A DNA stretch of 64,000 nucleotides from Spirilliplanes yamanashiensis (GTDB lineage Bacteria > Actinomycetota > Actinomycetes > Mycobacteriales > Micromonosporaceae), in the NCBI RefSeq assembly GCF_016863475.1, contig NZ_BOOY01000007.1, positions 1 to 64,000 on the forward strand. Direction: 5' to 3'. Numbering within the stretch: the first letter of the stretch is position 1; the number at the start of each line of letters is the position of its first letter. This document shows, piece after piece, positions 1 through 64,000 of the stretch. The notes below the pieces were generated by a model. That model was not told the DNA's origin. It saw only the letters and a list, made by a program, of their open reading frames with translations, and did no database searches. A program made the translations under genes and the position numbers.

Positions 1-649
1 CCCGCCACGTCCACCGGGTCCAGCCGCTGCCGGCCCGGCGGCGCGCCACCAGGTCGCCGTTGGACACGACCTCCAGCCCGGCGGGCGCGGTGATGGCGAT
101 GGTGAAGCGGGCCTTGTCGGTCGGGTGGTCGTTGGCGGGGAACCAGGCGGCCGCCACGTCCGGCTGCCCGATGATCACCATGCCGTCGTCGGTGTGGAAC
201 ACGCCGCCGGGGCCGAGCGCCGGGTCGTCGTAGACCTGCGGGACGCCGTCGTAGCGCACCACGGTGGTGAACGGCCGGTGCTTGCGGATGCCGCGGCGCG
301 GCGTGACGGTCAGCTCGTCGCCGGCCCGCGACCAGGCGGCGGGCCGGCCGTCCACGGTGATCGATCGGACGGTGAGCCCGTGCAGGTCGAGGTTGAACGC
401 GGACAGGTTCTGCGTCGCCCGCGCGCGGATGGTCGCCGAGCCGGCGAGCACGTCGGTGGCGGGCGTGTACCGCAGGTCGAGGTCGTACCGCCCGACGTCG
501 TACCCGCCGTTGCCGTCCAGGGGGTAGTAGGGGTCGCCGACGCCGGGCGCGCCGGGCGTGTAGGCGCCGCCGTGGGCGGCGGCGGGCGCGCCGGGGAACA
601 GGGCCGCCACCAGGACCAGGGGCACCGCGAAAGCCGCTTTGCGCATCAT
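1..649 (-). CDS. M1-family metallopeptidase, N-terminal part (truncated by window edge)
   Basis: The first 216 residues are visible; the zinc-binding HExxH region would lie beyond position 1. The protein opens with MMRKAAFAVPLVLVAALF and an Ala/Pro-rich cleavage region near residue 25, so it is exported. The mature part begins with a GDPYYPLDGNGGYDV motif followed by alternating strands ending in an AAWFPANDHPTDKA segment, which is the typical N-terminal beta-saddle of aminopeptidase-N-like M1 enzymes, where the 'WFP.ND.P.DKA' block is a hallmark. These enzymes remove N-terminal residues from peptides outside the cell. The start at 649 is supported by a TAGCGT -10 box six bases upstream, implying a leaderless message. 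Family assignment is firm; substrate and completeness cannot be judged. Confidence 0.85.
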   Translation of the reverse strand, partial: MMRKAAFAVPLVLVAALFPGAPAAAHGGAYTPGAPGVGDPYYPLDGNGGYDVGRYDLDLRYTPATDVLAGSATIRARATQNLSAFNLDLHGLTVRSITVDGRPAAWSRAGDELTVTPRRGIRKHRPFTTVVRYDGVPQVYDDPALGPGGVFHTDDGMVIIGQPDVAAAWFPANDHPTDKARFTIAITAPAGLEVVSNGDLVARRRAGSGWTRWTWR

Positions 650-655
650 GGACCG

Positions 656-661
656 ACGCTA
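656..661 (-). promoter_or_regulatory. -10 box for a leaderless peptidase transcript
   Basis: TAGCGT (TANNNT type) sits six bases before the ATG of the M1 peptidase gene, the spacing of leaderless actinobacterial promoters. There is no Shine-Dalgarno sequence. No clear -35 is needed or seen. Confidence 0.45.
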
Positions 662-733
662 ACGCCGCGGCCGCCGGGGCGCGTGCCGACGTGTCGGACA
701 GCCGACCGCAGATCTGACCGGCAGGCTGATGCC

Positions 734-1068
734 ATGCGGAACCTGGTGTTTCACGTGCAGACCGCGAGTTCGGCGACCTGGTGAACCGGATGACCACCGT
801 GGCGACCTGGCGCAGGCCGTCGCCGAGCTGAAGGCCGGCCCCGGCGACGGCGTCATCGCGCTGTCCGGCGGCCCCGCGACGGTGGGCCCGCTGTTCGACG
901 CGGGCCTGGTCGACGAGACGCTGGTCGTCCTGAACCCGAAGGTGCCGGCGGCCGGGCCAGCGCTGGACGGACGGGCTCACCCGCGACCTGACGCTGACGC
1001 TGCTGGACGCCACGGCGCTGGGCACCGGCGCGGTGGCGGTGCGGCACGCGGTCAGCCAGGCAGCCCCA
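734..1068 (+). pseudogene. decayed RibD C-terminal / dihydrofolate-reductase-like gene
   Basis: Pieces of one protein family appear in order but in three different frames. An ATG at 734 starts MRNLVFHVQT; an EFGDLVNRM segment follows in another frame from 766; DLAQAVAELKAGPGDGVIAL through ETLVVLNPKVPAAGPAL is in a third frame up to about 960; and LTRDLTLTLLDATALG is again in the second frame from 976. This is the layout of the RibD_C family of NADPH-dependent reductases, usually about 190 residues, but the region between the first two pieces (roughly 40 residues including the substrate loop) is missing. At least two frameshifts and one deletion are needed, so no functional product is expected. 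Its 3' end runs into the tail of the converging gene at 1052. Confidence 0.7.
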
Positions 1069-3151
1069 GCTCGCGGCGCAGCTCGGCGGCCGCCGCCTCC
1101 GCCGCCGGGTGGCCGGGCAGCTGGGCGTACTCGGCGAGGGCCGCCCACGGCAGGCCGCACCGGCGCTGCGCGTCCGCGCACAGCAGGCGCACCTCGGCGG
1201 CGGCGTCGCCGTCGAGCCGGCCCGCGACGGCGACCGCGGCGTCCACCGTCTCCACCCACCGGCCGGCGGCGTGGTGGGCCGCCACCAGCAGCCGCTCCGC
1301 GGCGGTGCTGTCGAGCCGGTGGGCGCGGGCCACGCCGGCCGCCTCGGCCAGGTCGTCGGCGGTCTCCGCGGCGCGCCCGGCGGCGGCCAGCTCGCGGGCG
1401 CGCAGGTACAGCAGGTGCCCGTGCACCACCGGCGGCAGGTCGCGGCACAGCCGGTCGGCCGCGTACGCGGCCGGGTCGGCCAGCAGGTCCAGCGCCTCGA
1501 CGGCCTTGCGCCCCGCGCCCGCCGTGACGAGCGCGTCGGCGGCGGCCGCCGGGTCCGCGTCGCCGCCCCAGGCGGCGGCCAGCAGGGCGAACGACCCGGC
1601 GATCAGCGGGTCCGCGGCGGCGCGGGCGGCGCCCCGGCGCAGGGCGGCGAACGCGTCGGCGTCGCGGCCGGCCCGCATCAGGTCGTACGCCAGCCAGTGG
1701 TCGCCCCACGCGGCGGCCCGGTCGTCGGGGCGGGCCCGCAGCGCCGCGGCGGCTCCCGCGGTGGTGCCCGCCGGTTCGCCCGGCAGCAGGCCCAGCCAGC
1801 ACGTCGCCAGCAGGGCCCGGGTCTCGTCGCCGTACTGGCGGTGGCAGGCGATCGCCCAGCGCAGCGCGTCCGCCGTGCCCGGGCCCTGGTGCAGCATCGC
1901 CCGCAGCTCCACCAGGTGGGCGGCGAGCGCGCCCGGCGCCTCCCGGACGGCGGCCAGGCAGGCGCGCGCCTCGTCGGGCTCGCAGCGCTGGTCGTGCCGG
2001 CGGGCCCGGTCGAGCAGCTCCGCGTCGGACAGCCCGGCGGGCGGGCGCGGGTCGACCGGCCGCACCGCGCCCGGGGTCAGCGGCAGGAACTCCAGCGGCG
2101 CGGCGTCGAGCCGGGCGCGGACGCGGTCGCCGCACGCCGGGCCGCCGTTGCGGGCGTCGAACTTCGCGGCCAGCTCGGTGGCGGTGTCGCGCATCCGCTC
2201 GTGCAGCAGCCACAGCGGGGTCTCCCCGACGTCGGCGGTGTGCCCGGCGCGCAGCATCGACCCCGTCAGCACCGCCACGGCGACGGCGTACTCCAGCCGC
2301 CCGGCGGGCCGCTCGAACGTCTCGAAGTCGTCCAGCAGCCCCAGCAGGTCGTACGCGGCGTCGGCGTTGCCGGTCAGCGCGCAGAACTCCATGTAGCGGG
2401 CGAGGTGCTCGTAGCGGTGCGTGTCGTACGGCAGGCTGCGGCGCACGAACCGGGCCAGCCCGGCCGCCGCCTGCGGGAACCCGAGCCGCAGCGCGGGCAG
2501 CAGCACCAGGCACGCGACGGGCACGCAGCTGCCGTCGACCCGCTCGCGGCCGGTGAGCACCGGCTCGGCCAGGTCGTACGCTGCGCCGTCCGCACCGCGC
2601 AGCACCGCCCGCTCGACCAGCGCGGTCAGGTCGGCGGCAGACCCGGGGCGCGGCCGCCAGGCGGCGAACGCGGCCCGCTCGCCGGCCTCGTCGCCGACCG
2701 CCTGCGCCAGCCGGCGCCGGGCGGCGTGCAGCGGCGCGAGGTCCCGGCCGCCGGCGCGCAGCCGCCGCTCCACGTCGTGCAGGGCGTGCTCGATGCGGGG
2801 CAGCGGCACCCGCGGGAAGTCGGCCATCGCGTCGGCGACGAACACGTACCAGCCGAGCAGGCCGTCCTCCTCGAGGCGGGTGAACCGCCACGGCTGGCGG
2901 TCGTGCGCGGCCAGGCACTCGTCGAACATCCGGAACACGGCCGCCCACCGGCCGTCGGCGCAGTACACGTCGGCGAGCGCCCGCCGGGCCGCCACCGCCA
3001 GCTCGGGCATCGCGTCCAGGTCGGAGTGCTGCACGATGCGCTCCAGCAGGGCGGTGTGCTCGGGTCCGGGCGGCCGGTGGCCGGCCTCGCCGAGCTGGTC
3101 CCACAGCTCGTCCTCGGCGTCGTTCCCGGCGTCGTCCTCGGCGTCGTTCAC
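1052..3151 (-). CDS. large alpha-helical repeat protein of unknown function
   Basis: A protein of 699 residues, very rich in Ala, Leu and Arg, with no signal peptide or membrane segment. Helix-turn-helix pairs of TPR-like spacing run through most of it, for example around YDLLGLLDDFETF and RWAIACHRQYGDETRALL, so a tetratricopeptide-like scaffold is likely, but I recognise no catalytic motif. The N-terminus is acidic with a duplicated NDAEDDAG/NDAEDELW segment. The GTG at 3151 is preferred because a TACGCT -10 box lies eight bases upstream and no ribosome binding site is present. The open frame continues further upstream but there overlaps the divergent gene at 3239. It converges on the RibD-C pseudogene. 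Function unknown. Confidence 0.75.
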   Translation of the reverse strand: MNDAEDDAGNDAEDELWDQLGEAGHRPPGPEHTALLERIVQHSDLDAMPELAVAARRALADVYCADGRWAAVFRMFDECLAAHDRQPWRFTRLEEDGLLGWYVFVADAMADFPRVPLPRIEHALHDVERRLRAGGRDLAPLHAARRRLAQAVGDEAGERAAFAAWRPRPGSAADLTALVERAVLRGADGAAYDLAEPVLTGRERVDGSCVPVACLVLLPALRLGFPQAAAGLARFVRRSLPYDTHRYEHLARYMEFCALTGNADAAYDLLGLLDDFETFERPAGRLEYAVAVAVLTGSMLRAGHTADVGETPLWLLHERMRDTATELAAKFDARNGGPACGDRVRARLDAAPLEFLPLTPGAVRPVDPRPPAGLSDAELLDRARRHDQRCEPDEARACLAAVREAPGALAAHLVELRAMLHQGPGTADALRWAIACHRQYGDETRALLATCWLGLLPGEPAGTTAGAAAALRARPDDRAAAWGDHWLAYDLMRAGRDADAFAALRRGAARAAADPLIAGSFALLAAAWGGDADPAAAADALVTAGAGRKAVEALDLLADPAAYAADRLCRDLPPVVHGHLLYLRARELAAAGRAAETADDLAEAAGVARAHRLDSTAAERLLVAAHHAAGRWVETVDAAVAVAGRLDGDAAAEVRLLCADAQRRCGLPWAALAEYAQLPGHPAAEAAAAELRRELGLPG

Positions 3152-3159
3152 GCTGCCGG

Positions 3160-3165
3160 AGCGTA
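3160..3165 (-). promoter_or_regulatory. -10 box for leaderless helical-repeat gene
   Basis: TACGCT lies eight bases before the GTG at 3151; it fits TANNNT and supports that start codon. Confidence 0.4.
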
Positions 3166-3238
3166 GCGGCGCGGGGCGGGCCCGCGCTGCCCCGCAAAAC
3201 CGGTTGCCGCCGGGCCGCGCAGCCGCGACGGTGGGGGC

Positions 3239-3790
3239 ATGCGTGTGACGTTCACCCGGCTCGCCGACCACCAGTGGGGCGACGTCCTCATCGAGCGCGA
3301 CGACCGCGTCGTCTACCGGATGCACGCCGGGCCGGTCACCGCGCACCTCCCGCACGACCTGGTGCACCTGACCGTCGAGGACGCGCTCGGCATGGCCGAC
3401 GGCGTCTGGGGCGCCATCGCCGGCGGGGTGGTGTGGGGCAGCATGACCCACGTGTCCGGCCGCCGGCCCCCGCACGCCGCGGAACGCTCGGCGGCGCTGA
3501 AGAAGGCCCACCGCGACGCGGTGCAGTACGCCGAGCTGCTGGGCGGGTTCGCCGAGGCGGCGGCCGCCCGGCCCGACGCCGAGCTGCCCCGGCTGGCCCG
3601 CGACTGGTTCGGCGGCCGGCCTGTCGACCTGGCCGCGCTCGGCCGGGCCGTCGCCGCGGTGCGCGCCGCCCAGGCCGAGTGGGCGGCGGTGCCGGTGGGC
3701 GGCACGCTGGTGCGGCACTGGCCGGCCGGGCGGCGGGTCGCGCCGGTGGCGGCGCCGCGGCACCGCGAGCGCGGCCGCCGCACCGCCTGA
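3239..3790 (+). CDS. conserved hypothetical protein, 183 aa
   Basis: A soluble protein starting MRVTFTRLADHQWGDVLIERDDRVVYRM, with a beta-rich first 60 residues, a small hydrophobic Gly segment (GVWGAIAGGVVWGSM, about 58-72) and a helical Ala/Arg-rich second half. No known domain, catalytic motif or export signal is recognised. It is divergent from the helical-repeat gene and followed 64 bases later by the RraA-family gene, which has its own promoter. Codon bias (third-position GC) is normal for the window, so it is very likely a real gene. Function unknown. Confidence 0.7.
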   Translation: MRVTFTRLADHQWGDVLIERDDRVVYRMHAGPVTAHLPHDLVHLTVEDALGMADGVWGAIAGGVVWGSMTHVSGRRPPHAAERSAALKKAHRDAVQYAELLGGFAEAAAARPDAELPRLARDWFGGRPVDLAALGRAVAAVRAAQAEWAAVPVGGTLVRHWPAGRRVAPVAAPRHRERGRRTA

Positions 3791-3841
3791 TCTGGCCCGA
3801 TCGCGGCGGTTGTTGGCCCCCGCCGGGCGCCCCGGCGCGGT

Positions 3842-3847
3842 TACGGT
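3842..3847 (+). promoter_or_regulatory. -10 box for leaderless RraA-family transcript
   Basis: TACGGT followed by seven bases and then ATG at 3855. This fixes the start downstream of an in-frame ATG at 3810. Confidence 0.45.
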
Positions 3848-3854
3848 CGCTCGC

Positions 3855-4595
3855 ATGGACACCGGACCCGCCGGACCGGCCGCGGCCGGCCCACCCTCCC
3901 ACCGTCCGTTCGGCGGCGACGCCGTGCCGGTCACGACGGCGCACCTGGCGGACGCCTGCGTGCGCGCCGGGGTGCCGGTGCGCTGCGTCCCGCTGCACCC
4001 GGTGACGCCCGGCACCCGGCTGGCCGGGCGGGTGCTGCCGGCCCGGCACGCGGGCAGCGTCGACGTGTTCCTGGAGGCGATCGACGGCGCCCGGCCCGGC
4101 GACGTGCTGGTGGTGGACAACGCCGGCCGCCGCGACGAGGCGTGCGTGGGCGACCTGGTCGTGCTGGAGGCGCAGGCCGCCGGGCTGGCCGGGCTGGTCG
4201 TGTGGGGGCTGCACCGCGACACGGCCGACATCCGCGCCATCGGCCTGCCCGTGCTGAGCCTGGGCGCGCTGCCCACCGGCCCGCTGCGGCTCGACGCGCG
4301 GCCGCCCGGCGCGCTGGCGTCGGCCACCGTCGGCGAGTGGACGGTCGGCCCGGACGACGTGGTGGTCGGCGACGACGACGGCGCGCTGTTCCTGCCGGCC
4401 GGCCGGGCGGACGAGCTGCTGGCCGTCGCCGCCTCGGTGCGCGACACGGAACGCCGGCAGGCGGACCGCATCCGCGCCGGCGAGCCGCTGCGCGCGCAGC
4501 TGGGCCTCGGCGCGTTCGTGGCCGCCCGCGCCGCCCGGCCGGGGCTGACGTTCCGCGAGCACCTGCGCGCGGTCGGCGGGGCCATCGAGGAGTGA
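3855..4595 (+). CDS. RraA-family protein (aldolase-like / demethylmenaquinone-methyltransferase-like fold)
   Basis: A cytoplasmic protein of 246 residues. The central part holds the family signature: DVLVVDNAG, then LVVWGLHRDTADIRAIGLPVLSLG, in which the R-D-x2-D pattern matches the metal- and substrate-binding Arg-Asp pair of 4-hydroxy-4-methyl-2-oxoglutarate/oxaloacetate aldolases of this fold. The tail carries a VVGDDDGALFLPAG strand-turn also typical of the family. Members cleave 2-oxo acids or, in enterobacteria, inhibit RNase E; the aldolase role is the more likely here but the substrate is not deducible. The start is set by the leaderless promoter at 3842. It converges on the lipoprotein gene with a gap of three bases. 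Confidence 0.85.
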   Translation: MDTGPAGPAAAGPPSHRPFGGDAVPVTTAHLADACVRAGVPVRCVPLHPVTPGTRLAGRVLPARHAGSVDVFLEAIDGARPGDVLVVDNAGRRDEACVGDLVVLEAQAAGLAGLVVWGLHRDTADIRAIGLPVLSLGALPTGPLRLDARPPGALASATVGEWTVGPDDVVVGDDDGALFLPAGRADELLAVAASVRDTERRQADRIRAGEPLRAQLGLGAFVAARAARPGLTFREHLRAVGGAIEE

Positions 4596-4598
4596 GCG

Positions 4599-5153
4599 TC
4601 AGCGCAGCGGCGCCGCCGTGATCCGCCCGCAGACGCCCACCCGCACCCCGGTGGTCTCGGCGGCCGTGGCAGCGCCGAGCGTGACCCGGATCGTGCCGGT
4701 CATCCGGCGGCACCGGCCCGGGTTGGGGGCGCCCAGCTCGGTGGCGTAGACCCGGCCGCCCTCCAGCGCCGCCGGGCCGGTGGCCTGGGCCGAGGCCACG
4801 ACGCCGCCGCGGGCGTCGACGACCTCCAGCCGCAGCGGCCCGGCGACCGCGCAGGTGCCGCCGCGGGTGCGCACCTCCAGGGGGTACGTGAACGCCCCGC
4901 GCTGCGCGGTCAGCTGCCCGGCGGTGACCTCCAGCCCGGCGGAGGTGCAGGCGGGCCCGTCCCCGCCGTCACCGGGCGACCCCGTGGACGGGCCGGTCGG
5001 CGCGACGGAGGGCGGAACCGACGTGGAAGCCGGGAGCGAGGGTGCGACCGAGGGCGGGGCCGACGGTGGCCGTGATCCGGCCGGGTCGGCGTCGTCCGTG
5101 CAGGCCGCGAGGCTCAGCAGGAGCAGGGCGGCCAGGGCCACGGGGCGGCGCAT
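4599..5153 (-). CDS. small secreted lipoprotein
   Basis: A protein of 184 residues with a lipoprotein signal: MRRPVALAALLLLSLAAC, the Cys in the lipobox LAAC being the anchoring residue. A low-complexity Pro/Ser/Thr linker (about 20-65) leads to a compact domain with four cysteines (ACTSAG, GTCAVAG, GRCRRM, VCGR) and alternating strands, resembling DUF4232-like surface domains, though this is not certain. A strong ribosome binding site (GGAGGGAG) precedes the ATG. It sits downstream of the Ser/Thr kinase gene on the same strand, 63 bases away, so co-transcription is plausible. Function unknown; probably a cell-surface protein. Confidence 0.75.
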   Translation of the reverse strand: MRRPVALAALLLLSLAACTDDADPAGSRPPSAPPSVAPSLPASTSVPPSVAPTGPSTGSPGDGGDGPACTSAGLEVTAGQLTAQRGAFTYPLEVRTRGGTCAVAGPLRLEVVDARGGVVASAQATGPAALEGGRVYATELGAPNPGRCRRMTGTIRVTLGAATAAETTGVRVGVCGRITAAPLR

Positions 5154-5216
5154 CGGGGACTCCCTCCGGCGGGTGCGGTCAGCCGACCGTATGCCGCCCG
5201 CGCCACCCCGCCCGGG

Positions 5217-7001
5217 TCACCAGGCGAACTCCTCGCCCTTCGCGCTGCCCAGCACCAGCTTGCCCTCGTGGCTGTGCTGCCACGTCATCACCAGCACGTA
5301 CCGGTGCCCGCGCGGCGCGGCGAACTCGACCGGCCCGCAGCGCTGCGTCAGCCCCTCCTTGGTGAAGGACAGGGTGCCGCAGGTGCGGCTGCCGCCGGCC
5401 GTCGCGCCGGTGGCGGCGTTCTGCAGGCGCACGCTGACGCGCGCGGTCGTGCCGGGGGCGGCGGCCATCGCGGCGGTGGCCCGGATGCCCGTGCCGAGCG
5501 AGTGGCACGGCTTGGCGAGCATCGGGAAGCCGAACGTGAACGAGACGAGGTCCCGGCACTCGTACGGTCCCCACGGCGTCGCCTCCGGCACCCGGGCGGG
5601 CCGGGTGGTGGTGCGGGCGGGCGCCGGGGACGCCTTGCCGGCCGGCTTGCGCACCGGCCGGTCGGCGACGGGCTCGCCGCCGGGCGGCAGGCGGTCGGCG
5701 CTCGCGGGCATCGTGACGGCGGCCGCGGTGGGCCGCGGCCCGGTGGGTGTCGGCTGCGGCGCGTGGGTTCCCGCCGGCCCGGGGGCGGCGGGCAGGGTGA
5801 GGGCCTCGTCGCGGCCGGCCTCGGCGCGGCTGGTCTGCCAGGCGCTGGCGGCCACCCCGGAGCCGAGCATGGCGGCGACGATGAGCAGCGAGAACAGGCC
5901 CGGCCGCACCCACCGCCAGGACGGCGCCTGGTTGCGCCGCTGCGGCGGCGGCTGGGCGCTGCCGGGCAGCGACGGGTGGCTGACCGGCGCGGCCTGCTGC
6001 GGCACGGCCGGCCCAGCGGCCGCCGGGGCGGCGGGTGAGGCGGGCGGGGCCGCCGGCGGGGCCTCCTGCGCGGAGCCGAGTTCCGTGGCCGGGCGCGGGT
6101 CGGGGGCGGGCAGGGCGGCGACCCCGGTCGCGGTGCGCGCCACCGCGGCCAGCATGCCGACCAGGTCGGCGGCGGTGGGGCGCTTGCGGGCGTCGCGGTG
6201 CATGCACGCCTCGACGACCGACCACAGGTCGTCGGGCAGGCCGTCCGGTCGCTCGGGGCGGTCCTCCAGGTGCCGGCGCATCAGCTCCGGGATGGAGTCC
6301 TCCACGTACGGCGGGTGGCCGACGACCAGCTCGTAGAGCACGACGCCGAGGGCGTACACGTCCACCTTGGGGTCGGTCGGCGCGCCGTGGAACGCCTCCG
6401 GCGCCATGTAGTACGGGGTGCCGACGACGGCGTGCGGCGTGGTCAGGCCCGGCGTGCTGAGCACCCGGGCGATGCCGAAGTCGGTGAGCCGGGTCTCCGG
6501 CTCGCCGCCGTCCTCGGCGCCGGTGAGCAGGATGTTGTCCGGCTTGAGGTCGCGGTGCACGATGCCCATCGCGTGCGCCTCGGTCAACGCGGCGGCGACC
6601 TGCCCGGCGAGGCGGGCGGCGTCGGCGGCGGCCAGGGTGCCGCGCTCGCGCAGGTGGCCGCGCAGGCTGCCGCCGGCGACCAGGTCCATCACGAGCCCGA
6701 GGGACTCGTTGACGCTGAACAGGTCGCGGACCCGCACGACGTGGCGGTGCCGCAGCATCAGCAGGATGGTGCGTTCCTGCACGAACCGCGTGACCAGCTT
6801 CGGCTGGCGCAGCAGGCTCTCGTGCAGCAGCTTGACGGCGACCTGCTCGCCGGACCCGCGGTCGACGGCGCGCCAGACGGTGCCGGTGGCGCCGTGGCCG
6901 ACGGGCCGGATGAGGATGTACGAGTTGCCGACGCAACGCCCGCCCAGGTCGAGGGTGGCGGGGTCGTGCGAGCGCGTACCGGTGGTGGGAGCGGATTCCA
7001 C
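5217..7001 (-). CDS. membrane-anchored PknB-type serine/threonine protein kinase
   Basis: A protein of 594 residues. The kinase domain covers about 26-290: glycine loop GHGATGTVW (35-43), ATP-positioning Lys57 in VAVKLL, catalytic HRDLKPDN (Asp151), DFG at 174-176 and APE at 200-202, so all active-site residues are intact. An Ala/Pro-rich linker leads to one membrane helix (about 368-388), a Pro/Thr-rich wall-spanning stalk and an extracellular domain of about 120 residues with two Cys pairs that has no PASTA repeats and may sense a ligand. The GTG at 7001 is chosen because AAAGGA lies 11 bases upstream; longer frames have no ribosome binding site. The polyol dehydrogenase gene upstream is separated by a strong hairpin, so the kinase has its own promoter. 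Confidence 0.92.
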   Translation of the reverse strand: MESAPTTGTRSHDPATLDLGGRCVGNSYILIRPVGHGATGTVWRAVDRGSGEQVAVKLLHESLLRQPKLVTRFVQERTILLMLRHRHVVRVRDLFSVNESLGLVMDLVAGGSLRGHLRERGTLAAADAARLAGQVAAALTEAHAMGIVHRDLKPDNILLTGAEDGGEPETRLTDFGIARVLSTPGLTTPHAVVGTPYYMAPEAFHGAPTDPKVDVYALGVVLYELVVGHPPYVEDSIPELMRRHLEDRPERPDGLPDDLWSVVEACMHRDARKRPTAADLVGMLAAVARTATGVAALPAPDPRPATELGSAQEAPPAAPPASPAAPAAAGPAVPQQAAPVSHPSLPGSAQPPPQRRNQAPSWRWVRPGLFSLLIVAAMLGSGVAASAWQTSRAEAGRDEALTLPAAPGPAGTHAPQPTPTGPRPTAAAVTMPASADRLPPGGEPVADRPVRKPAGKASPAPARTTTRPARVPEATPWGPYECRDLVSFTFGFPMLAKPCHSLGTGIRATAAMAAAPGTTARVSVRLQNAATGATAGGSRTCGTLSFTKEGLTQRCGPVEFAAPRGHRYVLVMTWQHSHEGKLVLGSAKGEEFAW

Positions 7002-7123
7002 CTGTGACCGTGTCCTTTCGCCCGCCCGCGCCCGGATGGTGCGGAGCCGACGAAGATAATGGTGTTTTGTCCGGTTCGGTGGCAAGCCGTGGGACGGGTT
7101 TTTCACAGAAAGAACGAATCGGG

Positions 7124-7159
7124 CGAACGACCGCGACCCTTGCGGGCCGCGGTCGTTCG
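7124..7159 (-). terminator. hairpin downstream of polyol dehydrogenase gene
   Basis: A perfect 12-bp stem (CGAACGACCGCG and its complement) with a 12-nt loop, starting ten bases after the stop codon at 7169 on the minus strand. There is no T-tract, as is usual in GC-rich actinomycetes. Confidence 0.65.
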
Positions 7160-7168
7160 GCAGCACGG

Positions 7169-8644
7169 TCAGGTCGCGTTGAGACGGTCCAGCATGGCCC
7201 GGACGCCCTGGTCGTGCAGCACGGCCAGGTGCCCGGTGTACGCCGCCGCGAAGCGCGGGTCGTCAGCCAGGTCGCCGAAGATGTCGCGGTTGCGCAGGAA
7301 CGCCAGCGGGTCCTCCCGCTGCCGCCGGGCGGCCGCCGTCAGCTGCTCCTTGAGCGGGTCCACCACGTCGATCGGCTCGCCCTGCTCGTCGACGCCCTCG
7401 TCGTAGCGGGCCCAGCAGGCGATCGCCGCCGCCGACCGCTCGACCGGCCCGCCCGACGCGACGTTGTGCCGGATCACCGGCAACAGGAACTTGCTCATCA
7501 TGTCGGAGGAGTTCGCGCACAGCCGGGCCACCGTGTCGCGCACCTCCGGGTTCGAGAACCGCTCGATCAGCTGCGCGGTGTACCGGTCCAGGTCGATGCC
7601 GGGCACCGGGTGCAGCGTCGGGATCGCCTCGATGCGCATGTAGTCCAGCAGGAACCGGGCCCACGCCGGGTCCTGGCACACCTCGTGCACCAGCCGGTAG
7701 CCGGCCAGGTAGCCCGAGTACGCCAGCGCCTGGTGGCTGGCGTTGAGCAGCCGCAGCTTCATCAGCTCGTACGGCTCGACGTCGCCGACCACCTGCACGC
7801 CCACGTCCTCGAACGCCGGCCGCCCCGCCGTGAACGCGTCCTCGAGCACCCACTGGGTGAACGGCTCGCACGTGACCGGCCAGCGGTCGGTGATGCCGAA
7901 CCGGCGTTCGATCTCGGCCCGGTCGGCGTCCGTGGTGACCGGGGTGATCCGGTCCACCATCGAGTTCGGGAACGCCACCTCCCGCTCCACCCAGTCGCCG
8001 AGGTCGCCGCCGCGCAGCCGGGCGAACGCCGTGAACGCCCGCCGCGCCACGTCGCCGTTGCCCTGCACGTTGTCGCAGGACATCACCGTGAACGGCGGGA
8101 CGCCCCGCTCGCGCCGCCGGGCCAGCGCCTCGACGACGATGCCGAACGCCGTCGCCGACCGGGACGGGTCGGCCAGGTCGGCCTGGATCGCCGGGTTGTC
8201 CGCCATGAACTCGCCCGTCACCCGGTGCACGTTGTAGCCGCCCTCGGTGATGGTCAGCGACACGATCCGGATCGCGGGCGCCGCCAGCCGCTCGATGACC
8301 GCGTCCGGGTCGTCCGGGGCGTACAGGTACTCCACGATGGAGCCGACGACCTGCGGCGTCCACGTGCCGTCGGCGTCCTTGACGACCATCGTGAACAGGC
8401 AGTCCTGGGCGGCCATCGCGTCGCGCATCGCCCGGTCGCCCGGCATCAGCCCGACGCCGCAGATGCCCCACTCGCGCGCCCCGCCCGCGTTGAGCAGGCG
8501 GTCCACGTACATCGCCTGGTGCGCCCGGTGGAAACCGCCGACGCCGAAGTGGGCGATGCCGGCGGTGACCTCGGACCGGTCGTAGGTCGGGACGGCGGTG
8601 GACGTGGCGATCTCGGCCAGGTTGGCGGCGGTGAGCGCGAGCAT
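7169..8644 (-). CDS. mannitol 2-dehydrogenase-family polyol dehydrogenase
   Basis: A protein of 491 residues, the usual length of the long-chain mannitol dehydrogenase / fructuronate reductase family, which interconverts a polyol and a ketose with NAD(P) in the cytoplasm. The N-terminal part has the nucleotide-binding fold (IAHFGVGGFHRAHQA near 30-45). The C-terminal domain has the catalytic set Lys296, Asn301 and His304 in KLRLLNASH, which aligns with K295/N300/H303 of the Pseudomonas enzyme. Mannitol, arabinitol or a hexuronate are all possible substrates. The ATG at 8644 follows GGAGGGG at ideal spacing; an upstream GTG in frame lacks support. It is flanked by hairpins at both ends and is probably monocistronic. 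Confidence 0.9.
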   Translation of the reverse strand: MLALTAANLAEIATSTAVPTYDRSEVTAGIAHFGVGGFHRAHQAMYVDRLLNAGGAREWGICGVGLMPGDRAMRDAMAAQDCLFTMVVKDADGTWTPQVVGSIVEYLYAPDDPDAVIERLAAPAIRIVSLTITEGGYNVHRVTGEFMADNPAIQADLADPSRSATAFGIVVEALARRRERGVPPFTVMSCDNVQGNGDVARRAFTAFARLRGGDLGDWVEREVAFPNSMVDRITPVTTDADRAEIERRFGITDRWPVTCEPFTQWVLEDAFTAGRPAFEDVGVQVVGDVEPYELMKLRLLNASHQALAYSGYLAGYRLVHEVCQDPAWARFLLDYMRIEAIPTLHPVPGIDLDRYTAQLIERFSNPEVRDTVARLCANSSDMMSKFLLPVIRHNVASGGPVERSAAAIACWARYDEGVDEQGEPIDVVDPLKEQLTAAARRQREDPLAFLRNRDIFGDLADDPRFAAAYTGHLAVLHDQGVRAMLDRLNAT

Positions 8645-8735
8645 GACCCCTCCTTCGCGGGAAGCGGACGGCACTGTCAGTCAGGGCTCGGTCACCATCT
8701 TCGCGGTCCCGGGAGGGGTTCGCAGGCCCGCGCGG

Positions 8736-8768
8736 GCGGCCCGCCGGTCGTCGCCCCCGGCGGGCCGC
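8736..8768 (-). terminator. hairpin downstream of the small exported protein gene
   Basis: A perfect 12-bp GC stem (GCGGCCCGCCGG and complement) with a 9-nt loop, about 40 bases beyond the stop at 8808 and before the polyol dehydrogenase gene. Confidence 0.6.
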
Positions 8769-8807
8769 GCGTCGGTGCAGGTCAGCGCCGGTACGGCGCG
8801 GGGCGCG

Positions 8808-9296
8808 TCAGCGCGGGCCGCCGTGGCCGCCGGGACCCCCGGGCCCGCCGGCGCCGCCGCGCCCGCCGCCCTGTGGGAACACGCCCGCCTCGGCGGCCTT
8901 GAGCACGGCCGCGGACTCCTCGGCGGTGATGGTGCCCGCGGCGACGGCCGCGTCCAGCCGGGTCTTCAGGGCGGCGATCCGGGCGGCCCGGCGCTCCTCG
9001 GCGGTCTGCCCCGCGTCGCCGCGGTCGGGCCGGGCGGCCTTCGCCTCGGCGCGCACCTTCTCCAGCGCCGCGGCGACCTTCGCCTTATCGATGCCGAGCT
9101 CGGCGGCCAGCGCCTCGGCGAACGCGTCCTGCCGATCGGCGGGCGCCGGCGGGGCGGCCGCCGACGACGACGGGGCCGGGGTGGGGGCCTGCTCCGCGAG
9201 CGCGGGCGTGCCGATCAGGGCCAGGGTGGCCGCGCCGGCCGCCCCGGCGACGCCGAGGGCCACGAGCAGGCTGGTGCGGCGAGTGGGTTTCTCCAC
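8808..9296 (-). CDS. small exported Ala-rich helical protein
   Basis: A protein of 162 residues with a signal peptide (LLVALGVAGAAGAATLAL, cleavage likely after TPALA). The mature part has a Pro/Ser linker and then a helical segment with the motif AFAEALAAELGIDKAKVAAALEKVRAE followed by RLDAAVAAGTITAEESAAVLKA. This is a paired-helix pattern often seen in secreted actinobacterial proteins of unknown role, where 'L.A.G.ITQ..AD.I' repeats occur. The tail is a Gly-rich stretch. The GTG at 9296 follows GGAGGA by five bases and is preferred over an ATG 36 bases upstream that lies inside an inverted repeat. Function unknown; possibly a calcium- or envelope-associated protein. Confidence 0.75.
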   Translation of the reverse strand: MEKPTRRTSLLVALGVAGAAGAATLALIGTPALAEQAPTPAPSSSAAAPPAPADRQDAFAEALAAELGIDKAKVAAALEKVRAEAKAARPDRGDAGQTAEERRAARIAALKTRLDAAVAAGTITAEESAAVLKAAEAGVFPQGGGRGGAGGPGGPGGHGGPR

Positions 9297-9312
9297 CGTT
9301 GTCCTCCAGGTG

Positions 9313-9331
9313 TGGGTGATCCGATCACCCA
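9313..9331. promoter_or_regulatory. inverted repeat in the leader of the small exported protein gene
   Basis: TGGGTGAT, three bases, then ATCACCCA: 8-bp arms, located 17 bases upstream of the GTG at 9296. It could be an operator or a small leader hairpin. Confidence 0.4.
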
Positions 9332-9340
9332 CCCTGAGGG

Positions 9341-9392
9341 CCGCGCCTGTCAGGAGCCTGTGGCCGAGCGCCGGGGTTCCTGACAGGCGCGG
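9341..9392 (-). terminator. glyA terminator-like hairpin
   Basis: A perfect 15-bp stem (CCGCGCCTGTCAGGA and complement) around a 22-nt loop, beginning 15 bases after the glyA stop on the minus strand. The perfect pairing over 15 bp is unlikely by chance. Confidence 0.7.
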
Positions 9393-9406
9393 CGTGGTTC
9401 AGCGGG

Positions 9407-10825
9407 TCACAGCGTGACGGACCCGTACAGCGGGAAGTCCGCCAGCAGCTCGGTGGCCTGCTTCGACACCCGCTCGGCGAGCGCCGGGTCGAGGTCGTAC
9501 TTGGCCTTGGAGCCCGCCGGGGAGGTCTGGCTGAGCACCGTGTGCATCAACTCGGCGATCACGTCCATCTCGCCCGTGCCGAGGCCGCGGGTGGTCAGGG
9601 CGGGGGTGCCGACGCGGATGCCGGAGGTGTACCAGGCGCCGTTCGGGTCCTGCGGGATCGAGTTGCGGTTGGTGACGATGCCCGAGTCGAGCAGCGCCTG
9701 CTCCGCCTGCCGGCCGGTCAGGCCGTACTTGTCGACGTCGATCAGCACCAGGTGGTTGTCGGTGCCGCCGCTGACCACGGTCGCGCCGCGGCTGGTCAGG
9801 CCCGCGGCCAGCGCCTGCGAGTTCTCGACGATGCGCCGCGCGTAGTCCTGGAACTCGGGGCGGCGGGCCTCGGCCAGCGCGACCGCCTTGGCGCTCATGA
9901 CGTGCGACAGCGGGCCGCCGAGCACCATCGGGCAACCCCGGTCGACCTGGTCGGCCAGCTCCGGGCCGCACAGCACCATGCCGCCGCGCGGGCCGCGCAG
10001 GCTCTTGTGCGTGGTGGTCGTGACGATGTGCGCGTGCGGCACCGGGTCGAAGTCGCCGGTGAACACCTTGCCCGCGACGAGGCCGGCGAAGTGCGCCATG
10101 TCGACCATGAAGGTCGCGCCCACCTCGTCGGCGATCTCGCGCATGATCCGGAAGTTCACCTTCCGGGGGTACGCCGAGTAGCCGCCCACGATGACCAGCG
10201 GCTTGAACTCAGCCGCCGCCGCGCGCAGGCCGTCGTAGTCGATCTGGCCGGTGGCCGGGTCGACGCCGTAGCTGCGCTGGTCGAACATCTTGCCGGAGAT
10301 GTTCGGCCGGAACCCGTGGGTGAGGTGGCCGCCGGCGTCCAGGCTCATGCCCAGCATCCGCTGGTTGCCGAACGCCTGGCGCAGCTCCGCCCACTCGGCG
10401 TCGGTCATGTCGTTGACGTTGCGCTTGCCGACCTTGGCCAGCGCGGGGGCCTCGACCCGGTCGGCCAGGATCGCCCAGTACGCGACCAGGTTGGCGTCGA
10501 TGCCGGAGTGCGGCTGCACGTACGCGTGCGGCGCGCCGAACAGGGCGGTGGCGTGCTCGGCGGCGACGGCCTCGACCGTGTCGACGTTCTGGCAACCGGC
10601 GTAGAACCGGCGGCCGATGGTGCCCTCGGCGTACTTGTCGGACAGCCAGTTGCCCATCGCGAGCAGCACGGCGGGGGAGGCGTAGTTCTCGCTGGCGATG
10701 AGCTTCAGCGACTCGCGCTGGTCGGTGAGCTCCTGCGCGATCGCGTCGGCGATGCGCGGCTCGACGGCGCGGACCACCTCGAGGGCGGCGCGGAATGCGG
10801 TCGATTCGGCGTTCAGTGCGGACAT
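9407..10825 (-). CDS. glyA: serine hydroxymethyltransferase
   Basis: A protein of 472 residues; makes glycine and 5,10-methylene-tetrahydrofolate from serine with pyridoxal phosphate in the cytoplasm. Hallmarks are [13 protein letters not shown] near the start, [15 protein letters not shown], a [10 protein letters not shown] block, and [17 protein letters not shown], in which Lys274 forms the Schiff base. It is of the longer (about 470-480 residue) actinobacterial type with an N-terminal extension rather than the 420-residue form. The ATG at 10825 follows GGGAGG. A ZTP riboswitch lies directly upstream, so expression should respond to ZMP/ZTP, the alarmone of folate one-carbon shortage. A 15-bp hairpin ends the transcript. 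Confidence 0.97.
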
Positions 10826-10849
10826 CGGACCTCCCTATCACAGGTAGAA

Positions 10850-10930
10850 GGCCCAGGCGCACGGCAGGACGTCGCGGTGACGGGACCGCTCCCCGGTGGT
10901 GTCCCACCTTGACGCGCCAGTCACGGCCCG
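10850..10930 (-). promoter_or_regulatory. ZTP (pfl) riboswitch controlling glyA
   Basis: On the minus strand the leader carries the conserved elements of the pfl motif in order: CGGGCCGTGACTGGCGC at the 5' end, then GGTGGGA, the CCACCGGGGAGCG block that closes the first hairpin region, and finally CCGTGCGCCTGGGC in the 3' hairpin loop. The glyA ATG follows 25 bases later with its ribosome binding site GGGAGG between, so control of translation initiation or of the leader's read-through are both possible. ZTP riboswitches commonly precede glyA and purine or folate genes. Confidence 0.88.
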
Positions 10931-10935
10931 CGCCG

Positions 10936-10941
10936 ACTATA
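10936..10941 (-). promoter_or_regulatory. -10 box upstream of the ZTP riboswitch
   Basis: TATAGT on the minus strand; transcription would begin about seven bases later, almost exactly at the first base of the riboswitch aptamer. No convincing -35 was found. Confidence 0.5.
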
Positions 10942-10990
10942 GCCCCTCGACGGGTCCCGCCGCGCGCACGGACGGTGCGACGATCTCGGT

Positions 10991-11644
10991 GTGCCCGACC
11001 TGCCCGATCTGCTCCTCGCGCGGCTGACCAGCGCGTTCCCCGCCGCGGCCGACCCGGCGAAGGCGGCGCCGATGGCCGCGTACATGCAGCACCGCTTCCC
11101 GTTCCTCGGCCTGAGCGCGCCCGGCCGGCGCGCCGCCGCCCGGGCCGCGCTGGCCGGCCTGCCGGCGCCCGGCCCGGCCGAGCTGGCGGCGGTCGCGCGC
11201 GGGTGCTGGGCGCTGCCGGAGCGGGAGTACCAGCAGTTCGCCTGCGACTACCTGGTCCGGCACGCGCGGCTGGTCGAGGCGCCGCTGCTGCGCGAGCTAG
11301 TCACGACCCGGTCGTGGTGGGACACGGTCGACGCGCTCGCCACCCGGGTCGCCGGGGTGGCCGCCGCCCCGGCCGAGCTGGACGCCTGGGCGCTCGACGA
11401 CGACCGGTGGCTGGTGCGCACGGCGATCCTGCACCAGCTGCACCGCGGCGCGGCCACGGACACCGCGCGGCTGTTCGGGTACTGCACCGCGCAGGCCGGG
11501 CACCCCGACTTCTTCGTGCGCAAGGCCATCGGGTGGGCGCTGCGGCAGTACGCCCGCACCGACCCGGACGCGGTGCGCGGCTACCTGGCGGCACACCCGG
11601 AGCTGTCGGCGCTGTCGCGGCGCGAGGCGTCCCGGCACCTGTGA
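10991..11644 (+). CDS. AlkD-type DNA alkylation repair glycosylase
   Basis: A protein of 217 residues, built from HEAT-like helical repeats, with the family motif TTRSWWDTVDALA (the WWD Trp and Asp that line the lesion-binding groove) near 100-115, LDDDRWLVRTAILHQL, and the C-terminal FFVRKAIGWALRQYARTDPDAVR. AlkD enzymes excise N3- and N7-alkylated purines without flipping the base out. The length matches the family (about 220-240). The GTG at 10991 is the only start consistent with the family's N-terminus. It is transcribed divergently from glyA. Confidence 0.92.
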   Translation: MPDLPDLLLARLTSAFPAAADPAKAAPMAAYMQHRFPFLGLSAPGRRAAARAALAGLPAPGPAELAAVARGCWALPEREYQQFACDYLVRHARLVEAPLLRELVTTRSWWDTVDALATRVAGVAAAPAELDAWALDDDRWLVRTAILHQLHRGAATDTARLFGYCTAQAGHPDFFVRKAIGWALRQYARTDPDAVRGYLAAHPELSALSRREASRHL

Positions 11645-11652
11645 GCGTCGAT

Positions 11653-11680
11653 TGACGGACGTCGACGTCCCGTGACAGCG
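11653..11680 (+). promoter_or_regulatory. putative promoter/operator of the first GH92 gene
   Basis: TTGACG (-35-like, 11653-11658) overlaps a perfect 14-bp palindrome, GGACGTCGACGTCC (11657-11670), about 45 bases upstream of the GH92 start. The palindrome would lie between -35 and -10, a classic repressor position. A -10 is not obvious. Confidence 0.35.
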
Positions 11681-11716
11681 TGGTGCCCGGTCGGTGACGC
11701 CGTCATGGAGGTGTGC

Positions 11717-14700
11717 ATGCCCCGCCGGAGCATCGGAGTCCTGTCGGCCGCGGTCCTCGCCGCGACCCTGGCCCTGGCGGCGCCACCGTCACCCGCGGCG
11801 GCGGCGGTGGACGACCCGGTCGAGCTGGTGAACCCGTTCGTCGGCACGCAGAACTTCGGCAACACCTTCCCCGGCGCGAGCGCCCCGTTCGGCATGGTGC
11901 AGGTGTCGCCGGACACCGGCGGGCAGGGCGGCTACGACTACCAGCAGGACCACATCCACGGCTTCAGCCAGACGCACCTGTCCGGGGTGGGCTGCCCGGT
12001 GCTGGGCGAGCTGCCCGTCATGCCCACCACCGGCGCGGTGACCAGCTCGGACCACAACGCCTACCGCTCGGCGTACAGCCACGCCGACGAGGAGGCCGAG
12101 CCCGGCTACTACCGGGTGGGCCTGGCGCGCTACGGCGTCGGCGCCGAGCTGACCGCCACGGCGCGCACCGGCTGGCAGCGGTACACGTTCCCCGCCACCG
12201 ACCGGGCCAACGTGCTGTTCAACACCGGCAAGGCGAACCAGTCGGTGTTCGACTCCGAGATCCACGTCGTCGGCGACCGCACCCTGGAGGGGCGGATCAC
12301 GGCGGGCAACTTCTGCGCCGGCCGCGACCGGCACACCGTGTACTTCTCGGCGTCGTTCGACCGGCCGTTCGCGGCGTTCGGCAGCTGGCGCGGCGGCACC
12401 CTGACGCCCGGGGCGCGCGACGCGGCCGGCGGCGGCGGCAACGGCGCCTGGGTCACGTTCGACGCCACCGCCGATCGGGACGTGACGCTGAAGGTGGGGC
12501 TGTCGTACACCGGCGTCGCCGGGGCGCGCGCGAACCTGGCCGCCGAGACCGGCGACGGCCACGACTTCGACGCCACCCGCGCCGCGCTGCGCGCCATCTG
12601 GGCGGAGAAGCTGCGGCACGTCACCGTCGGCGGCGGCACCGCGGAGCGGCGGACCGCGTTCTACACCGCCCTCTACCACTCGCTGTTGCACCCCAACCTG
12701 GCCGGCGACGTCGACGGCCGCTACGTCGGCTTCGACGGCGAGGTGCACACCGCCCAGGGCCACACGCCGTACCAGAACTTCTCGCTGTGGGACACCTACC
12801 GACCGCAGAACCAGCTGCTGCAACTGCTCGAACCGCAGGTGGCGCGCGACGTCGCGCTGTCCGTGGTGGCGATCGGCCGCGACGGCGGCTGGCTGCCCCG
12901 GTGGGCGCTGGTCAACAGCGAGACCAACATCATGACCGGCGACCCGGTCACCCCGTTCCTCGTCGAGGCCTGGTCGAAGGGGCTGCTCGCCGGGCACGAG
13001 CGGGAGGCGTACGCGCTGCTGCGGGCCAACGCCACCGCGCTGCCGCCGGCGTCGTCGCCGTACCACGGGCGCAACGGCGTCACCCACTACGCCGAGCGCG
13101 GCTTCATCCCGTCCGGGCTGCGGCTCGGCGCCGACTGCGCCGACAAGGGCGGCGACAACGACTGCACGCACCCGGCGTCGGCCACCCTCGAGTACGCCGC
13201 CGCGGACGCGTCCCTGGCGCTGATGGCCCGAGCGCTCGGCGAGACCGCCGACGCGGCGCTGTTCGCCGGGCGCGGCCAGTGGTACCGCAACCTGTGGGAC
13301 CCGGCGATCAAGCAGTTCCGGCCGCGCACCGTCGACGGCACCTGGGTCACGCCGTACGACCCGGTCGAGGCGGGGCACCAGTTCCACGAGGGCGGGGCGT
13401 ACCAGTACCAGTGGCTCGTCCCGCAGGACCCGGCCGGGCTGGTCGCGCTCATGGGCGGGCGGCGGGCCGCCGAGCAGCGGCTCGACCGGTTCTTCGTGCA
13501 CGACCGGCTGCTCACCGACCCGGCCGGCACCGCCCGCACCGAGTGGATCACCCAGCCGTACGACTACTACGGCAAGCCCACGTACAACCCGAACAACGAG
13601 CCCGACCTGCCGGCGCCGTGGATGTACAACTGGGTCGGCGCGCCGGGCAAGGCGTCCACCGCGGTGCGCGCGGCGTGGACGCTGTTCACCACCGGCCCCG
13701 ACGGCATGACCGGCAACGACGACCTGGGCACGATGAGCGCCTGGTACGTGTTCTCGTCGCTCGGCCTGTACCCGGCGATGAGCGGGTCCGGCGTGCTCAC
13801 CGTCAGCACCCCGCAGTTCCCGTCGACCACGGTCACGATCGGCGCGTACGGCGGCCAGGGCGGCACCCTGCGCATCGAGGCGCCGGGCGTCGGCGACGCC
13901 GTCCGCTACATCCGGTCGGCCACGATCGGCGGCACCCCGCTGACGAACACCTGGCTGGACTGGTCGCAGCTGGCCCGCGGCGGCGACCTCGCGTTCACCG
14001 TGGGCACCGCGCCGTCGGCGTGGGGCACGGCCACCACCGCGGCGCCGCCGTCGGTGAACCGGCCCGGCCCGGACCGCCGCACGGCGCTGTCGGCCGCGCT
14101 GCGCACCCCGTCCACGGTCGTGCCGGTGGGCGCCGCCACCGCGAACCTGCTGCTGGACGTGCTCGGCCAGGCGCCCGGCACGGTGACCGCCCGGGTCACG
14201 GCCGCCGCCCCGGCGGGCTGGCGCACCCCGACGGTGAGCCCGGCCTCGCCGCTGGCGCTGGCCTCGAACGGTCTGCCCGTGCAGCGCACCGTCACCGTCG
14301 GCGTGCGCGTCCCGGCGGGCACCCCGGCCGGGGCGTACCCGGTGACGGTGACGGTCGGCGGCGCGGGCGCGACAATCACCCGGCAGGCCACCGTGCTGGT
14401 CCGCCCGGCGGCGGCGTGCGCGAGCACCGCGGACGGCCAGTGCGCCGTCGACCTCGCCGCCGAGCGCACCAAGGACGGCACCGCCACCGTCGCCCGCACC
14501 ACCGAGGGCGACTTCGACGGCGGCGGCTGGAGCTTCGACGCGGACCTGCTGCCCGCCGCCGGCACGGTCACCTGGGGCGGCGTCACCTACGCCACCCCCG
14601 ACCCGGGCGGCACCGCGCCGAACTTCGTGCAGGCCCGCGGGCAGGCGATCCTGCTGCCGGCCGGCGACCGGGACGCGCTGCGCCTGGTCGCCACCACCCA

Positions 14701-14974
14701 CAACGGCCCGGTGACGGCCGGCGTGACCGTCGGCTACGCCGACGGCAGCGTCCAGCAGGTGCCGCTGACCGTCGCCGACTGGTGCGGCTCCGCCGCCGCG
14801 GGCACCACCACGGTCCTGGCCATGCCGCACCGCATCAAGGCCGGCCAGGGCGTCGACGGCCCGCCGGTCGCCCTGTTCGCCGCCACGATCGCGCTCGACG
14901 CGGGCAAGCAGATCCGCTCGGTCACCCTGCCCGACGACCCCCGCCTGCACGTGTACGCGGCCACGCTGACGTGA
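11717..14974 (+). CDS. secreted GH92 alpha-mannosidase with C-terminal accessory domains
   Basis: A protein of 1085 residues with a signal peptide (cleavage after an Ala-rich run near residue 30). The GH92 catalytic part (about 32-790) starts with ELVNPFVGTQNFGNTFPGASAPFGM and has HGFSQTHLSGVGC, WDTYRPQNQL and the hallmark GNDDLGTMSAWYVFSSLGLYP, which carries a catalytic acid. GH92 enzymes are calcium-dependent, inverting exo-alpha-mannosidases acting on alpha-1,2/1,3/1,4/1,6 linkages of N-glycans and fungal mannan. Two accessory modules follow: an NEW3/NPCBM-associated immunoglobulin-like domain (about 800-900) and a beta-sandwich of about 185 residues seen in other secreted glycosidases. 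The ATG at 11717 follows GGAGGT by five bases. It converges on the next gene with a seven-base gap. Confidence 0.93.
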   Translation: MPRRSIGVLSAAVLAATLALAAPPSPAAAAVDDPVELVNPFVGTQNFGNTFPGASAPFGMVQVSPDTGGQGGYDYQQDHIHGFSQTHLSGVGCPVLGELPVMPTTGAVTSSDHNAYRSAYSHADEEAEPGYYRVGLARYGVGAELTATARTGWQRYTFPATDRANVLFNTGKANQSVFDSEIHVVGDRTLEGRITAGNFCAGRDRHTVYFSASFDRPFAAFGSWRGGTLTPGARDAAGGGGNGAWVTFDATADRDVTLKVGLSYTGVAGARANLAAETGDGHDFDATRAALRAIWAEKLRHVTVGGGTAERRTAFYTALYHSLLHPNLAGDVDGRYVGFDGEVHTAQGHTPYQNFSLWDTYRPQNQLLQLLEPQVARDVALSVVAIGRDGGWLPRWALVNSETNIMTGDPVTPFLVEAWSKGLLAGHEREAYALLRANATALPPASSPYHGRNGVTHYAERGFIPSGLRLGADCADKGGDNDCTHPASATLEYAAADASLALMARALGETADAALFAGRGQWYRNLWDPAIKQFRPRTVDGTWVTPYDPVEAGHQFHEGGAYQYQWLVPQDPAGLVALMGGRRAAEQRLDRFFVHDRLLTDPAGTARTEWITQPYDYYGKPTYNPNNEPDLPAPWMYNWVGAPGKASTAVRAAWTLFTTGPDGMTGNDDLGTMSAWYVFSSLGLYPAMSGSGVLTVSTPQFPSTTVTIGAYGGQGGTLRIEAPGVGDAVRYIRSATIGGTPLTNTWLDWSQLARGGDLAFTVGTAPSAWGTATTAAPPSVNRPGPDRRTALSAALRTPSTVVPVGAATANLLLDVLGQAPGTVTARVTAAAPAGWRTPTVSPASPLALASNGLPVQRTVTVGVRVPAGTPAGAYPVTVTVGGAGATITRQATVLVRPAAACASTADGQCAVDLAAERTKDGTATVARTTEGDFDGGGWSFDADLLPAAGTVTWGGVTYATPDPGGTAPNFVQARGQAILLPAGDRDALRLVATTHNGPVTAGVTVGYADGSVQQVPLTVADWCGSAAAGTTTVLAMPHRIKAGQGVDGPPVALFAATIALDAGKQIRSVTLPDDPRLHVYAATLT

Positions 14975-14981
14975 CCGCCGG

Positions 14982-15872
14982 TCAGTTGATCGGCACGCCC
15001 GACGGGACCACCGAGCCCGGGATGAGGCCCGTCGCCGGGGCCAGGTCGCAGTGCTCGGTGACCTCCGTGCGGTCGATGTCGGCGGTGGACGGCACCGCCT
15101 GCGGGTTGGTGGCGGCGCGCTGACGGGTCACGCCGGGCGCGCACTGCTGCGCCGAGCCGTCGAGCACCAGGTCGCCGCCGACCAGCTCGCCCGCCCGGTC
15201 GCGGAACACCAGCGCGGTGCCGCGCGGCTTGAGCGGCGCGCACCACGCCGACGTGGCGTCGTAGTCGACGGTGCCGGTGCCGTGGTCGTCGCGGGTGGCG
15301 GCGCCGGGGACGGCGGCCGCGGTCACGGTGGCGAACCCGTCCGCCGGCAGCCACTGGGTGACGGCGAGCGCGACGGTCATCGTGGCGGCCCGGGTGGCGG
15401 CGCCGTCGCCGTCGCGGGTGGGCAGCACGGCCACGCCGACGGCGGTGCGCTGACCGGGCAGGATGATCGGCACCTCCTGCACGAGCCAGCTGCGCTGCCG
15501 GGTGTCGGCGGCCGGGTCGCCGTCGGCGGCGGTGACCGCGAACGTGACGCGGGTGCGGTACGCGACCCGGGTGCTCGTGTTCTCGACGACGGCGCCCATG
15601 CTGATCCGGTCGGCCCGGCCGTCCGGCTCGCCGTCGAGGTCGCGGCTCTCCTGGGTGAACCCGCGCTCGGCGACCCGCACCGCGCCGCCGTCCGGGGCGT
15701 CCGGCGCCGCCGCCGCGGTCGGCGCCCCCACGGCGGGCAGCCGGCAGCCGGTCTCGGCCGGGGGCGACCCGCCGGCCCGCCACCACACCACGGCGCCGCC
15801 CACGACCAGCACGACGGCGCCCACCGCGACGGCGGCCGACCCGCTCGTCCGGCGGCGGTGTCTCCGGGCCAT
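14982..15872 (-). CDS. membrane-anchored hypothetical protein
   Basis: A protein of 296 residues: a basic N-terminus (MARRHRRRTSG), one membrane helix (about 11-31, AAVAVGAVVLVVGGAVVWW) and an extracellular part. That part shows two beta-domains, the first with VVENTSTRVAYRTRVTFAVTA resembling immunoglobulin-like or FxLYD-like folds, and an end with paired cysteines (WCAPL, QQCAPG, EHCDL). No catalytic motif is seen. The ATG at 15872 follows GGGAGGGACG. It lies between a GH92 gene and a membrane protein gene; function unknown. Confidence 0.7.
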   Translation of the reverse strand: MARRHRRRTSGSAAVAVGAVVLVVGGAVVWWRAGGSPPAETGCRLPAVGAPTAAAAPDAPDGGAVRVAERGFTQESRDLDGEPDGRADRISMGAVVENTSTRVAYRTRVTFAVTAADGDPAADTRQRSWLVQEVPIILPGQRTAVGVAVLPTRDGDGAATRAATMTVALAVTQWLPADGFATVTAAAVPGAATRDDHGTGTVDYDATSAWCAPLKPRGTALVFRDRAGELVGGDLVLDGSAQQCAPGVTRQRAATNPQAVPSTADIDRTEVTEHCDLAPATGLIPGSVVPSGVPIN

Positions 15873-15961
15873 CGTCCCTCCCACGGCGTCGCACCGCGGC
15901 GGCCCCGCTGTCCGAAGTGGATCAGCGCGACCGCGGCGGCTCAGCATATCGACGCAGATGG

Positions 15962-16771
15962 CTACGTTCCAGTAACGGCGAGCGCCAGCACGGTGCCGCC
16001 GACGACGACGTCGACGACCGCGCACCACTCGGCGTAGCCGCGGGGCACGACCCGGTCGCGGCGGTGGTACCACAGGTCCCAGGCGGCGTGGACGAGCCAG
16101 CCGACGCCGATCAGGACGGTCGCCACGCCGCCGCCGGCCGCGAGCGCCGCGCCCGCCAGCGCCAGGTACGCCGCGAGCTGCCCGAGCTGCAGGGCCAGCT
16201 CGCGGCGCGGGCGCAGGGTGCGCCGGGCCGCCCCGATGACCAGGTAGCCGACCGGCAGCACGAGCATCGCCAGCGCGGGCGGCACGGTGGGGTGGATCAG
16301 GTTGTCCAGCGTCACGACGAGCGCCAGCAGGGTGGGCCAGCACCGCCGCAGCAGGGTGTGCGGCGCGGGCGGGTGGACGGCGGTCGAGTACTCGGCGCGC
16401 CGGCGCAGCATCGCCGCGGCCATCGCGGGCAGCATCAGCAGGTGGCCGCCGAGCAGCACCGCCTCGCCGGGCAGCGCGCCCGCCCACCACGGCGGCAGCA
16501 GCACCAGGAACGGCACGTACATGGCGACCGCCATCCCGGCGATCGCCGCCCGGCCGTGGCGGCGGTGCCACATCCACAGCGCCATGCCGGCGGCCATGTC
16601 GGTGGCCGTCACGAGGGCGGCCACGTCGGGGCGGGCCAGCGTGGCCGGCGAGAGCACCGGCTCCCAGAGGGGGCCGAACAGCAGCATCCCGGCGAGCATG
16701 GCCAGGACCATCTCGGCGGCGTGCCGGGCGAACGGCGGGACACGGGTCGGGCGTACGGCGGTGGTCGTCAT
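15962..16771 (-). CDS. polytopic integral membrane protein
   Basis: A protein of 269 residues with about seven or eight hydrophobic helices (for example MVLAMLAGMLLFGPLW, AGMAVAMYVPFLVLLPPWW, LAMLVLPVGYLVIGAA, ATVLIGVGWLVHAAWDLWYH, VVVGGTVLALAVTGT). A conserved-looking LIHPTVPP and a WDLWYHRRDR segment lie at helix ends; no family is recognised with confidence. It is transcribed divergently from the histidine kinase gene, with an inverted repeat in the shared control region. It is therefore a candidate target of that two-component system, as with the membrane proteins controlled by DesK/DesR-like pairs. Confidence 0.75.
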   Translation of the reverse strand: MTTTAVRPTRVPPFARHAAEMVLAMLAGMLLFGPLWEPVLSPATLARPDVAALVTATDMAAGMALWMWHRRHGRAAIAGMAVAMYVPFLVLLPPWWAGALPGEAVLLGGHLLMLPAMAAAMLRRRAEYSTAVHPPAPHTLLRRCWPTLLALVVTLDNLIHPTVPPALAMLVLPVGYLVIGAARRTLRPRRELALQLGQLAAYLALAGAALAAGGGVATVLIGVGWLVHAAWDLWYHRRDRVVPRGYAEWCAVVDVVVGGTVLALAVTGT

Positions 16772-16815
16772 GCCTCGACCCTCGGCCGGGCGGGGCGCAG
16801 CCGGTACCCGCGGCG

Positions 16816-16834
16816 CGCACGGCCGGACCGTGCG
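16816..16834. promoter_or_regulatory. inverted repeat between membrane protein and two-component genes
   Basis: CGCACGG, five bases, CCGTGCG: 7-bp perfect arms in the 108-base divergent control region. It is a candidate binding site for the NarL-type regulator encoded at 17986. Confidence 0.45.
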
Positions 16835-16867
16835 TCCCGCATGGGCCCGCCGTGCGCCGCGCGCCCC

Positions 16868-16873
16868 TAGCAT
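16868..16873 (+). promoter_or_regulatory. -10 box of leaderless two-component operon
   Basis: TAGCAT six bases before the GTG at 16880; no Shine-Dalgarno sequence is present. Confidence 0.5.
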
Positions 16874-16879
16874 CGGGCC

Positions 16880-17989
16880 GTGACCACCGACGGACGGCTG
16901 CGGCGGGCCCGGGCCCTGACCCTGGTGACGCTGGCGGTGAACGCCGCGTCCGGGCTGGTGCTGCCAGCCGTCGGCCTGTGGCGGGAGCCCGACCCGGTGT
17001 GGCGGGCGCTGGGCGCGGCGGGGGTGCTGCTGTTCGCGGTGGCGCACGGCGTGGCCCTGTACGGCGTCGCCACCCCGTGGCTGACCGCGGCGGCCCGCCG
17101 CCGGGGCCGGTGGGCGTTCGCGGCGGCGGCGGTGGCCTCCGTGCCGCTGGTCGCCCCGGCCGGCGCGGGCTGGCCGACGTGGGCGTGGCTGGGCGCCTCC
17201 GTCGTCGGCACGGCGTTCCTGCTCACCGGCCGGGCGGCCGCGCTGGCCGTGGTGGCGGTGACCGTCGCGGCCGGCGCCGTCCTCGGCGGCGGCGACCTGA
17301 CGCGGAACCTGGTGGTCACCGCCGGCGTCGGCCTGGGCATCGCCGCCGTGAACGGCCTGCAGGTGTGGTTCTGGGACCTGCTGCTGCAGGCCGACCGGGG
17401 CCGCGCCGCGCAGGCCCGGCTGGCCGCCACCGAGGAGCGGCTGCGCTTCGCGCGGGACGTGCACGACCTGCTCGGCCACAGCCTGTCGGTGATCGCGCTG
17501 AAGGCGGAGCTGGCGGCCCGCAGCGCCGACCCCGCTCAGGCGCGGCGGGAGGCGGCCGAGGTGCGCGAGCTGGCCGCGGCGGCGCTGGCCGAGCTGCGCG
17601 AGGTGGTGCACGGCTACCGCGCCGTGGACCTGCGCGAGCAGCTGGCGGCGATCGCCCAGGTGCTCACGTCGTCCGGGGTGCGGTGCACGGTGACCGCCCC
17701 GGACGGCGACCTGCCGGAGGCGGCGGCGGGCCCGCTGTCGGCGGTGCTGCGCGAGGCGAGCACGAACCTGCTGCGGCACAGCCGGGCCGCCTGGTGCGCG
17801 ATCGAGCTGACCGTGGACGGCGCCGGCTCGCGGCTGACCGTCACCAACGACGGCGCGGGCGAGGCGGTCGCCGACCGGCACAGCTCCGGCCTGCGTGGCC
17901 TGGCGGACCGGCTGGCCGAGGCGGGCGGCACGCTGAGGACCCGCACCGACGGTGACCGGTTCACCGTGGATGCGAGGATGCCCGGGTGA
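16880..17989 (+). CDS. NarL-family sensor histidine kinase
   Basis: A protein of 369 residues. The N-terminal half has about five membrane helices with short loops, so the signal is probably sensed within the membrane. A HisKA_3 dimerisation domain follows, with the phosphorylated His195 in RFARDVHDLLGHSLSV, then a compact HATPase domain with the N-box-like LREASTNLLRHS and the G-box GLRGLADRLAEAGG. The tail overlaps the regulator gene by four bases, so the two are translationally coupled. The family includes DesK-type membrane-state sensors; the actual signal is unknown. Confidence 0.92.
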   Translation: MTTDGRLRRARALTLVTLAVNAASGLVLPAVGLWREPDPVWRALGAAGVLLFAVAHGVALYGVATPWLTAAARRRGRWAFAAAAVASVPLVAPAGAGWPTWAWLGASVVGTAFLLTGRAAALAVVAVTVAAGAVLGGGDLTRNLVVTAGVGLGIAAVNGLQVWFWDLLLQADRGRAAQARLAATEERLRFARDVHDLLGHSLSVIALKAELAARSADPAQARREAAEVRELAAAALAELREVVHGYRAVDLREQLAAIAQVLTSSGVRCTVTAPDGDLPEAAAGPLSAVLREASTNLLRHSRAAWCAIELTVDGAGSRLTVTNDGAGEAVADRHSSGLRGLADRLAEAGGTLRTRTDGDRFTVDARMPG

Positions 17990-18591
17990 TCCGGGTGCTG
18001 CTGGCCGACGACGAGGAGCTCATCCGCGTGGCCGTCGCCGCGCTGCTCGACCTGGAACCCGACCTGGAGGTGGTGGCCCAGGCCGCCGACGGCCGGGCCG
18101 CCGTCGAGGCCGCCCTCGCCCACCGCCCCGACGTGGCGGTCGTCGACCTGCAGATGCCGCGCCTCGACGGCATGGGCGTCGCCGCGGAGCTGGCCCGCGC
18201 CCTGCCGGGCTGCGCGACGGTGATCCTGACCGGCCGCGGCCGCCCCGCGCACCTGCAGCGGGCGCTCGCCGCCGGCGCGAGGGGCTTCCTGGCCAAGGGC
18301 GCCCCGGGCGGCGCCCTCGCCGACGTGATCCGGCGGGTGCACGGCGGGGCCCGCTACGTCGACCCGGCCCTGGCGGCCGAGGCGCTGGCGCAGCCGGACT
18401 GCCCGCTCACCCCGCGCGAGCTGGAGGTCCTGCGCGCCGCCGAGCACGACACCCCGGTCGCGATGGTCGCCCGCCGCCTGCACCTGTCGCCCGGCACGGT
18501 CCGCAACCACCTGGCCGCCATCGTGACGAAGCTGGGCGTCCCGGGCCGCGCGGAGGCGATCCGCACGGCCCGGGACAACGGCTGGCTCTGA
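17986..18591 (+). CDS. NarL/LuxR-type response regulator
   Basis: A protein of 201 residues. The receiver domain is 1-120, with acidic residues DDE at 8-10 and the phosphoacceptor Asp54 in VVDLQMPRLDG. A LuxR-type DNA-binding domain follows (about 138-200), with LTPRELEVLRAAEHDTPVA and LHLSPGTVRNHLAAI as the recognition helix, and the usual end LGVPGRAEAIRTARDNGWL. It is the partner of the overlapping kinase gene and probably binds the inverted repeat at 16816. The stop is one base from the end of the converging GH92 gene. Confidence 0.94.
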   Translation: MIRVLLADDEELIRVAVAALLDLEPDLEVVAQAADGRAAVEAALAHRPDVAVVDLQMPRLDGMGVAAELARALPGCATVILTGRGRPAHLQRALAAGARGFLAKGAPGGALADVIRRVHGGARYVDPALAAEALAQPDCPLTPRELEVLRAAEHDTPVAMVARRLHLSPGTVRNHLAAIVTKLGVPGRAEAIRTARDNGWL

Positions 18592-18592
18592 G

Positions 18593-21500
18593 CTACAGCC
18601 GGGAGCACTGGCCGATCGGCAGGCCCCGCACCGTGTTCGGCAGGTCGTTGTCCGTCGGCGGCGGGGTGTTGCCCGCGCACGTCAGGATGCCGGTGATCGC
18701 GTTCGCGGCCACCAGCGGACCCCTGTTGCCGACCACGGTCAGGGCGCCCTTCACCGTGGACGCCTCGACCGTCGCCGTGCCGGTGGTGCCCGTGATCGTC
18801 ACCGGGCCGCTGACCGTGGTGCCCGCGACGACGACGTCGGACGCGCCGGTCGCGGTGATCGCCCCGGTGACCGTGGCGCCCGTGACGACCAGCGACGCGC
18901 CGCCGCTGACCGTCACCGAGCCGCGCACCGTGGCGCCCGGCGCGATGCACACCGAGCCGGAGCGGGCGGTCACCGAGCCGCGGTGGTCGCCGCTGATGCT
19001 GGTCGTGCACCCGGCGGGCGGCCGGGCCAGCAGCTCGACCTCGGCCAGGTTGACGTCCGTGGTGAACGTGAACCGGTAGTGGGCGTACCGGCCCGGCTTG
19101 GCGATCGTGAACGGCCGGGTCTGCAGCCGCCACGGGAACGCCTGCGCCGAGCGCTGGTCGATCGTCGCCCACGTGGCGCCGTCGTAGGAGCCCTCCAGCT
19201 TCCACGCCGACGGGTCGGCGCCGGCGGTGTCCGCGCTGGTGAGCGTGTACTGCTCGACCCGGCGCGGGGTGCCGGTGACGGCCAGCGCGACCGGTCCGGT
19301 GACCGCGGCGCGGGTCGCCGACGTGTCGTCCACCAGCGCCGCGGGGGCGCCGGTGGTGGCGATGTCACGCCGCGGGTTCGCCGGGGCGGAGCCCGTGGTG
19401 AGCGACGGCGGGGCGGCGTTCGCGCCGGTGCCCCACGACGACGGCTTCGGGCCCATCGTGAAGTCCAGCGTGGCCCCGTCGGCGATCGTGGCGTGCGGCA
19501 GCGACGTCGACGTGTGCGCCGTGCCGTCGATCGTCAGCGACTGCACGTACACGTTGGCGGGGCTGTTGTTGCGCGCGTTGACGACGATCTTCTTGCCGTT
19601 CTCCAGGTTGACGGTCGCCTTGGTGAACAGCGGCGAGCCGATCGCGTAGTTCGGGCTGCCCATCTGCAGCGGGTAGAAGCCGAGCGCGCTGAAGATGTAC
19701 CAGGCGGACATCTCGCCGTTGTCCTCGTCGCCGGCGTACCCCTGACCCAGCTCGCTGCCGAGGTAGAGCCGGTCGAGGATCTCCCGCACCGTTGCCTGCG
19801 TCTTCGCCGGCGAGCCTGCGAACGTGTACATGTACGGGATGTGGTGCGACGGCTGGTTGCTGTGGCCGTACTGGCCCATCCGGACGTCGCGCGCCTCCAG
19901 CATCTCGTGGATGACGCCGCCGTAGGAGCCGACGAACGTGGCGGTCTCGGGCGTGGCGAAGAACGTGTCGAGCTTCTTCTCCAGCCCCGCCCTCCCGCCG
20001 TACAGGTTGGCCAGGCCCTGGCCGTCCTGCGGGACGTGGAACGCCATGTTCCAGCCGTTGGTCTCGGTGTAGTCGTGGCCCCAGACCCGCGGGTCGTACT
20101 GCGCCGCCGGCACCCGCCACTGCCCGGCCGCCGTCCTGCCCTGGAAGAACTCGGCCTCCGGGTCGAACATGTTGACGTACTGGGTGGCCCGGTTGCGGTA
20201 GTAGGCCGCCTCCTCGCGGTAGCGGGCGGCGTCGGGGCCGCCCTTCGCGGCGAGCGCGGCCGCCATGTTGGCGATGCCGTAGTCGTTGATGTAGCCGTCC
20301 ATCGCCCACGACATGGCCTCGCCGGTGGCGTCGCTGGGCGTCCAGCCCTTGAACGGCGAGGTGTCGAAGCCCTTGCGCCCGACGTTGGCGTTGGGCGGCC
20401 GCACCGACGCGTTCTTCACCGCGGCGGCGTACGCGGCCTCCACGTCCACGTCGATGCCCTTGAGGTAGGCGTCGGCGAACGCGACGTCGGAGCTGGTGCC
20501 GACCATCAGGTTGGCGTAGCCGGGCGACGACCAGCGGGCGATCCACCCGCCGTCGCGGTACTGCTGCACGAACCCGTCCACCATCTCGGCGGCGGGGGTG
20601 GGGGTCAGCAGGGCGTACGCGGGCCAGGTGGTGCGGTAGGTGTCCCAGAACCCGTTGTTGACGTACACCTTGCCGTCGGCGATGACCGGGTTGGCGGCGC
20701 TGGTCGTCGACGACTGCACGGCGTGCTTCCACACCGGGGCCTGCGCCGTGCCGGTGTTCTCGTGCCCGGAGTTCGGGTAGAGGAACAGCCGGTACAGGTT
20801 GGAGTAGAGCGTGACGAGCTGGTCGTGGCTCGCCCCCTCCACCTCGACGGTGCGCAGCTTGGCGTTCCAGGCGGCCTCGGCGCGCCCGCGCACCGACTCC
20901 AGGGTGTCGCCGGCGGCGATCTCCAGGTCGAGGTTGTGCTTCGCCTGCTCGACGCTGATGAGCGACGTGGCGATGCGCAGGTTGACCGTCTTCGTGGCGG
21001 CGGTGTCCAGGGTGACGTAGCCGGTGGCGGGCCGGTTGCCCTGCGGCAGCAGGCCGCTCGCGGTGACCGGCCGGTCCAGGGTGGCGTACACGAACATCCG
21101 GGTGGCGCCGGTGGACAGGCCGCTGCGCACGTCGGACCAGCCGGTGACGACGCCGTTCGCGGCGTCGACGCTGAGCCCGGCGTTGGCGTCGACGTTGTCG
21201 AAGACCAGGTTGCCCGAGTCGCCGGTGAACGTGAACCGGAACAGCGCGGCGTGGTCCGTCGGCGCGATCTCGGTGCGGATGCCGTTGTCGAACGTGACGC
21301 CGTAGTAGTGCGCGGTGGCCGTCTCGTTGTCGTGCGAGAACGGCAGGGCCCGCTCGGCCCGGTTCGCCACCGGCGCGCCGCCGGCGCCCGGCATGACCTG
21401 GAACGTCTGCCGGTCACCCATCCACGGGCTGGGCTGGTGGCTGGCGGCGAACGCCTCCAGGCGCGGCCGGTTCTGCGCGTTGTTGCGCCGGTGCCACTCG

Positions 21501-22828
21501 TACAGCCAGCCGGTGGTGCCGGCGTCGGTCACCGGGGTCCAGAAGTTGAACCCGTGCGGCACGGCGGTGGCGGGGAAGTTGTTGCCGCGGGAGAACCCGC
21601 CCGAGGAGTGCGTGCCGCGGCGCGTCTCGACGTAGTCGGCGAGGCTCGCCTTCGGCTTCTCCGGGGCGGTCGCGGTGATCGCCAGGTCGTCGAACCAGGC
21701 GCGGAACGTGGTGGGGGCGCCGGTGCGCTCGTAGCCGACGAGGACGCGGGTGACCGTCTTGCCCTTCGCGACGCCGCCGATGCGGGCCCGCACCCGGTTC
21801 CACTGCTGCGCCGACAGCTTCTTCGCGGCGCCCTGGGCGGCCGGGCTGACGACGGTGCCGTGCTGGTCGACGGCCTTCAGCCCGGACAGGAAGGTGCCGT
21901 CGGAGAAGGCCAGGTCGACGGCGACGTGGGTGGCGGGGTAGCTGAGGTCGCCGGTGGTGAACTCGGGGAACACCAGGTAGGACAGCTCGGTGTCCGCGGT
22001 CACCGTGAGGTTCGTCTCGAAGACCCGGTTGTACGAGTACGCCCGGCCGTCGGCGGTCTGCCGGCCCGACACCTGGAACGCGGCGAGCCCGGTGTAGCCG
22101 ACCCGCGCCTTGGCGGCGGGGGCGCTGCCCGGGCCGCTGCCGGCCCGGCTGCGCATGGACCCGGCCGGCTGCGACGTGCCGCCGTCGGACAGCTGCCAGT
22201 CGGCGAGCTGGGTGAGGTCGCCGGAGCCGTGCGCGGTGATGTCCAGCCGGTAGTACCGGTACGCGCCGGGCGTGGCCACGTCGAACGTGCGCAGCTGGAA
22301 CCGCTCGGTGAACGCCTGCCCGGTCTGCCGGTCCACGTCGACCCAGGTGGTGCCGTCGGTGGAGCCGCGCAGCGTCCAGTCCTTCGGGTCGCGGGACGGG
22401 GCGTCGTTGGCCGAGGTCAGCGCGTAGCGGACCACGGTCACCGGCTCCCGCAGCGTGTACTGCGCCCAGCTCGCCGGGGTGTCGACCAGCCACTTGGTGG
22501 TCGGGTCGGCGTCGTTGAGGTTCTCCTTGCCCTCGTTGGCGTTCGGCTCCGCGTTCGCGGCGATCGCCGTCACCCGGTCGGCCACGCTGCCGGCGATGCC
22601 GGGGTCGGCGCCGCCGTCCACGCCGGCCGCGCGCGGCTCGCCGTCCGCACCCGTGTCCACGGTGTCGGTCCAGGTCGGCGGCGTGTCGGCCGCCTCGAAG
22701 GAGGTGCTGAAACCGGGCACGGCGGCGGGCGCCTCCGGCGGCGCCGCGAGCGCCGCGGTCGGCGGCAGCAGGGCGGCGGTGACGGCGGTGGCGACGGCGG
22801 CGCACAGCGCTGCCGGGGGGAGTCTCAT
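18593..22828 (-). CDS. secreted multidomain GH92 alpha-mannosidase with beta-solenoid tail
   Basis: A protein of 1411 residues with a signal peptide (cleavage near 30). In order: a discoidin-like (F5/8 C) carbohydrate-binding domain (about 80-215, with DPTTKWLVDTPASW); a jelly-roll module (about 240-385); the GH92 catalytic region (about 390-1130) with SRGNNFPATAVPHGF, WDTYRTTWPAYALL and DNGEMSAWYIFSALGFYP; a second discoidin-like domain (about 1160-1270); and a tail of 140 residues made of six 19-20-residue Gly/Thr/Val repeats. Known GH92 enzymes release mannose from N-glycans or mannan; the extra modules suggest an insoluble or cell-wall substrate. The ATG at 22828 follows GGAGGT. Its architecture differs from the first GH92 gene, so the two are not a recent tandem duplication. 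Confidence 0.92.
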   Translation of the reverse strand: MRLPPAALCAAVATAVTAALLPPTAALAAPPEAPAAVPGFSTSFEAADTPPTWTDTVDTGADGEPRAAGVDGGADPGIAGSVADRVTAIAANAEPNANEGKENLNDADPTTKWLVDTPASWAQYTLREPVTVVRYALTSANDAPSRDPKDWTLRGSTDGTTWVDVDRQTGQAFTERFQLRTFDVATPGAYRYYRLDITAHGSGDLTQLADWQLSDGGTSQPAGSMRSRAGSGPGSAPAAKARVGYTGLAAFQVSGRQTADGRAYSYNRVFETNLTVTADTELSYLVFPEFTTGDLSYPATHVAVDLAFSDGTFLSGLKAVDQHGTVVSPAAQGAAKKLSAQQWNRVRARIGGVAKGKTVTRVLVGYERTGAPTTFRAWFDDLAITATAPEKPKASLADYVETRRGTHSSGGFSRGNNFPATAVPHGFNFWTPVTDAGTTGWLYEWHRRNNAQNRPRLEAFAASHQPSPWMGDRQTFQVMPGAGGAPVANRAERALPFSHDNETATAHYYGVTFDNGIRTEIAPTDHAALFRFTFTGDSGNLVFDNVDANAGLSVDAANGVVTGWSDVRSGLSTGATRMFVYATLDRPVTASGLLPQGNRPATGYVTLDTAATKTVNLRIATSLISVEQAKHNLDLEIAAGDTLESVRGRAEAAWNAKLRTVEVEGASHDQLVTLYSNLYRLFLYPNSGHENTGTAQAPVWKHAVQSSTTSAANPVIADGKVYVNNGFWDTYRTTWPAYALLTPTPAAEMVDGFVQQYRDGGWIARWSSPGYANLMVGTSSDVAFADAYLKGIDVDVEAAYAAAVKNASVRPPNANVGRKGFDTSPFKGWTPSDATGEAMSWAMDGYINDYGIANMAAALAAKGGPDAARYREEAAYYRNRATQYVNMFDPEAEFFQGRTAAGQWRVPAAQYDPRVWGHDYTETNGWNMAFHVPQDGQGLANLYGGRAGLEKKLDTFFATPETATFVGSYGGVIHEMLEARDVRMGQYGHSNQPSHHIPYMYTFAGSPAKTQATVREILDRLYLGSELGQGYAGDEDNGEMSAWYIFSALGFYPLQMGSPNYAIGSPLFTKATVNLENGKKIVVNARNNSPANVYVQSLTIDGTAHTSTSLPHATIADGATLDFTMGPKPSSWGTGANAAPPSLTTGSAPANPRRDIATTGAPAALVDDTSATRAAVTGPVALAVTGTPRRVEQYTLTSADTAGADPSAWKLEGSYDGATWATIDQRSAQAFPWRLQTRPFTIAKPGRYAHYRFTFTTDVNLAEVELLARPPAGCTTSISGDHRGSVTARSGSVCIAPGATVRGSVTVSGGASLVVTGATVTGAITATGASDVVVAGTTVSGPVTITGTTGTATVEASTVKGALTVVGNRGPLVAANAITGILTCAGNTPPPTDNDLPNTVRGLPIGQCSRL
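18596..19015 (-). repeat. coding repeats: six-rung beta-solenoid-like tail of the GH92 enzyme
   Basis: The last 140 residues contain about six units of 19-20 residues, each beginning G-x-[VIL]-T-x-x-[GS] (GSVTARSG, GSVTVSGG, GAITATGA, GPVTITGT, GALTVVGN, GILTCAGN) and each continuing to a V-x-x-[TAS]-x-[VI] strand. Such short Gly-led repeats fold into right-handed beta-helices in polymer-forming and adhesin proteins. Two flanking Cys pairs (GCTT, SVCIA; TCAG, GQCSRL) may cap the ends. Confidence 0.6.
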
Positions 22829-22957
22829 CGAACCTCCACGACGATGGGCGGATCCGCGCACGCGGGCAGCGGATCACGCGCCCCCGCCGCGGCTGCGGTC
22901 ATCGTCACATCGCCGAATTTCGATGCGCAAGGTGTCGGCCCTGTTGCGGCCGCAACG

Positions 22958-23776
22958 TCACCGTTGCCGGACCACCAGCACGGGCGCCGGGGCGTGGTGC
23001 AGCACCTGGTGGCCGGTCGCGCCGAGCGTCAGGCCGGGGAAGCCGCCGGCGCCGCGGGCGCCCACCACGATCAGCTGCGCCCGGCGGGCGGCGTGCAGCA
23101 GGGCGGGCACGGCCGCCTGCGGCACCGCCACGGGCTCGGCGGTGACGCCCGGGTGCTTCTCCCGCCACACCGCCAGCGCGTCGTCGAGCGCCGCGGTCTC
23201 GCGCGCCACGTCGGCGTCGCCGGCGTCCGGGCCCAGCGCGCGCAGCACGCGCAGCGGGGCGTGCCGCTCGTCGGCCGTGTCGAACGCGGCGGCCAGGGCG
23301 GCGTCCGCGGCCGCCGAGCCGTCGACGCCGACCAGCACCGGCGCCCCGCGCCGCCCGGGCGCGGGCGGCCGCACCACGGCCACGGGGCAGGTGGCGTGCG
23401 CGGCCACGGTGGCGGCGACCGAGCCGAGCGAGGCGCCCGGCAGCCCGCCCAGGCCGCGGCGGCCGAGCACGACCAGGCGCGACCGCTCGCCCCGCTCGAC
23501 GAGCGTGGCGGCGACGGCGGCGGGCACCGCCTCGCGGGTCACCCGCACGCCCGGGTGCAGCCGGCCGGCGACGCCGACAGCCCGGTCGAGCAGCTGCTCC
23601 GCCCGGTACAGCGCGGGCACGTCCGGGCGCTCGTGCGGGCCGGGGGCGTCGTGCACCGGCCACGGCGAGACGAACAGCAGGTGGACTCCGGCGCCGGTGC
23701 GCCGGCCCTCCTCGAGCGCCCAGTCGACCGCCGCGTGCGCTCCCGGGGAGCCGTCGTACCCGACCGTGATCCGCAT
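22958..23776 (-). CDS. tandem universal stress protein
   Basis: A protein of 272 residues with two UspA domains (1-145 and 146-272). Each has the alpha/beta fold and the ATP-binding loop: VVLGRRGLGGLPGASLGS ends the first domain, and VVGARGAGGFPGLTLGAT the second; the starts ITVGYDGSPGAHAAV and VLVGVDGSAAADAAL are typical. Such proteins accumulate under hypoxia or starvation and bind ATP. The ATG at 23776 follows GGAAGG. It lies directly upstream of, and divergent from, the NAD kinase redox operon, which may be meaningful since Usp genes often belong to dormancy regulons. Confidence 0.93.
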   Translation of the reverse strand: MRITVGYDGSPGAHAAVDWALEEGRRTGAGVHLLFVSPWPVHDAPGPHERPDVPALYRAEQLLDRAVGVAGRLHPGVRVTREAVPAAVAATLVERGERSRLVVLGRRGLGGLPGASLGSVAATVAAHATCPVAVVRPPAPGRRGAPVLVGVDGSAAADAALAAAFDTADERHAPLRVLRALGPDAGDADVARETAALDDALAVWREKHPGVTAEPVAVPQAAVPALLHAARRAQLIVVGARGAGGFPGLTLGATGHQVLHHAPAPVLVVRQR

Positions 23777-24016
23777 GGCCGTCACCTTCCTCAGCGTTCC
23801 GGTACAGCCAACCGTCCCGGCGCCGTCCGCGGCATCGGCGGATGGCCCGGAACCGGACGGACGATCGGGGCGCTGCGCGAACCGGACAGGGGTACGCGTC
23901 CGGGGGACAACGGCCCGCGGAGTGCGTCGGTGCGACCCCGGGGCGCGCCCTCGCCACGGCGCGCGCGGCGTGCAAGGGTTGGGCGTCGGCCCGAACCCGG
24001 GGGAGGGACTGTTGCC

Positions 24017-25198
24017 GTGGGCATGATCCATGTGGTGGGGCTCGTGCTGCACCCGCGCCGCGACTGCGCGCCCGCCGTCGAGGCGATCCTGAGCTGGGCG
24101 GCCGACCGCGGCGCCACCGTGCTCGGCCTGCCCGAGGAGATCGGCCGCATCGACTGCGCCGCCGAGCCCGTCGGCGTCGACGAGCTGGTCGAGCGCTCGC
24201 ACCTGCTGGTCAGCCTCGGCGGCGACGGCACGATGCTGCGCACCATGCGCCTGGTCGAGGGCCGCAAGACGCCCGTGCTCGGCGTCAACGTGGGCCGGCT
24301 CGGCTTCCTCGCCGAGGTCGACCTGCCGGACCTGTCCGCCGCGCTGTCCGCGATCGACGACCACGCCTACACGATCGAGCCGCGCACGGCCGTGCGCACC
24401 GTGCTGCCCGACGGGCGCGAGGTCTCCGCGTTCAACGACATCGCGCTGGTCCGGGTGCCCGGCGACGGCCTCGCCGCCGTCGGCCTCACCGTCGAGGGCA
24501 AGAGCTTCGTCCGGTACGCCGCCGACGCCGTCATCGTGTCCACCCCGACCGGGTCCACGGCGTACAGCTTCTCGGCCGGCGGCCCGATCGTCTCGCCGAA
24601 GGTGGAGGGCCTGCTCGTCGGGCCCGCGTCGGCGCACTCGGCGTTCAACCGCATGCTGGTCATGTCGCCCGACGAGGAGCTGGTGCTGGAGGTGCTGCCC
24701 ACCTCCGGCCGGCTCGCCGTCGAGGTCGACGGCATCGTGCAGGCGCACGTCGAGGCCGGCCACCACCTGCGGGTCGAGCCGATCCCGGGCGCCGCCCGCG
24801 TCGTCCGCCTCGGCCGCACCACCTTCTACGAGCGGGCCCGGCGCAAGCTGCAGGTCGCGGGCAGCGCCCAGGTCGGCGCCGGCGACGCGGCCGACGCCAT
24901 GGTCGTCGACAGCTTCGAGCAGTCACGGTACGAGGTGCGCATCGGCGGCGAGCTGGCCGGCACCCTCGACTACCGGCGCCGCGACGGGTTCGTGGAACTG
25001 CTGCACACCGAGATCGACCGGACGTACGAGGGGCAGGGCCTCGGCGGCCGGCTGGCCGGGGGCGCCCTGCGCGCGCTGCGCGCCCGCGGCGAGAAGATCA
25101 CGGCGACCTGCCCGTACGTCATCGGCTATCTGGAACGCCATCCCGAGCACGCCGACCTGCTGGCGGCCCGGCCGGAGGGGACCACCGCGAATGGGTAA
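24017..25198 (+). CDS. nadK: NAD kinase fused to a small GNAT acetyltransferase domain
   Basis: A protein of 393 residues. Residues 1-285 are a complete NAD kinase, which makes NADP from NAD and ATP: GGDGTML (68-74), NVGRLGFL, SAFNDIALVR, and STPTGSTAYSFSAGG with its substrate-binding loop. After a short Ala/Gly linker, residues 299-393 form the compact GNAT domain of the YidJ/PF14542 type (VELLHTEIDRTYEGQGLGGRLA and TCPYVIGYLERHP), normally a free protein of about 95 residues. No stop, frame change or internal ribosome binding site separates the two, so this is a real fusion. The GTG at 24017 is preferred because GGGAGGG is eight bases upstream; an ATG at 24023 is the alternative. The end overlaps the next gene by eight bases. 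Confidence 0.92.
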   Translation: MGMIHVVGLVLHPRRDCAPAVEAILSWAADRGATVLGLPEEIGRIDCAAEPVGVDELVERSHLLVSLGGDGTMLRTMRLVEGRKTPVLGVNVGRLGFLAEVDLPDLSAALSAIDDHAYTIEPRTAVRTVLPDGREVSAFNDIALVRVPGDGLAAVGLTVEGKSFVRYAADAVIVSTPTGSTAYSFSAGGPIVSPKVEGLLVGPASAHSAFNRMLVMSPDEELVLEVLPTSGRLAVEVDGIVQAHVEAGHHLRVEPIPGAARVVRLGRTTFYERARRKLQVAGSAQVGAGDAADAMVVDSFEQSRYEVRIGGELAGTLDYRRRDGFVELLHTEIDRTYEGQGLGGRLAGGALRALRARGEKITATCPYVIGYLERHPEHADLLAARPEGTTANG

Positions 25199-26849
25199 GC
25201 CCGCGATCCTGACCGTCGACGACGACCCGGGGGTGTCCCGCGCCGTGGCGCGGGACCTGCGGCGCCGGTACGGCGAGGAGTACCGCATCCTGCGGGCCGC
25301 CTCCGCCGCCGAGGGCCTGGAGGTGCTGCGCGAGCTGAAGCTGCGCGGCGGCCGGGTCGCCGTCATGCTGGCCGACTACCGGATGCCCCAGATGAACGGC
25401 ATCGAGTTCCTCGAACAGGCCATGGACGTCTTCCCGCAGGCGCGCCGGGCGCTGCTGACCGCGTACGCCGACACGGACGCCGCGATCAGCGCCATCAACG
25501 TCGTCGACGTCGACCACTACCTGCTCAAGCCGTGGGACCCGCCGGAGGAGAAGCTCTACCCGGTCATCGACGCGCTGATCGAGGCGTGGCAGGAGGCCGG
25601 CGACCGCGAGGTGGAGGACATCCGCGTCGTCGGGCACCGGTGGAGCGTGCCGTCATTCAAGATCCGCGACTTCCTGGCCCGCAACCTGGTGCCGTACCGC
25701 TGGTTCGGCGCCGACGAGCCGGAGGGTCTGCGGCTGCTGGAGGCGGCCGGGCGCGGCCCGGAGTCGGTGCCGCTGGTGGTCACCGCGGACGGCGCCGCCC
25801 TGGCCCAGCCGACCACCGCCGAGGTGGCCGAGGCGGTCGGCCTGTCCACCGCGCCGGGCCGCGACTTCTACGACCTGGTCATCATCGGCGGCGGCCCGGC
25901 CGGGCTGGGCGCCGCCGTGTACGGCGCCTCCGAGGGCCTGCGCACCGTGCTGGTGGAGAAGCGCGCCATCGGCGGGCAGGCGGGCCAGAGCTCGCGCATC
26001 GAGAACTACCTCGGCTTCCCCGACGGCGTCTCCGGGGCGCAGCTCACCGAGCGGGCCCGCCGGCAGGCCGGCAAGTTCGAGGCGGAGCTGCTCACCACCA
26101 AGGACGTCGTCAGCCTGGCGGCGCGCGGCCCGGCGAAGGTCATCACGTTCGCCGACGGCTCGGAGATCTCGGCGCACGCGGTGCTGCTGGCCACCGGCGT
26201 CGCGTACCGGCCGCTGGAGGCGGCGGGGGTGGCCGAGCTGACCGGCCGGGGCGTCTACTACGGCTCGGCGTCCACCGAGGGCCCGGCCTGCCGCGACACC
26301 GACGTCTACATCGTCGGCGGGGCCAACTCGGCGGGGCAGGCGGCGCTGTTCTTCGCCCAGTACGCCCGCACCGTCACGCTGGTGGTGCGCGGCGCCTCGC
26401 TGGAGAGCTCCATGTCGTACTACCTGATCCAGCAGCTCGCGGCGATCGACAACATTCACGTGCGCACCCGCACGCAGGTCGTCGGCGCGCACGGCGACGA
26501 GCACCTCGCCGAGATCACCCTCAACGACGACAAGACCGGCACCACCACGACCGTGCCGTGCGGGTCGATGTTCGTGTTCATCGGCGCCGAGCCGCGCACC
26601 GACTGGCTCGGCGACATCGTCGCCCGCGACGACCGCGGCTTCGTCTTCACCGGCCCCGATCTGCTCACCGACGGCAAGCGCCCGCGGGGATGGGATCGGG
26701 ACCGCGATCCGTTCTACCTGGAGAGCAGCGTTCCCGGCATCTTCGCCGCCGGCGACGTGCGGGCCGGCTCCGTGAAACGGGTGGCCTCCGCCGTCGGCGA
26801 GGGCGCGATGGCGGTGACGCTCGTGCACCGGTACCTGGAGGCACCATGA
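25191..26849 (+). CDS. response-regulator receiver fused to cysteine-less glutaredoxin-like and thioredoxin-reductase-like FAD domains
   Basis: A protein of 552 residues. Residues 1-130 are a receiver (DDD at 10-12, phosphoacceptor Asp62 in LADYRMPQMNG, Lys113 in LLKPW). Residues 143-220 look like a glutaredoxin fold (IRVVGHRWSVPS, FLARNLVPYRWF), but the active-site CxxC is replaced by Ser152-Val-Pro-Ser155. From 226 a thioredoxin-reductase-type flavoprotein follows: FAD motif GGGPAGLG (233-240), IGGQAGQSSRIENYLGFP, NAD(P) motif VGGANSAGQ, and the closing FAAGDVRAGSVKRVASAVGEGA. The TrxR CATC motif is absent: that place reads GSASTEGPAC, with only Cys367. It therefore cannot run a normal disulfide relay, yet FAD and NAD(P)H sites look intact. 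The adjacent kinase gene overlaps by four bases and is the likely phosphodonor. Confidence 0.92.
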   Translation: MGKPAILTVDDDPGVSRAVARDLRRRYGEEYRILRAASAAEGLEVLRELKLRGGRVAVMLADYRMPQMNGIEFLEQAMDVFPQARRALLTAYADTDAAISAINVVDVDHYLLKPWDPPEEKLYPVIDALIEAWQEAGDREVEDIRVVGHRWSVPSFKIRDFLARNLVPYRWFGADEPEGLRLLEAAGRGPESVPLVVTADGAALAQPTTAEVAEAVGLSTAPGRDFYDLVIIGGGPAGLGAAVYGASEGLRTVLVEKRAIGGQAGQSSRIENYLGFPDGVSGAQLTERARRQAGKFEAELLTTKDVVSLAARGPAKVITFADGSEISAHAVLLATGVAYRPLEAAGVAELTGRGVYYGSASTEGPACRDTDVYIVGGANSAGQAALFFAQYARTVTLVVRGASLESSMSYYLIQQLAAIDNIHVRTRTQVVGAHGDEHLAEITLNDDKTGTTTTVPCGSMFVFIGAEPRTDWLGDIVARDDRGFVFTGPDLLTDGKRPRGWDRDRDPFYLESSVPGIFAAGDVRAGSVKRVASAVGEGAMAVTLVHRYLEAP

Positions 26850-28276
26850 GCGGCCTTGACCCCGCCGAGCTGAGGACCCTGTTCCTCTTCGAGTCGCTGA
26901 CCGACGAGCAGCTGGCGTTCCTCGCCGACGCCGGCCGCGTCGAGCAGCACCCGGCCGGCGCCACCATCTTCCCCGAGAACGACCCGGCGACGTGCTTCTA
27001 CGTGCTGATGTCCGGCACGCTGGCGCTGACCCGCCGGATCGGCCAGGACGACGTCGAGACGGTGCGCACGGACCAGCGCGGCGTCTACATGGGCGCCACC
27101 CAGGCGTACCTGCGCGACGACGACGGCCCGCCGCGCGTCTACACGGCCACCATGCGCGCCGTCACGGACACCACGTTCTTCGTGCTGCCCGCCGACACGT
27201 TCCAGCAGATGATGCGCACCTGGTTCCCGATGGCCATCCACCTGCTGGAGGGCCTGTTCTTCGGCATGCGCAGCACCCAGGCCATCGTGGGGGAGCGGCA
27301 GCGGCTCAGCGCGCTCGGCTCGCTCACCGCCGGGCTGATGCACGAGCTGAACAACCCGGCCGCCGCCGCCGTGCGCGCCACCGGCGCCCTGCGCCAGCGG
27401 GTCGCCGGCATGCGGCACAAGCTCGGAATGCTCGCCGACGGCCGGATCGACCCGGCGCAGCTGGTCAAGATGGTCGGCCTCCAGGAGCAGATCATCGAAC
27501 GGGCCGCCAAGGCCAAGCCGCTGACGGCGCTGCAGGCCAGCGACCTCGAGGACGAGCTGGGCGACTGGATGGACGAGCACCGCATCACCGGCGGCTGGGA
27601 CCTGGCGCCCGTGCTGGCACAGGGCGGCATCGACGTCGAGTGCCTGGACGACATCGCCGAGACGGTCGGCCCGGAGCTGCTCGACGGCGCCATGCACTGG
27701 ATCGGCTACGCGCTGGAGACCGAGCAGCTGATGACCGACATCGAGGACGCCACCGAGCGGGTGTCGAACCTGGTGACGGCGGCGAAGGCGTACTCGCAGC
27801 TCGACCGCGCGGCGCACCAGTGGATCGACGTGCACAGCGGCCTCGACAGCACCCTGGTCATGCTCGGCCACAAGATCGGCAAGGAGGGCGTCACGGTCGT
27901 CAAGGACTACGACCGGACCCTGCCGCAGATCCCCGCCCACGCGGGCGAGCTGAACCAGGTGTGGACCAACCTCATCGACAACGCCGTGCAGGCGATGGAC
28001 GGCTCAGGCACCCTGACGATCCGCACCGCCCGCGACGGCGACCGCGTCCTCGTCGAGGTGTGCGACACCGGCCCGGGCGTGCCCGAGGAGCTGCGCAAGC
28101 GCGTCTTCGAGCCGTTCTTCACCACCAAGCCGGTCGGCGCGGGCACCGGCCTGGGCCTGGACATCTCGTACCGGATCGTGGTCAACCGGCACGGCGGCGA
28201 CCTGCGCCTGGAGTCGGCGCCGGGCGACACCCGCTTCCAGGTGCGGCTGCCGGTGAGCGAGTCGCCGTCGCGCTGA
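26846..28276 (+). CDS. soluble histidine kinase with cyclic-nucleotide-binding-type sensor domain
   Basis: A protein of 476 residues with no membrane helix. Residues 10-130 have the cNMP-binding (Crp-type) fold: LFLFESLTDEQLAFLA, HPAGATIFPENDPATCFYVLMSGTLAL. The phosphate-binding cassette seems modified, so a cyclic nucleotide ligand is uncertain. Residues 155-290 form a long helical dimerisation domain with the phosphorylated His166 in TAGLMHELNNPAAAAV. The HATPase domain has NQVWTNLIDNAVQAM, DTGPGVPEEL, FFTTKPVGAGTGLGLDIS. The ATGA overlap with the preceding gene indicates translational coupling and makes the receiver-flavoprotein the obvious partner. The combination is known from scattered actinobacteria and proteobacteria, but its biological role is not established as far as I know. 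Confidence 0.92.
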   Translation: MSGLDPAELRTLFLFESLTDEQLAFLADAGRVEQHPAGATIFPENDPATCFYVLMSGTLALTRRIGQDDVETVRTDQRGVYMGATQAYLRDDDGPPRVYTATMRAVTDTTFFVLPADTFQQMMRTWFPMAIHLLEGLFFGMRSTQAIVGERQRLSALGSLTAGLMHELNNPAAAAVRATGALRQRVAGMRHKLGMLADGRIDPAQLVKMVGLQEQIIERAAKAKPLTALQASDLEDELGDWMDEHRITGGWDLAPVLAQGGIDVECLDDIAETVGPELLDGAMHWIGYALETEQLMTDIEDATERVSNLVTAAKAYSQLDRAAHQWIDVHSGLDSTLVMLGHKIGKEGVTVVKDYDRTLPQIPAHAGELNQVWTNLIDNAVQAMDGSGTLTIRTARDGDRVLVEVCDTGPGVPEELRKRVFEPFFTTKPVGAGTGLGLDISYRIVVNRHGGDLRLESAPGDTRFQVRLPVSESPSR

Positions 28277-28314
28277 CGTCCGCTCGGCCGACGCCCGGCG
28301 GGGGCCGCGGGGCC

Positions 28315-28320
28315 TAGGCT
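28315..28320 (+). promoter_or_regulatory. -10 box of leaderless SARP regulator gene
   Basis: TAGGCT followed by seven bases and the GTG at 28328; no Shine-Dalgarno sequence. This separates the SARP gene from the redox operon upstream. Confidence 0.5.
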
Positions 28321-28327
28321 CGCAGGC

Positions 28328-31300
28328 GTGCGGGTGGCGGTTCTCGGTGCGGTGTCGGTGTGCCGCGACGGCGCGCCCGTCGACCTCGGCGCGCCCAAGC
28401 AGCGGGCGCTGCTGGCCGCGCTCGCCCTGCACGCCGGGCGGCCGGTCACCGCGGGCGCGCTGATCGACCTGATGTGGGGCGACGACGCCCCGCCCGCCGC
28501 CGCGGCGTCGCTGCAGACGTACGTGGCGGGCCTGCGCCGGGCGCTCGAACCGGGCCGCCCCGCCCGGGCCGCCGCCACCGTGCTGGTGACCACCCCGCAC
28601 GGCTACCGCCTCGACCTGCCCCCGGACGCCCTCGACGCGCACCGGTTCACCGCCGCCGTCGAGCGGGTGCACCGCGCCGTCACGCCCGCCCCGCCGGCGG
28701 CCGGGGTGGGCGGCCTGCTGCGCGACCTCGACGCGGCGCTCGCCCTGTGGACCGGCCCCGCGTACGCGGACCTGCGCGACGACGGCCCCGTGCCCGCCGA
28801 GCGCGCCCGCCTGGACGAGCTGCGCCTGGTCGCCGTCGAGGACCGGGCGGTGCTGCGGATGGCGCGCGGCGAGCACGCCGCCGTCGTCGCCGACCTGACC
28901 GCCGCCGTGCGGGAGCACCCGCTGCGCGAGTCCCTCGCCGGGCGGCTGGCCCTGGCGCTGGCCGGGTCGGGGCGCCAGGCCGACGCCCTGGAGCTGCTGC
29001 GGTCGCTGCGCGAGCGGCTCGCCGACGAGCTGGGCGTGGAGCCCGGCGCGGGGCTGCGGGCGGTGGAGCTGGCCGTGCTGCGCCAGGAGGCGGACGGGCC
29101 CGCGCCGCCGGTCGCGCCGGTCGTCCCGGCCGCCCGGGCCGGGGAGTGGCCGCTGGTGGGGCGGCGCGCGGAGCTGGCCGCGCTCGGCGCGCTGCTCGAC
29201 GACGCCGCCGCCGGGCGGACCGCCGCCGGGGTGCTCGTCGGGGAGCCGGGCGTCGGCAAGAGCCGGCTGCTGCGTGAGCTGACCGCGGCGGCGCGGGGGC
29301 GCGGCCTCGCCGTGGCCGTCGGGCGGTGTTCGCAGGACGACGGCGCGCCGCCGTACTGGCCGTGGCGCGGGGTGCTGCGCGACCTCGGCGCGGACCTCGC
29401 CGCCCTCGGCGCCCCCGCACCCGGCGGGCCGGACGCGGGCGAGGGGGCCCGGTTCGCGCTGTGGGAGGCCGTCTGCGGCGTCCTGCGCGCGCACGCCCCG
29501 CTGCTCGTCGTGCTGGACGACCTGCACTGGGCGGACGCGTCGTCGCTGCGCCTGCTGCGGCACGTCGTCGACACCCTGCCCGCCGGCGGGCTCGCCGTCG
29601 TCGGCGCGCGGCGGGCGCTGCCCGAGCCCGCCGGGGCGCTGGCCGAGCTGGGCGAGACCCTGGCCCGGCACGGCGCCGCCCGGATCGCGGTGGGCGGCCT
29701 GGCCACCGGCGAGGTCGGCGAGCTGTGGCGGGCCGCCACCGGCGCGGCGACCGCCCCGGCCGCCGCGGAACGCCTGCGCGACCGCACCGCCGGCAACCCG
29801 TTCTTCCTCACCGAGCTGCTGCGCGCCGCGCCCGGCGGCGACGTGCCGGACGAGGTGCCCGCCGCCGTCGGCGACGTGGTCGGCGGCCGGGTCGCGCGGC
29901 TGCCCGCCCCCGCCCGCGAGCTGCTGCGCGCCGCCGCCGTCGCCGGCCGGCGGTTCGGCCTCGACGAACTGGCCGCGGCCGCCGGGCGCCCGGCCGAGGC
30001 CGTCCTGGACGACCTGGAGCCCGCCCTCGACGCCGGGCTGGTGGCCGAGGACGACGCCGGGGCGTTCCGGTTCTCGCACGCCCTGGTCCGCGACGCCGTC
30101 TACGCCGCACTGTCGCCGGCCCGCCGCGCCCGCGCCCACGCCGCGCTGGCCGCGCCCCTGGCGGACGCCGACCCTGCCCGGGCCGCCCACCACTGGCTGC
30201 GCGCCGGGCCCGCGCACGCCGGCCGGGCCTGGCGGGCCGCGGTGCGGGCGGCCGGGTCCGCGTCGGCGGTGCACGCCTGGGAGGAGGCCGCCGCCCTGCT
30301 GCGCGACGCCGCGCTCGCGCAGCAGACCGCCGGCGCGACCCCGCTGGAGCGCTACGAGGTGCAGGTGGCCCTGGCCGACGCGTGCCGCTGGGCCGGCGAC
30401 CGGGCCGGCGTCGACAGCGCGCTGCTGGCCGCGGTGGCGCAGGCCCGCGCCCTCGGCGACGTGGACCGCGAGGCGCGCGCCGCGGCCGGCTCCGTCGACG
30501 GCGCCGTGTGGATCGTGCGCCCGCACGGGCTGGTGCTGCCGGAGCTGGTCGCCGCGCTGCGCGACGTGCTGCGCCGGCTGCCCGCCGCCGACTCCGAGGC
30601 CCGCTGCCGGGTGATGCTGGCGCTGGCCGCGGAGCTGTACTTCGTGGACGCCCCGCGCGAGCGGGAGGCCCTCGTCGAGCAGGGCCTGGCCGTCGCCCGC
30701 CGGCTCGGCGACGCGGACCTGCTCGGCTGGGCGTACGGGGCCGCGTCCCTGGCGACGGTGCGGCCCGCCACCGCGGAGGCCCGGTACGGCTACGGCCGCG
30801 ACGCGCTGGCCGCCGCCCGCACGCCCCGCCAGGAGGTCGCCGCGCACACCATGCTCGCGTTCGCCGCGCAGGAGACCGGCCGCATCGACCGGATGTGGGA
30901 GCACCTGGCCGCCGCCCGGGCCGGGGCCGAGCGGATGCGCCTGGCCTCGGTGCTGGTCGGGCTCGGCTGGCTGGAGGTGCCCTGGCTGGGCCTGCAGGGC
31001 CGGTTCGCGGAGGCGGAGCAGCTGTTCGGCTACACGGTGCAGCAGATGCAGCGCACCTCGATGCCGCAGTCCACCGAGACGCCGGCCGGCACGGCGATGG
31101 CCCTGCGGATGGCGGCCGGCGCCGTCGACGCCACGATGGTGGCGCAGATGCAGGCCCTCGCCCCGGTCAGCCCGCTGCCGCTGGACGCGTCGATCGTCGT
31201 GCTCATGCTGCGCGCCGGCCTGACCGCCGAGGCCCGCGCCTGGCACGCCGCGCACGGCATCGACCTCTCCGCCGACGACTGGTTCGCCCTGCTGAACACC

Positions 31301-31567
31301 TGCCACGCGGCCGAGGCGGCGTACGGGGTCGGCGACGCGGAGCTGGGCGTGCGGGCGTACCGGTGGCTGGCCCCGTACGCGGGGCGGCCGTGCTGCGCGT
31401 CGGCGGCGGTGGCGCTCGGCCCGGTCGACGGCTACCTGGCGCTCGCCGCCGCGGCGGCCGGCGACCGCGCGGCGGCGGACCGGCACGCCGTGGCCGCCCG
31501 CGCGCTGTGCCTGCGCTGGGGCATCCCGCTGGCGGCCGACCGGCTGGACGCGACGCTCAATACCTGA
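28328..31567 (+). CDS. AfsR/SARP-type transcriptional regulator with ATPase and TPR domains
   Basis: A protein of 1079 residues. Residues 1-95 are the OmpR-like winged-helix DNA-binding domain (VDLGAPKQRALLAALALHAG, LQTYVAGLRRAL, TPHGYRL), and about 100-250 the bacterial transcriptional activator domain (RFTAAVERVHRA to ADELGVEPG). An AAA_16/NACHT-like ATPase follows, with Walker A GEPGVGKSRLL near 304-314 and Walker B LLVVLDDLHWAD near 391-402; the second half is helical TPR-like sensor repeats. Such large SARPs activate secondary-metabolite or developmental genes after nucleotide binding. No biosynthetic cluster is next to it, so the target is unknown. The stop overlaps the end of the converging hemerythrin gene by 11 bases. 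Confidence 0.92.
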   Translation: MRVAVLGAVSVCRDGAPVDLGAPKQRALLAALALHAGRPVTAGALIDLMWGDDAPPAAAASLQTYVAGLRRALEPGRPARAAATVLVTTPHGYRLDLPPDALDAHRFTAAVERVHRAVTPAPPAAGVGGLLRDLDAALALWTGPAYADLRDDGPVPAERARLDELRLVAVEDRAVLRMARGEHAAVVADLTAAVREHPLRESLAGRLALALAGSGRQADALELLRSLRERLADELGVEPGAGLRAVELAVLRQEADGPAPPVAPVVPAARAGEWPLVGRRAELAALGALLDDAAAGRTAAGVLVGEPGVGKSRLLRELTAAARGRGLAVAVGRCSQDDGAPPYWPWRGVLRDLGADLAALGAPAPGGPDAGEGARFALWEAVCGVLRAHAPLLVVLDDLHWADASSLRLLRHVVDTLPAGGLAVVGARRALPEPAGALAELGETLARHGAARIAVGGLATGEVGELWRAATGAATAPAAAERLRDRTAGNPFFLTELLRAAPGGDVPDEVPAAVGDVVGGRVARLPAPARELLRAAAVAGRRFGLDELAAAAGRPAEAVLDDLEPALDAGLVAEDDAGAFRFSHALVRDAVYAALSPARRARAHAALAAPLADADPARAAHHWLRAGPAHAGRAWRAAVRAAGSASAVHAWEEAAALLRDAALAQQTAGATPLERYEVQVALADACRWAGDRAGVDSALLAAVAQARALGDVDREARAAAGSVDGAVWIVRPHGLVLPELVAALRDVLRRLPAADSEARCRVMLALAAELYFVDAPREREALVEQGLAVARRLGDADLLGWAYGAASLATVRPATAEARYGYGRDALAAARTPRQEVAAHTMLAFAAQETGRIDRMWEHLAAARAGAERMRLASVLVGLGWLEVPWLGLQGRFAEAEQLFGYTVQQMQRTSMPQSTETPAGTAMALRMAAGAVDATMVAQMQALAPVSPLPLDASIVVLMLRAGLTAEARAWHAAHGIDLSADDWFALLNTCHAAEAAYGVGDAELGVRAYRWLAPYAGRPCCASAAVALGPVDGYLALAAAAAGDRAAADRHAVAARALCLRWGIPLAADRLDATLNT

Positions 31568-32267
31568 ACGCCGCCCGCTCCCGCCGCTCGAACGAGTGCC
31601 GCAGCACGTGCCGCCCCAGCATGATCAGCGGCCGCGCGCCGGGCTGGGCGGCGAGCCGGCGCACGGCGTCGGCCGGCAGCCGGTGCAGCACCCACGGCAG
31701 CACGCCGAGCGTCTCGCGGAGGCTGAACTGCCCGCGCGCGCTGCGCTCCTCGAACGCCACCCACTCCGCCGCGCCCAGGTGGCGCTGGATGAGCGGGAGG
31801 GCGTCGCGCTCCTCGTGCGCCAGGTGCTCGCCGAGGCGCTGCCGGGCGGCGACGAGCCGGATCTCCAGCCCGGCCCGGGCGTCCTCGTCGGGCCCGGCGG
31901 CGAGCGTGGCGATGCCGGCGGCGCAGGCGTCGAGCAGCGGGTCGATCTCGCCGTGCTCGGCCGCCATCGCGGCGAGCACCGCCCGGTCGGCCGCGTCGAC
32001 CCGGGCCAGCAGCAGCGGCCACAGGTGGGCGTCCTCGATGGTGTGGTGGTGGTGCAGGTAGGTGGAGAACCGGGCCCAGCGCTCGCGCAGCGCCACCCAC
32101 GTCGCGGTGTCGGCGGCGGGCGTGCGCTGGGCGGCGCCCGCGAACGCGGCCAGGTCGCGGCGGAACGCGTGGTGCATCGCGTACATGGTGGTGAGGTCGT
32201 TGGGGCCGGGGGCCACGGCGGCCTGGCCGGGCAGCAGCAGGGGCGCCGTCGTCGGTGTCGTCGTCAT
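31557..32267 (-). CDS. hemerythrin-domain (HHE) protein
   Basis: A protein of 236 residues. The iron-ligand pattern of hemerythrin-like four-helix bundles is present in order: MHHAFRRDL, YLHHHHTIEDAHLWPLL, AEHGEIDPLL and HLAHEERDALPLI. The last 70 residues are an extension after the bundle (LPWVLHRLPADAVRRLA), common in actinobacterial members. Such proteins bind a di-iron site and handle oxygen, nitric oxide or iron. The ATG at 32267 is chosen; a GTG nine bases upstream is possible and neither has a good ribosome binding site. It is divergent from the flavin-reductase-like gene, with the palindrome at 32299 between them, so co-regulation is likely. Confidence 0.9.
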   Translation of the reverse strand: MTTTPTTAPLLLPGQAAVAPGPNDLTTMYAMHHAFRRDLAAFAGAAQRTPAADTATWVALRERWARFSTYLHHHHTIEDAHLWPLLLARVDAADRAVLAAMAAEHGEIDPLLDACAAGIATLAAGPDEDARAGLEIRLVAARQRLGEHLAHEERDALPLIQRHLGAAEWVAFEERSARGQFSLRETLGVLPWVLHRLPADAVRRLAAQPGARPLIMLGRHVLRHSFERRERAAFRY

Positions 32268-32298
32268 GGCCGCCACGGTGCCGGGGCCGGCTCGGCGG

Positions 32299-32333
32299 CC
32301 ACTGGAGACGCGTCTCCAGTGGTTCTCCAGTGG
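32299..32333. promoter_or_regulatory. 24-bp perfect palindrome plus third half-site
   Basis: CCACTGGAGACG followed at once by its exact complement (32299-32322), then a third copy of CTCCAGTGG at 32325-32333. The two same-direction half-sites are 11 bp apart, one helical turn. It lies about 30 bases upstream of each of the two divergent genes (hemerythrin-like and PNPOx-like). A dimeric repressor binding cooperatively to the full site and the extra half-site would cover both promoters. Confidence 0.75.
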
Positions 32334-32353
32334 GGCGGCGCAGACTGCCCGGC

Positions 32354-33259
32354 GTGAACACGATGACGCTCACCGGGGATGTCGCCTCGGTCCTCGACGC
32401 CTACCGCACCTGCGAACTGCTCACCGTCGGCCGCGACGGCACCCCGATCGCGTGGCCGGTCGTGCCCGTCCGCCGCGCCGACGGCACCCTGCTGGTGACC
32501 ACCTCGATCGGGCTGCCGCAGAAGGCCCTCAACGTGCGCCGCGACCCGCGCGTCGCGCTGCTGTTCTCCGACCCGACGGGCAGCGGCCTGACCGCCCCGC
32601 CGCAGATCCTGGTGCACGCCCACGCGACGTGCCCGGACGAGATCGTCACCGCGGCGGGGCCCGCCGCCGACCAGTGGCGTCTGCTGGCCGAGCGCCAGCC
32701 GTCCTCGTCGGCGTACCCGCGGTTCGCCCTGACCCGCCGCCTCATGGACTGGTACTACATGCGGCTGCTCATCACCGTCACGCCGGTCGCGGTGACGACC
32801 CGGCCGCCCGCGCCGGCCGGCGGCCCGATGGCGGCGGCGGCCGTGCCGGGCGGCGGCCCGCCGGCCGAGGCCGCGCGGCGGCTGCCACGCTTCACCAGCG
32901 GCGTCGTGGCCGCCTTCGACGAGTCCGGCGCGCCGACCCTGGCCCGGGTGCGCCCGGCGGTGGCCGGCGGCGCGCTGCGCTTCACCGGCCCGGCGCTGCG
33001 CCCCGGCCGGGCGAGCCTGCTGTGCCACTCGCACGACGCGAAGCTGTCCGGGCTGCGCGCGTTCGTGGTGACGGGCGAGCTGACCCGCGACGGCGACGGC
33101 TGGCTGCTCACCCCGGACCGGTTCGTGCCGGGCGCGGACGGGCTGAACCCGCTGGACATGGTGCGCGCCATCCGCCGGATGCGGGCCACCGCGGCGCGCT
33201 ACCTGCAGCGGCGCGGGCTGGCCCGGCCGCAGATCCCGTGGGAGCAGTACCGCTTCTAG
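32354..33259 (+). CDS. pyridoxamine-5'-phosphate-oxidase-related flavin/F420-binding protein
   Basis: A protein of 301 residues. The first 110 residues have the split-barrel FMN/F420-binding pattern (LLTVGRDGTPIAWPVVPVRR, LLVTTSIGLPQKALNVRRDPRVALLFSDP), and a second, weaker split-barrel repeat seems to occupy about 175-260 (GVVAAFDESGAPTLARVRP, LCHSHDAKLSGLRAFVV). Proteins of this kind reduce small organic substrates or bind heme or biliverdin; the substrate is unknown. The GTG at 32354 is seven bases from a CAGACT box, so a leaderless transcript is likely; an ATG at 32363 is the alternative. The palindrome just upstream would overlap the -35 region. Confidence 0.8.
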   Translation: MNTMTLTGDVASVLDAYRTCELLTVGRDGTPIAWPVVPVRRADGTLLVTTSIGLPQKALNVRRDPRVALLFSDPTGSGLTAPPQILVHAHATCPDEIVTAAGPAADQWRLLAERQPSSSAYPRFALTRRLMDWYYMRLLITVTPVAVTTRPPAPAGGPMAAAAVPGGGPPAEAARRLPRFTSGVVAAFDESGAPTLARVRPAVAGGALRFTGPALRPGRASLLCHSHDAKLSGLRAFVVTGELTRDGDGWLLTPDRFVPGADGLNPLDMVRAIRRMRATAARYLQRRGLARPQIPWEQYRF

Positions 33260-33260
33260 G

Positions 33261-34523
33261 TCAGGCCACCTGCCACAGGCCGGGCACGCTGACCGGGTCC
33301 CAGCCGGGCAGGGAGACGTGCGGCGACGTGCACCGGTACGTCTTGCCGGTGAACGTCACCCGGTCGCCCGCGGCGTAGGTGGTGAACGGCGTCCACGGGT
33401 CGGCGGCGGCCGGCGGGGGCGGGGGCGGCGGCGCGGGGGGCGCCGTGGTGGGCGGGGCGGTGGTCGGCCGCGCGGGCGGCTCGGTGGTCGGCTCGGTGGT
33501 CGGCGGGGCCGGGGGCTCCGTGGTCGGCTCCGTCGTCGGCTCCGTGGTCGGCTCCGTGGTCGGCTCCGTGGTCGGCTCCGTTGTCGGCGGGGCCGGCGGT
33601 TCCGTCGGGGGCTCCGTCGTGGGCGGGGGTGCGGCGGCGCAGGCGCCGTCGTCGCGCCACGCGCGGCCGTCGTCGTCGGGGCGGTCGCCCGTGGTGTCGC
33701 GGCGCGCCGTGTACCGGTGCCCGCCGAAGGTCACGGTCGTTCCGCGCTCGTAGCCGACGGACTCGTCCCAGCCGCCGGTCCCCGCGCAGTCGACATCACT
33801 GCGCAGCACCGCGATGCGGTCGACCAGCATGACGGGCCGCCCGTCGCCGGACACCCGCAGCGCGAGGGTCATGCCGCGGCCGGTGAGCCGGTCCCAGTCG
33901 TCGGCGTCGACCTGGTCCTCGCGGACGGTGCGCCGGTCGACGCCGTCGACGGAGAAGCGCAGTTGCTCGGGGGAGACGCTGCGGTCGTGCTCGACGGCGT
34001 AGGTGTGGAAGCCGCCGTCGGCGGGCTCGCCGCCGTCGAGCAGGTCGTCGCAGGGGTCGCGCCGGTCGGTCTCGCAGCGCAGCGCGGAGGTGACGCGGCC
34101 GTCGTCGGCGCGCAGCACGTCCCAGCGGGTGTCGCGCTCGCGCCGGTCGTCGTCGAGGAGCCGGAACCGGGCCTGGTAGCGCTCGTCCTCGGGCAGCGCC
34201 AGCACCGCCTCGACGCGCAGCCGGCCGCCGGGGGCCGCGGAGAACTCGCGCAGCCCGGTCAGCTCGCCGCGCACCTCCAGGCGGCCGCGGCCGTCCTTTG
34301 CGGCGGCGCGCCGGTCGCCGTCGCTGCGGTCGCGCCAGCGGGCCGGATCGGGGTCGGCGCCGGCCGGCCCGTCGAAGTCGTCGCTCCACGCGACGCTCCA
34401 CGCGGGGGCCGCCGGGGAGGAGGCGTCCGCGGTGCTGCGGGTGACCAGCCAGGTCACGGGGACGGCCACGAGGCCCGCTGCCGCGACGGCCAGGTAGACC
34501 CTGTGCCCCGTACCCATGAACAT
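33261..34523 (-). CDS. membrane-anchored lectin-like protein with two chitin-binding-type modules
   Basis: A protein of 420 residues. One N-terminal membrane helix (about 9-27) is followed by a GH16-like beta-sandwich (about 43-250: WSDDFDGPAGADPDPARW, GGFHTYAVEHD). The catalytic ExDxE motif of GH16 is absent (that place reads RWDVLRADDG), so binding rather than hydrolysis is expected. Next is a CBM5/12-type module (WDESVGYERGTTVTFGGHRYTARRDT, about 255-298), a Pro/Thr linker of TTEP repeats (about 305-370), and a second CBM5/12 module ending WDPVSVPGLWQV. Such modules bind chitin or cellulose. The start MFMGTG lacks a ribosome binding site. It is divergent from the cysteine dioxygenase gene. 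Confidence 0.82.
   Translation of the reverse strand: MFMGTGHRVYLAVAAAGLVAVPVTWLVTRSTADASSPAAPAWSVAWSDDFDGPAGADPDPARWRDRSDGDRRAAAKDGRGRLEVRGELTGLREFSAAPGGRLRVEAVLALPEDERYQARFRLLDDDRRERDTRWDVLRADDGRVTSALRCETDRRDPCDDLLDGGEPADGGFHTYAVEHDRSVSPEQLRFSVDGVDRRTVREDQVDADDWDRLTGRGMTLALRVSGDGRPVMLVDRIAVLRSDVDCAGTGGWDESVGYERGTTVTFGGHRYTARRDTTGDRPDDDGRAWRDDGACAAAPPPTTEPPTEPPAPPTTEPTTEPTTEPTTEPTTEPTTEPPAPPTTEPTTEPPARPTTAPPTTAPPAPPPPPPPAAADPWTPFTTYAAGDRVTFTGKTYRCTSPHVSLPGWDPVSVPGLWQVA
33514..33587 (-). repeat. 12-bp tandem repeat in the TTEP linker
   Basis: About six copies of a 12-bp unit (GGCTCCGTGGTC on the plus strand, with one-base variants) encode TTEP repeats in the linker of the lectin-like protein. 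The near-identity at DNA level suggests recent slippage expansion, so the copy number may vary between strains. Confidence 0.7.
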
Positions 34524-34528
34524 GGCTA

Positions 34529-34557
34529 ACTGTCTTAACAGTGCGTCACAGGCCTGT
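34529..34557. promoter_or_regulatory. two palindromes upstream of the lectin-like protein gene
   Basis: ACTGT-CTTA-ACAGT (34529-34542) and ACAGGCCTGT (34548-34557) lie just before the minus-strand gene start at 34523, in the AT-richer control region shared with the cysteine dioxygenase gene. These are operator candidates; the exact promoter elements are not clear. Confidence 0.4.
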
Positions 34558-34656
34558 CAATCATCGTAAATGCAGTAGTGCCGTTGCACGGAAAAGCATA
34601 GTCGACATGTAGGCTTTGTAGGGAACGCCGTCCCGTCGTCCCTGGCAGGAGCCCAG

Positions 34657-35115
34657 ATGACCGATTTCCACGCCCTCGCCCGACGCTGGGCCGCCGACCC
34701 GGACGCCTGGCCGGTCGCCCCGCGCTTCAACGCCGCCGAGCGGTGGTACCACCGCCTCGCCGCCACCGACGACCACGAGGTCTGGTTGCTCACGTGGCTG
34801 CCCGGCCAGGGCACCGACGTCCACGACCACGGCGGCTCCGCCGGCGCCCTGCACGTCGTCTCCGGCGCCCTTGTCGAGGACACCGTCACCCTCCCGGCCG
34901 CGGGCCGCGCCCCGCGCGTCGCCGTCCGCGAGCTGACGGCCGGCCTCGGCCACGCCTTCGGCCCCCGCCACATCCACCGCGTCACCAACCGGTCCACGAC
35001 CCCGGCGGTCAGCATCCACGTGTACGGCCCGGCGCTGCGCTCCATGACCCGCTACCTGCTCGGCCCCGCCGGCCTGGCGGTCACCTCGGTGGAACGGGCG
35101 GGCGTCCAGTGGTGA
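34657..35115 (+). CDS. cysteine dioxygenase
   Basis: A cupin of 152 residues that oxidises cysteine to cysteine sulfinate with oxygen and non-heme iron. The three-His site is present: His56 and His58 in DVHDHGG and His107 in GPRHIHRVTN. The position of the Cys crosslinked to Tyr in the animal enzyme is a small residue here (GGSAGALHVVSG), as in many bacterial members. The ATG at 34657 follows AGGAG by six bases. The next gene, a rhodanese, overlaps by four bases, so the pair likely works together in cysteine sulfur disposal. Confidence 0.93.
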   Translation: MTDFHALARRWAADPDAWPVAPRFNAAERWYHRLAATDDHEVWLLTWLPGQGTDVHDHGGSAGALHVVSGALVEDTVTLPAAGRAPRVAVRELTAGLGHAFGPRHIHRVTNRSTTPAVSIHVYGPALRSMTRYLLGPAGLAVTSVERAGVQW

Positions 35116-35549
35116 CCCACGCCGTCGCCCCACCGCCCGTCGCGCCCCCCGGCTCCCGCGGCATCGACGAGATCCTCACCGCCGCCCGCGCCCGCCTGAC
35201 CCGGCTGGGCCCCGCCGAGGCCCACTGCGCCCAGCGCGCCGGCGCCGTCCTCGTCGACATCCGCCCGGTCGCCCAGCGTGCCGCCCACGGCGAGATCCCC
35301 GGCGCCCTCGTCGTCGAACGCAACGTCCTGGAATGGCGCTTCGACCCCCGCAGCCCCGCCCGCCTCGGCGTGGCGGGCAGCTACGACCTCCCGCTCGTCG
35401 TGCTGTGCCAGGAGGGCTACACGTCGTCGCTCGCGGCGGCCGTCCTCCAGGACCTCGGCCTGCACCGCGCCACGGACCTCGACGGCGGCTTCGCGGGCTG
35501 GCGTGCGGCGGGCCTGCCGATCCTGGCGCCGCCGCTGCTCACCCCCTGA
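35112..35549 (+). CDS. rhodanese-like sulfurtransferase
   Basis: A protein of 145 residues with one rhodanese domain: AVLVDIRPVAQRAAHGEIPGA (about 45-65), then the active-site loop LVVLCQEGYTSSLAAA with the sulfur-carrying Cys99, and the closing DLDGGFAGWRAAGLPI. All residues of an active single-domain rhodanese are present. The GTG start overlaps the cysteine dioxygenase stop (GTGA), a sign of coupled translation. The pairing is common in actinobacteria and suggests handling of sulfane sulfur or sulfite derived from cysteine. Confidence 0.93.
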   Translation: MTHAVAPPPVAPPGSRGIDEILTAARARLTRLGPAEAHCAQRAGAVLVDIRPVAQRAAHGEIPGALVVERNVLEWRFDPRSPARLGVAGSYDLPLVVLCQEGYTSSLAAAVLQDLGLHRATDLDGGFAGWRAAGLPILAPPLLTP

Positions 35550-35884
35550 CCACGTCGGCCGCCGCCGGGGTCTCGCGCCGGCGCACGTCTGGCGCCGCCC
35601 GCCGGGATGGCCGGCGCGTGTCCACTCGGCCACCGAAGCCTGCCGCCGGCGCGCGGGTGTGACGGCCGGGGCCGATGCCATCGTTGGGCGCACGCGACCT
35701 CGGCCGCCGGGTATGTCGCTCGCGCCCGTCCGGTGCCGGTCGCTCGCCGGGGCCCGTGCCACGCGTGCCGCTGGTGCCCGCCGCCGCGCGAATGCCCTCG
35801 GGCGCTGAGCCTCGCCGCGCACGCACGACGTCGGCCGTCGGGGGCCGCTCGCCACCGCCGGCTCCCGGGCGAGCCCGCCGCGGC
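35550..35884. other. gap of 335 bases without a recognisable gene
   Basis: GC-rich sequence between the converging rhodanese and TetR genes. Short open frames exist in several frames, but none shows homology, a ribosome binding site or a consistent codon bias. I see no strong hairpin, promoter or repeat. Confidence 0.5.
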
Positions 35885-36472
35885 TCAGGGCCGGAGTGCG
35901 GCCAGTGCCAGGTCCGTCACGCCGTCGGCGTAGCCCTCGGTGAGCGGCCCGGTGCGCAGCAGCCACCGGTGGTACAGCGGCCCGAACAGCAGCTCCACCG
36001 CCTGCGCCGGGTCCACGTCCGCCCGGATCTGCCCCGCGTCCTGCCCCGCCCGCAGGCGCACCACCACCGTGTCGAGGTGCGGGCGCAGCAGCCGGTCGCG
36101 CACCTGCTCGGCCAGGGCGTCGTCGGACAGCGTCTCGATCGTCAGCGCCCGGGTGGTCGCCGACAGGGCCGGGTCGGCCAGCTCGGCGACCGTGGCCCGC
36201 ACGACCGCCCGCAGGTCCGCCTCCACGTCGCCGGTGTCGGGCAGCTCCGGGGCGTCCGCGGCGCCCTCGGCGAGCGCGTCGAGGATCACCGCCCCCTTGC
36301 CCGCCCACCAGCGGTAGATCGTCTGCTTGCCGACGCCGGCCCGCGCGGCGATCGCCTCGACGGTCAGGTCGGCGTAGCCGGTCTCGCCGAGCAGCTCGAG
36401 CGCGGCGGCCAGGATCGCGCGCCGGGACCGCTCGTTGCGGCGGGCCGGATCGGGGGCACTGCGGGCGGGCAT
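35885..36472 (-). CDS. TetR-family transcriptional repressor
   Basis: A protein of 195 residues. The N-terminal helix-turn-helix (about 20-65) reads RRAILAAALELLGETGYADLTVEAIAARAGVGKQTIYRWWAGKGAVI, a standard TetR pattern. The rest is the helical ligand-binding domain with the TetR_C-like end DPAQAVELLFGPLYHRWLL. It is divergent from a glycosyltransferase gene, and the 117-base region between holds two copies of the same inverted repeat, so it very probably represses both itself and the glycosyltransferase. The ligand is likely the compound modified by that transferase (inference). Confidence 0.93.
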   Translation of the reverse strand: MPARSAPDPARRNERSRRAILAAALELLGETGYADLTVEAIAARAGVGKQTIYRWWAGKGAVILDALAEGAADAPELPDTGDVEADLRAVVRATVAELADPALSATTRALTIETLSDDALAEQVRDRLLRPHLDTVVVRLRAGQDAGQIRADVDPAQAVELLFGPLYHRWLLRTGPLTEGYADGVTDLALAALRP

Positions 36473-36492
36473 GCCGCCGATCGTAACTCCAC

Positions 36493-36567
36493 GAGACGCG
36501 ACGTTCCGTCTTGACGGGCCGCGTCCCGAGCGGGCATGCTTCTGCGAGACGAGACGTGGCGTCTCGC
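36493..36567. promoter_or_regulatory. two matching TetR-type operators
   Basis: GAGACG-N8-CGTCTT at 36493-36512 and GAGACG-N8-CGTCTC at 36546-36565, the second extended to 8-bp arms GCGAGACG/CGTCTCGC (36544-36567). The sites start 53 bp apart, about five helical turns, one near each divergent start codon (36472 and 36590). This is the expected layout for autoregulation and control of the glycosyltransferase gene. Confidence 0.8.
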
Positions 36568-36589
36568 AACGGCTCGGAAGGCGGCTCCC

Positions 36590-37753
36590 ATGTCCCACAT
36601 CGCGATGGTCAGCATCCCGTTCCACGGGCACGTCAACCCGAGCCTGGAGGTCGTCCGCGAGCTGGCCGCCCGCGGCCACCGCGTGACGTACGCGAACGCG
36701 CCCTCGTTCGCCGACGTCGTCGAGGCCACGGGCGCGCAGCTGAGGCCGTACCGGTCGACGCTGCCCACGACCTGGACCGACGATCCCGTCGACGCACTCA
36801 CCGCGTTCCTCGACGACGCGATCGCGATGCTGCCGCAGCTCATCGCCGCCTACGACGACGACCGGCCCGACCTGTTCCTCTACGACATCGCCGGCGCCCC
36901 GGCCCGGCTGCTCGGCGAGCGGTGGGGCGTCCCGGCGGTGCAGCTGTCGCCGACGTCGGTGGCGTGGGACGGCTACGAGCAGGACACCGCCGCGGCCACC
37001 GAGGCGCTGCGGGCCGACGAGCGCGGGGCGGCGTACTTCCGGCGCTTCACCGAGTGGCTCACCGAGCAGAAGTCGTCGGTGACCGACAGCGTCGCGTTCA
37101 TGGGCCGGCCGGCCCGCTGCCTGGCCCTCATCCCGCGCGCGATGCAGCCGCAGGCCGATCGCGTCGACCCGGCCGTCTACAGCTTCGTCGGCCCGGCCCT
37201 CGGCGCGCGGGCCACGGCGGGCTGGCGCCGCCCGGCCGGGGCGCGGCGGGTCCTGCTGGTCTCGCTCGGCTCGGCGTTCACCGACCACCCGGAGTTCTAC
37301 CGGCGCTGCGTCGCGGCGTTCGGCGAGCTGCCCGGCTGGCACACCGTCCTGCAGCACGGCCGGCACGTGCCGCGCGCCGCGCTCGGCGAGCTGCCACCGT
37401 CGGTGGAGGCGCACCCGTGGGTGGCGCAGCCGGCGGTGCTCGACCAGGCCGACGCGTTCCTCACCCACGCCGGCATGGGCGGCAGCGCCGAGGGCCTGTG
37501 GGCCGGCACCCCGATGCTGGTGGCCCCGCAGGCGGCCGACCAGTTCGCCAACGCCGACCGCCTCGTCGAACTCGGCGTCGCCCGCCGCGTCGACACGGCC
37601 ACGTCCACCGCGGACGACCTGCGCGCCGCCCTCCTCGCCCTCGTCGACGACCCGGCGGTGACGGCCCGCGCGGCGGCGCTGCGCTCGGAGGTCCGAGCGG
37701 CGGCGGGCGCGGCGACGGCCGCGGACCTGATCGAGGCGGAGCTGCCCGGCTGA
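36590..37753 (+). CDS. macrolide-type (GT1) glycosyltransferase
   Basis: A protein of 387 residues of the UDP-glycosyltransferase GT-B fold. The N-terminal domain begins HIAMVSIPFHGHVNPSLEVV, with the catalytic-type His in FHGHVNP; the C-terminal domain carries the sugar-nucleotide signature HPWVAQPAVLDQADAFLTHAG, then GLWAGTPMLVAPQAADQFANA. These enzymes glycosylate and so inactivate macrolides or other small lipophilic compounds. GGAAGG precedes the ATG by eight bases. Control by the divergent TetR protein suggests induction by a xenobiotic and a self-protection or detoxification role, rather than a biosynthetic one, since no antibiotic cluster is adjacent. Confidence 0.9.
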   Translation: MSHIAMVSIPFHGHVNPSLEVVRELAARGHRVTYANAPSFADVVEATGAQLRPYRSTLPTTWTDDPVDALTAFLDDAIAMLPQLIAAYDDDRPDLFLYDIAGAPARLLGERWGVPAVQLSPTSVAWDGYEQDTAAATEALRADERGAAYFRRFTEWLTEQKSSVTDSVAFMGRPARCLALIPRAMQPQADRVDPAVYSFVGPALGARATAGWRRPAGARRVLLVSLGSAFTDHPEFYRRCVAAFGELPGWHTVLQHGRHVPRAALGELPPSVEAHPWVAQPAVLDQADAFLTHAGMGGSAEGLWAGTPMLVAPQAADQFANADRLVELGVARRVDTATSTADDLRAALLALVDDPAVTARAAALRSEVRAAAGAATAADLIEAELPG

Positions 37754-37804
37754 CCGCACCGGCCCGGGCTTCCGCCGGTCACCGCGCGGGGTGACCGGCG
37801 TGGC

Positions 37805-40192
37805 TCACCGGGGCACGTCGTTCACGCAGCGCAGGACCGGGCGGCTGGTCAGCGCCGCCGGCTCCAGGTGGGCGCCGCCGCGCACCATGAACGTCGCCGA
37901 CTCGCCGGGCAGCAGGGTCACCAGTGCCTCGTCGGCGGTGGCGAGCGGGTCGAGCCGGTCGGGGAAGAGGGTGAGGTCGCGCAGCAGTGTGCGCGCCCGC
38001 ACGGTCACCGCCATCTCCTCGTCGCCGGCCGGGGTCACGGTGGCGTCCCAGGCGGCCGGGGGCAGGGCGGCGTCGCGGTCCGGCACGAAGAACCAGAACG
38101 CGCGGGCGCAGCCCGGGGCGTCGGCGACCAGCAGTTCGGCGCGCGGGTCGTCGGGGGCGCCCAGCTCCGGGTGCAGCGCCCACGTCGCCGCCTCGCCGGC
38201 GGGCACGGTGACCTGGCGGGCGGCGGTGGCCAGCACCTCGCCCGCGAAGGTGACCCGGCGCACGGTGATGGTGGCGGCGGCCGCGGCGGGGCCGTCGTTG
38301 ACCAGCACCACCGCTGGGCCGCCCTCGCGCGGCTGGATCGTCAGGAGGTGATCGGCGTAGGAGCGGCGCAGCGCGTACCAGAGCGGTTTGCGGCGGCCGT
38401 CGCCGTCCACGGCGGACCAGGAGGTGACCGGCCAGCAGTCGTTGAGCTGCCACATGATCGTGCCCGCGCACAGCGGGCGCAGCGACCGGAAGTGTTCCAC
38501 GCCGAGCGAGACCGCGCGGGCCTGGTTCACCTGGGTGAGGTAGTGCCAGTCGGCCAGGTCGCGCGGCTCGGGCAGGTGCGCGTCGAGGCCGCGTTGCAGT
38601 TTGCGGTTGCCGTCGGCGGCCTTCTGGTGGCGGAAGGCGTCGGCGCGGCGCAGCGTCGCCCACGTCGCCGGGGCCTGGTAGCCGAACTCGGCCACGAAGC
38701 GGGGCCGCCAGTCGCGGTACGCGGTGTAGTCGAGCTGGTTCCACACGTCCCACACGTGGGTGGTGCCGTGCGCCGGGTCGTTGGGGTGCCGGAACAGCGA
38801 CCCCGACCAGGGGCTGCCCGGCCAGTACGGGCGGGTCGGGTCCAGCTCGGACACGATCGCGGGCAGGGTCTCCAGGTACCAGCCCAGCCCCCAGGTGCGC
38901 CCGGCCAGCGACTCCTTCCAACCCCAGTCGTGGTAGCCCCAGATGTTCTCGTTGTTGCCGATCCACAGCACCAGGCTCGGGTGCGGCGTCAGCCGGGCGA
39001 CGTGTTCGCGGGCCTCGGCGGCGACCTCCGCGCCCAGCGGTTCCTCCTCCGGGTACGCGGCGCAGGCGAACAGGAAGTCCTGGGTGACGAGCAGGCCGAG
39101 GCGGTCGCACTGGGCGTAGAAGTCCTCGGACTCGTACCGGCCGCCGCCCCACACCCGCAGCAGGTTCACGTTGGCCGCGGCGGCCTGGGCGAGGCGGGCC
39201 GCGTACCGGGCGGGCGTCACCCGGTGCGGGAAGCAGTCGTCCGGGATCCAGTTGGCGCCCCGCACGAAGACCGGCACGTCGTTGACGAGCAGCCGGAACG
39301 CGGTGCCGTCGGCGTCGGCGCCGGTGTCGACGCGCACGCTGCGGAAGCCGACCTCGCGCGACCAGGCGTCCAGCTCGCGGCCGTCGGCGGCGGTCAGGCG
39401 CACGTCCAGCGGGTAGAGCGCCGGCGCGCCGTACCCGCGCGGCCACCACCGCTCGACCTGCGGCACGTCGACGACGAGGCGGGCGGCCGACGCGCCGTCC
39501 GGCACCGGCGCGGACGCGCGTACCCCGGCGATCTCGGCGGTGACGACGAGCGGCGAGTCGTTGTCGCGTTCGACGTCGACCAGCACCTCGACCCGGCCGG
39601 CCGAGCCGTCCACGGTGATCAGCGGACGCACCGACGCCAGCCGCGCCGTCGACCACACCTCCAGGCCGATCGGCCGCCAGATGCCGGCGGTCACCAGGGT
39701 GGGGCCCCAGTCCCAGCCGAAGTTGCACGCCATCTTGCGGATGTACTGGAACGGCTCCGGGTAGGCGTTCGGCCGTTCGCCGACGGCGTCGCGCACCGCC
39801 TCGGCGTACTCGTAGGCGGAGCCGAAGTCGACCCGCAGGGTGTTCGCGCCCGGGCGGGCGGCGGCGCGCAGGTCGAACCGGTACGAGCGGTGCATGTTCG
39901 CGGTGCGCCCCAGCTCGACGCCGTTGACGCTGACCGTGGCGACGGTGTCGAGGCCGTCGCACACCAGGTCGAGGCGGCCGGGCTCCGGGTCCAGGTCGAA
40001 GGTCGTCGTGTACGACCACGCGGACCGCCCGATCCAGCCGAGCCGGGTCTCGTTGTCGCCGATGTACGGGTCGTCGATGACGCCGTCGGCGAGCAGGTCG
40101 GTGTGGACGCAGCCCGGCACCTCGGCCGGCAGGTCGGTCACCGACGGGCCGCTCAGCGTCCAGCCGGTGTGCAGGTCCCGCCGGGTCGTCAC
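37805..40192 (-). CDS. cytoplasmic GH2 beta-mannosidase
   Basis: A protein of 795 residues without a signal peptide, close to the usual size of beta-mannosidases. The N-terminal sugar-binding domain (TGWTLSGPSVTDLPAEVPGCVHTDLL) and the motif IRKMACNFGWDWGP are typical of beta-mannosidase rather than beta-galactosidase. The catalytic barrel has the acid/base Glu415 in WIGNNENIWG and the nucleophile Glu502 in FVAEFGYQAP. It hydrolyses beta-mannosyl residues of imported oligosaccharides such as mannobiose or N-glycan cores. The GTG at 40192 overlaps the stop of the YqeY-like gene (GTGA), so the two are translated together. Confidence 0.93.
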   Translation of the reverse strand: MTTRRDLHTGWTLSGPSVTDLPAEVPGCVHTDLLADGVIDDPYIGDNETRLGWIGRSAWSYTTTFDLDPEPGRLDLVCDGLDTVATVSVNGVELGRTANMHRSYRFDLRAAARPGANTLRVDFGSAYEYAEAVRDAVGERPNAYPEPFQYIRKMACNFGWDWGPTLVTAGIWRPIGLEVWSTARLASVRPLITVDGSAGRVEVLVDVERDNDSPLVVTAEIAGVRASAPVPDGASAARLVVDVPQVERWWPRGYGAPALYPLDVRLTAADGRELDAWSREVGFRSVRVDTGADADGTAFRLLVNDVPVFVRGANWIPDDCFPHRVTPARYAARLAQAAAANVNLLRVWGGGRYESEDFYAQCDRLGLLVTQDFLFACAAYPEEEPLGAEVAAEAREHVARLTPHPSLVLWIGNNENIWGYHDWGWKESLAGRTWGLGWYLETLPAIVSELDPTRPYWPGSPWSGSLFRHPNDPAHGTTHVWDVWNQLDYTAYRDWRPRFVAEFGYQAPATWATLRRADAFRHQKAADGNRKLQRGLDAHLPEPRDLADWHYLTQVNQARAVSLGVEHFRSLRPLCAGTIMWQLNDCWPVTSWSAVDGDGRRKPLWYALRRSYADHLLTIQPREGGPAVVLVNDGPAAAAATITVRRVTFAGEVLATAARQVTVPAGEAATWALHPELGAPDDPRAELLVADAPGCARAFWFFVPDRDAALPPAAWDATVTPAGDEEMAVTVRARTLLRDLTLFPDRLDPLATADEALVTLLPGESATFMVRGGAHLEPAALTSRPVLRCVNDVPR

Positions 40193-40551
40193 GACGCCGC
40201 GGCGTCCAGGTGCGCCGCCAGCACCGCCGCCTCGGCCCGCAGCTGGGCCGCCTGCTGCGCGCGGCCGAGCCGGTCGTAGGACTCGGCGGCGTCGTGCCGC
40301 TCGGCGACCTCGGCCGAGACGATCCCGCGCACGTCGTCGTCGGTGAGCTCCCGGCGGACGGCCTCGGCCCCGCCCGCCCCGAGCGCGGTGCCGGGCCCGA
40401 TCGCCAGCGAGCTGCCGGTGCGCTCCGGCGCCGGCACGGCCTCCGCGTTGGCGACGGCGGCCAGCGCCGAACGCAACGCGGCGACGGCGGCGCCGTCCCG
40501 GGCGCGCATGGCGGGAGTCAGCGCGGCCTGCAGCCGCTCGACGAGAGACAT
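40189..40551 (-). CDS. GatB/YqeY-domain protein
   Basis: A protein of 120 residues, shorter than the usual 150. It starts MSLVERLQAALTPAMRARDGAAVAALRSALAAVANAEAV, the typical YqeY opening, but the family's ELVV/EEV linker is reduced. The C-terminal part (LTDDDVRGIVSAEVAERHDAAESYDRLGR) keeps the helical tRNA-binding-like pattern. YqeY proteins are related to the tail of the GatB amidotransferase subunit, with no proven role. A TAGTGT -10 box lies six bases before the ATG (leaderless). Pairing with a beta-mannosidase by a four-base overlap has no obvious functional logic. Confidence 0.8.
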   Translation of the reverse strand: MSLVERLQAALTPAMRARDGAAVAALRSALAAVANAEAVPAPERTGSSLAIGPGTALGAGGAEAVRRELTDDDVRGIVSAEVAERHDAAESYDRLGRAQQAAQLRAEAAVLAAHLDAAAS

Positions 40552-40557
40552 GATCCG

Positions 40558-40563
40558 ACACTA
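40558..40563 (-). promoter_or_regulatory. -10 box of leaderless yqeY-beta-mannosidase transcript
   Basis: TAGTGT (minus strand) six bases before the ATG at 40551; no ribosome binding site. Confidence 0.45.
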
Positions 40564-41022
40564 GCGGCGCACCAGGTCGCCCGACGGACGAAAAGCCCGG
40601 CCCGGCGACCCGGGCCGCTTCGGGCGGCCCGGCCGGGTGACAGGGCGGGTGCCCGATCCGGCGGCGTGGGCCGAAACCAGCCGGGTGGCGCGAAGGGATG
40701 GCCCGCCGTGGCGGCGCGGGCCGAGACCGGCCGATGGCATGGGGGCGGGCGACCCCGGCGCGGACCGGGAGCAGCGGGTGACATGGGGGGGCGGGGGCCC
40801 CGGCGGCGCTGACCGGCAGCGGCGAGACGAGATGGGGGCGGCCGGCGGAGTGGCACCGGGCGAGGGTGGCCGGGGTGCGGACCCGGCGGCGCGGAGCGTG
40901 GTGGCCGGGGCGCAGGCCGACGGCGGCGGCGCTGGCCAGATACGGGAGAGGGTGACGGCCGGCGCCCGCCGCGCGCCGCACGACGGCGGCCGCCCCCGCC
41001 GGGCCGTCACCGCCGCACGACG
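40564..41022. other. long GC-rich intergenic region without a gene
   Basis: About 460 bases between the yqeY promoter and the tail of the AAA ATPase gene. No open frame shows homology or a start signal. It is full of GGC/GCC runs and contains a direct repeat: CGCACGACGGCGGCCGCCC occurs at about 40978 and again at about 41015. The second copy forms one arm of the hairpin at 41023. Possibly non-coding spacer or a small RNA region; nothing specific can be supported. Confidence 0.45.
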
Positions 41023-41047
41023 GCGGCCGCCCGCTGGGGGCGGCCGC
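41023..41047 (-). terminator. hairpin just after the AAA ATPase gene
   Basis: A perfect 10-bp stem (GCGGCCGCCC and complement) with a 5-nt loop, ending one base before the stop codon at 41049 on the minus strand. Confidence 0.6.
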
Positions 41048-41048
41048 G

Positions 41049-42155
41049 TCAGATGTACAGGCCGAAGCGTTCCGGGTCGGCCGGTGTGGTGAGCGGGGCG
41101 GTGCCGGCGCGCAGCGCGTACAGCTCCGCCAGCGTCGCCCCGTCGGGCCCGATGCCGTCGGTGCGGCCCAGCCACGTGGCCGCCTCGGTGGGGGACAAGC
41201 GGCCGACCTCGATGCCGGCCAGGCAGCGGCCCGGGCGGACAACGGCCGGGTGCAGCGCGGACAGCCGCTCGTTGGTGCTGATAGCGATGAGCGCGTTGCG
41301 GCCCTGGCCGAGCAGGCCGTCGGTGAGGTTGAGCAGGCGGGACAGGGCCTGGCCGGCGGTGGCCTTGGCCTCGCCGCGGATGAGCTCGTCGCAGTCCTCC
41401 AGGACGAGCAGCTGCCAGCGGGGGCCGTCCTCGTCGTCGGCGGCGGCGCCGAGGGCGACGCCGAGCAGGTACGCCGGGTCGTTGAACAGCCGTTCGGGGT
41501 CGAGGACGTAGTCGACCTGGCACCAGTCGCGCCACTGCTGGGCGAGCGCCCGGACGGCGGTGGTCTTGCCGGTGCCGGGCGGGCCGTGCAGGAGGAGCAG
41601 GCGGCCGTTGACGGCGTCGGGGGTGACGGCCATCAGCCGGTCGAGGGCGGTGGCGGCGGGGGCGGCGTAGTTGGCGCGGATGGCGTCCCACGGCTCGGCG
41701 GTGATCTTGCGCTCGACGCGGCGGGGGCCGTGCTGGCCGAGGTGCCAGAAGCCGATGCCGACGGCCTTGTCGACGGGTGGCGGGTCGGCGACGGCGCCCG
41801 TGGTGGCGCGGCGCAGGACGTCGTCGGCGAGGGCGGCCTCGACGGCGGTGACGGTGACGACGGCGCGCCGGCTGTCGGTCCAGTGGGTGACGTGCAGGGT
41901 GAAGCCGTCGCCCGCGTACAGCCGGTTGCGGCCGTTGTCCTGGGTGGCGTCGCGCAGCAGCGCCGCGTCGTCGACGCGCAGGGCGGCGTCGGGGCGCACG
42001 TTGTCGAGGTCGGTGGTGCGCGCGTACGGCTCGCGTCCGGTGGCGAACTGCGTCAGGGCGAGCAGGTCGACCACGTCGAGCGGGCGGTCGGCGTCGTCGA
42101 GGCCGCCGGCCAGCGGCAGCCCCGGGCCGGCGACCCGGTGCTGGGTCGTCGTCAT
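41049..42155 (-). CDS. AAA-family ATPase with N-terminal DUF5925-like domain
   Basis: A protein of 368 residues. The first 150 residues (LDVVDLLALTQFATG, YAGDGFTLHVTHWTDSRRAVVTVTAV) look like the DUF5925 domain that accompanies these ATPases. The AAA module has Walker A LLHGPPGTGKTTAVRAL (about 195-211), Walker B LLVLEDCDEL, sensor 1 IAISTNE and the Arg-finger region HPAVVRPGRC. It is a soluble remodelling ATPase of unknown target, common in Streptomyces and relatives. The ATG at 42155 is preferred; another ATG nine bases upstream is possible. It is followed by a hairpin and is probably monocistronic. Confidence 0.85.
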   Translation of the reverse strand: MTTTQHRVAGPGLPLAGGLDDADRPLDVVDLLALTQFATGREPYARTTDLDNVRPDAALRVDDAALLRDATQDNGRNRLYAGDGFTLHVTHWTDSRRAVVTVTAVEAALADDVLRRATTGAVADPPPVDKAVGIGFWHLGQHGPRRVERKITAEPWDAIRANYAAPAATALDRLMAVTPDAVNGRLLLLHGPPGTGKTTAVRALAQQWRDWCQVDYVLDPERLFNDPAYLLGVALGAAADDEDGPRWQLLVLEDCDELIRGEAKATAGQALSRLLNLTDGLLGQGRNALIAISTNERLSALHPAVVRPGRCLAGIEVGRLSPTEAATWLGRTDGIGPDGATLAELYALRAGTAPLTTPADPERFGLYI

Positions 42156-42200
42156 GGTCACCATGATCCGCGCCGGGCGGATCGAGCGACACCGAATAAG

Positions 42201-42232
42201 CGCCGGCCCCCGTGGTGGGACGGGGGCCGGCG
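42201..42232 (-). terminator. GH64 gene terminator hairpin
   Basis: A perfect 13-bp stem (CGCCGGCCCCCGT and complement) with a 6-nt loop, 12 bases after the GH64 stop on the minus strand. Confidence 0.75.
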
Positions 42233-42244
42233 CGGTCCGTGACT

Positions 42245-43441
42245 CTAGTTGAACGGGTCGAGCGTGACGTACGCGTGCTGCGGGCTGCCGTCGTGCACCA
42301 GCGACTCGTGGGCGCCGACGTCGTCGAACGCGAACCCGTACGCCTTGCCGTCGACCATCTGCCCGTGCACCTTGCGCGAGTAGTGGTTGGTCACCACGTC
42401 CTTGTAGAAGTTGGCGTTGGTGGCGTCCGGCTGGTTCGGGTTGGAGTGCAGCGTGGAGCGGTTGAGCGCGGCGCACAGGGTGCGCGAGATCGGGCCGCGG
42501 ACGAGGTCGTTCGGGGCGTCGAGCTCCTTGTAGCAGCCGAACACGGCGTCGCTGGACGGCTTCTGGAAGCTGGTGACGACCTGGCCGGAGGAGTTGCGGA
42601 AGGTCATCACGGAGCCGGAGGTGCGGCCGTAGTAGCGCAGTCCGGGCTGGTTCGCGAACGGTGTGACGACCAGGTCGCGGCCGGTGTAGGCGTTCCAGGC
42701 CTTGGTGATGTAGCTGTCGAGGATGGTGGGCGACAGCTTGCCGGCGGCGATGCCCTTGCCGGGCGCGACGGCGCGCAGCACGGTGCCGTCGGAGCGGGTC
42801 TGGATGAGGTTGCCCCAGCCGCCGGGCTGCTCGCGCAGGATCCGGAAGAACGTGTTGCGGCCGCCCGGCTTCAGCCGGCCGGTGCTCTTCGTGGTGCCGT
42901 TGGGCAGCTTCACGCCGACGGCGTGCGGCACCGCGAACTGGTCGACCTGGGAGCTGTTGAGCCACAGGCCGTCGTTGTTGAGCGTGTACTCCGACCAGTC
43001 GAACAGGATGTTGATGTTCGGGTCGGTGGGGTTGGCGAAGTCGGGCTGCACGAGGCCGCCGGTGGCGAGCCGGAAGTTCAGTTTCTGGCCGAAGGAGAAG
43101 TAGAGCCGGCCGGAGAACTTCGGCAGCCGGAACGTCAGCGTCTGGCCGTTGGCGGGCCCGACGAACGAGGCGTCGGGCGCGGGGACGGGCACCGCGCCGC
43201 CGGCCGGCCAGGGGCGGAAGGTGCCGTTGCGGTCGGCCCAGCCCTGCCGCCCGGACGCGAGGTCGGTGCCGAGGTTGTACAGGTAGACCGTCTCGGCGCG
43301 GCCGGAGTTGTTCTTGATCGTGATGGGGATGGTCGCCGTCGGGACGGCGGCCTGGGCGGGGGAGACGGTCGCGAGAACGGCGGCCGTGGCGGCCACCGCC
43401 GCGGCGGCGAGCGACGCCAGCACCTTTCGTCGGGCAGGCAC
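42245..43441 (-). CDS. secreted GH64 endo-beta-1,3-glucanase
   Basis: A protein of 398 residues with a signal peptide (cleavage near 32, after SPAQA). It matches the laminaripentaose-producing beta-1,3-glucanases: a barrel domain (IPITIKNNSGRAETVYLYNLG) and the crevice motif ILFDWSEYTLNN, LWLNSSQVDQFAVPHAVGV, where the Glu of DWSEY and the Asp of VDQFAVP are the catalytic pair. It cuts beta-1,3-glucan of fungal walls into pentasaccharides. There is no added carbohydrate-binding domain. The GTG at 43441 follows AGGAGGA. A TTGACA promoter with a palindrome directly after the -10 indicates repression by a LacI-type protein. Confidence 0.94.
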   Translation of the reverse strand: MPARRKVLASLAAAAVAATAAVLATVSPAQAAVPTATIPITIKNNSGRAETVYLYNLGTDLASGRQGWADRNGTFRPWPAGGAVPVPAPDASFVGPANGQTLTFRLPKFSGRLYFSFGQKLNFRLATGGLVQPDFANPTDPNINILFDWSEYTLNNDGLWLNSSQVDQFAVPHAVGVKLPNGTTKSTGRLKPGGRNTFFRILREQPGGWGNLIQTRSDGTVLRAVAPGKGIAAGKLSPTILDSYITKAWNAYTGRDLVVTPFANQPGLRYYGRTSGSVMTFRNSSGQVVTSFQKPSSDAVFGCYKELDAPNDLVRGPISRTLCAALNRSTLHSNPNQPDATNANFYKDVVTNHYSRKVHGQMVDGKAYGFAFDDVGAHESLVHDGSPQHAYVTLDPFN

Positions 43442-43475
43442 GTGGATTCCTCCTGAGGAGCGGGACGGGGAGCTG

Positions 43476-43518
43476 TGAGAGCGCTCTCAGGATCACGCCG
43501 GCAAACGACGAGTGTCAA
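43476..43518 (-). promoter_or_regulatory. GH64 promoter with LacI-type operator
   Basis: On the minus strand: TTGACA (43513-43518), 17 bases, TGATCC as a weak -10 (43490-43495), and then the perfect 14-bp palindrome TGAGAGCGCTCTCA (43476-43489), which would cover the transcription start. The palindrome resembles the CebR operator of Streptomyces and shares the core GAGAGCGCTCTC with the site at 52983. Confidence 0.72.
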
Positions 43519-43529
43519 TGCGTCAGGAA

Positions 43530-43583
43530 CAATTATTTCCAATTCATTTCGTGAATTTAATGGTAATTCCATTAGTAATAAAA
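43530..43583. other. AT-rich island with two small hairpins
   Basis: About 55 bases of very AT-rich sequence in an otherwise GC-rich window. It contains AATTCA-N5-TGAATT (43541-43557) and TAATGG-N5-CCATTA (43558-43574), back to back. It lies between the end of the sigma factor gene and the GH64 promoter, both on the minus strand. It could be an upstream promoter element or protein-binding region for GH64, or part of the sigma gene's terminator. Confidence 0.5.
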
Positions 43584-44183
43584 TCAGCGCGGAACGAGGT
43601 CCGGTCCGAGCAGGTCGCGCAGCCGGGACAGCGACCGCGAGCTCTGCGTCTTCACCACCGCCGTCGACACGCCGAGCAGGTCCGCGACCGTCTCGACGCT
43701 GTGGTCCTCCCAGTACCGCAGCACCACGATCGCGCGGTCGCGCACCGGCAGCGTCGCCAGCGCGTCCACCAGCGTGACCCGCAGCTCGGGGTCCGCGGCG
43801 GCGGCGCCGGGACCGCGTTCCGGCACCTCCGCCAGCACCACCTCGGTGTCGCTGCGCCGCCGCTTCTGGTCGAACACGGCGTTCATGAGCACCCGGCGGC
43901 TGTACGCCTCAAGGTTCGCGGTGCGCCAGATGCGCCGCCACGACACGTACATCTTGGCCAGCGCGATCTGCGTGAGGTCCTGCGCGAGGTGCCAGTCGCG
44001 GCACATCAGGAACGCGGTGCGGCGCAGCCGCGGCGCGGCCGACTCGGCGAACGCGGTGAACTCGCGGTCGGCGGCGGCGCGCTCGTCCTGGCGGGCGCGC
44101 AGCCAGCCGGCGCGGCGCCGGGGGCCGGGCGCCGCGCCGGCGGACCGGTCGGCCGGTGCGGACACGTCGGGGGTCGTCGTCAA
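43584..44183 (-). CDS. SigE-family ECF RNA polymerase sigma factor
   Basis: A protein of 199 residues. Region 2 (about 43-110) has FTAFAESAAPRLRRTAFLMCRDWHLAQDLTQIALAKMYVSWRRI, and region 4 (about 135-190) has LVDALATLPVRDRAIVVLRYWEDHSVETVADLLGVSTAVVKTQSSRSL. This is the SigE family (TIGR02983-like) expanded in Micromonosporaceae. The start is unusual: TTG at 44183, four bases after the stop of the preceding gene, is the best-placed codon; a GTG at 44165 is an alternative. The gene upstream encodes a membrane protein in the place where an anti-sigma factor would be, but in reversed gene order. Confidence 0.9.
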   Translation of the reverse strand: MTTTPDVSAPADRSAGAAPGPRRRAGWLRARQDERAAADREFTAFAESAAPRLRRTAFLMCRDWHLAQDLTQIALAKMYVSWRRIWRTANLEAYSRRVLMNAVFDQKRRRSDTEVVLAEVPERGPGAAAADPELRVTLVDALATLPVRDRAIVVLRYWEDHSVETVADLLGVSTAVVKTQSSRSLSRLRDLLGPDLVPR

Positions 44184-44187
44184 CCGC

Positions 44188-45147
44188 TCAGTCCTTCCCC
44201 GGCGGCAGCCCGGGGAACTGCTCGCGGCCGCGCACCACGTCCTCGGCCGGCAGTTCGAGACCCCACCGCGGGTCGAGCACGAGGGTGACGAGCTCCTGGG
44301 TGCCGAGCGCCACGATGGCCGGCTCCGGTCCGCCCGCGGGGTCCGGGGCCGTCGTCGCGGCCGGCGACTCCACGCGCACCGCCGCCGACACCTCCCAGCC
44401 CTTGCCGTGGAACGCGGTCACGGTGCGCACCGGCACGCCGCGCTCGACGGTGTCGCTCACCCCGACCAGGGTCGCGTCCTCGGCCACGTAGCACGTCTGG
44501 TCGTCGCCGCAGGCGCTCCCGGTGGCCACGCGGTCCGACGCGACGATGCCGAGCCGTAGCGTGGCCTTCTCGTACCGGCCGCCGGGGCCCTCGCCCAGCA
44601 CCACGGACTCGACCACGAGCCCCGCCCGGTCGTAGCGCAGGGCGCGGGCGTCGCCGATCTTGAGGCCGGGCAGCAGGCGCTGGAGCAGGCTCATCGCCGC
44701 CGCCGGGGTGAACGGCAGCCGCTTGGCGGCCGCGCCGGGCGGGGGGTCCGGCACGGCGAGGTCGTAGTCGGCGCGCGCCGGCGGGCACAGCGTCACGGTG
44801 GCTTGCGGCGCCGTCGACCGCGGCGGCACGAGACAGGTGGGCCCGGCCGACGGGGGCGCGGTCGGCGGGAGGGCCGGCGGGGCGGCCGACGGGGGAGCGG
44901 ACAGGACCGGGGACGGCGCCCCGGCCGGCAGGTCGGCGGGGCCGCCGCCGGGCCCGGGCAGGCCGATGACCGCCACCGCCACCACGGCGGCGAGCGCGCC
45001 GGCCGCCGCGCCGCCGGTCGTCAGCAGGGACCGCCGGCGCCGCAGCCGCCGGCCGTCGCGCACGGCGTCGCCGACCAGCGAGCCCAGCGGCGGCGGGTCG
45101 TGCGCGGCGAGCTCGCGCTCGAACAGCGCCCGCAGGTCCTGCGTCAC
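44188..45147 (-). CDS. membrane protein paired with the SigE-family sigma factor (possible anti-sigma or sensor)
   Basis: A protein of 319 residues: a short cytoplasmic N-terminus (LRALFERELAAHDPPPLGSLVGDAVRDGRRLRRRR), one membrane helix (about 41-65, SLLTTGGAAAGALAAVVAVAVIGL), a Pro/Ala-rich stalk and an extracellular domain of about 200 residues with four cysteines (CLVPP, LCPPA, SACGDDQTCYV). The cytoplasmic part is too short and lacks a recognisable zinc-binding anti-sigma motif. The GTG start follows AGAGGGAGA. It is transcribed before the sigma gene with a four-base gap, so the pair is surely co-expressed. Role as a sigma regulator is inferred from context. Confidence 0.78.
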   Translation of the reverse strand: MTQDLRALFERELAAHDPPPLGSLVGDAVRDGRRLRRRRSLLTTGGAAAGALAAVVAVAVIGLPGPGGGPADLPAGAPSPVLSAPPSAAPPALPPTAPPSAGPTCLVPPRSTAPQATVTLCPPARADYDLAVPDPPPGAAAKRLPFTPAAAMSLLQRLLPGLKIGDARALRYDRAGLVVESVVLGEGPGGRYEKATLRLGIVASDRVATGSACGDDQTCYVAEDATLVGVSDTVERGVPVRTVTAFHGKGWEVSAAVRVESPAATTAPDPAGGPEPAIVALGTQELVTLVLDPRWGLELPAEDVVRGREQFPGLPPGKD

Positions 45148-45263
45148 GCGATCTCCCTCTCCGGCGGCGCGGTCGCGGCGCCCGAAGAACAGGACGGGAC
45201 GGGACGCCGGTCCGGTAGCAGGTCCCGCGAACTTTTCTCCGCGAACTGTCCTCCGGTACGGCG

Positions 45264-45297
45264 CCGGCCGCCGTCGCGGATCAACGACGGCGGCCGG
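45264..45297 (-). terminator. terminator of the sugar ABC transporter operon
   Basis: A perfect 13-bp stem (CCGGCCGCCGTCG and complement) with an 8-nt loop, 15 bases after the stop of the last permease gene on the minus strand. Confidence 0.75.
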
Positions 45298-45312
45298 ACG
45301 GTGCCCGCGGAC

Positions 45313-46338
45313 CTACTGGATTCTGCGCAATCGGGTCAGGTAGGTCTGCACGACGACGACCACCGCCAGGAACGCCCCGCTGATGACCTGCTGCCAGGAG
45401 ATGTTCACCGAACCCACCTGATTGATGAGGTTCTGGATGACGCCGAGCAGCAGCACGCCCGCGATCGTGCCGGCCACCGTGCCCGCGCCGCCGGTGAGCA
45501 GCGTGCCGCCGATGACCACCGCGGCGATCGCGTCCAGTTCGACGCCCACGCCGATCACCGTGACGCCGGAGCCGAGCCGCGCCGCGTTGACCGCCCCGGC
45601 CAGCCCGGCCAGCAGCCCGGACAGCACGTACACGTTGACCTGGGTGCGCCGCACCGCGACGCCCATCAGCCGGGCCGCGTCCTCGCTGCCGCCGATGGCG
45701 TAGACCGACGCGCCGAACCGGGTGCGGCCCAGCAGCACCGCGCCGCCCGCGAACAGGGCCAGGGCCAGCCACACCGGGTACGCCAGCCCGAGGAACTCGC
45801 CGGAGCCGAACGCCCGGAACGCCTCGCTCCGCACCAGGTACGTCTCGGAGCCCTCGTTGCTGAGCGCCCGCATCAGCCCGCGCGCGCCGAGCAGCGCCGC
45901 GAGCGTGACGATGAACGGCGCCATCCGGGTGTACGCGACGAGCACGCCGTTCACCACGCCGAACGCGCCGCACAGCAGCAGCGGCGCCAGGAACGCGGCG
46001 AGCACGCCCCACTGCGAGGCGTACGCGGCGACCACCCCGCCGAGCACGTACAGCGAGCCGACCGACAGGTCGATGCCGCCCGTGATGATCACGAAGGTCA
46101 TGCCGAGGGCGATGAGCGCCAGCGGCGCCGCGCTGATGAGGATCGTCTCGGCGTTGGCGAGGCTGCGGAAGTTGGGGAACGCGGCGAAGCCGATGGCGGC
46201 CACGAGCACCAGCACGGCGAGGGCGCCCTGCCGCTGCACCGTGCCGACGATGCGGTCCAGCCGGTCCGCGCGCCGCTCGTCGCGCAGCGCGCTCTCGGGC
46301 GGCGGCGCGATCGGCGGCACCGTGACGTCCTGGGTCAT
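45313..46338 (-). CDS. sugar ABC transporter permease (YjfF/RbsC type), second of two
   Basis: A protein of 341 residues with about nine or ten membrane helices. The RbsC/BPD_transp_2 signature is present: LIALGMTFVIITGGIDLSVGS and the EAA-like loop VYAIGGSEDAARLMGVAVRRTQVNVYVLSG, which contacts the ATPase. It has a longer cytoplasmic N-terminus than its partner. The ATG overlaps the stop of the first permease gene (ATGA) and follows GGAGGT. Two different permeases plus one double-cassette ATPase and a YtfQ-like binding protein is the composition of the galactofuranose transporter YtfQRT-YjfF. Confidence 0.92.
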   Translation of the reverse strand: MTQDVTVPPIAPPPESALRDERRADRLDRIVGTVQRQGALAVLVLVAAIGFAAFPNFRSLANAETILISAAPLALIALGMTFVIITGGIDLSVGSLYVLGGVVAAYASQWGVLAAFLAPLLLCGAFGVVNGVLVAYTRMAPFIVTLAALLGARGLMRALSNEGSETYLVRSEAFRAFGSGEFLGLAYPVWLALALFAGGAVLLGRTRFGASVYAIGGSEDAARLMGVAVRRTQVNVYVLSGLLAGLAGAVNAARLGSGVTVIGVGVELDAIAAVVIGGTLLTGGAGTVAGTIAGVLLLGVIQNLINQVGSVNISWQQVISGAFLAVVVVVQTYLTRLRRIQ

Positions 46339-47291
46339 CGCGACCTCCGTTCCCGCGCCGCGTAGACCGCGACGAGGATGATGACGGCCTGCACCATCTC
46401 GGCGGTCGACGACGGCAGGTCGTGCTTGATCATGGTGGCGACGACGAGCTGCATGAGCAGGGCGCCCGCCACGGTGCCCCACACCCGCACCCGCCCGCCG
46501 GACAGCGGGGTGCCGCCGACGACGACCGCGGTGATGGCGCTCAGCTCGATGAGGACCCCCACCGCGGAGGCGTCGCTGGCCTGGATGCGGGCGACGGCGA
46601 GCACGCCGGCGACCGCGGCCAGCGTGCCGGAGACGACGTACACGGTGACGAGGACCCGCCCGACGGGCACGCCGGCCAGCTCGGCCGCGGGCCGGTTGCC
46701 GCCGATGGCGAGCAGCCGCCGGCCGAACACGGTCCGGCGCACGACGAACGCGACGGTCAGCACCAGCGCCAGCGCGATCCAGACCAGGTACGGCAGGCCG
46801 AACAGGCTGCCCGAGCCCAGCTCCACCAGGCCCGGGTTGCGGATCTCGCGCAGCTGGCTGTCGGACACCACCAGCGCCAGGCCGCGCCCGGCCACCAGCA
46901 GGGCCAGCGTCGCCACGATGGGTTGCAGCCCGACCCGGGCGACCAGCAGGCCGTTGACCGCGCCGACGGCCACGCCGGCGATCAGCGCGACCAGGATCGC
47001 CGCGACCACCCCGTAGCCGAGGTAGAGCGGGATGAACGCGGCGGCCAGCGCCATCACCGAGCCGACCGACAGGTCGATGCCCTCGGTGCCGATGACCAGC
47101 GCCATGCCGAGCGCCACGATGACGACCGGCGCCACCTGGATCAGCTGGATGCGCAGGTTGGACCAGGCCAGGAAGTTCTCGGTGAAGGCGATGTTGAACA
47201 GCAGCAGCACGACGATCGCCACGTACACGCCGTAGGCGGGCAGCCAGGCCCGCACCCGCTGTGCCGGGGTCCTGACAGCGACATCGGTCAT
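46335..47291 (-). CDS. sugar ABC transporter permease (YtfT/RbsC type), first of two
   Basis: A protein of 318 residues, RbsC family: VIVALGMALVIGTEGIDLSVGSVMAL and the loop LLAIGGNRPAAELAGVPVGRVLVTVYVVSG. It has about nine membrane helices and a short N-terminal tail. It overlaps the ATPase gene upstream by four bases and the second permease downstream by four bases, so all three are translated as a unit. Forms the membrane pore with the second permease as a heterodimer (inferred from the two-permease composition). Confidence 0.92.
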   Translation of the reverse strand: MTDVAVRTPAQRVRAWLPAYGVYVAIVVLLLFNIAFTENFLAWSNLRIQLIQVAPVVIVALGMALVIGTEGIDLSVGSVMALAAAFIPLYLGYGVVAAILVALIAGVAVGAVNGLLVARVGLQPIVATLALLVAGRGLALVVSDSQLREIRNPGLVELGSGSLFGLPYLVWIALALVLTVAFVVRRTVFGRRLLAIGGNRPAAELAGVPVGRVLVTVYVVSGTLAAVAGVLAVARIQASDASAVGVLIELSAITAVVVGGTPLSGGRVRVWGTVAGALLMQLVVATMIKHDLPSSTAEMVQAVIILVAVYAARERRSR

Positions 47292-48835
47292 GACGCCTCC
47301 TCCTGCGTGGCGGCCGACGCGGCTGCCGAGGAGGCCGCGGCGATGGTGCGCAGCAGCCCCTCCGTGGAGACGTCGGCGCCGTCCAGGGTGCCCACCACGA
47401 CGCCGTCGCGCAGCACCACCACCCGGTCGGCGCCCTCGATGAGCTCCTCGGCGTCCGAGGAGACCAGCACGACGCCGAGCCCCTCGGCGGCCAGCTCGTC
47501 CACCAGCGCCTGCACCTCCGCCTTCGCGCCCACGTCGATGCCGCGGGTCGGCTCGTCCAGCAGCAGCACCTTCGGCGCGGTGGCGAGCAGCCGGGCCAGC
47601 AGCACCTTCTGCTGGTTGCCGCCGGACAGGTCGCCGACCCGCTGGTGCGGGCTGGACGCCTTGATCCGCAGCCGGGTCATGAACCGCTCCACGATCGTGT
47701 CGATCTTCTTCTCCGACACCAGGCCGAGGCGCGACAGCCGGGGGAGCACCGCGAGCGCGATGTTCTCCCGCACCGACAGGCTCGGCACGATGCCCTCCGC
47801 CTTGCGGTCCTCCGGCAGCAGGGCGATGCCCGCCTTGACCGCGCCGACGCTGGTGCGCCGCCGCAGCGGGGCGCCGGCCACCTCGACCGTGCCCTCGTCC
47901 AGCGGCAGCGCGCCGCCGATCGCCTTCAGGGTCTCGCTGCGCCCGGCGCCGAGCAGCCCGCCGAGGCCGACCACCTCGCCCGGGCGCACGGCCAGGTCGA
48001 CGCCGTGCAGCTTGTGCCGGTTGCGCAGCCCGGCGGCGCGCAGCACCGGCTGGGCGCCCTGCACCTCGTGCTCGCCGGTGAACCCGGTGACGCCCTCGCG
48101 GCGCACCTCGGCCATGTCCCGGCCCAGCATCAGCGACACCAGCCGGATGCGTTCCAGCTCCTCCAGCGGGCCGGTGTGCACGACCCGGCCGTCGCGCAGG
48201 ATCGTGACCCGGTCGCAGATCTGGTACAGCTCGTCCAGCCGGTGGCTGACGTAGACGATGCCGATGCCCTGGGCGTGCAGGTCGCGGATGACGCCGAACA
48301 GCGTCTCCACCTCCCGCGGCTCCAGCGACGACGTCGGCTCGTCCATGATGACGACCTTGGCGTCGACCATCACGGCGCGCGCCAGCGCCACCATCTGCTG
48401 CGCGCCCAGCGCCAGCGTGCCGAGCTGCCGGCGCACGTCGGTGCGGACCCCGTAGCGGGTCAGCACGTCGGCGGCCTCCCGGTTCATCCGCCGCTCGTCG
48501 ACCAGCCCCAGGGCGTTGCGGGGCTCGCGGCCCAGGAAGAGGTTGCGCGCCACGCTCATCAGCGGGACGAGGTTGACCTCCTGGTAGATGGTCGAGATGC
48601 CGGCCCGCTGGGCGTCCAGCGGGGTGCCGAACGAGACCGGCTCGCCGCGGTAGCGCACCGCGCCGTCGTCCGGCTGGTAGACCCCGGTCAGCACCTTGAT
48701 CAGGGTCGACTTGCCGGCGCCGTTCTCGCCGACCAGGGCGTGCACCTCCCCGGGCTGCAGGGCGAACGACACGTCGTCGAGCGCCCGCACCCCGGGGAAG
48801 GTCTTGCTGACGCCCGCGACCTCGAGCAGCGTCAC
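47288..48835 (-). CDS. double-cassette sugar ABC transporter ATPase (RbsA/YtfR type)
   Basis: A protein of 515 residues with two nucleotide-binding domains. The first has Walker A GENGAGKST, a Q-loop in IYQEVNLVPLMSV, the family's degenerate signature LALGAQQMVALARA and Walker B VVIMDEPTSSL. The second has a degenerate Walker A (GLLGAGRSE) but a strict signature LSGGNQQKV and Walker B LLLDEPTRGID, the usual asymmetry of CUT2 (ribose/xylose/furanose) ATPases. It powers import by the two permeases. The GTG at 48835 follows GGAGGT; a strong hairpin separates it from the GH2 gene upstream. Confidence 0.94.
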   Translation of the reverse strand: MTLLEVAGVSKTFPGVRALDDVSFALQPGEVHALVGENGAGKSTLIKVLTGVYQPDDGAVRYRGEPVSFGTPLDAQRAGISTIYQEVNLVPLMSVARNLFLGREPRNALGLVDERRMNREAADVLTRYGVRTDVRRQLGTLALGAQQMVALARAVMVDAKVVIMDEPTSSLEPREVETLFGVIRDLHAQGIGIVYVSHRLDELYQICDRVTILRDGRVVHTGPLEELERIRLVSLMLGRDMAEVRREGVTGFTGEHEVQGAQPVLRAAGLRNRHKLHGVDLAVRPGEVVGLGGLLGAGRSETLKAIGGALPLDEGTVEVAGAPLRRRTSVGAVKAGIALLPEDRKAEGIVPSLSVRENIALAVLPRLSRLGLVSEKKIDTIVERFMTRLRIKASSPHQRVGDLSGGNQQKVLLARLLATAPKVLLLDEPTRGIDVGAKAEVQALVDELAAEGLGVVLVSSDAEELIEGADRVVVLRDGVVVGTLDGADVSTEGLLRTIAAASSAAASAATQEEAS

Positions 48836-48854
48836 TCGGATACCTCCTCGTGGT

Positions 48855-48890
48855 GGGCGCCGGCGCCTCGGTGGGAAGGCGCCGGCGCCC
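48855..48890 (-). terminator. intra-operon hairpin between GH2 and ABC ATPase genes
   Basis: A perfect 14-bp stem (GGGCGCCGGCGCCT and complement) with an 8-nt loop, between the GH2 stop and the ribosome binding site of the ATPase gene. It may end most transcripts or protect the upstream mRNA, giving lower expression of the membrane components. Confidence 0.65.
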
Positions 48891-48901
48891 GTCTCATGCC
48901 C

Positions 48902-51634
48902 TCACGACCACGGCGCCGCGTTGTTCCATGTCGCGTCGGCGTCGAAGCTGCTCGGGTTGTCCCAGGCGTGGCCCGCCCCTTGCGTGGCGACCCACACCTC
49001 CTCGTTGTAGTGCCGGATGAAGCCGCCCGCGACGTTGACCGCGGCGAGCGACACGTTGCCCGCGCCGCCCAGCCGGCCCGGCTGGGCGCAGAACGTGGCG
49101 TCCTGCGCGAACAGCGGGGTCGCGTCGTTCTGATCGTTGTAGACCCGGTGCCCCCGGTGGCGCAGGAAGCGGCCCGGGAAATTGCGCGACTCGAACGAAT
49201 AGCAGGAGTTGTCGCCCAGGCCGGTGCGCACGACGAACGTCGCGTCCTCCCGGTCCAGGGCGGGCGACGCCGCCGTGATCACGTCGGTGCGGGCCGCGCC
49301 GTCGCGGTGCCGCAGCCAGCGGTTGTCGAAGCCGGGCGTCACGACCCGGAACGACCGGGCCTGCCCGACGGGCAGGTCGGCGCCGGAGCGCCACAGCGGC
49401 GCGGTGACGTTCCAGGTGGCGTCGGCGGCGAACCCGGCGCCGCTGCCGGCCTCCACCCACACCTCGTCGTTGCGGTGCCGCAGGAAGTGGCCGGGCAGGT
49501 TCGCCGACTCCAGCGACGTGCCGCCGCCGCTGAGGCCCTCGCGGGCGCAGAACGTGGCGTCGGCGGGGATGTCCGGCACCTCGTTGTAGACGCGGTAGCC
49601 GCGGTGCCGCAGGTAGCGGCCCGGGAAGTTGCGCGACTCGAACGAGTAGCAGGCCGCGTTGGACAGGCCGGGGCGCACGTGGAAGGTCGCGTCCTGCCGG
49701 TCGGTGGTGGAGCCGGCCGTGGTGATCACGTCGGTGCGGGCCGCGCCGTCACGGTGCCGCAGGTAGCGGCCGGTCAGGCCGGCGTTGGTGACCCGCAGCG
49801 AGGCGAGCTGGCCGACGGGTAGCGTGGTGCCGCGCGCGGCCCCGAGGACCCGCAGGTTGACCTCGCGGACCCGGGCGAAGTCCATCTTGCGGACCTGCCG
49901 GTCGTAGGTGAAGAAGCCGTTGAGCTCGTTCTCCACGTCGGTGGGTTCGGTGTAGACCGACGCCGACATGCCCCGGGTGGTGATCAGGTCGATCAGCTGG
50001 GCCGCCGTCTGCACGTAGCGCCCGGTCAGGGCGTTGAAGTCCGGCAGCCACTCGGGGGAGTAGTGCGGGCCGGCCGGGTTCCACTCGTGGCCGGGGGCGC
50101 GCATGCCCAGGCCGCCGTACTCGCCGAGGACCGCGATGCGGGTGTCCGACGGCAGCCGGGTCATGGCCGGGCCGACGTAGTGGTGGTCGTCGATCACGTC
50201 GCCGTTGCCCGGGTCCGGGTCGCTCTCGCAGCAGTTGGAGCCGGAGTTGTGGTTGACCAGGCGGGTCGGGTCGAGGCTCTTGACCAGGTCGGCGATGCGC
50301 CCGGCGTCGTACTCGCCCCAGCCCTCGTTGAACGGCACCCAGTGCACGACCGAGGTGATGCCCTTCAGGTGGGCGATCATCCGGCGCAGCTCGGACTCGA
50401 AGATCGCCCGGCCGCTCGCGTTGGCGTCGCGGCCGTTGGGCAGCGACGGCATGTCCTGCCACACCAGCAGGCCGAGCCGGTCGGCGTGGTAGAACCAGCG
50501 CGCCGGCTCCACCTTGATGTGCTTGCGCACCATGTTGAAGCCGAGCGCCTTCTGCTGCTCCAGGTCGAAGCGCAGCGCCTCGTCGGTCGGGGCGGTCGAG
50601 ATGCCGTCCGGCCAGTAGCCCTGGTCGAGCGTGCCGAGCTGGTAGACGAACTTGCCGTTGATTGTGGGGCGCAGCACGCCGCCGAGCATCGCCTTGCCGA
50701 CCGAGCGCATGCCGAAGTAGCCGGTGGCGGTGTCGCCGCCGTTCAGGGTGACCCGCAGGTCGTACAGGAAGGGGTCGTCCGGCGACCACAGCCGCGCGTT
50801 CGGGATCGGGATGCGGATGTTCGCGCCGGTCGTGCCGGTGCCGGTGGCGACGACCTGCCCGCCGGTGAGCACCTGGGCGGTGACCTGCTGCCCGGCGGTG
50901 CCCTGCACGGTCAGGTCGAGCGCGCCCGCGGCCAGGTTCGGGGTGGTGTCGAGGCGGGTGATCCGCGCCGCCTGGGTGGGCTCCAGCCACACCGTCTGCC
51001 AGATGCCGGTGTACGGCGTGTACCAGATGCCGTTGGGGTTGAGCCGCTGCTTGCCGATCGGGATGTCCTGCGAGTCGACCGGGTTGTTCACCCCGACGAC
51101 GATCGTGTTCTGGCCGCTGCGCAGGGCCGCCGTGATGTCGAAGGAGAACGGGTCGTAGCCGCCGGTGTGGGTGCCGACCTGGGTGCCGTTGACCCAGACC
51201 CGCGACTCCCACATGACCGCGCCGAAGTTGAGCTGCACGCGCCGGCCGGTCCACGCGGTGGGGACGGTGAAGGTGCGCTTGTACCAGGCGTACTGGTGGT
51301 GGCGCTCGATGCCGGACAGCGCCGACTCGATCGGGTACGGGACCCGGATCTCCTCCGCCGGGGTGGTGGTCAGCGGGGGGTTGTTGAGGTTGGGCGCCGA
51401 TCCGAACTGCCAGATGCCGTTGAGGTTCTGCCACTCGGAGCGGACGAGCTGGGGCCGCGGGTACTCGGGGAGGGGGTTGGCCACCGGCACCTGGCCGGAC
51501 CACGGCGTCGACAGGCGGGGGGTCTTCGGGACCCACGCGGAGGCGGGTTCGGCGACCGCGACGAGCCCGGTGACGGCTGTCAGGGTGGCCGCGGCCGCCG
51601 CCAGGAGGCGCCGGCGGAGCGGGTGCTCACTCAT
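48902..51634 (-). CDS. secreted GH2 glycosidase with two AbfB (CBM42) domains
   Basis: A protein of 910 residues with a signal peptide (cleavage after ASA near 33). The GH2 part (about 60-605) has the sugar-binding and Ig-like domains (RSEWQNLNGIWQF, YAWYKRTFTVP) and the barrel with acid/base Glu437 in PFNEGWGEYD and nucleophile Glu505 in VLGEYGGLG. Two tandem AbfB modules follow (about 625-765 and 770-910), each with repeated SFESRNFPGRYLRHR-type beta-trefoil units; CBM42 binds arabinofuranose side chains. GH2 includes beta-galactosidases, arabinosidases and galactofuranosidases. With CBM42 and a furanose-type importer next door, a furanosidase is a good guess but unproven. GAAGGGA precedes the ATG. 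Confidence 0.9.
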   Translation of the reverse strand: MSEHPLRRRLLAAAAATLTAVTGLVAVAEPASAWVPKTPRLSTPWSGQVPVANPLPEYPRPQLVRSEWQNLNGIWQFGSAPNLNNPPLTTTPAEEIRVPYPIESALSGIERHHQYAWYKRTFTVPTAWTGRRVQLNFGAVMWESRVWVNGTQVGTHTGGYDPFSFDITAALRSGQNTIVVGVNNPVDSQDIPIGKQRLNPNGIWYTPYTGIWQTVWLEPTQAARITRLDTTPNLAAGALDLTVQGTAGQQVTAQVLTGGQVVATGTGTTGANIRIPIPNARLWSPDDPFLYDLRVTLNGGDTATGYFGMRSVGKAMLGGVLRPTINGKFVYQLGTLDQGYWPDGISTAPTDEALRFDLEQQKALGFNMVRKHIKVEPARWFYHADRLGLLVWQDMPSLPNGRDANASGRAIFESELRRMIAHLKGITSVVHWVPFNEGWGEYDAGRIADLVKSLDPTRLVNHNSGSNCCESDPDPGNGDVIDDHHYVGPAMTRLPSDTRIAVLGEYGGLGMRAPGHEWNPAGPHYSPEWLPDFNALTGRYVQTAAQLIDLITTRGMSASVYTEPTDVENELNGFFTYDRQVRKMDFARVREVNLRVLGAARGTTLPVGQLASLRVTNAGLTGRYLRHRDGAARTDVITTAGSTTDRQDATFHVRPGLSNAACYSFESRNFPGRYLRHRGYRVYNEVPDIPADATFCAREGLSGGGTSLESANLPGHFLRHRNDEVWVEAGSGAGFAADATWNVTAPLWRSGADLPVGQARSFRVVTPGFDNRWLRHRDGAARTDVITAASPALDREDATFVVRTGLGDNSCYSFESRNFPGRFLRHRGHRVYNDQNDATPLFAQDATFCAQPGRLGGAGNVSLAAVNVAGGFIRHYNEEVWVATQGAGHAWDNPSSFDADATWNNAAPWS

Positions 51635-51736
51635 GGGTGCTGTCCCTTCGAGACAGGCGGGGGTGGACGGGACCACGTCGTCGGGTTCCGGCGTGGCGGG
51701 CAGCCGCCGGAACGGTGCGTCGAAGGGAGGCGCGGG

Positions 51737-51765
51737 CCGGCGCCGCGGGATCGCCGCGGCGCCGG
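51737..51765 (-). terminator. hairpin after the sugar-binding protein gene
   Basis: A perfect 12-bp stem (CCGGCGCCGCGG and complement) with a 5-nt loop, 12 bases after the stop of the binding-protein gene. It probably allows the binding protein to be made in excess over downstream genes. Confidence 0.65.
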
Positions 51766-51777
51766 GCTCCGGGGTGG

Positions 51778-52854
51778 TCAGTACGCGTTGGCCACGTCGG
51801 TCTTGGCGTTGGCCTCGGTGTACTCACGGTCGCTGATGATGATGTCCTGGGCCACCGGCTCGCCGTTGAAGAACTTGGTGGCGGTCTCGAAGGCGAGCGG
51901 GCCGAAGCGCGGGTTGCTCTCGATGACCGAGTGCAGCCAGCCGTCGACGATGCCCTGGACGGCGCCGCGGGTGCCGTCGATGGACACGATCTTCACGTCG
52001 CCGGCGGACTTGCCGGCGCCCTTGAGGGCGGTGACGGCGCCGAGGGCCATCTCGTCGTTCTCGGCGTAGATGCCGGCGATGTCGGGGTTGGCCTGCAGCA
52101 TCTGCTCGGAGACCTTCTGGCCCTCCTCGCGGGAGAACTGGCCGGTCTGCTCGAACACGATCTTGACGTCGGGCGCGATCTTGGCGATCTGGTCCTTGAA
52201 GCCCTTGGTGCGCAGGGTCGTCACGTTGTTGCCCGGGGAGCCGAGCAGGATCGCGACCGAGCCCTTGTTGCCCAGCGCCTCGGCCATCTTGTCGGCCGCC
52301 CGCTTGCCCTGCTCCTCGAAGTCCGACCCGATGAAGGTCAGGTAGTCGGTGCACGGCGTCGCGTTGATCTTGCGGTCGATCGTGATGATCGGGACCTTCT
52401 TGGCCTTGGCCTTGGCGAAGACCGAGTCCCAGCCGTCGGAGTTGAGCGGCGCCACCACGAGCAGCTGCACGCCCGAGTCGATCATCTGCTCGACGTCGCT
52501 GATCTGCTTGGTGAACTGCGAGTTCGCGTTGGTGAGGGTGAGCTGGGTGATGCCCTGCTTGGCCGCCTCGTCCTTGATGGACTGCGTCTCGGCGATGCGG
52601 AACGGGTTGGCCTCCTTCTCCGACTGGGAGAAGCCGACCTTCGCCGTCTTGAGGTCGATCTTGGTGTAGCCCATCTGGTCGAGGGAGCAGGTCGGACCGT
52701 CGGGGGCTCCGGACTGGACGACCTGGCCGGCGCCGGCGCTGGGGGCGGCGCCCGCACCGGGGCTCTCCTCCTCCTTGGCGCAGGCCGACAGCAGCAGGAC
52801 GGCCGCGCCGGCGGTGGCGACCACCGGGATCCAGCGACCACGCATAGCGCTCAT
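51778..52854 (-). CDS. sugar ABC transporter substrate-binding lipoprotein (YtfQ-like)
   Basis: A protein of 358 residues with a lipoprotein signal (VLLLSAC, Cys25). After a Ser/Gly/Ala linker comes a periplasmic-binding-protein-like domain of the ribose/galactofuranose class: VGFSQSEKEANPFRIAETQS, APLNSDGWDSVFAKAKAKKVPI, IDRKINA, GQFSREEGQKVSEQML and YAENDEMALGAVTALKGAG. The Q.....F/WR.AET opening and GDFTRE-like block resemble YtfQ, which binds galactofuranose. The ATG at 52854 follows AAGGAG by seven bases. It is the first gene of the operon, behind a TTGACA promoter and two inverted repeats. Confidence 0.93.
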   Translation of the reverse strand: MSAMRGRWIPVVATAGAAVLLLSACAKEEESPGAGAAPSAGAGQVVQSGAPDGPTCSLDQMGYTKIDLKTAKVGFSQSEKEANPFRIAETQSIKDEAAKQGITQLTLTNANSQFTKQISDVEQMIDSGVQLLVVAPLNSDGWDSVFAKAKAKKVPIITIDRKINATPCTDYLTFIGSDFEEQGKRAADKMAEALGNKGSVAILLGSPGNNVTTLRTKGFKDQIAKIAPDVKIVFEQTGQFSREEGQKVSEQMLQANPDIAGIYAENDEMALGAVTALKGAGKSAGDVKIVSIDGTRGAVQGIVDGWLHSVIESNPRFGPLAFETATKFFNGEPVAQDIIISDREYTEANAKTDVANAY

Positions 52855-52911
52855 GATGGAACTCCTTGTGGCGGAGGGGCGTGACATCGATGAGTAACGT
52901 TGTTGAAACAC

Positions 52912-52966
52912 ATTCACGCACTATCGAACTTTTATTGTCAAGGTCACGGTTTTATCAACCATGACC
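52912..52966 (-). promoter_or_regulatory. promoter of the sugar transporter operon with an adjoining inverted repeat
   Basis: On the minus strand: a 25-bp imperfect inverted repeat with outer arms GGTCA/TGACC and inner arms GGTT/AACC (52942-52966) is directly followed by TTGACA (52936-52941) and, 18 bases on, GTGAAT as a possible -10 (52912-52917). The AT-rich spacer supports a real promoter. The repeat ends exactly where the -35 begins. Confidence 0.6.
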
Positions 52967-52974
52967 TCACGCAG

Positions 52975-53006
52975 GTGGACGCCCGAGAGCGCTCTCGGAC
53001 GTCCAC
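52975..53006. promoter_or_regulatory. 32-bp near-perfect inverted repeat with LacI-type core
   Basis: Two 16-base arms, 15 of 16 matching, centred on the perfect 16-bp palindrome CCGAGAGCGCTCTCGG (52983-52998). The core GAGAGCGCTCTC is identical to that of the GH64 operator at 43476. It lies 28 bases after the GH97 stop and about 35 bases upstream of the -35 of the transporter operon, so it may act both as a GH97 terminator hairpin and as an operator. Confidence 0.7.
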
Positions 53007-53033
53007 CGGTGCGATCATGTGTCTTTCGGGCCG

Positions 53034-55337
53034 TCAGCAGGTCAGCCGCGCCTCGGCCCAGTCGGCGTGGTCGAAGTTGATCCCGTCGCCGGCGTCGGTG
53101 GCCCGCAGCGTCAGCACGTTCACGCCGGTGGTGTCCGCCGTGATCGACCGCAGCGCGTCCCAGCTGTGCACCCGGCCGCTGGTGGCCAGCAGCCGGCCGT
53201 CGCCGTAGACCCGGAACTCCGCCGTGCCGGGCTCGGGCACCTCGTCGTCGATGCCGATGTGCGCGTCGAAGCGCGTGCACCCGCCGCCCAGCCACACGCT
53301 GGCCTGGCCGTCGGCGTGCATGCCGAGGCCCTTGCCGAACGTGCGGAAGCGGATGGACAGCGGCCCGCCGTCGCCCGCCGCCCGCTCCCCGTTGGACCGG
53401 TCGCGCTCCACCGGGCCCCAGCCGCCCGCCGCGGCCACGAACGGCAGGTCGCTCACCCACGGCGTCCCGGCCGGCCGGGCCCGCCCGGCGCGGTCGCAGG
53501 AGGTCAAACCCTCGGTGTACGGGCAGAACGCCGTCACGAACCCGCCGTTCGCCGCCACCGGCACGGCCAGGGTGTCCGTGCGCCGCACGACGCGGGTCTC
53601 GCGCAGCAGCCCGTCCGGGCCGTCGCGCAGCGTCTCCGCCAGGAACCGGCCCTCGCCCAGGAACCCCAGCCCCGCCGGGTACGTGTGGGCGGCCCGGGCG
53701 AAGATGCCGCCGGCGTACCAGCGGTCGCCGTGCCGCCGGGCCAGCACCGCCTCGACGCCCGGCCGCCCGGACAGCAGCCGGGTCTCGTGCCACACCGTCG
53801 GCAGCTCCGTCATCGTCAGCAGCGCCTGCGGCCGCGCCTCGTACGCCTCCGGCCGGTCGGCGGTGTGCTGCCACCCGGACTCGAACACCAGCCAGGTGGC
53901 GACCTCGTGCGCGTCCGTGGTGTCCCGGTCGGCGACGAGGAACGCGGCCGGCGTGTAGTCCATGCTGCCCACCACGTTGCGGGTGAACGGGAACATCGTG
54001 TTCGTCGCCGCCCGGGTGGTGAACTGCTCGGCGCCGCGCACCGCCTCGAACGTCAGCACGTGCGGCCAGGTGCGGGCCATGCCGCGCGGCACCGTCGCGC
54101 CGTGGAAGTTGACCATCAGCCGGTTGTCCGCCGTCGCCCGCAGGATGCCGTCGTACCAGCGCATGGTGGCCTGCGAGTCGGAGTCCATGAAGTCGACCTT
54201 CACGCCGGCCACGCCCCAGTCGCGGATCATCGGCAGGGTCTCGTCGCGCTCGGCGGGCGGGTCCAGCGCCGTCCAGTGGAACCACAGGATGATGCCGACG
54301 CCGCGCTCGCGGGCGTACGCGACCAGCTCCGGCACCCAGCTGCGGTCCCAGCCCTCGTCGACGAGCACGTACGGCCACCGGTGCCGGGCGGCGAAGTCGA
54401 CGTACTCGCGCATCCGCGCCGGGTCGCGCGGGCTGGCGTGCTCGGCCATCCACGACCAGGCGACGGCGCCCGGCCGCACCCAGCCGGTGTCCGGCAGGCG
54501 GCTGGGCGGGGCCAGGTCGTCGACCAGGGTGGACGCCGTGACCGCCGCCAGGTCGCCCACGACGGCGACCCGCCAGGGCGACGCGAACCCGCCGGCCACC
54601 TCGACCTCGGCGTCGGCCAGCCCGACCGTGTACGTGCCCGAGCCCGCCGCGTGGGTCAGCCGCCCCCCGGAGTACCGGCCGTCCAGGTCGGCCTCGGTCA
54701 GCAGGGCGTACCGCCCGGCCACCTCGAACAGCGCCGGGAACCCGTAGTCGCCCGCCGGCGCGCCCGCGGCCGTCGTCTCGATCCGGGTGGCCTCGTAGTT
54801 CGGCGTGTACGGCAGCAGCCAGCCGGTGGCGTCCGGCGGCAGCGCCCAGCTGGACGCCTCGCCCTTCACCACCACGCTCTGCGGGCCGGGCAGCACGTAG
54901 CGGTAGGCGGCGCCCTGCGCGGAGACCCGCACGACCAGGTCGAGCCGGGTGCCGCCGGCGGCGGCGAAGGAGAACGTGCTCTCGGTCTGGAGGGTGTCGC
55001 GGTCGAGCTGCTTGCCGGTGGTCATCGTGTACCGCTGCCGGACCGTCCGCCCGCTGCGGCCCAGGTAGGACAGCCCGGCGGTCAGGTCGTCGCCGCCGGT
55101 GACCAGCCCCACGGGCGACGGCGCCAGGACGGTGGCGCCGCCCTGCCGCACGCCGACCGTGATCGTCCCGGCCGCGGTCAGCGCGACGTCGGCGACGACG
55201 GCGGCGCCGGGGGCCGGCACGGTCCAGGAGGTGGGCGCGATGTCGGCTCCGGCGGAGGGCACGGCGGACGGCGCGGCGGACGGTGCGGCGAGGGCGGCGG
55301 CGAGCGCGGGCGCGAACAGGATGCGGCTGACCGGCAA
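53034..55337 (-). CDS. secreted GH97 retaining alpha-glycosidase with NPCBM domain
   Basis: A protein of 767 residues with a short signal peptide. GH97 layout: N-terminal beta-sandwich (about 30-300, with SYLGRSGRTVRQRY and YRYVLPGPQ), catalytic barrel (about 305-560) with GVKVDFMDSDSQATMRWYD, where Asp382 matches the nucleophile of the retaining alpha-galactosidase clade, and LTFEAVRGAEQF with Glu431 as the likely acid/base. The last 140 residues are an NPCBM module (WGPVERDRSNGE, GKGLGMHADGQASVWLGGGC) that binds galactose-type sugars. TTG at 55337 is chosen because GAGGAG lies five bases upstream and no ATG or GTG fits. Alpha-galactosidase is the best guess for activity. Confidence 0.9.
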   Translation of the reverse strand: MPVSRILFAPALAAALAAPSAAPSAVPSAGADIAPTSWTVPAPGAAVVADVALTAAGTITVGVRQGGATVLAPSPVGLVTGGDDLTAGLSYLGRSGRTVRQRYTMTTGKQLDRDTLQTESTFSFAAAGGTRLDLVVRVSAQGAAYRYVLPGPQSVVVKGEASSWALPPDATGWLLPYTPNYEATRIETTAAGAPAGDYGFPALFEVAGRYALLTEADLDGRYSGGRLTHAAGSGTYTVGLADAEVEVAGGFASPWRVAVVGDLAAVTASTLVDDLAPPSRLPDTGWVRPGAVAWSWMAEHASPRDPARMREYVDFAARHRWPYVLVDEGWDRSWVPELVAYARERGVGIILWFHWTALDPPAERDETLPMIRDWGVAGVKVDFMDSDSQATMRWYDGILRATADNRLMVNFHGATVPRGMARTWPHVLTFEAVRGAEQFTTRAATNTMFPFTRNVVGSMDYTPAAFLVADRDTTDAHEVATWLVFESGWQHTADRPEAYEARPQALLTMTELPTVWHETRLLSGRPGVEAVLARRHGDRWYAGGIFARAAHTYPAGLGFLGEGRFLAETLRDGPDGLLRETRVVRRTDTLAVPVAANGGFVTAFCPYTEGLTSCDRAGRARPAGTPWVSDLPFVAAAGGWGPVERDRSNGERAAGDGGPLSIRFRTFGKGLGMHADGQASVWLGGGCTRFDAHIGIDDEVPEPGTAEFRVYGDGRLLATSGRVHSWDALRSITADTTGVNVLTLRATDAGDGINFDHADWAEARLTC

Positions 55338-55615
55338 CGGGTCTCCTCTGCGGGGTGGGGGCGCGAGGGAACGAACACGTTCGAACAGGCGGCGCTGCGT
55401 GACGACACCGTTACGCGGGAGCGTAGGCGAGGGTGGGGGCGTCGACAAGCGTCGATCGGTACGGTCGGGGTCCACGGTGGACCGCACACGTCCGGTCGTG
55501 GCCGCCCATTGACGGGCATCGACGGCGCGGTCATGCTGGCGGCGATCCGGCGGGACCGGTGGGCCGAGCGGCGGGCGCCCGGCGCACCGGCCCGCCGGTC
55601 GCCTCCCGCGCGCCG

Positions 55616-55951
55616 CTACGGGCGGGCGCCGCCCCGGACGCCGAGCCCGCTGACGGCCGGCGCGTTGCGCGAGGCGGACGGCGCCGAGGCGGACGGTGCG
55701 GGTTCCGGATCCGCCGCCCCGGCCGGCGCCGAGCGGCCCAGCGCGTAGCCGGTGCCGGCCGACAGCAGCACCGCGCCGAAGGCGGCCGCCGCGAAGATCC
55801 GGCCGGCCCGCGACGTGCGATGGCCCGCGCGCGCCGGTTCCGGCTCGGCGAACCCGCTCGGTAACGCGTCCGCCCGGTAGCCGCCGCCCGTGGCCGGGCG
55901 GAAGCCCAGCCCCGAGGCGGGCTCGAACACGTCGGTGTCCCGCTCCTGCAC
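55616..55951 (-). CDS. small single-pass membrane protein
   Basis: A protein of 111 residues: a hydrophilic N-terminus (MQERDTDVFEPASGLGFRP), one membrane helix (about 48-68, AGRIFAAAAFGAVLLSAGTGYALG) and a Pro/Ser/Ala-rich outer tail. No domain is recognised. The GTG at 55951 follows GGGAGG; a longer frame from 56014 is Arg/Gly-rich and overlaps the GH130 terminator region, so it is less likely. It stands alone between the GH130 operon and the GH97 gene. Codon bias is acceptable; function unknown. Confidence 0.6.
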   Translation of the reverse strand: MQERDTDVFEPASGLGFRPATGGGYRADALPSGFAEPEPARAGHRTSRAGRIFAAAAFGAVLLSAGTGYALGRSAPAGAADPEPAPSASAPSASRNAPAVSGLGVRGGARP

Positions 55952-56017
55952 GCGCCCTCCCGGCTCGTCCTGCCCGCCGGTCCATCGGCCGCCGCGGCGG
56001 CGACCTGAGCGCAAACG

Positions 56018-56053
56018 CGCCGCCCGGCACCCCGTGACGGGCGCCGGGCGGCG
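56018..56053 (-). terminator. terminator of the GT4-GH130 operon
   Basis: An 11-bp perfect stem (CGCCGCCCGGC and complement) with a 14-nt loop, starting 12 bases after the GH130 stop on the minus strand. Confidence 0.6.
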
Positions 56054-56065
56054 GTGTGGAGCGGG

Positions 56066-57553
56066 TCAGTCCGTGGGGACCATGCTGTCCAGGACGTCGC
56101 GCAGGCCGATCGTGGCGAAGCCGACCCGGGCGTCGCTGGCGCCGTACGGCACCCACAGGCGGTCGTCGTGCACCAGGCCGCCGCACGAGTAGACGACGTT
56201 GGGCACGTAGCCCTCGCGCTCGTGCTCATCCGGGTCGATCAGGCCCTGCGGCAGCTCGCCGATGACCTTCTCCGGGTTGTCCAGGTCGAGCAGCATCGCG
56301 CCGATGGCGTACCGGCGCATCGGGCCGACGCCGTGGGTCAGCACCAGCCAGCCCGCGTCGGTCTCGATGGGCGAGCCGCAGTTGCCGACCTGCATCAGCT
56401 CCCAGCCGCGCCGCGGCACGTGCAGCGGCACCGGCTCCTGCCAGATCTGGTGGTCGCCGCGCACGGTCAGGCCGCTGGTCTCGCCGTCGGAGCGGCACAG
56501 CGCCAGGTGCCGGCCGTTGACGGGCCGGGGGAACAGCGCCATGCCCTTGTTGCGGGCGGCGGGCCCGCGCAGCGCGGTCACCTCGAAGTGCCGCAGGTCG
56601 CGGGTGTAGAGCATGCGGCCGCCGATCGCCCGGCCGTCGTAGGCGGTGTAGGTGGCCCGGTACGCGGTGCGCCCGTCCTCCTCGACGACCCGCACGAAGC
56701 GGGCGTCCTCCATGCCCTTGCTCTCCGCCGGGGCGGCCGGCCACAGCACCCGCTGGTGCAGCGGCACGGTCGCCGGGAACGTGACCGCGTAGTCGGTCGC
56801 GATGATGCGTCGGATGTGCTCCAGCGTCTCCTGCGCGTGGTGCCGGCTGAGCAGCTCGGCGGGCAGGTGGGTCAGCACGTCCTCGACGTCGGCGTCGTCG
56901 AAGCGCTCCGGCAGTGCGTTGAGCACGGTCGCCGCGAGCTCGTTGTCCATCTCCTCCTCGGCCAGGCCGGCCGCGAGGTGGTCGCGCTCGTGCCGGGCGC
57001 CGGTGCGCTGGCCGATCATGAGCGGGCCGGACCGGTCGTCCAGCAGCATCTGGTTGCCGGGGCCGAGCACCGCCCCGATGAAGCCGATGGACGAGATGTG
57101 GCCCTCGCCGATCTGCCGGAGGCTGATCGCCACCCGCAGCTGGCCGGGCTCCAGGTCGCTCTGGTCCGGGTGCTCGACCATCGACGGGTTGCACAGGGCG
57201 GCGGCCTCGACGCTGAACTCGTGGCTGAAGTAGGCGCCGATGAGCGTGCGGGCGGTGGGGGACAGCTCCACGTCCGGCGGCACGCGGTGCGCCACCAGCT
57301 CGTAGTGGTGCTGGAACGTGCTGAGGATGTCGTGGTGCCGGCCGGTGAACCGCTTGAGGGTGTCGTCCAGCAGCAGGTTCACCTCGTGCTCGCTGAGCCG
57401 GGTGATCCGCTCGATCATGCCGGACGCCCGGCTCTGGTTGGTGGTCGCCAGGGCGGCGTCCTCGCCGGGGACGAACAGCTTGATGACGACGCGGCGCGGG
57501 TCGGCGATCAGGGTGAGGTCGAACCGGGTGGCCGTGGGGATGGTCGAGGTCAT
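56066..57553 (-). CDS. GH130-family mannoside phosphorylase / mannosidase
   Basis: A cytoplasmic protein of 495 residues. A helical N-terminal extension (about 1-200) precedes the five-bladed propeller of GH130, recognised by ESKGMEDARFVRV, ARNKGMALFPRPV, GNCGSPIETDAGWLVLTHGVG and NVVYSCGGLVHDDRLWVPYGASD. The Asp of GMEDARF is the family's proton donor. GH130 enzymes phosphorolyse or hydrolyse beta-linked mannosides. The long form with an N-terminal helical domain occurs in actinobacteria next to GT4 genes. The ATG overlaps the stop of the preceding gene (ATGA), so production is tied to the two proteins encoded upstream. Confidence 0.9.
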   Translation of the reverse strand: MTSTIPTATRFDLTLIADPRRVVIKLFVPGEDAALATTNQSRASGMIERITRLSEHEVNLLLDDTLKRFTGRHHDILSTFQHHYELVAHRVPPDVELSPTARTLIGAYFSHEFSVEAAALCNPSMVEHPDQSDLEPGQLRVAISLRQIGEGHISSIGFIGAVLGPGNQMLLDDRSGPLMIGQRTGARHERDHLAAGLAEEEMDNELAATVLNALPERFDDADVEDVLTHLPAELLSRHHAQETLEHIRRIIATDYAVTFPATVPLHQRVLWPAAPAESKGMEDARFVRVVEEDGRTAYRATYTAYDGRAIGGRMLYTRDLRHFEVTALRGPAARNKGMALFPRPVNGRHLALCRSDGETSGLTVRGDHQIWQEPVPLHVPRRGWELMQVGNCGSPIETDAGWLVLTHGVGPMRRYAIGAMLLDLDNPEKVIGELPQGLIDPDEHEREGYVPNVVYSCGGLVHDDRLWVPYGASDARVGFATIGLRDVLDSMVPTD

Positions 57554-58632
57554 GGTGCACCGCCGGAGGCTCGGATCGCGTTGCGGGTCGCCAGCGCCCG
57601 GGCGTGCTGCATGGTGGCGATGAACGCGATGGTGGATTCGGCGCCCTGGTTCCTATTAGGCCCGATGGGGGTCAGTCCGTCATAGCCCCCACCCGAACGG
57701 GGGTCGTACATGACGACCTCGCCGTCGTTCTCGCCGAGGAACCAGGCCACGCACGCGCCGAGCGCGTTCTCGAAGAAGTCGTCGCCGGTGATCTCGGCGG
57801 CGGTGGCGCAGGCGTCGGCCAGGTGGGCGACCTCGATGGGCTGCTGGTCGAACAGGCCGCGCGGGGTGCCCTGCCGCCAGCCGGCGACCGGGATCATCGA
57901 CAGCCGGCCGTCGGCGCGGGTCTGCGCCCCGATGAGCCAGCGCAGCATCCGCAGGCCCGAGCCCAGCAGCAGCGGGTCGCCGAGCAGGTCGCCGGCGGCG
58001 ACGACGACCTCGGCCAGGGCGGCGTTGGCGTACGTCAGGACGGGGTCGGGCCACTCCCACGACGGGTCGGGCCCGGGCGTGCCGACGGCGGCGGCCGCGT
58101 CGGCGAGCAGGGCGGCGGCCGCCGGGTGTCCCGGGTGCGCGCGCAGGATCTCGGCCGCGCCGAGCCCGGCCACGGCCATGGCGCGCGGCCACTCGGAGCG
58201 CTGCCCGGCGCCCTGCTCGAACGCGGCCAGCGCCTCCTCGCGGATCCACGACGCCTCGCAGCAGGCCGCGGCGGTGCCGAGTCCCCACAGGGCGCGCCCC
58301 CACCAGTCGCCGGTGTCCGGCTCGCCGCTCCACACCCGGCCGTGGCTGAGCCGGTTGCGGAACCGGCCGTCGGGCGCCTGGGCGTGGTTGAGGTAGCCGA
58401 GGTAGACGTCGGCGAGGTGCAGCAGGCCGGGGTCGGGGGCGGGCTCGCGGCTGACGACGAGCAGGCCGCGGCCGACGTCGTCGACGCAGTAGCCGTGCTC
58501 GCGGCGCACGATGGAGTTGCGGGCGTGCTCGAACAGCCCGGTGTCGTCGCTGAGCCGGTGCAGGTGCGTCCACATCGGCGCCGGCGCGGATTCGATCCGC
58601 GCCGGCGCGATGGTGGACAGGCTCGCGGTCAC
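57550..58632 (-). CDS. (alpha/alpha)-barrel protein of a GT4-GH130 operon
   Basis: A soluble protein of 360 residues made of repeated helical hairpins, such as CVDDVGRGLLVVSREP, YLNHAQAPDGRFRNRL, WGRALWGLGTAAACCEASW and AHLADACATAAEITGDDFF. This is the look of an (alpha/alpha)6 toroid as in GH88/GH105-like hydrolases or epimerases, with aromatic and acidic residues at helix starts. It is often annotated as a glycosyltransferase because of its neighbours, but it has no glycosyltransferase fold. The GTG at 58632 overlaps the upstream GT4 stop and its own stop overlaps the GH130 start, so it is probably an enzyme of the same glycan route. Exact activity unknown. Confidence 0.82.
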   Translation of the reverse strand: MTASLSTIAPARIESAPAPMWTHLHRLSDDTGLFEHARNSIVRREHGYCVDDVGRGLLVVSREPAPDPGLLHLADVYLGYLNHAQAPDGRFRNRLSHGRVWSGEPDTGDWWGRALWGLGTAAACCEASWIREEALAAFEQGAGQRSEWPRAMAVAGLGAAEILRAHPGHPAAAALLADAAAAVGTPGPDPSWEWPDPVLTYANAALAEVVVAAGDLLGDPLLLGSGLRMLRWLIGAQTRADGRLSMIPVAGWRQGTPRGLFDQQPIEVAHLADACATAAEITGDDFFENALGACVAWFLGENDGEVVMYDPRSGGGYDGLTPIGPNRNQGAESTIAFIATMQHARALATRNAIRASGGAP

Positions 58633-59783
58633 GCCCCGACCGCGGCCACGGCGGGCGCGGAGGCGGCGATCAGGCGCTCCGCGACCGCGGCGTACCGGGC
58701 CGCGACGGCGGGCCAGCGCAGGGTCGGGGCGTCGGTGCGGGCGGTGAGCGTCTCGGCGAGCGACCGGTCGGTGAGCACCCGGCGGACGGCGTCGGCGAGC
58801 GCCTTCGGGTCGTGGTGCGGCACGAGCAGGCCCGGGCCGTCGGCCAGCAGCTCGACGGCGTGCGGGAACTCGGTCGCCACGACCGGCTTGCCGGCCCCGA
58901 CGGCCTCGATGAGCACGCCGGAGGTGACCTGCTCGGTCGAGTCGTACGGCAGCACGACCACGTCGGCGGAGCGGATCACCCGGCTGAGGGTGGCCGCGTC
59001 CATGTAGGAGTCGAGGTGCACGACGCTGTCCGTGACGCCGAGGTCCGCCGCGAGCTTGTGCAGCGAGTCGCGGTAGACGTCGCCGTGCTGCTCCAGCACC
59101 TTCGGGTGGGTGCGCCCGGCGATGGTGTACATCGGCGCCGGGTCGAGGTCCTGCAGGTGCGCGAGGGCCTGCAGCGCCCACTCGATGCCCTTGCCGGGGC
59201 CGAGCAGGCCCCAGGTGAGCAGGTGCGGCCGGTCGGTGCGGGCGCTGGGCGCGCTCGTGTGGCTGCCGGCGCCGTGCGGGATGACTGTCACCTTGCGGGC
59301 GTCGACCCGGTAGCCCGTGGTGAGGCGGGTGCGGGCGGTGTCCGTCATCGTGACGACCGCGTCGGCGGCGGCCACGATCTGCTCCAGCACGGCCTGCTGG
59401 CGCGGGCTCGGCGTGGTGAGCACGGTGTGCAGCACGACGATGGTCGGCACGCTCACGTTGCGCAGGACCGGCAGCACGTCCTGGCCGTCCAGCCCGGGGT
59501 AGATGCCGTACTCGTGCTGCACGACGGCCACGTCGAAGCGGTCGAGCGCCGCGACGGCCCGGCGCCAGCCGTTCGGCTGGTCCGTCCGCCAGGTGTGCAC
59601 CACGGGCGGGGTCGCCGCGGACACGACCGGCGCGGGCGCGCCCGAGTCGTCGCCGTCGGCGAGGCGGACCACTCCGCTGCCCGGGACGCCCGCGGTGAGC
59701 TGGGCGGCGAGGGCGGCGTTGAAGGTGGCCAACCCGCACTGCGTGGGCGGGTGGGTGCTCAGAAAACCGAACGTGACTGGCAT
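58629..59783 (-). CDS. GT4-family glycosyltransferase (first gene of GH130 operon)
   Basis: A protein of 384 residues, GT-B fold. The N-terminal half begins FGFLSTHPPTQCGLATFNAAL and contains VVQHEYGIYPGLDG; the nucleotide-sugar half has TWGLLGPGKGIEWALQALAHL and the retaining GT4 pattern VVVLPYDSTEQVTSGVLIEAVGAGKPVVATEFPHAVELL, whose E-x7-E-like pair binds the donor. It has no membrane segment. GT4 enzymes of this type often transfer mannose or glucose. An ATG with an upstream GGAAGG opens a three-gene coupled operon; a 5-bp-arm palindrome ACGGT-GT-ACCGT (59820-59831) lies in its promoter region. Confidence 0.93.
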   Translation of the reverse strand: MPVTFGFLSTHPPTQCGLATFNAALAAQLTAGVPGSGVVRLADGDDSGAPAPVVSAATPPVVHTWRTDQPNGWRRAVAALDRFDVAVVQHEYGIYPGLDGQDVLPVLRNVSVPTIVVLHTVLTTPSPRQQAVLEQIVAAADAVVTMTDTARTRLTTGYRVDARKVTVIPHGAGSHTSAPSARTDRPHLLTWGLLGPGKGIEWALQALAHLQDLDPAPMYTIAGRTHPKVLEQHGDVYRDSLHKLAADLGVTDSVVHLDSYMDAATLSRVIRSADVVVLPYDSTEQVTSGVLIEAVGAGKPVVATEFPHAVELLADGPGLLVPHHDPKALADAVRRVLTDRSLAETLTARTDAPTLRWPAVAARYAAVAERLIAASAPAVAAVGA

Positions 59784-59883
59784 ACCTGGCCTTCCTGTCG
59801 GAGGCTGCCTCCCCGCAGCACGGTGTACCGTTAGGACGGATTTGACTGGTTTTCGTCTTTCAAAACTACCAACGAGTGACTCC

Positions 59884-60885
59884 TCAGCGGAGCAGATCGC
59901 CGTAGACCCGCAGGTAGTCGTCGACCATCCGGTCCGCGCCGAAGCGCTCGCGCGCCCGCGCGGAGCACGCCGCGCGGTCCAGCGCGCCGATGGACCGCAC
60001 GGCCTCGGCCGCCGCGTCCACCCCGGTGACCAGGCGGCCGGTGACGCCCTCGTCGACCACCTCGCGCATCGAGCCCTTCGGGTACGCCACCACGGGCGTC
60101 CCGCAGATCATCGACTCGACCACGGACAGCCCGAACGGCTCGGCGAAGCCGATCGGGTGCAGCAGCGCCGCGTGCCGTCCCAGCACCTGCGCCCGCTTGT
60201 CCGGTCCCACCGAGCCCAGGTACACCACGGCGTCGCCGTCGATGTGCGGCTCCACCAGCTCGGTGAAGTAGCGCCGGTCCTGCACGATCCCGCAGAGCGT
60301 CAGCCGCCGGCCGGCCCGCCGCGCGATCTCGATCGCCTCGTGCGTGCCCTTGTCCGGGTGGATGCGCCCGAAGCAGACGAGGTCCTCGCCGGCGAACCGG
60401 GTGAACGGCAGCTGGTCCAGGTCCACGCCGTGGTGGACGGTGGCCAGGTACTCCAGCTCGGGCGCGCGGTCGGCGTCGGAGATGGACACGTACGCCGAGT
60501 TGGCCCGCTGGTACGCCGGCAGGATGTTGCGCCCGGAGAAGCCGTGGATGGTGGTGAGCATGGGCGCCGCGCAGTGCCGCGAGAACGCCAGCGGCAGCCA
60601 GTCCACGTTGTTGTGCACCAGGTCGAACTCGCCGCTGCGGCGCAGGGCGTGCGCGACGTGCAGCGCCTCGTACACGCGGCCGTCCAGGTCGGGGTCCTCC
60701 TCGTACCCGGCCGGCACGACCCCGTCGAGCCGGGCCGTGGTGACCGAGTCGAGCGTCGCGAACAGCGTCACGTCGACGCCGCGCGCGGTGAGCCCCTCGG
60801 CGAGCAGGCTGGTCACGAGCTCCCAGGGTCCGTAGTGCCGGGGCGGGGTGCGCCAGGCGACCGGGCCGAGAAGCGCGACCTTCAT
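59884..60885 (-). CDS. GT4-family glycosyltransferase
   Basis: A protein of 333 residues. Opening MKVALLGPVAWRTPPRHYGPWE is the typical GT4 glycogen/trehalose-synthase-like start. Donor-binding half: LVCFGRIHPDKGTHEAIEIARRAG and LLHPIGFAEPFGLSVVESMICGTPVVAYPKGSMREVVDEGVTG, where the E-P-F-G-L-x-x-x-E pattern carries both catalytic-site acids. It is shorter than most GT4 enzymes. It is divergent from the GH13 gene across an AT-rich 56-base region with no ribosome binding site, and lies upstream of the GT4-GH130 operon but separated by 100 bases with its own likely promoter there. Confidence 0.93.
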   Translation of the reverse strand: MKVALLGPVAWRTPPRHYGPWELVTSLLAEGLTARGVDVTLFATLDSVTTARLDGVVPAGYEEDPDLDGRVYEALHVAHALRRSGEFDLVHNNVDWLPLAFSRHCAAPMLTTIHGFSGRNILPAYQRANSAYVSISDADRAPELEYLATVHHGVDLDQLPFTRFAGEDLVCFGRIHPDKGTHEAIEIARRAGRRLTLCGIVQDRRYFTELVEPHIDGDAVVYLGSVGPDKRAQVLGRHAALLHPIGFAEPFGLSVVESMICGTPVVAYPKGSMREVVDEGVTGRLVTGVDAAAEAVRSIGALDRAACSARARERFGADRMVDDYLRVYGDLLR

Positions 60886-60941
60886 CGCGAAATCCTCGTC
60901 ATTGGTTCATTATGAGACTTATGACACTTTCAGGGGCGGAA

Positions 60942-62636
60942 ATGGCGGTCACGGGTCAGGACGCCCCCTGGTGGCGCGACGCGGTCGTCTACCAGATCTA
61001 CCCGCGCAGCTTCGCCGACTCCGACGGCGACGGCGTCGGCGACCTGCGCGGCATCACCGCCCGCCTCGACCACCTCGCCGACCTGGGCGCCGACGTCCTC
61101 TGGCTGTCGCCGGTCTACCCGTCGCCGCAGGACGACAACGGCTACGACATCAGCGACTACCAGGACATCGACCCGGTCTTCGGCACCCTGGCCGACTTCG
61201 ACGCCCTGCTCGCCGGCGTGCACTCCCGCGGCATGAAGCTCGTCATGGACCTCGTCGTCAACCACACCAGCGACGAGCACCCCTGGTTCGCCACCAGCCG
61301 GCTCGGGCCGGACTCACCCATGCGCGACTGGTACTGGTGGCGCCCCGGCCGGCCCGGCGGCGGCCCGCCCAACAACTGGGGCAGCGCCTTCGGCGGCTCC
61401 GCCTGGCAGTACGACGACATCAGCGGCGAGTACTACCTGCACCTGTTCTCCCGCAAGCAGCCCGAGCTCAACTGGGAGAACCCGAAGGTCCGCCAGGCCG
61501 TGCACGCCGTGATGCGCTGGTGGCTCGACCGGGGCGTCGACGGCTTCCGGATGGACGTCATCAACTACATCTCCAAGGACGTCACGCTGCCCGACGGCGT
61601 CACGTTCCCCGGGTCGGTGCACAACGGCGCCGAGCCGCACTTCGTCTCCGGCCCGCGGGTGCACGAGTTCCTCCAGGAGATGCACCGCGAGGTGTTCGCC
61701 GGCCGCGACGCGCAGCTGATCACCGTCGGCGAGACGCCCGGCGTCACCGTCGCCGACGCCCGGCTGTTCACCGACCCGGCCCGGCGCGAGGTCGACATGG
61801 TGTTCCAGTTCGAGCACATGGACCTCGACGCCGGCGCCGACCGCTGGCAGACGCGCCGGCTCGACCTGCGCGACCTCAAGCGCTGCCTGGGCAAGTGGCA
61901 GGACGGCCTCGCCGACGTCGGCTGGAACAGCCTCTACTGGAACAACCATGACCAGCCGCGGGTCGTCTCCCGGTTCGGCGACGACGGCCGGCACCGGGTC
62001 GCGTCGGCCACCGCGCTCGGCACGCTGCTGCACCTGCACCGCGGCACGCCGTACATCTACCAGGGCGAGGAACTGGGTATGACCAACGCCCCGTTCGCCG
62101 GCATCGAGGACTTCCGCGACATCTCCGCGCTGGGCAACTACGCCCACGCCGTCGAGGTCGAGGGCCGCCCCGCGGACGAGGTGCTGGCCGTGCTGCGGGC
62201 GCGCAGCCGCGACAACGCCCGCACCCCGATGCAGTGGGACGCCACGGCGCACGCCGGGTTCACCACCGGCACGCCGTGGATCGCGGTCAACCCCAACCAC
62301 ATCAGCATCAACGCCGCCGCCGCCCGGCACGACCCCGCGTCGGTGTACGGCTACTACCGGCGGCTGATCGCCACCCGGCGCGCCGAGCCCGCCCTGGTGC
62401 ACGGCGACTTCACGATGCTGCTGCCCGACGACGAGCGGGTGTACGCCTACCTGCGCCGGTACGCGGGCACGGAGGTGCTGGTGGCGGTCAACGTCGGCGG
62501 CGCGCCGGCGCCGGCGCTCGTGGGCCCCGGCTGGGCGGGCGCCGAGGTGCTGCTGGCCAACACCGGCGCCCCCCGCTTCGACGGCGCGACGCTGCTGCTG
62601 GGCCCGTGGCAGGCGGTCGTGCTCAGGCGACCCTGA
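60942..62636 (+). CDS. GH13 alpha-glucosidase / oligo-1,6-glucosidase
   Basis: A cytoplasmic protein of 564 residues. All GH13 regions are present: VVYQIYPRSFADSDGDGVGDL, DLVVNHTSDEHPWF, nucleophile Asp205 in GVDGFRMDVIN, acid/base Glu264 in ITVGETPGV, and Asp337 in WNNHDQPRVVSRFG, followed by YQGEELGMTN and the small C-terminal sandwich. The pattern is that of the GH13 alpha-glucosidase/trehalulose-hydrolase subgroups, which remove glucose from short oligosaccharides. ATG at 60942 is preferred for its AGGGGCGG; ATGs at 60912 and 60921 are alternatives. The end overlaps the converging response regulator gene by 14 bases. Confidence 0.94.
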   Translation: MAVTGQDAPWWRDAVVYQIYPRSFADSDGDGVGDLRGITARLDHLADLGADVLWLSPVYPSPQDDNGYDISDYQDIDPVFGTLADFDALLAGVHSRGMKLVMDLVVNHTSDEHPWFATSRLGPDSPMRDWYWWRPGRPGGGPPNNWGSAFGGSAWQYDDISGEYYLHLFSRKQPELNWENPKVRQAVHAVMRWWLDRGVDGFRMDVINYISKDVTLPDGVTFPGSVHNGAEPHFVSGPRVHEFLQEMHREVFAGRDAQLITVGETPGVTVADARLFTDPARREVDMVFQFEHMDLDAGADRWQTRRLDLRDLKRCLGKWQDGLADVGWNSLYWNNHDQPRVVSRFGDDGRHRVASATALGTLLHLHRGTPYIYQGEELGMTNAPFAGIEDFRDISALGNYAHAVEVEGRPADEVLAVLRARSRDNARTPMQWDATAHAGFTTGTPWIAVNPNHISINAAAARHDPASVYGYYRRLIATRRAEPALVHGDFTMLLPDDERVYAYLRRYAGTEVLVAVNVGGAPAPALVGPGWAGAEVLLANTGAPRFDGATLLLGPWQAVVLRRP

Positions 62637-63093
62637 GCGCGGCGGCCGGCTCGGCGTCGGCCGCCCGCACGAACGGCGCGGCGGCGCGGGCCGCCAGCCG
62701 GGCGGCGCGGGCCGGGTCGATGCGGCCGGTGCGGCTCACCAGCGCGTCGAGCCGGACCACCAGCTCGTCGCGCGGGAACGGCTTGAGCAGGTAGTCGTCG
62801 GCGCCCGCCGCCAGCGCCTCGGCGATCCGCTCGTCGCGGGCCTCCGCGCTGACCAGCATGATCGGCAGGTCGGCGGTGCGCGGGTCGGCGCGCAGCTCGG
62901 CGCACAGGTCGATGCCGGACTCGCTGGGCATCCGCACGTCGAACAGCGCGGCGTCGATTCCGCCCGCGGCGAGCAGGTCCCGCGCCTCCCGGCCGTCGAC
63001 GGCCTCCACGACGGTGTAGCCGCGCCGGTCGAGAGTCAGCCGGAGCAGCTCGCGGTGGTCGGCGTCGTCGTCGGTGATCAGAACGACGGGCAT
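62623..63093 (-). CDS. single-domain response regulator with short tail
   Basis: A protein of 156 residues. The receiver domain (1-120) has DDD at 8-10, phosphoacceptor Asp52 in LFDVRMPSESG and Lys at LLKPFPRDEL. The tail of about 35 residues is Ala/Arg-rich and shows no DNA-binding or enzyme motif, so it may act through protein contact like CheY. No kinase gene is next to it (orphan). The ATG at 63093 follows GGAGG. Its gene end overlaps the GH13 gene end on the other strand. Confidence 0.92.
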   Translation of the reverse strand: MPVVLITDDDADHRELLRLTLDRRGYTVVEAVDGREARDLLAAGGIDAALFDVRMPSESGIDLCAELRADPRTADLPIMLVSAEARDERIAEALAAGADDYLLKPFPRDELVVRLDALVSRTGRIDPARAARLAARAAAPFVRAADAEPAAALRVA

Positions 63094-63241
63094 GGGGCTC
63101 CTCCAGACGGGTGCCGTGCGACGTGCTGGCAGGTCGTCCGTGACCCTTCGGGAGCAGGTTCGGCGTCTGCCGGGCCCGGCTGAGGGGATAGCGCGCGGGA
63201 TTCGGCGGGTAACACCGGACACACCACCCAGGGAGGCAGCC

Positions 63242-63580
63242 ATGCAACCGTTCGACGACCGTTCCGCGCTCGGCAGCGGCTACGACGCCGTGACCCCCGG
63301 CGCGGACCGCTCCGCCGGCCCGTCCGACGGCCCGGGCTTCTCCGCCGCCGAGTCCGACCGCGGCGAGCTCGACCTGTCCGGCTACGCCGCCGAGGCGTCC
63401 GACGGCGGCGTCGGCACCGTCGAGGGCGCCGCCCCCGGCGGCGGCTACCTGGTCGACACCGGCCCGTGGATCCTCGGCCGCACCGTGCGGGTGCCCGCCG
63501 ACGCCGTCGGCCGCGTCGACCACACCGCGCGCGTCGTGCACATCGGCCTCACCCGCGACGAGGTGAAGGATCTCGGCTGA
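63242..63580 (+). CDS. small PRC-barrel-like protein
   Basis: A protein of 112 residues. The first 65 are disordered and rich in Gly, Ser and Asp; the end (GGGYLVDTGPWILGRTVRVPADAVGRVDHTARVVHIGLTRDEVK) matches the PRC-barrel pattern of surface or stress proteins, where '.YLVVDTG.WI.G..V.LP...V..VD' recurs. It binds no known ligand. The ATG at 63242 follows GGGAGG. It is divergent from the orphan response regulator, so a shared control region of 148 bases links them. Confidence 0.8.
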   Translation: MQPFDDRSALGSGYDAVTPGADRSAGPSDGPGFSAAESDRGELDLSGYAAEASDGGVGTVEGAAPGGGYLVDTGPWILGRTVRVPADAVGRVDHTARVVHIGLTRDEVKDLG

Positions 63581-63582
63581 GC

Positions 63583-63588
63583 TACGGT
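63583..63588 (+). promoter_or_regulatory. -10 box of leaderless GNAT transcript
   Basis: TACGGT six bases before the GTG at 63595, directly after the stop of the PRC-barrel gene. Confidence 0.45.
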
Positions 63589-63594
63589 GCCCGG

Positions 63595-64000
63595 GTGCGC
63601 ATCGAGCGGGTGACCGAGCCCGCCGCGGTCGCGGCGGGCGCCGACCTCTACGACGACCTGCCCCGGCCGGACGCCGTCGCGCGCTTCCTCGCCGACCCGC
63701 ACCACCACCTGCTGTACGCCTACGACGGCGACACCGACGGCGACACCGACGACACCGGCGGCGGCGCCCGCGTCGTCGGCATGATCTCCGGGGTCGAGAC
63801 GACCCACCCGGACAAGGGCACGGAGATGTTCCTGTACGAGCTGTCGGTCGCCGAGGACGCCCGCCGCCGCGGCGTGGCCACCGCCCTGGTCGGCGCCCTG
63901 GCCGCGCTGGCCCGCGAGCGCGGCTGCTACGGCATGTGGGTGGGCACCGAACCGGACAACGTCGCGGCGCTGGCCACCTACCGGCGTGCGGGCGGGCAGG
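63595..64000 (+). CDS. GNAT acetyltransferase, 5' part (truncated by window edge)
   Basis: The first 135 residues are visible and cover most of a GNAT domain: GMISGVETTH, EMFLYELSVAEDARRRGVATALVGALAALA (the acetyl-CoA loop R-x-x-G-x-[AG] in RRRGVA) and GTEPDNVAALATYRRAGG. The pattern resembles AAC(3)-I-like acetyltransferases in layout, but a resistance role cannot be inferred. It carries a low-complexity Asp/Gly/Thr insert after LLYAYDGD. The GTG start is set by the leaderless promoter. Confidence 0.85.
   Translation, partial: MRIERVTEPAAVAAGADLYDDLPRPDAVARFLADPHHHLLYAYDGDTDGDTDDTGGGARVVGMISGVETTHPDKGTEMFLYELSVAEDARRRGVATALVGALAALARERGCYGMWVGTEPDNVAALATYRRAGGQ

Follow-up and report, generated by a model that had tools for sequence, protein, structure and literature searches.

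A putative two-component pair with a flavoprotein output, preceded by an NAD kinase-GNAT fusion gene, in Spirilliplanes yamanashiensis

The three-gene operon

The window, the whole 64,000 nt stretch of the Spirilliplanes yamanashiensis contig analysed here, carries a three-gene operon in a soil-type bacterium. The genes encode, in order, an NAD kinase-GNAT fusion (NadK-GNAT), a receiver-flavoprotein and a soluble cNMP-fold histidine kinase, and they overlap by 8 bp and 4 bp (Table 1). Pfam finds NAD_kinase/NAD_kinase_C and Acetyltransf_CG in the first protein, Response_reg and Pyr_redox_2 in the second, and cNMP_binding and HATPase_c in the third. Coordinates and domains agree with the three-gene module, with overlaps of 8 and 4 bases, of the original prediction. 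The layout is not due to chance, since all 23 full-length NadK-GNAT fusions from named genomes precede the other two genes on the same strand. Pfam finds no DNA-binding domain in any of the three proteins, and the receiver protein shows only NAD(P)H/FAD-type domains, in keeping with the control without transcription that had been proposed.

Table 1. Features of the operon and its divergent neighbour (window positions)
Feature	Coordinates	Strand	Basis and remarks
NadK-GNAT fusion gene	GTG 24017 (or ATG 24023) to TAA 25198	+	NadK part ~residues 1-285; Pfam PF01513/PF20143
C-terminal small GNAT domain (Acetyltransf_CG, PF14542)	24926..25159	+	Pfam 77 bits, cut-off 30
Receiver-flavoprotein gene, 552 aa	ATG 25191 to 26849	+	receiver + thioredoxin-like fold + TrxR-like FAD/NAD domains
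Receiver domain	25206..25544	+	D62 codon 25374-25376; Pfam and D11/D62/T90/K113 census
Probable thioredoxin-like fold, residues 144-215	25620..25835	+	AF2 blocks, Foldseek to AhpF; Cys-free in window protein
TrxR-like FAD/NAD(P)H domains	25869..26804	+	S359, T362 at CxxC positions; C367; invariant R400/M408/S409/Y411/L412
Soluble histidine kinase gene	ATG 26846 to 28276	+	cNMP-fold 26945-27217; H166 codon 27341-27343; HATPase_c 27947-28258
Divergent two-domain universal stress protein	22958..23776	-	neighbour, outside the conserved unit in the Actinoplanes-type clade

The kinase/receiver-flavoprotein pair

The window kinase matches HATPase_c at 9e-26 (Pfam) and has the phospho-His and the N, D (G1) and G2 box residues; no Pfam match to HisKA is listed for it. 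All 81 aligned kinases keep H166 together with the residues of the N, D and G boxes. The window receiver has the acid pair D10/D11, the phospho-Asp D62, T90 and K113, and both position and conservation support Asp62 as the receiver aspartate, as was claimed. The sensor of the kinase had been described as Crp-like. Pfam places cNMP_binding there with 49.8 bits, over the cut-off of 27.5. However, FGE..R(S/T/A)A, which we take to be the usual cNMP phosphate-binding cassette, is absent from this fold in the ten sequences inspected, and the window kinase reads GVYMGATQAY..RVYTATMRA.

Neighbourhoods were compared in 124 loci, with flanks of about 6 kb where the contig permits: 24 Actinoplanes-type loci, 60 other loci of the order (from at least 114 listed places, not counting the window locus; receiver-less matches and many others were left out) and 40 loci of the phylum (from at least 86 places listed outside the order). 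The kinase adjoins the receiver-flavoprotein in 107 of the 124 (24/24, 57/60 and 26/40, respectively), where locus L214 is on a contig that stops 0.4 kb past the gene, short of any kinase position, and locus L221 is counted as kinase-less with a weak kinase match from another query. All 107 receivers beside a kinase pass a test for D11/D62/T90/K113, against 3 of the 17 kinase-less ones; the test permits D/E and T/S and ignores phylogeny, and the failing receivers belong largely to a single group of distant paralogues. One case of co-decay was seen, in genome G308, where an internal deletion and a frameshift affect the flavoprotein and Arg replaces the phospho-His of the adjoining kinase.

The pairing was found again across the genomes of 31 relatives. 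The kinase (E<=1e-60) is present in 16, and in 13 of these it directly adjoins the receiver-flavoprotein by coordinates; the other three (G162, G163, G164) have the gene, its place not being listed. The 15 kinase-less genomes give no full-length receiver-flavoprotein match at the cut-offs used. One of them, G009, has a receiver-less flavoprotein match. Most relatives carry the pair without an adjacent NadK. From these comparisons of sequence and gene order, the conserved core of the operon is the kinase/receiver-flavoprotein pair, as the original prediction had coupled them. The receiver-flavoprotein is widespread in Actinomycetota. It is also found on plasmids in Deinococcus, Caballeronia and Cyanobacteria, in records that label it only as 'FAD-dependent oxidoreductase'.

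Other neighbours

A gene for a zf-UBP protein, missing from the original prediction, lies near the pair in 44 of the 124 loci and is absent from the window locus. The divergent universal stress protein gene, taken earlier as a pointer to hypoxia or dormancy, is real and two-domain. None of 23 Actinoplanes-type loci has a match, which rules it out as a conserved partner in that clade. Streptomyces fungicidicus and two further genomes with the same neighbours do have a divergent gene of this kind next to the pair, but such recurrence does not establish a link to hypoxia or dormancy. Two genes found by the pair in Tsukamurella were rejected as recurrent partners, a mycothiol dehydrogenase (29-36% matches, scattered over different places, in 4 further loci) and an MBL hydrolase (0 other loci), as was an SDR cluster, whose place near the pair varies. 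Small PF14542 GNAT genes were seen near the pair in Deinococcus aetherius and in locus L224.

Linkage of NadK-GNAT to the pair

The NadK part aligns with the M. tuberculosis NAD kinase 1u0r (phmmer, 2.1e-40) through the GGDGT, N-D(E) and TPTGSTAY motifs, and an AF2 model of the fusion (mean pLDDT 73) has NAD kinases as its best Foldseek matches. Its best score against the NCBIfam equivalog models, 188.2 bits, is under the cut-off of 299. The operon NadK is a paralogue, because the same genome has two further NadK genes.

Whether this gene belongs to the system biochemically has to be weighed. NadK-GNAT could be a co-expressed passenger in a stress operon, unlinked in its chemistry to the flavoprotein, the kinase/receiver-flavoprotein pair itself being real. 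In agreement with a passenger, NadK is near the pair in 0/60 non-Actinoplanes loci of the order and 0/40 loci of the phylum, the pair is present without a NadK match at E<=1e-75 in two members of the clade (G340, G368), and in two genomes (G198, G216) NadK and GNAT are fused yet apart from the pair. However, 66 of the 68 fusions among 300 family genomes stand before the pair, with genome G276 scored as a fusion although its NadK part is matched from residue 131-132 onward only. An in-match stop was considered as a sign of false fusion and was rejected, as NadK and GNAT share one open frame in 11/11 rows and the stop is the natural end, at codons 378-387. Intermediates of NadK-GNAT exist: in one genome (G168) NadK and GNAT are neighbouring separate genes, and in G198 and G216, as above, the fusion has no pair beside it.

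A second linkage also speaks against a passenger. In genus g96, unfused NadK stands before the pair in the 4 genomes read out of 7 that bear NadK (the places for G189 and G222 are not listed), with an oppositely oriented zf-UBP gene in between; one g96 genome, G207, has NadK and no receiver-flavoprotein match. Both trees place this genus outside the Actinoplanes-type clade, and its NadK linkage is apparently independent. In addition, the receiver-flavoprotein (E<=1e-150) is present in 12 of 14 genera with NadK (E<=1e-75) against 14 of 30 without it (Fisher p 0.02, uncorrected for phylogeny). Weighing both sides, we regard a mere passenger as unlikely, though it is a serious contender.

The proposal of NadK-GNAT as a partner is thus upheld consistently within the Actinoplanes-type clade and not in the other 60 order and 40 phylum loci. 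For a partner across Actinomycetota it has to be withdrawn: outside that clade and one other genus, NadK is found at random distances, adjacency in the other genera with unfused NadK being judged on a subset of loci. Judged by this distribution, NadK-GNAT is a late, lineage-specific addition to the pair.

The flavin unit

The Pyr_redox_2 match (Pfam, E 1.9e-32) places FAD and NAD(P)H Rossmann domains in the receiver-flavoprotein. Its flavin unit has CxxC in 0 of the 124 members. In HRRxxxR, presumably the TrxR motif of the arginines for the NADPH 2'-phosphate, only R400 is kept throughout (124/124): 103 members have G at the second position and 67 have E at the third. This makes NADPH use uncertain, along with the rationale for a NadK. 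The AF2 model of the whole protein, built on 23 aligned close sequences, scored poorly (mean pLDDT 59), and only the thioredoxin-like fold was used from it, whose residues form blocks at ~63-88 pLDDT. Foldseek aligned full-length AhpF over 581-600 columns with a TM of just 0.22-0.23. The fold holds no Cys in the window protein.

Paralogues that have a degenerate receiver and no kinase still retain the flavin unit, which argues for a role of this unit independent of phosphorylation. This, the absent dithiol and the lack of a DNA-binding domain in the three proteins would also suit a flavin unit that acts as the input, sensing NAD(P)H/NAD(P)+ or an oxidant and setting the phosphorylation of the receiver, which would serve as phosphate sink of the kinase. 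However, an N-terminal receiver followed by a folded enzyme is typical of output proteins, and the kinase carries a sensor domain of its own; an input role for the flavin unit is improbable. A genuine thioredoxin reductase gated by its receiver, which the usual label (also used in the original prediction) implies, would fit the TIGR01292 match (NCBIfam, 5e-65) and the TrxRs that are the best PDB matches by sequence and by fold, but it is highly improbable, as the 219.2 bits of that match are under the cut-off of 343.45 and the defining dithiol, read as CATC in the same genome's two TrxR genes, is missing throughout.

Proposed mechanism

The best explanation, to which we give slightly better than even credence, is a two-component pair with an enzymatic output, in which phosphorylation would gate an NAD(P)H-using flavoenzyme or a sensor of NAD(P)H and which a dedicated NadK joined later. 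The core would be cytoplasmic. The cNMP-fold kinase would autophosphorylate on H166 and hand the phosphate to D62 of the receiver-flavoprotein, and phosphorylation there may alter the contact of the C-terminal flavin unit with NAD(P)H or with a partner. This unit would then either transfer electrons taken from NAD(P)H to an acceptor other than thioredoxin or sense NAD(P)H status; these roles appear the most likely because the FAD and pyridine-nucleotide folds are kept and the TrxR dithiol is lost. The thioredoxin-like domain is a candidate docking part, as is the zf-UBP protein.

In the Actinoplanes-type clade, the paralogous NAD kinase would have started as the neighbour of a small GNAT acetyltransferase and later fused with it. 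Relocation would have placed it ahead of the pair, to which it is probably translationally coupled in the window. It may supply NADP(H) to the flavin unit, much as the cofactor pool of the flavoenzyme had been proposed to be set by NadK, or it may tune the same stress response. In its fullest form the model would have a thiol-independent, phosphorylation-gated flavoenzyme receive its pyridine nucleotide locally from the dedicated NAD kinase, with the GNAT domain marking one partner and the zf-UBP protein, where present, recognising a protein C-terminus. Kinase signalling, the making of NADP and acetylation would then be joined in one translationally coupled unit that works independently of transcription; this complete version is doubtful.

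Receiver domains that directly drive metabolic enzymes are uncommon. Signalling may here act on redox chemistry directly and not via gene expression, and the Actinoplanes-type version, with its built-in NAD kinase, offers a way to ask if two-component signalling sets NADP(H)-dependent redox chemistry. With the dithiol absent from all 124 members compared and a kinase, often also a zf-UBP protein, travelling along, a mislabelled 'thioredoxin reductase' becomes a testable signalling system.

Comparison with known systems

A literature search whose coverage leaves out most subscription papers gave, among the matches listed, none that described this operon or a fusion of NadK with GNAT. The operon NadK has the fold and signature motifs of M. 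tuberculosis 1u0r, but differs from it as a divergent paralogue, under the NCBIfam cut-offs, with a C-terminal PF14542 GNAT domain. One match of the receiver-flavoprotein (query 144-550, ~49%) is annotated as a cNMP-binding-domain 'thioredoxin-disulfide reductase'. It has the thioredoxin-like and flavin units in common, but the match omits the receiver, and the cNMP domain is in the same protein, whereas in the window system the cNMP fold is on the separate kinase.

The receiver-flavoprotein shares FAD and NAD(P)H domains with low-Mr thioredoxin reductase and with AhpF, which has thioredoxin-like folds in front (PMC8945050). It differs in lacking CxxC in its flavin unit, in the Cys-free thioredoxin-like fold of the window protein and in the added receiver. 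A receiver domain ahead of a TrxR-like flavoprotein, the same arrangement as here, is an architecture that the accessible text of PMC5847659 only names; in the present family it is without the dithiol in 124/124 members, is tied to a kinase and often to a zf-UBP protein, and in one clade is joined by NadK-GNAT.

Genes of the operon

Re-reading of the coordinates confirmed the three gene positions of the original prediction, with overlaps of 8 and 4 bp as it had claimed.

Genes of the operon and their positions in the window
Gene	Position	Domains	Basis
1 (NadK-GNAT)	24017-25198	NAD kinase with C-terminal small GNAT domain (PF14542)	Domain search
2 (receiver-flavoprotein)	25191-26849	Receiver domain, then TrxR-like flavoprotein	Domain search
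3 (kinase)	26846-28276	Soluble kinase, N-terminal cNMP-fold and HATPase_c	Domain search

The NadK part can be aligned to the M. tuberculosis NAD kinase and displays the NAD kinase motifs; its best score is under the NCBIfam NAD-kinase cut-offs (188 vs 299 bits). The genome carries two further NadK genes, and thus the operon copy is a paralogue.

Pairing of kinase and receiver-flavoprotein

The receiver-flavoprotein was examined at 124 loci, i.e., the window, 23 loci from named genomes (together the Actinoplanes-type loci), 60 from the order and 40 from the rest of the phylum. A cNMP-fold kinase adjoins it at 24/24, 57/60 and 26/40 of these, respectively, on the same strand and directly downstream, with the exception of L171, L223 and L227, where it is upstream. 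A test for the D11/D62/T90/K113 set (window numbering; D/E and T/S allowed) is passed by every one of the 107 receivers that adjoin a kinase vs 3 of the 17 that do not; the 17 are not independent events because most are distant paralogues (41-47% identity), and they include L214, too near a contig edge to show any kinase, and L221, where a different query matched a kinase weakly. Two or three such kinases stand in tandem directly after the receiver-flavoprotein at L206 and L208-L211.

Among the genomes of 31 relatives, 16 have the kinase. Coordinates place it next to the receiver-flavoprotein in 13, and in the other three (G162, G163, G164) the receiver-flavoprotein gene is present, without a position, among the matches listed. 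No full-length receiver-flavoprotein match was found in the 15 kinase-less genomes. At locus L185 (G308:C1:6412583-6426728) the flavoprotein carries an internal deletion plus a frameshift, the frame continues into the kinase, and this kinase has Arg at the phospho-His position. This is a single instance of both partners, and with them the entire system, in decay.

Nearly full-length receiver-flavoprotein matches are present in 11 plasmid records, six of which were read. The pair is adjacent on plasmids of Deinococcus aetherius, Caballeronia, Gloeothece, Tsukamurella and Streptomyces, and a transposase and a bestrophin gene separate the two partners on that of Nostoc edaphicum. The plasmid genes labelled "ATP-binding proteins" match the kinase. 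An unfused small GNAT of the same family as in the fusion (PF14542) is found near the pair at L224 and in D. aetherius, where it accompanies a second cNMP-fold kinase 2-4 kb upstream (L241, pDAETH-1). On the Nostoc and Gloeothece plasmids (L243, L244), glgX and an AGE-family epimerase gene precede the receiver-flavoprotein. Like the window, Streptomyces fungicidicus and two other genomes (L202, L203, L246) have a divergent universal stress protein gene on the upstream side of the pair.

A flavin unit without the dithiol

At the catalytic CATC positions the window flavoprotein has S359-A-S-T362, and no CxxC is present in the flavin unit of any of the 124 members, vs an intact CATC in both TrxR genes that the window's genome carries. 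A role as thioredoxin reductase was therefore rejected. These two canonical genes (L005 on C43, L006 on C12) are nearly identical. A different cysteine, C367, is conserved in 97/124 members, and R400, M408, S409, Y411 and L412 are invariant (124/124). TrxR has a three-arginine NADPH-binding motif, of which R400 alone is conserved throughout.

A thioredoxin-like fold probably lies between the receiver and the flavin unit. In the AF2 model, residues 144-215 form a beta-alpha-beta-alpha-beta-beta-alpha unit with fair local confidence, in an overall model that is poor; Foldseek aligned full-length AhpF to the model with low TM-scores. This fold has no cysteine in the window, and has one in 19/124 members.

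Distribution and origin of the NadK-GNAT linkage

Among the matches listed (best first) from 150 genomes of the order, the only full-length NadK-GNAT is the window's own. The scan of named genomes, whose reach is limited to close relatives, gave 44 loci. These comprise 23 full-length fusions, each followed by the pair (23/23), 9 unfused NadKs with no pair within 6 kb, and 12 with GNAT-only matches. The 23 fusions are from Actinoplanes and nearby genera; four of these genera were checked and are Micromonosporaceae, and the others presumably are also.

The fusion is present in 68/300 genomes of the family, counting G276, whose NadK part matches from residue 131 onward only. In 65/68, coordinates put it upstream of the flavoprotein at a distance within 350 bp; that of G308 precedes the broken flavoprotein, and those of G198 and G216 are on a different contig from it. 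Where a stop falls inside the match (11/68), NadK and GNAT form one open frame with a natural end in all 11. The pair is present and a NadK match at E<=1e-75 absent in G340 and G368, and NadK and flavoprotein are separated by 17 kb in G022 and by ~82 kb in G167. By genus (44 genera, counted by eye), the receiver-flavoprotein is found in 12/14 with this NadK vs 14/30 without (Fisher p 0.02, uncorrected for phylogeny).

In G168, the NadK and GNAT genes are unfused neighbours next to a zf-UBP gene, at a site apart from the pair. Four of the 7 genomes of one genus (g96) with this NadK were read, and all four have an unfused NadK, an inverted zf-UBP gene and the pair, one after the other. In both FastTree trees, one built on NadK and one on the receiver-flavoprotein, g96 stands apart from the Actinoplanes-type clade, with some low inner supports. 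Because of this separation, two independent linkages of NadK to the pair are the simpler reading; a single old linkage lost many times is the less simple one.

zf-UBP as a third partner

A small zf-UBP protein is a third partner, missed in the original prediction. The gap between NadK-GNAT and flavoprotein at the 65 family loci is 306-346 bp in 14, <=60 bp in 48 and intermediate in 3, and wherever such a long gap was read, it contains this protein. An intact zf-UBP is near the pair at 9/24 Actinoplanes-type loci (L074 has a remnant in addition), 26/60 order loci and 9/40 other phylum loci, at variable position and orientation and up to ~5 kb away. The window has none; the single zf-UBP gene of its genome is elsewhere (L176, C32), near glgX-like isoamylase and glycogen-debranching-enzyme genes. 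Considered with the glgX genes of the two cyanobacterial plasmids, the system may have a connection to glycogen breakdown. At L236 (G532:C60:21308-34918) the receiver is degenerate, no kinase match is found, and a zf-UBP gene is directly upstream of the receiver-flavoprotein. This locus suggests that zf-UBP accompanies the flavin unit, not phosphorylation.

Possible mechanism

Beside the observed gene anatomy, pairing, residue conservation and intermediates, the best reading, whose enzymatic parts are all inferred, is that the kinase would phosphorylate D62 and so gate a flavin unit using NAD(P)H with no dithiol. NadK-GNAT would be a later addition, supplying NADP(H) or tuning the same response. 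This reading has two main rivals: that NadK is a passenger within a stress operon, or that the flavin unit senses and does not act.

One published text names REC-TrxR proteins as a "Mycobacterium-like" combination (PMC5847659). Among the papers listed by a literature search that covered few subscription journals, none dealt with the absent dithiol, the association with zf-UBP or a NadK-GNAT fusion. The operon is of the same kind as known two-component systems with enzymatic outputs, of which it represents a variant.
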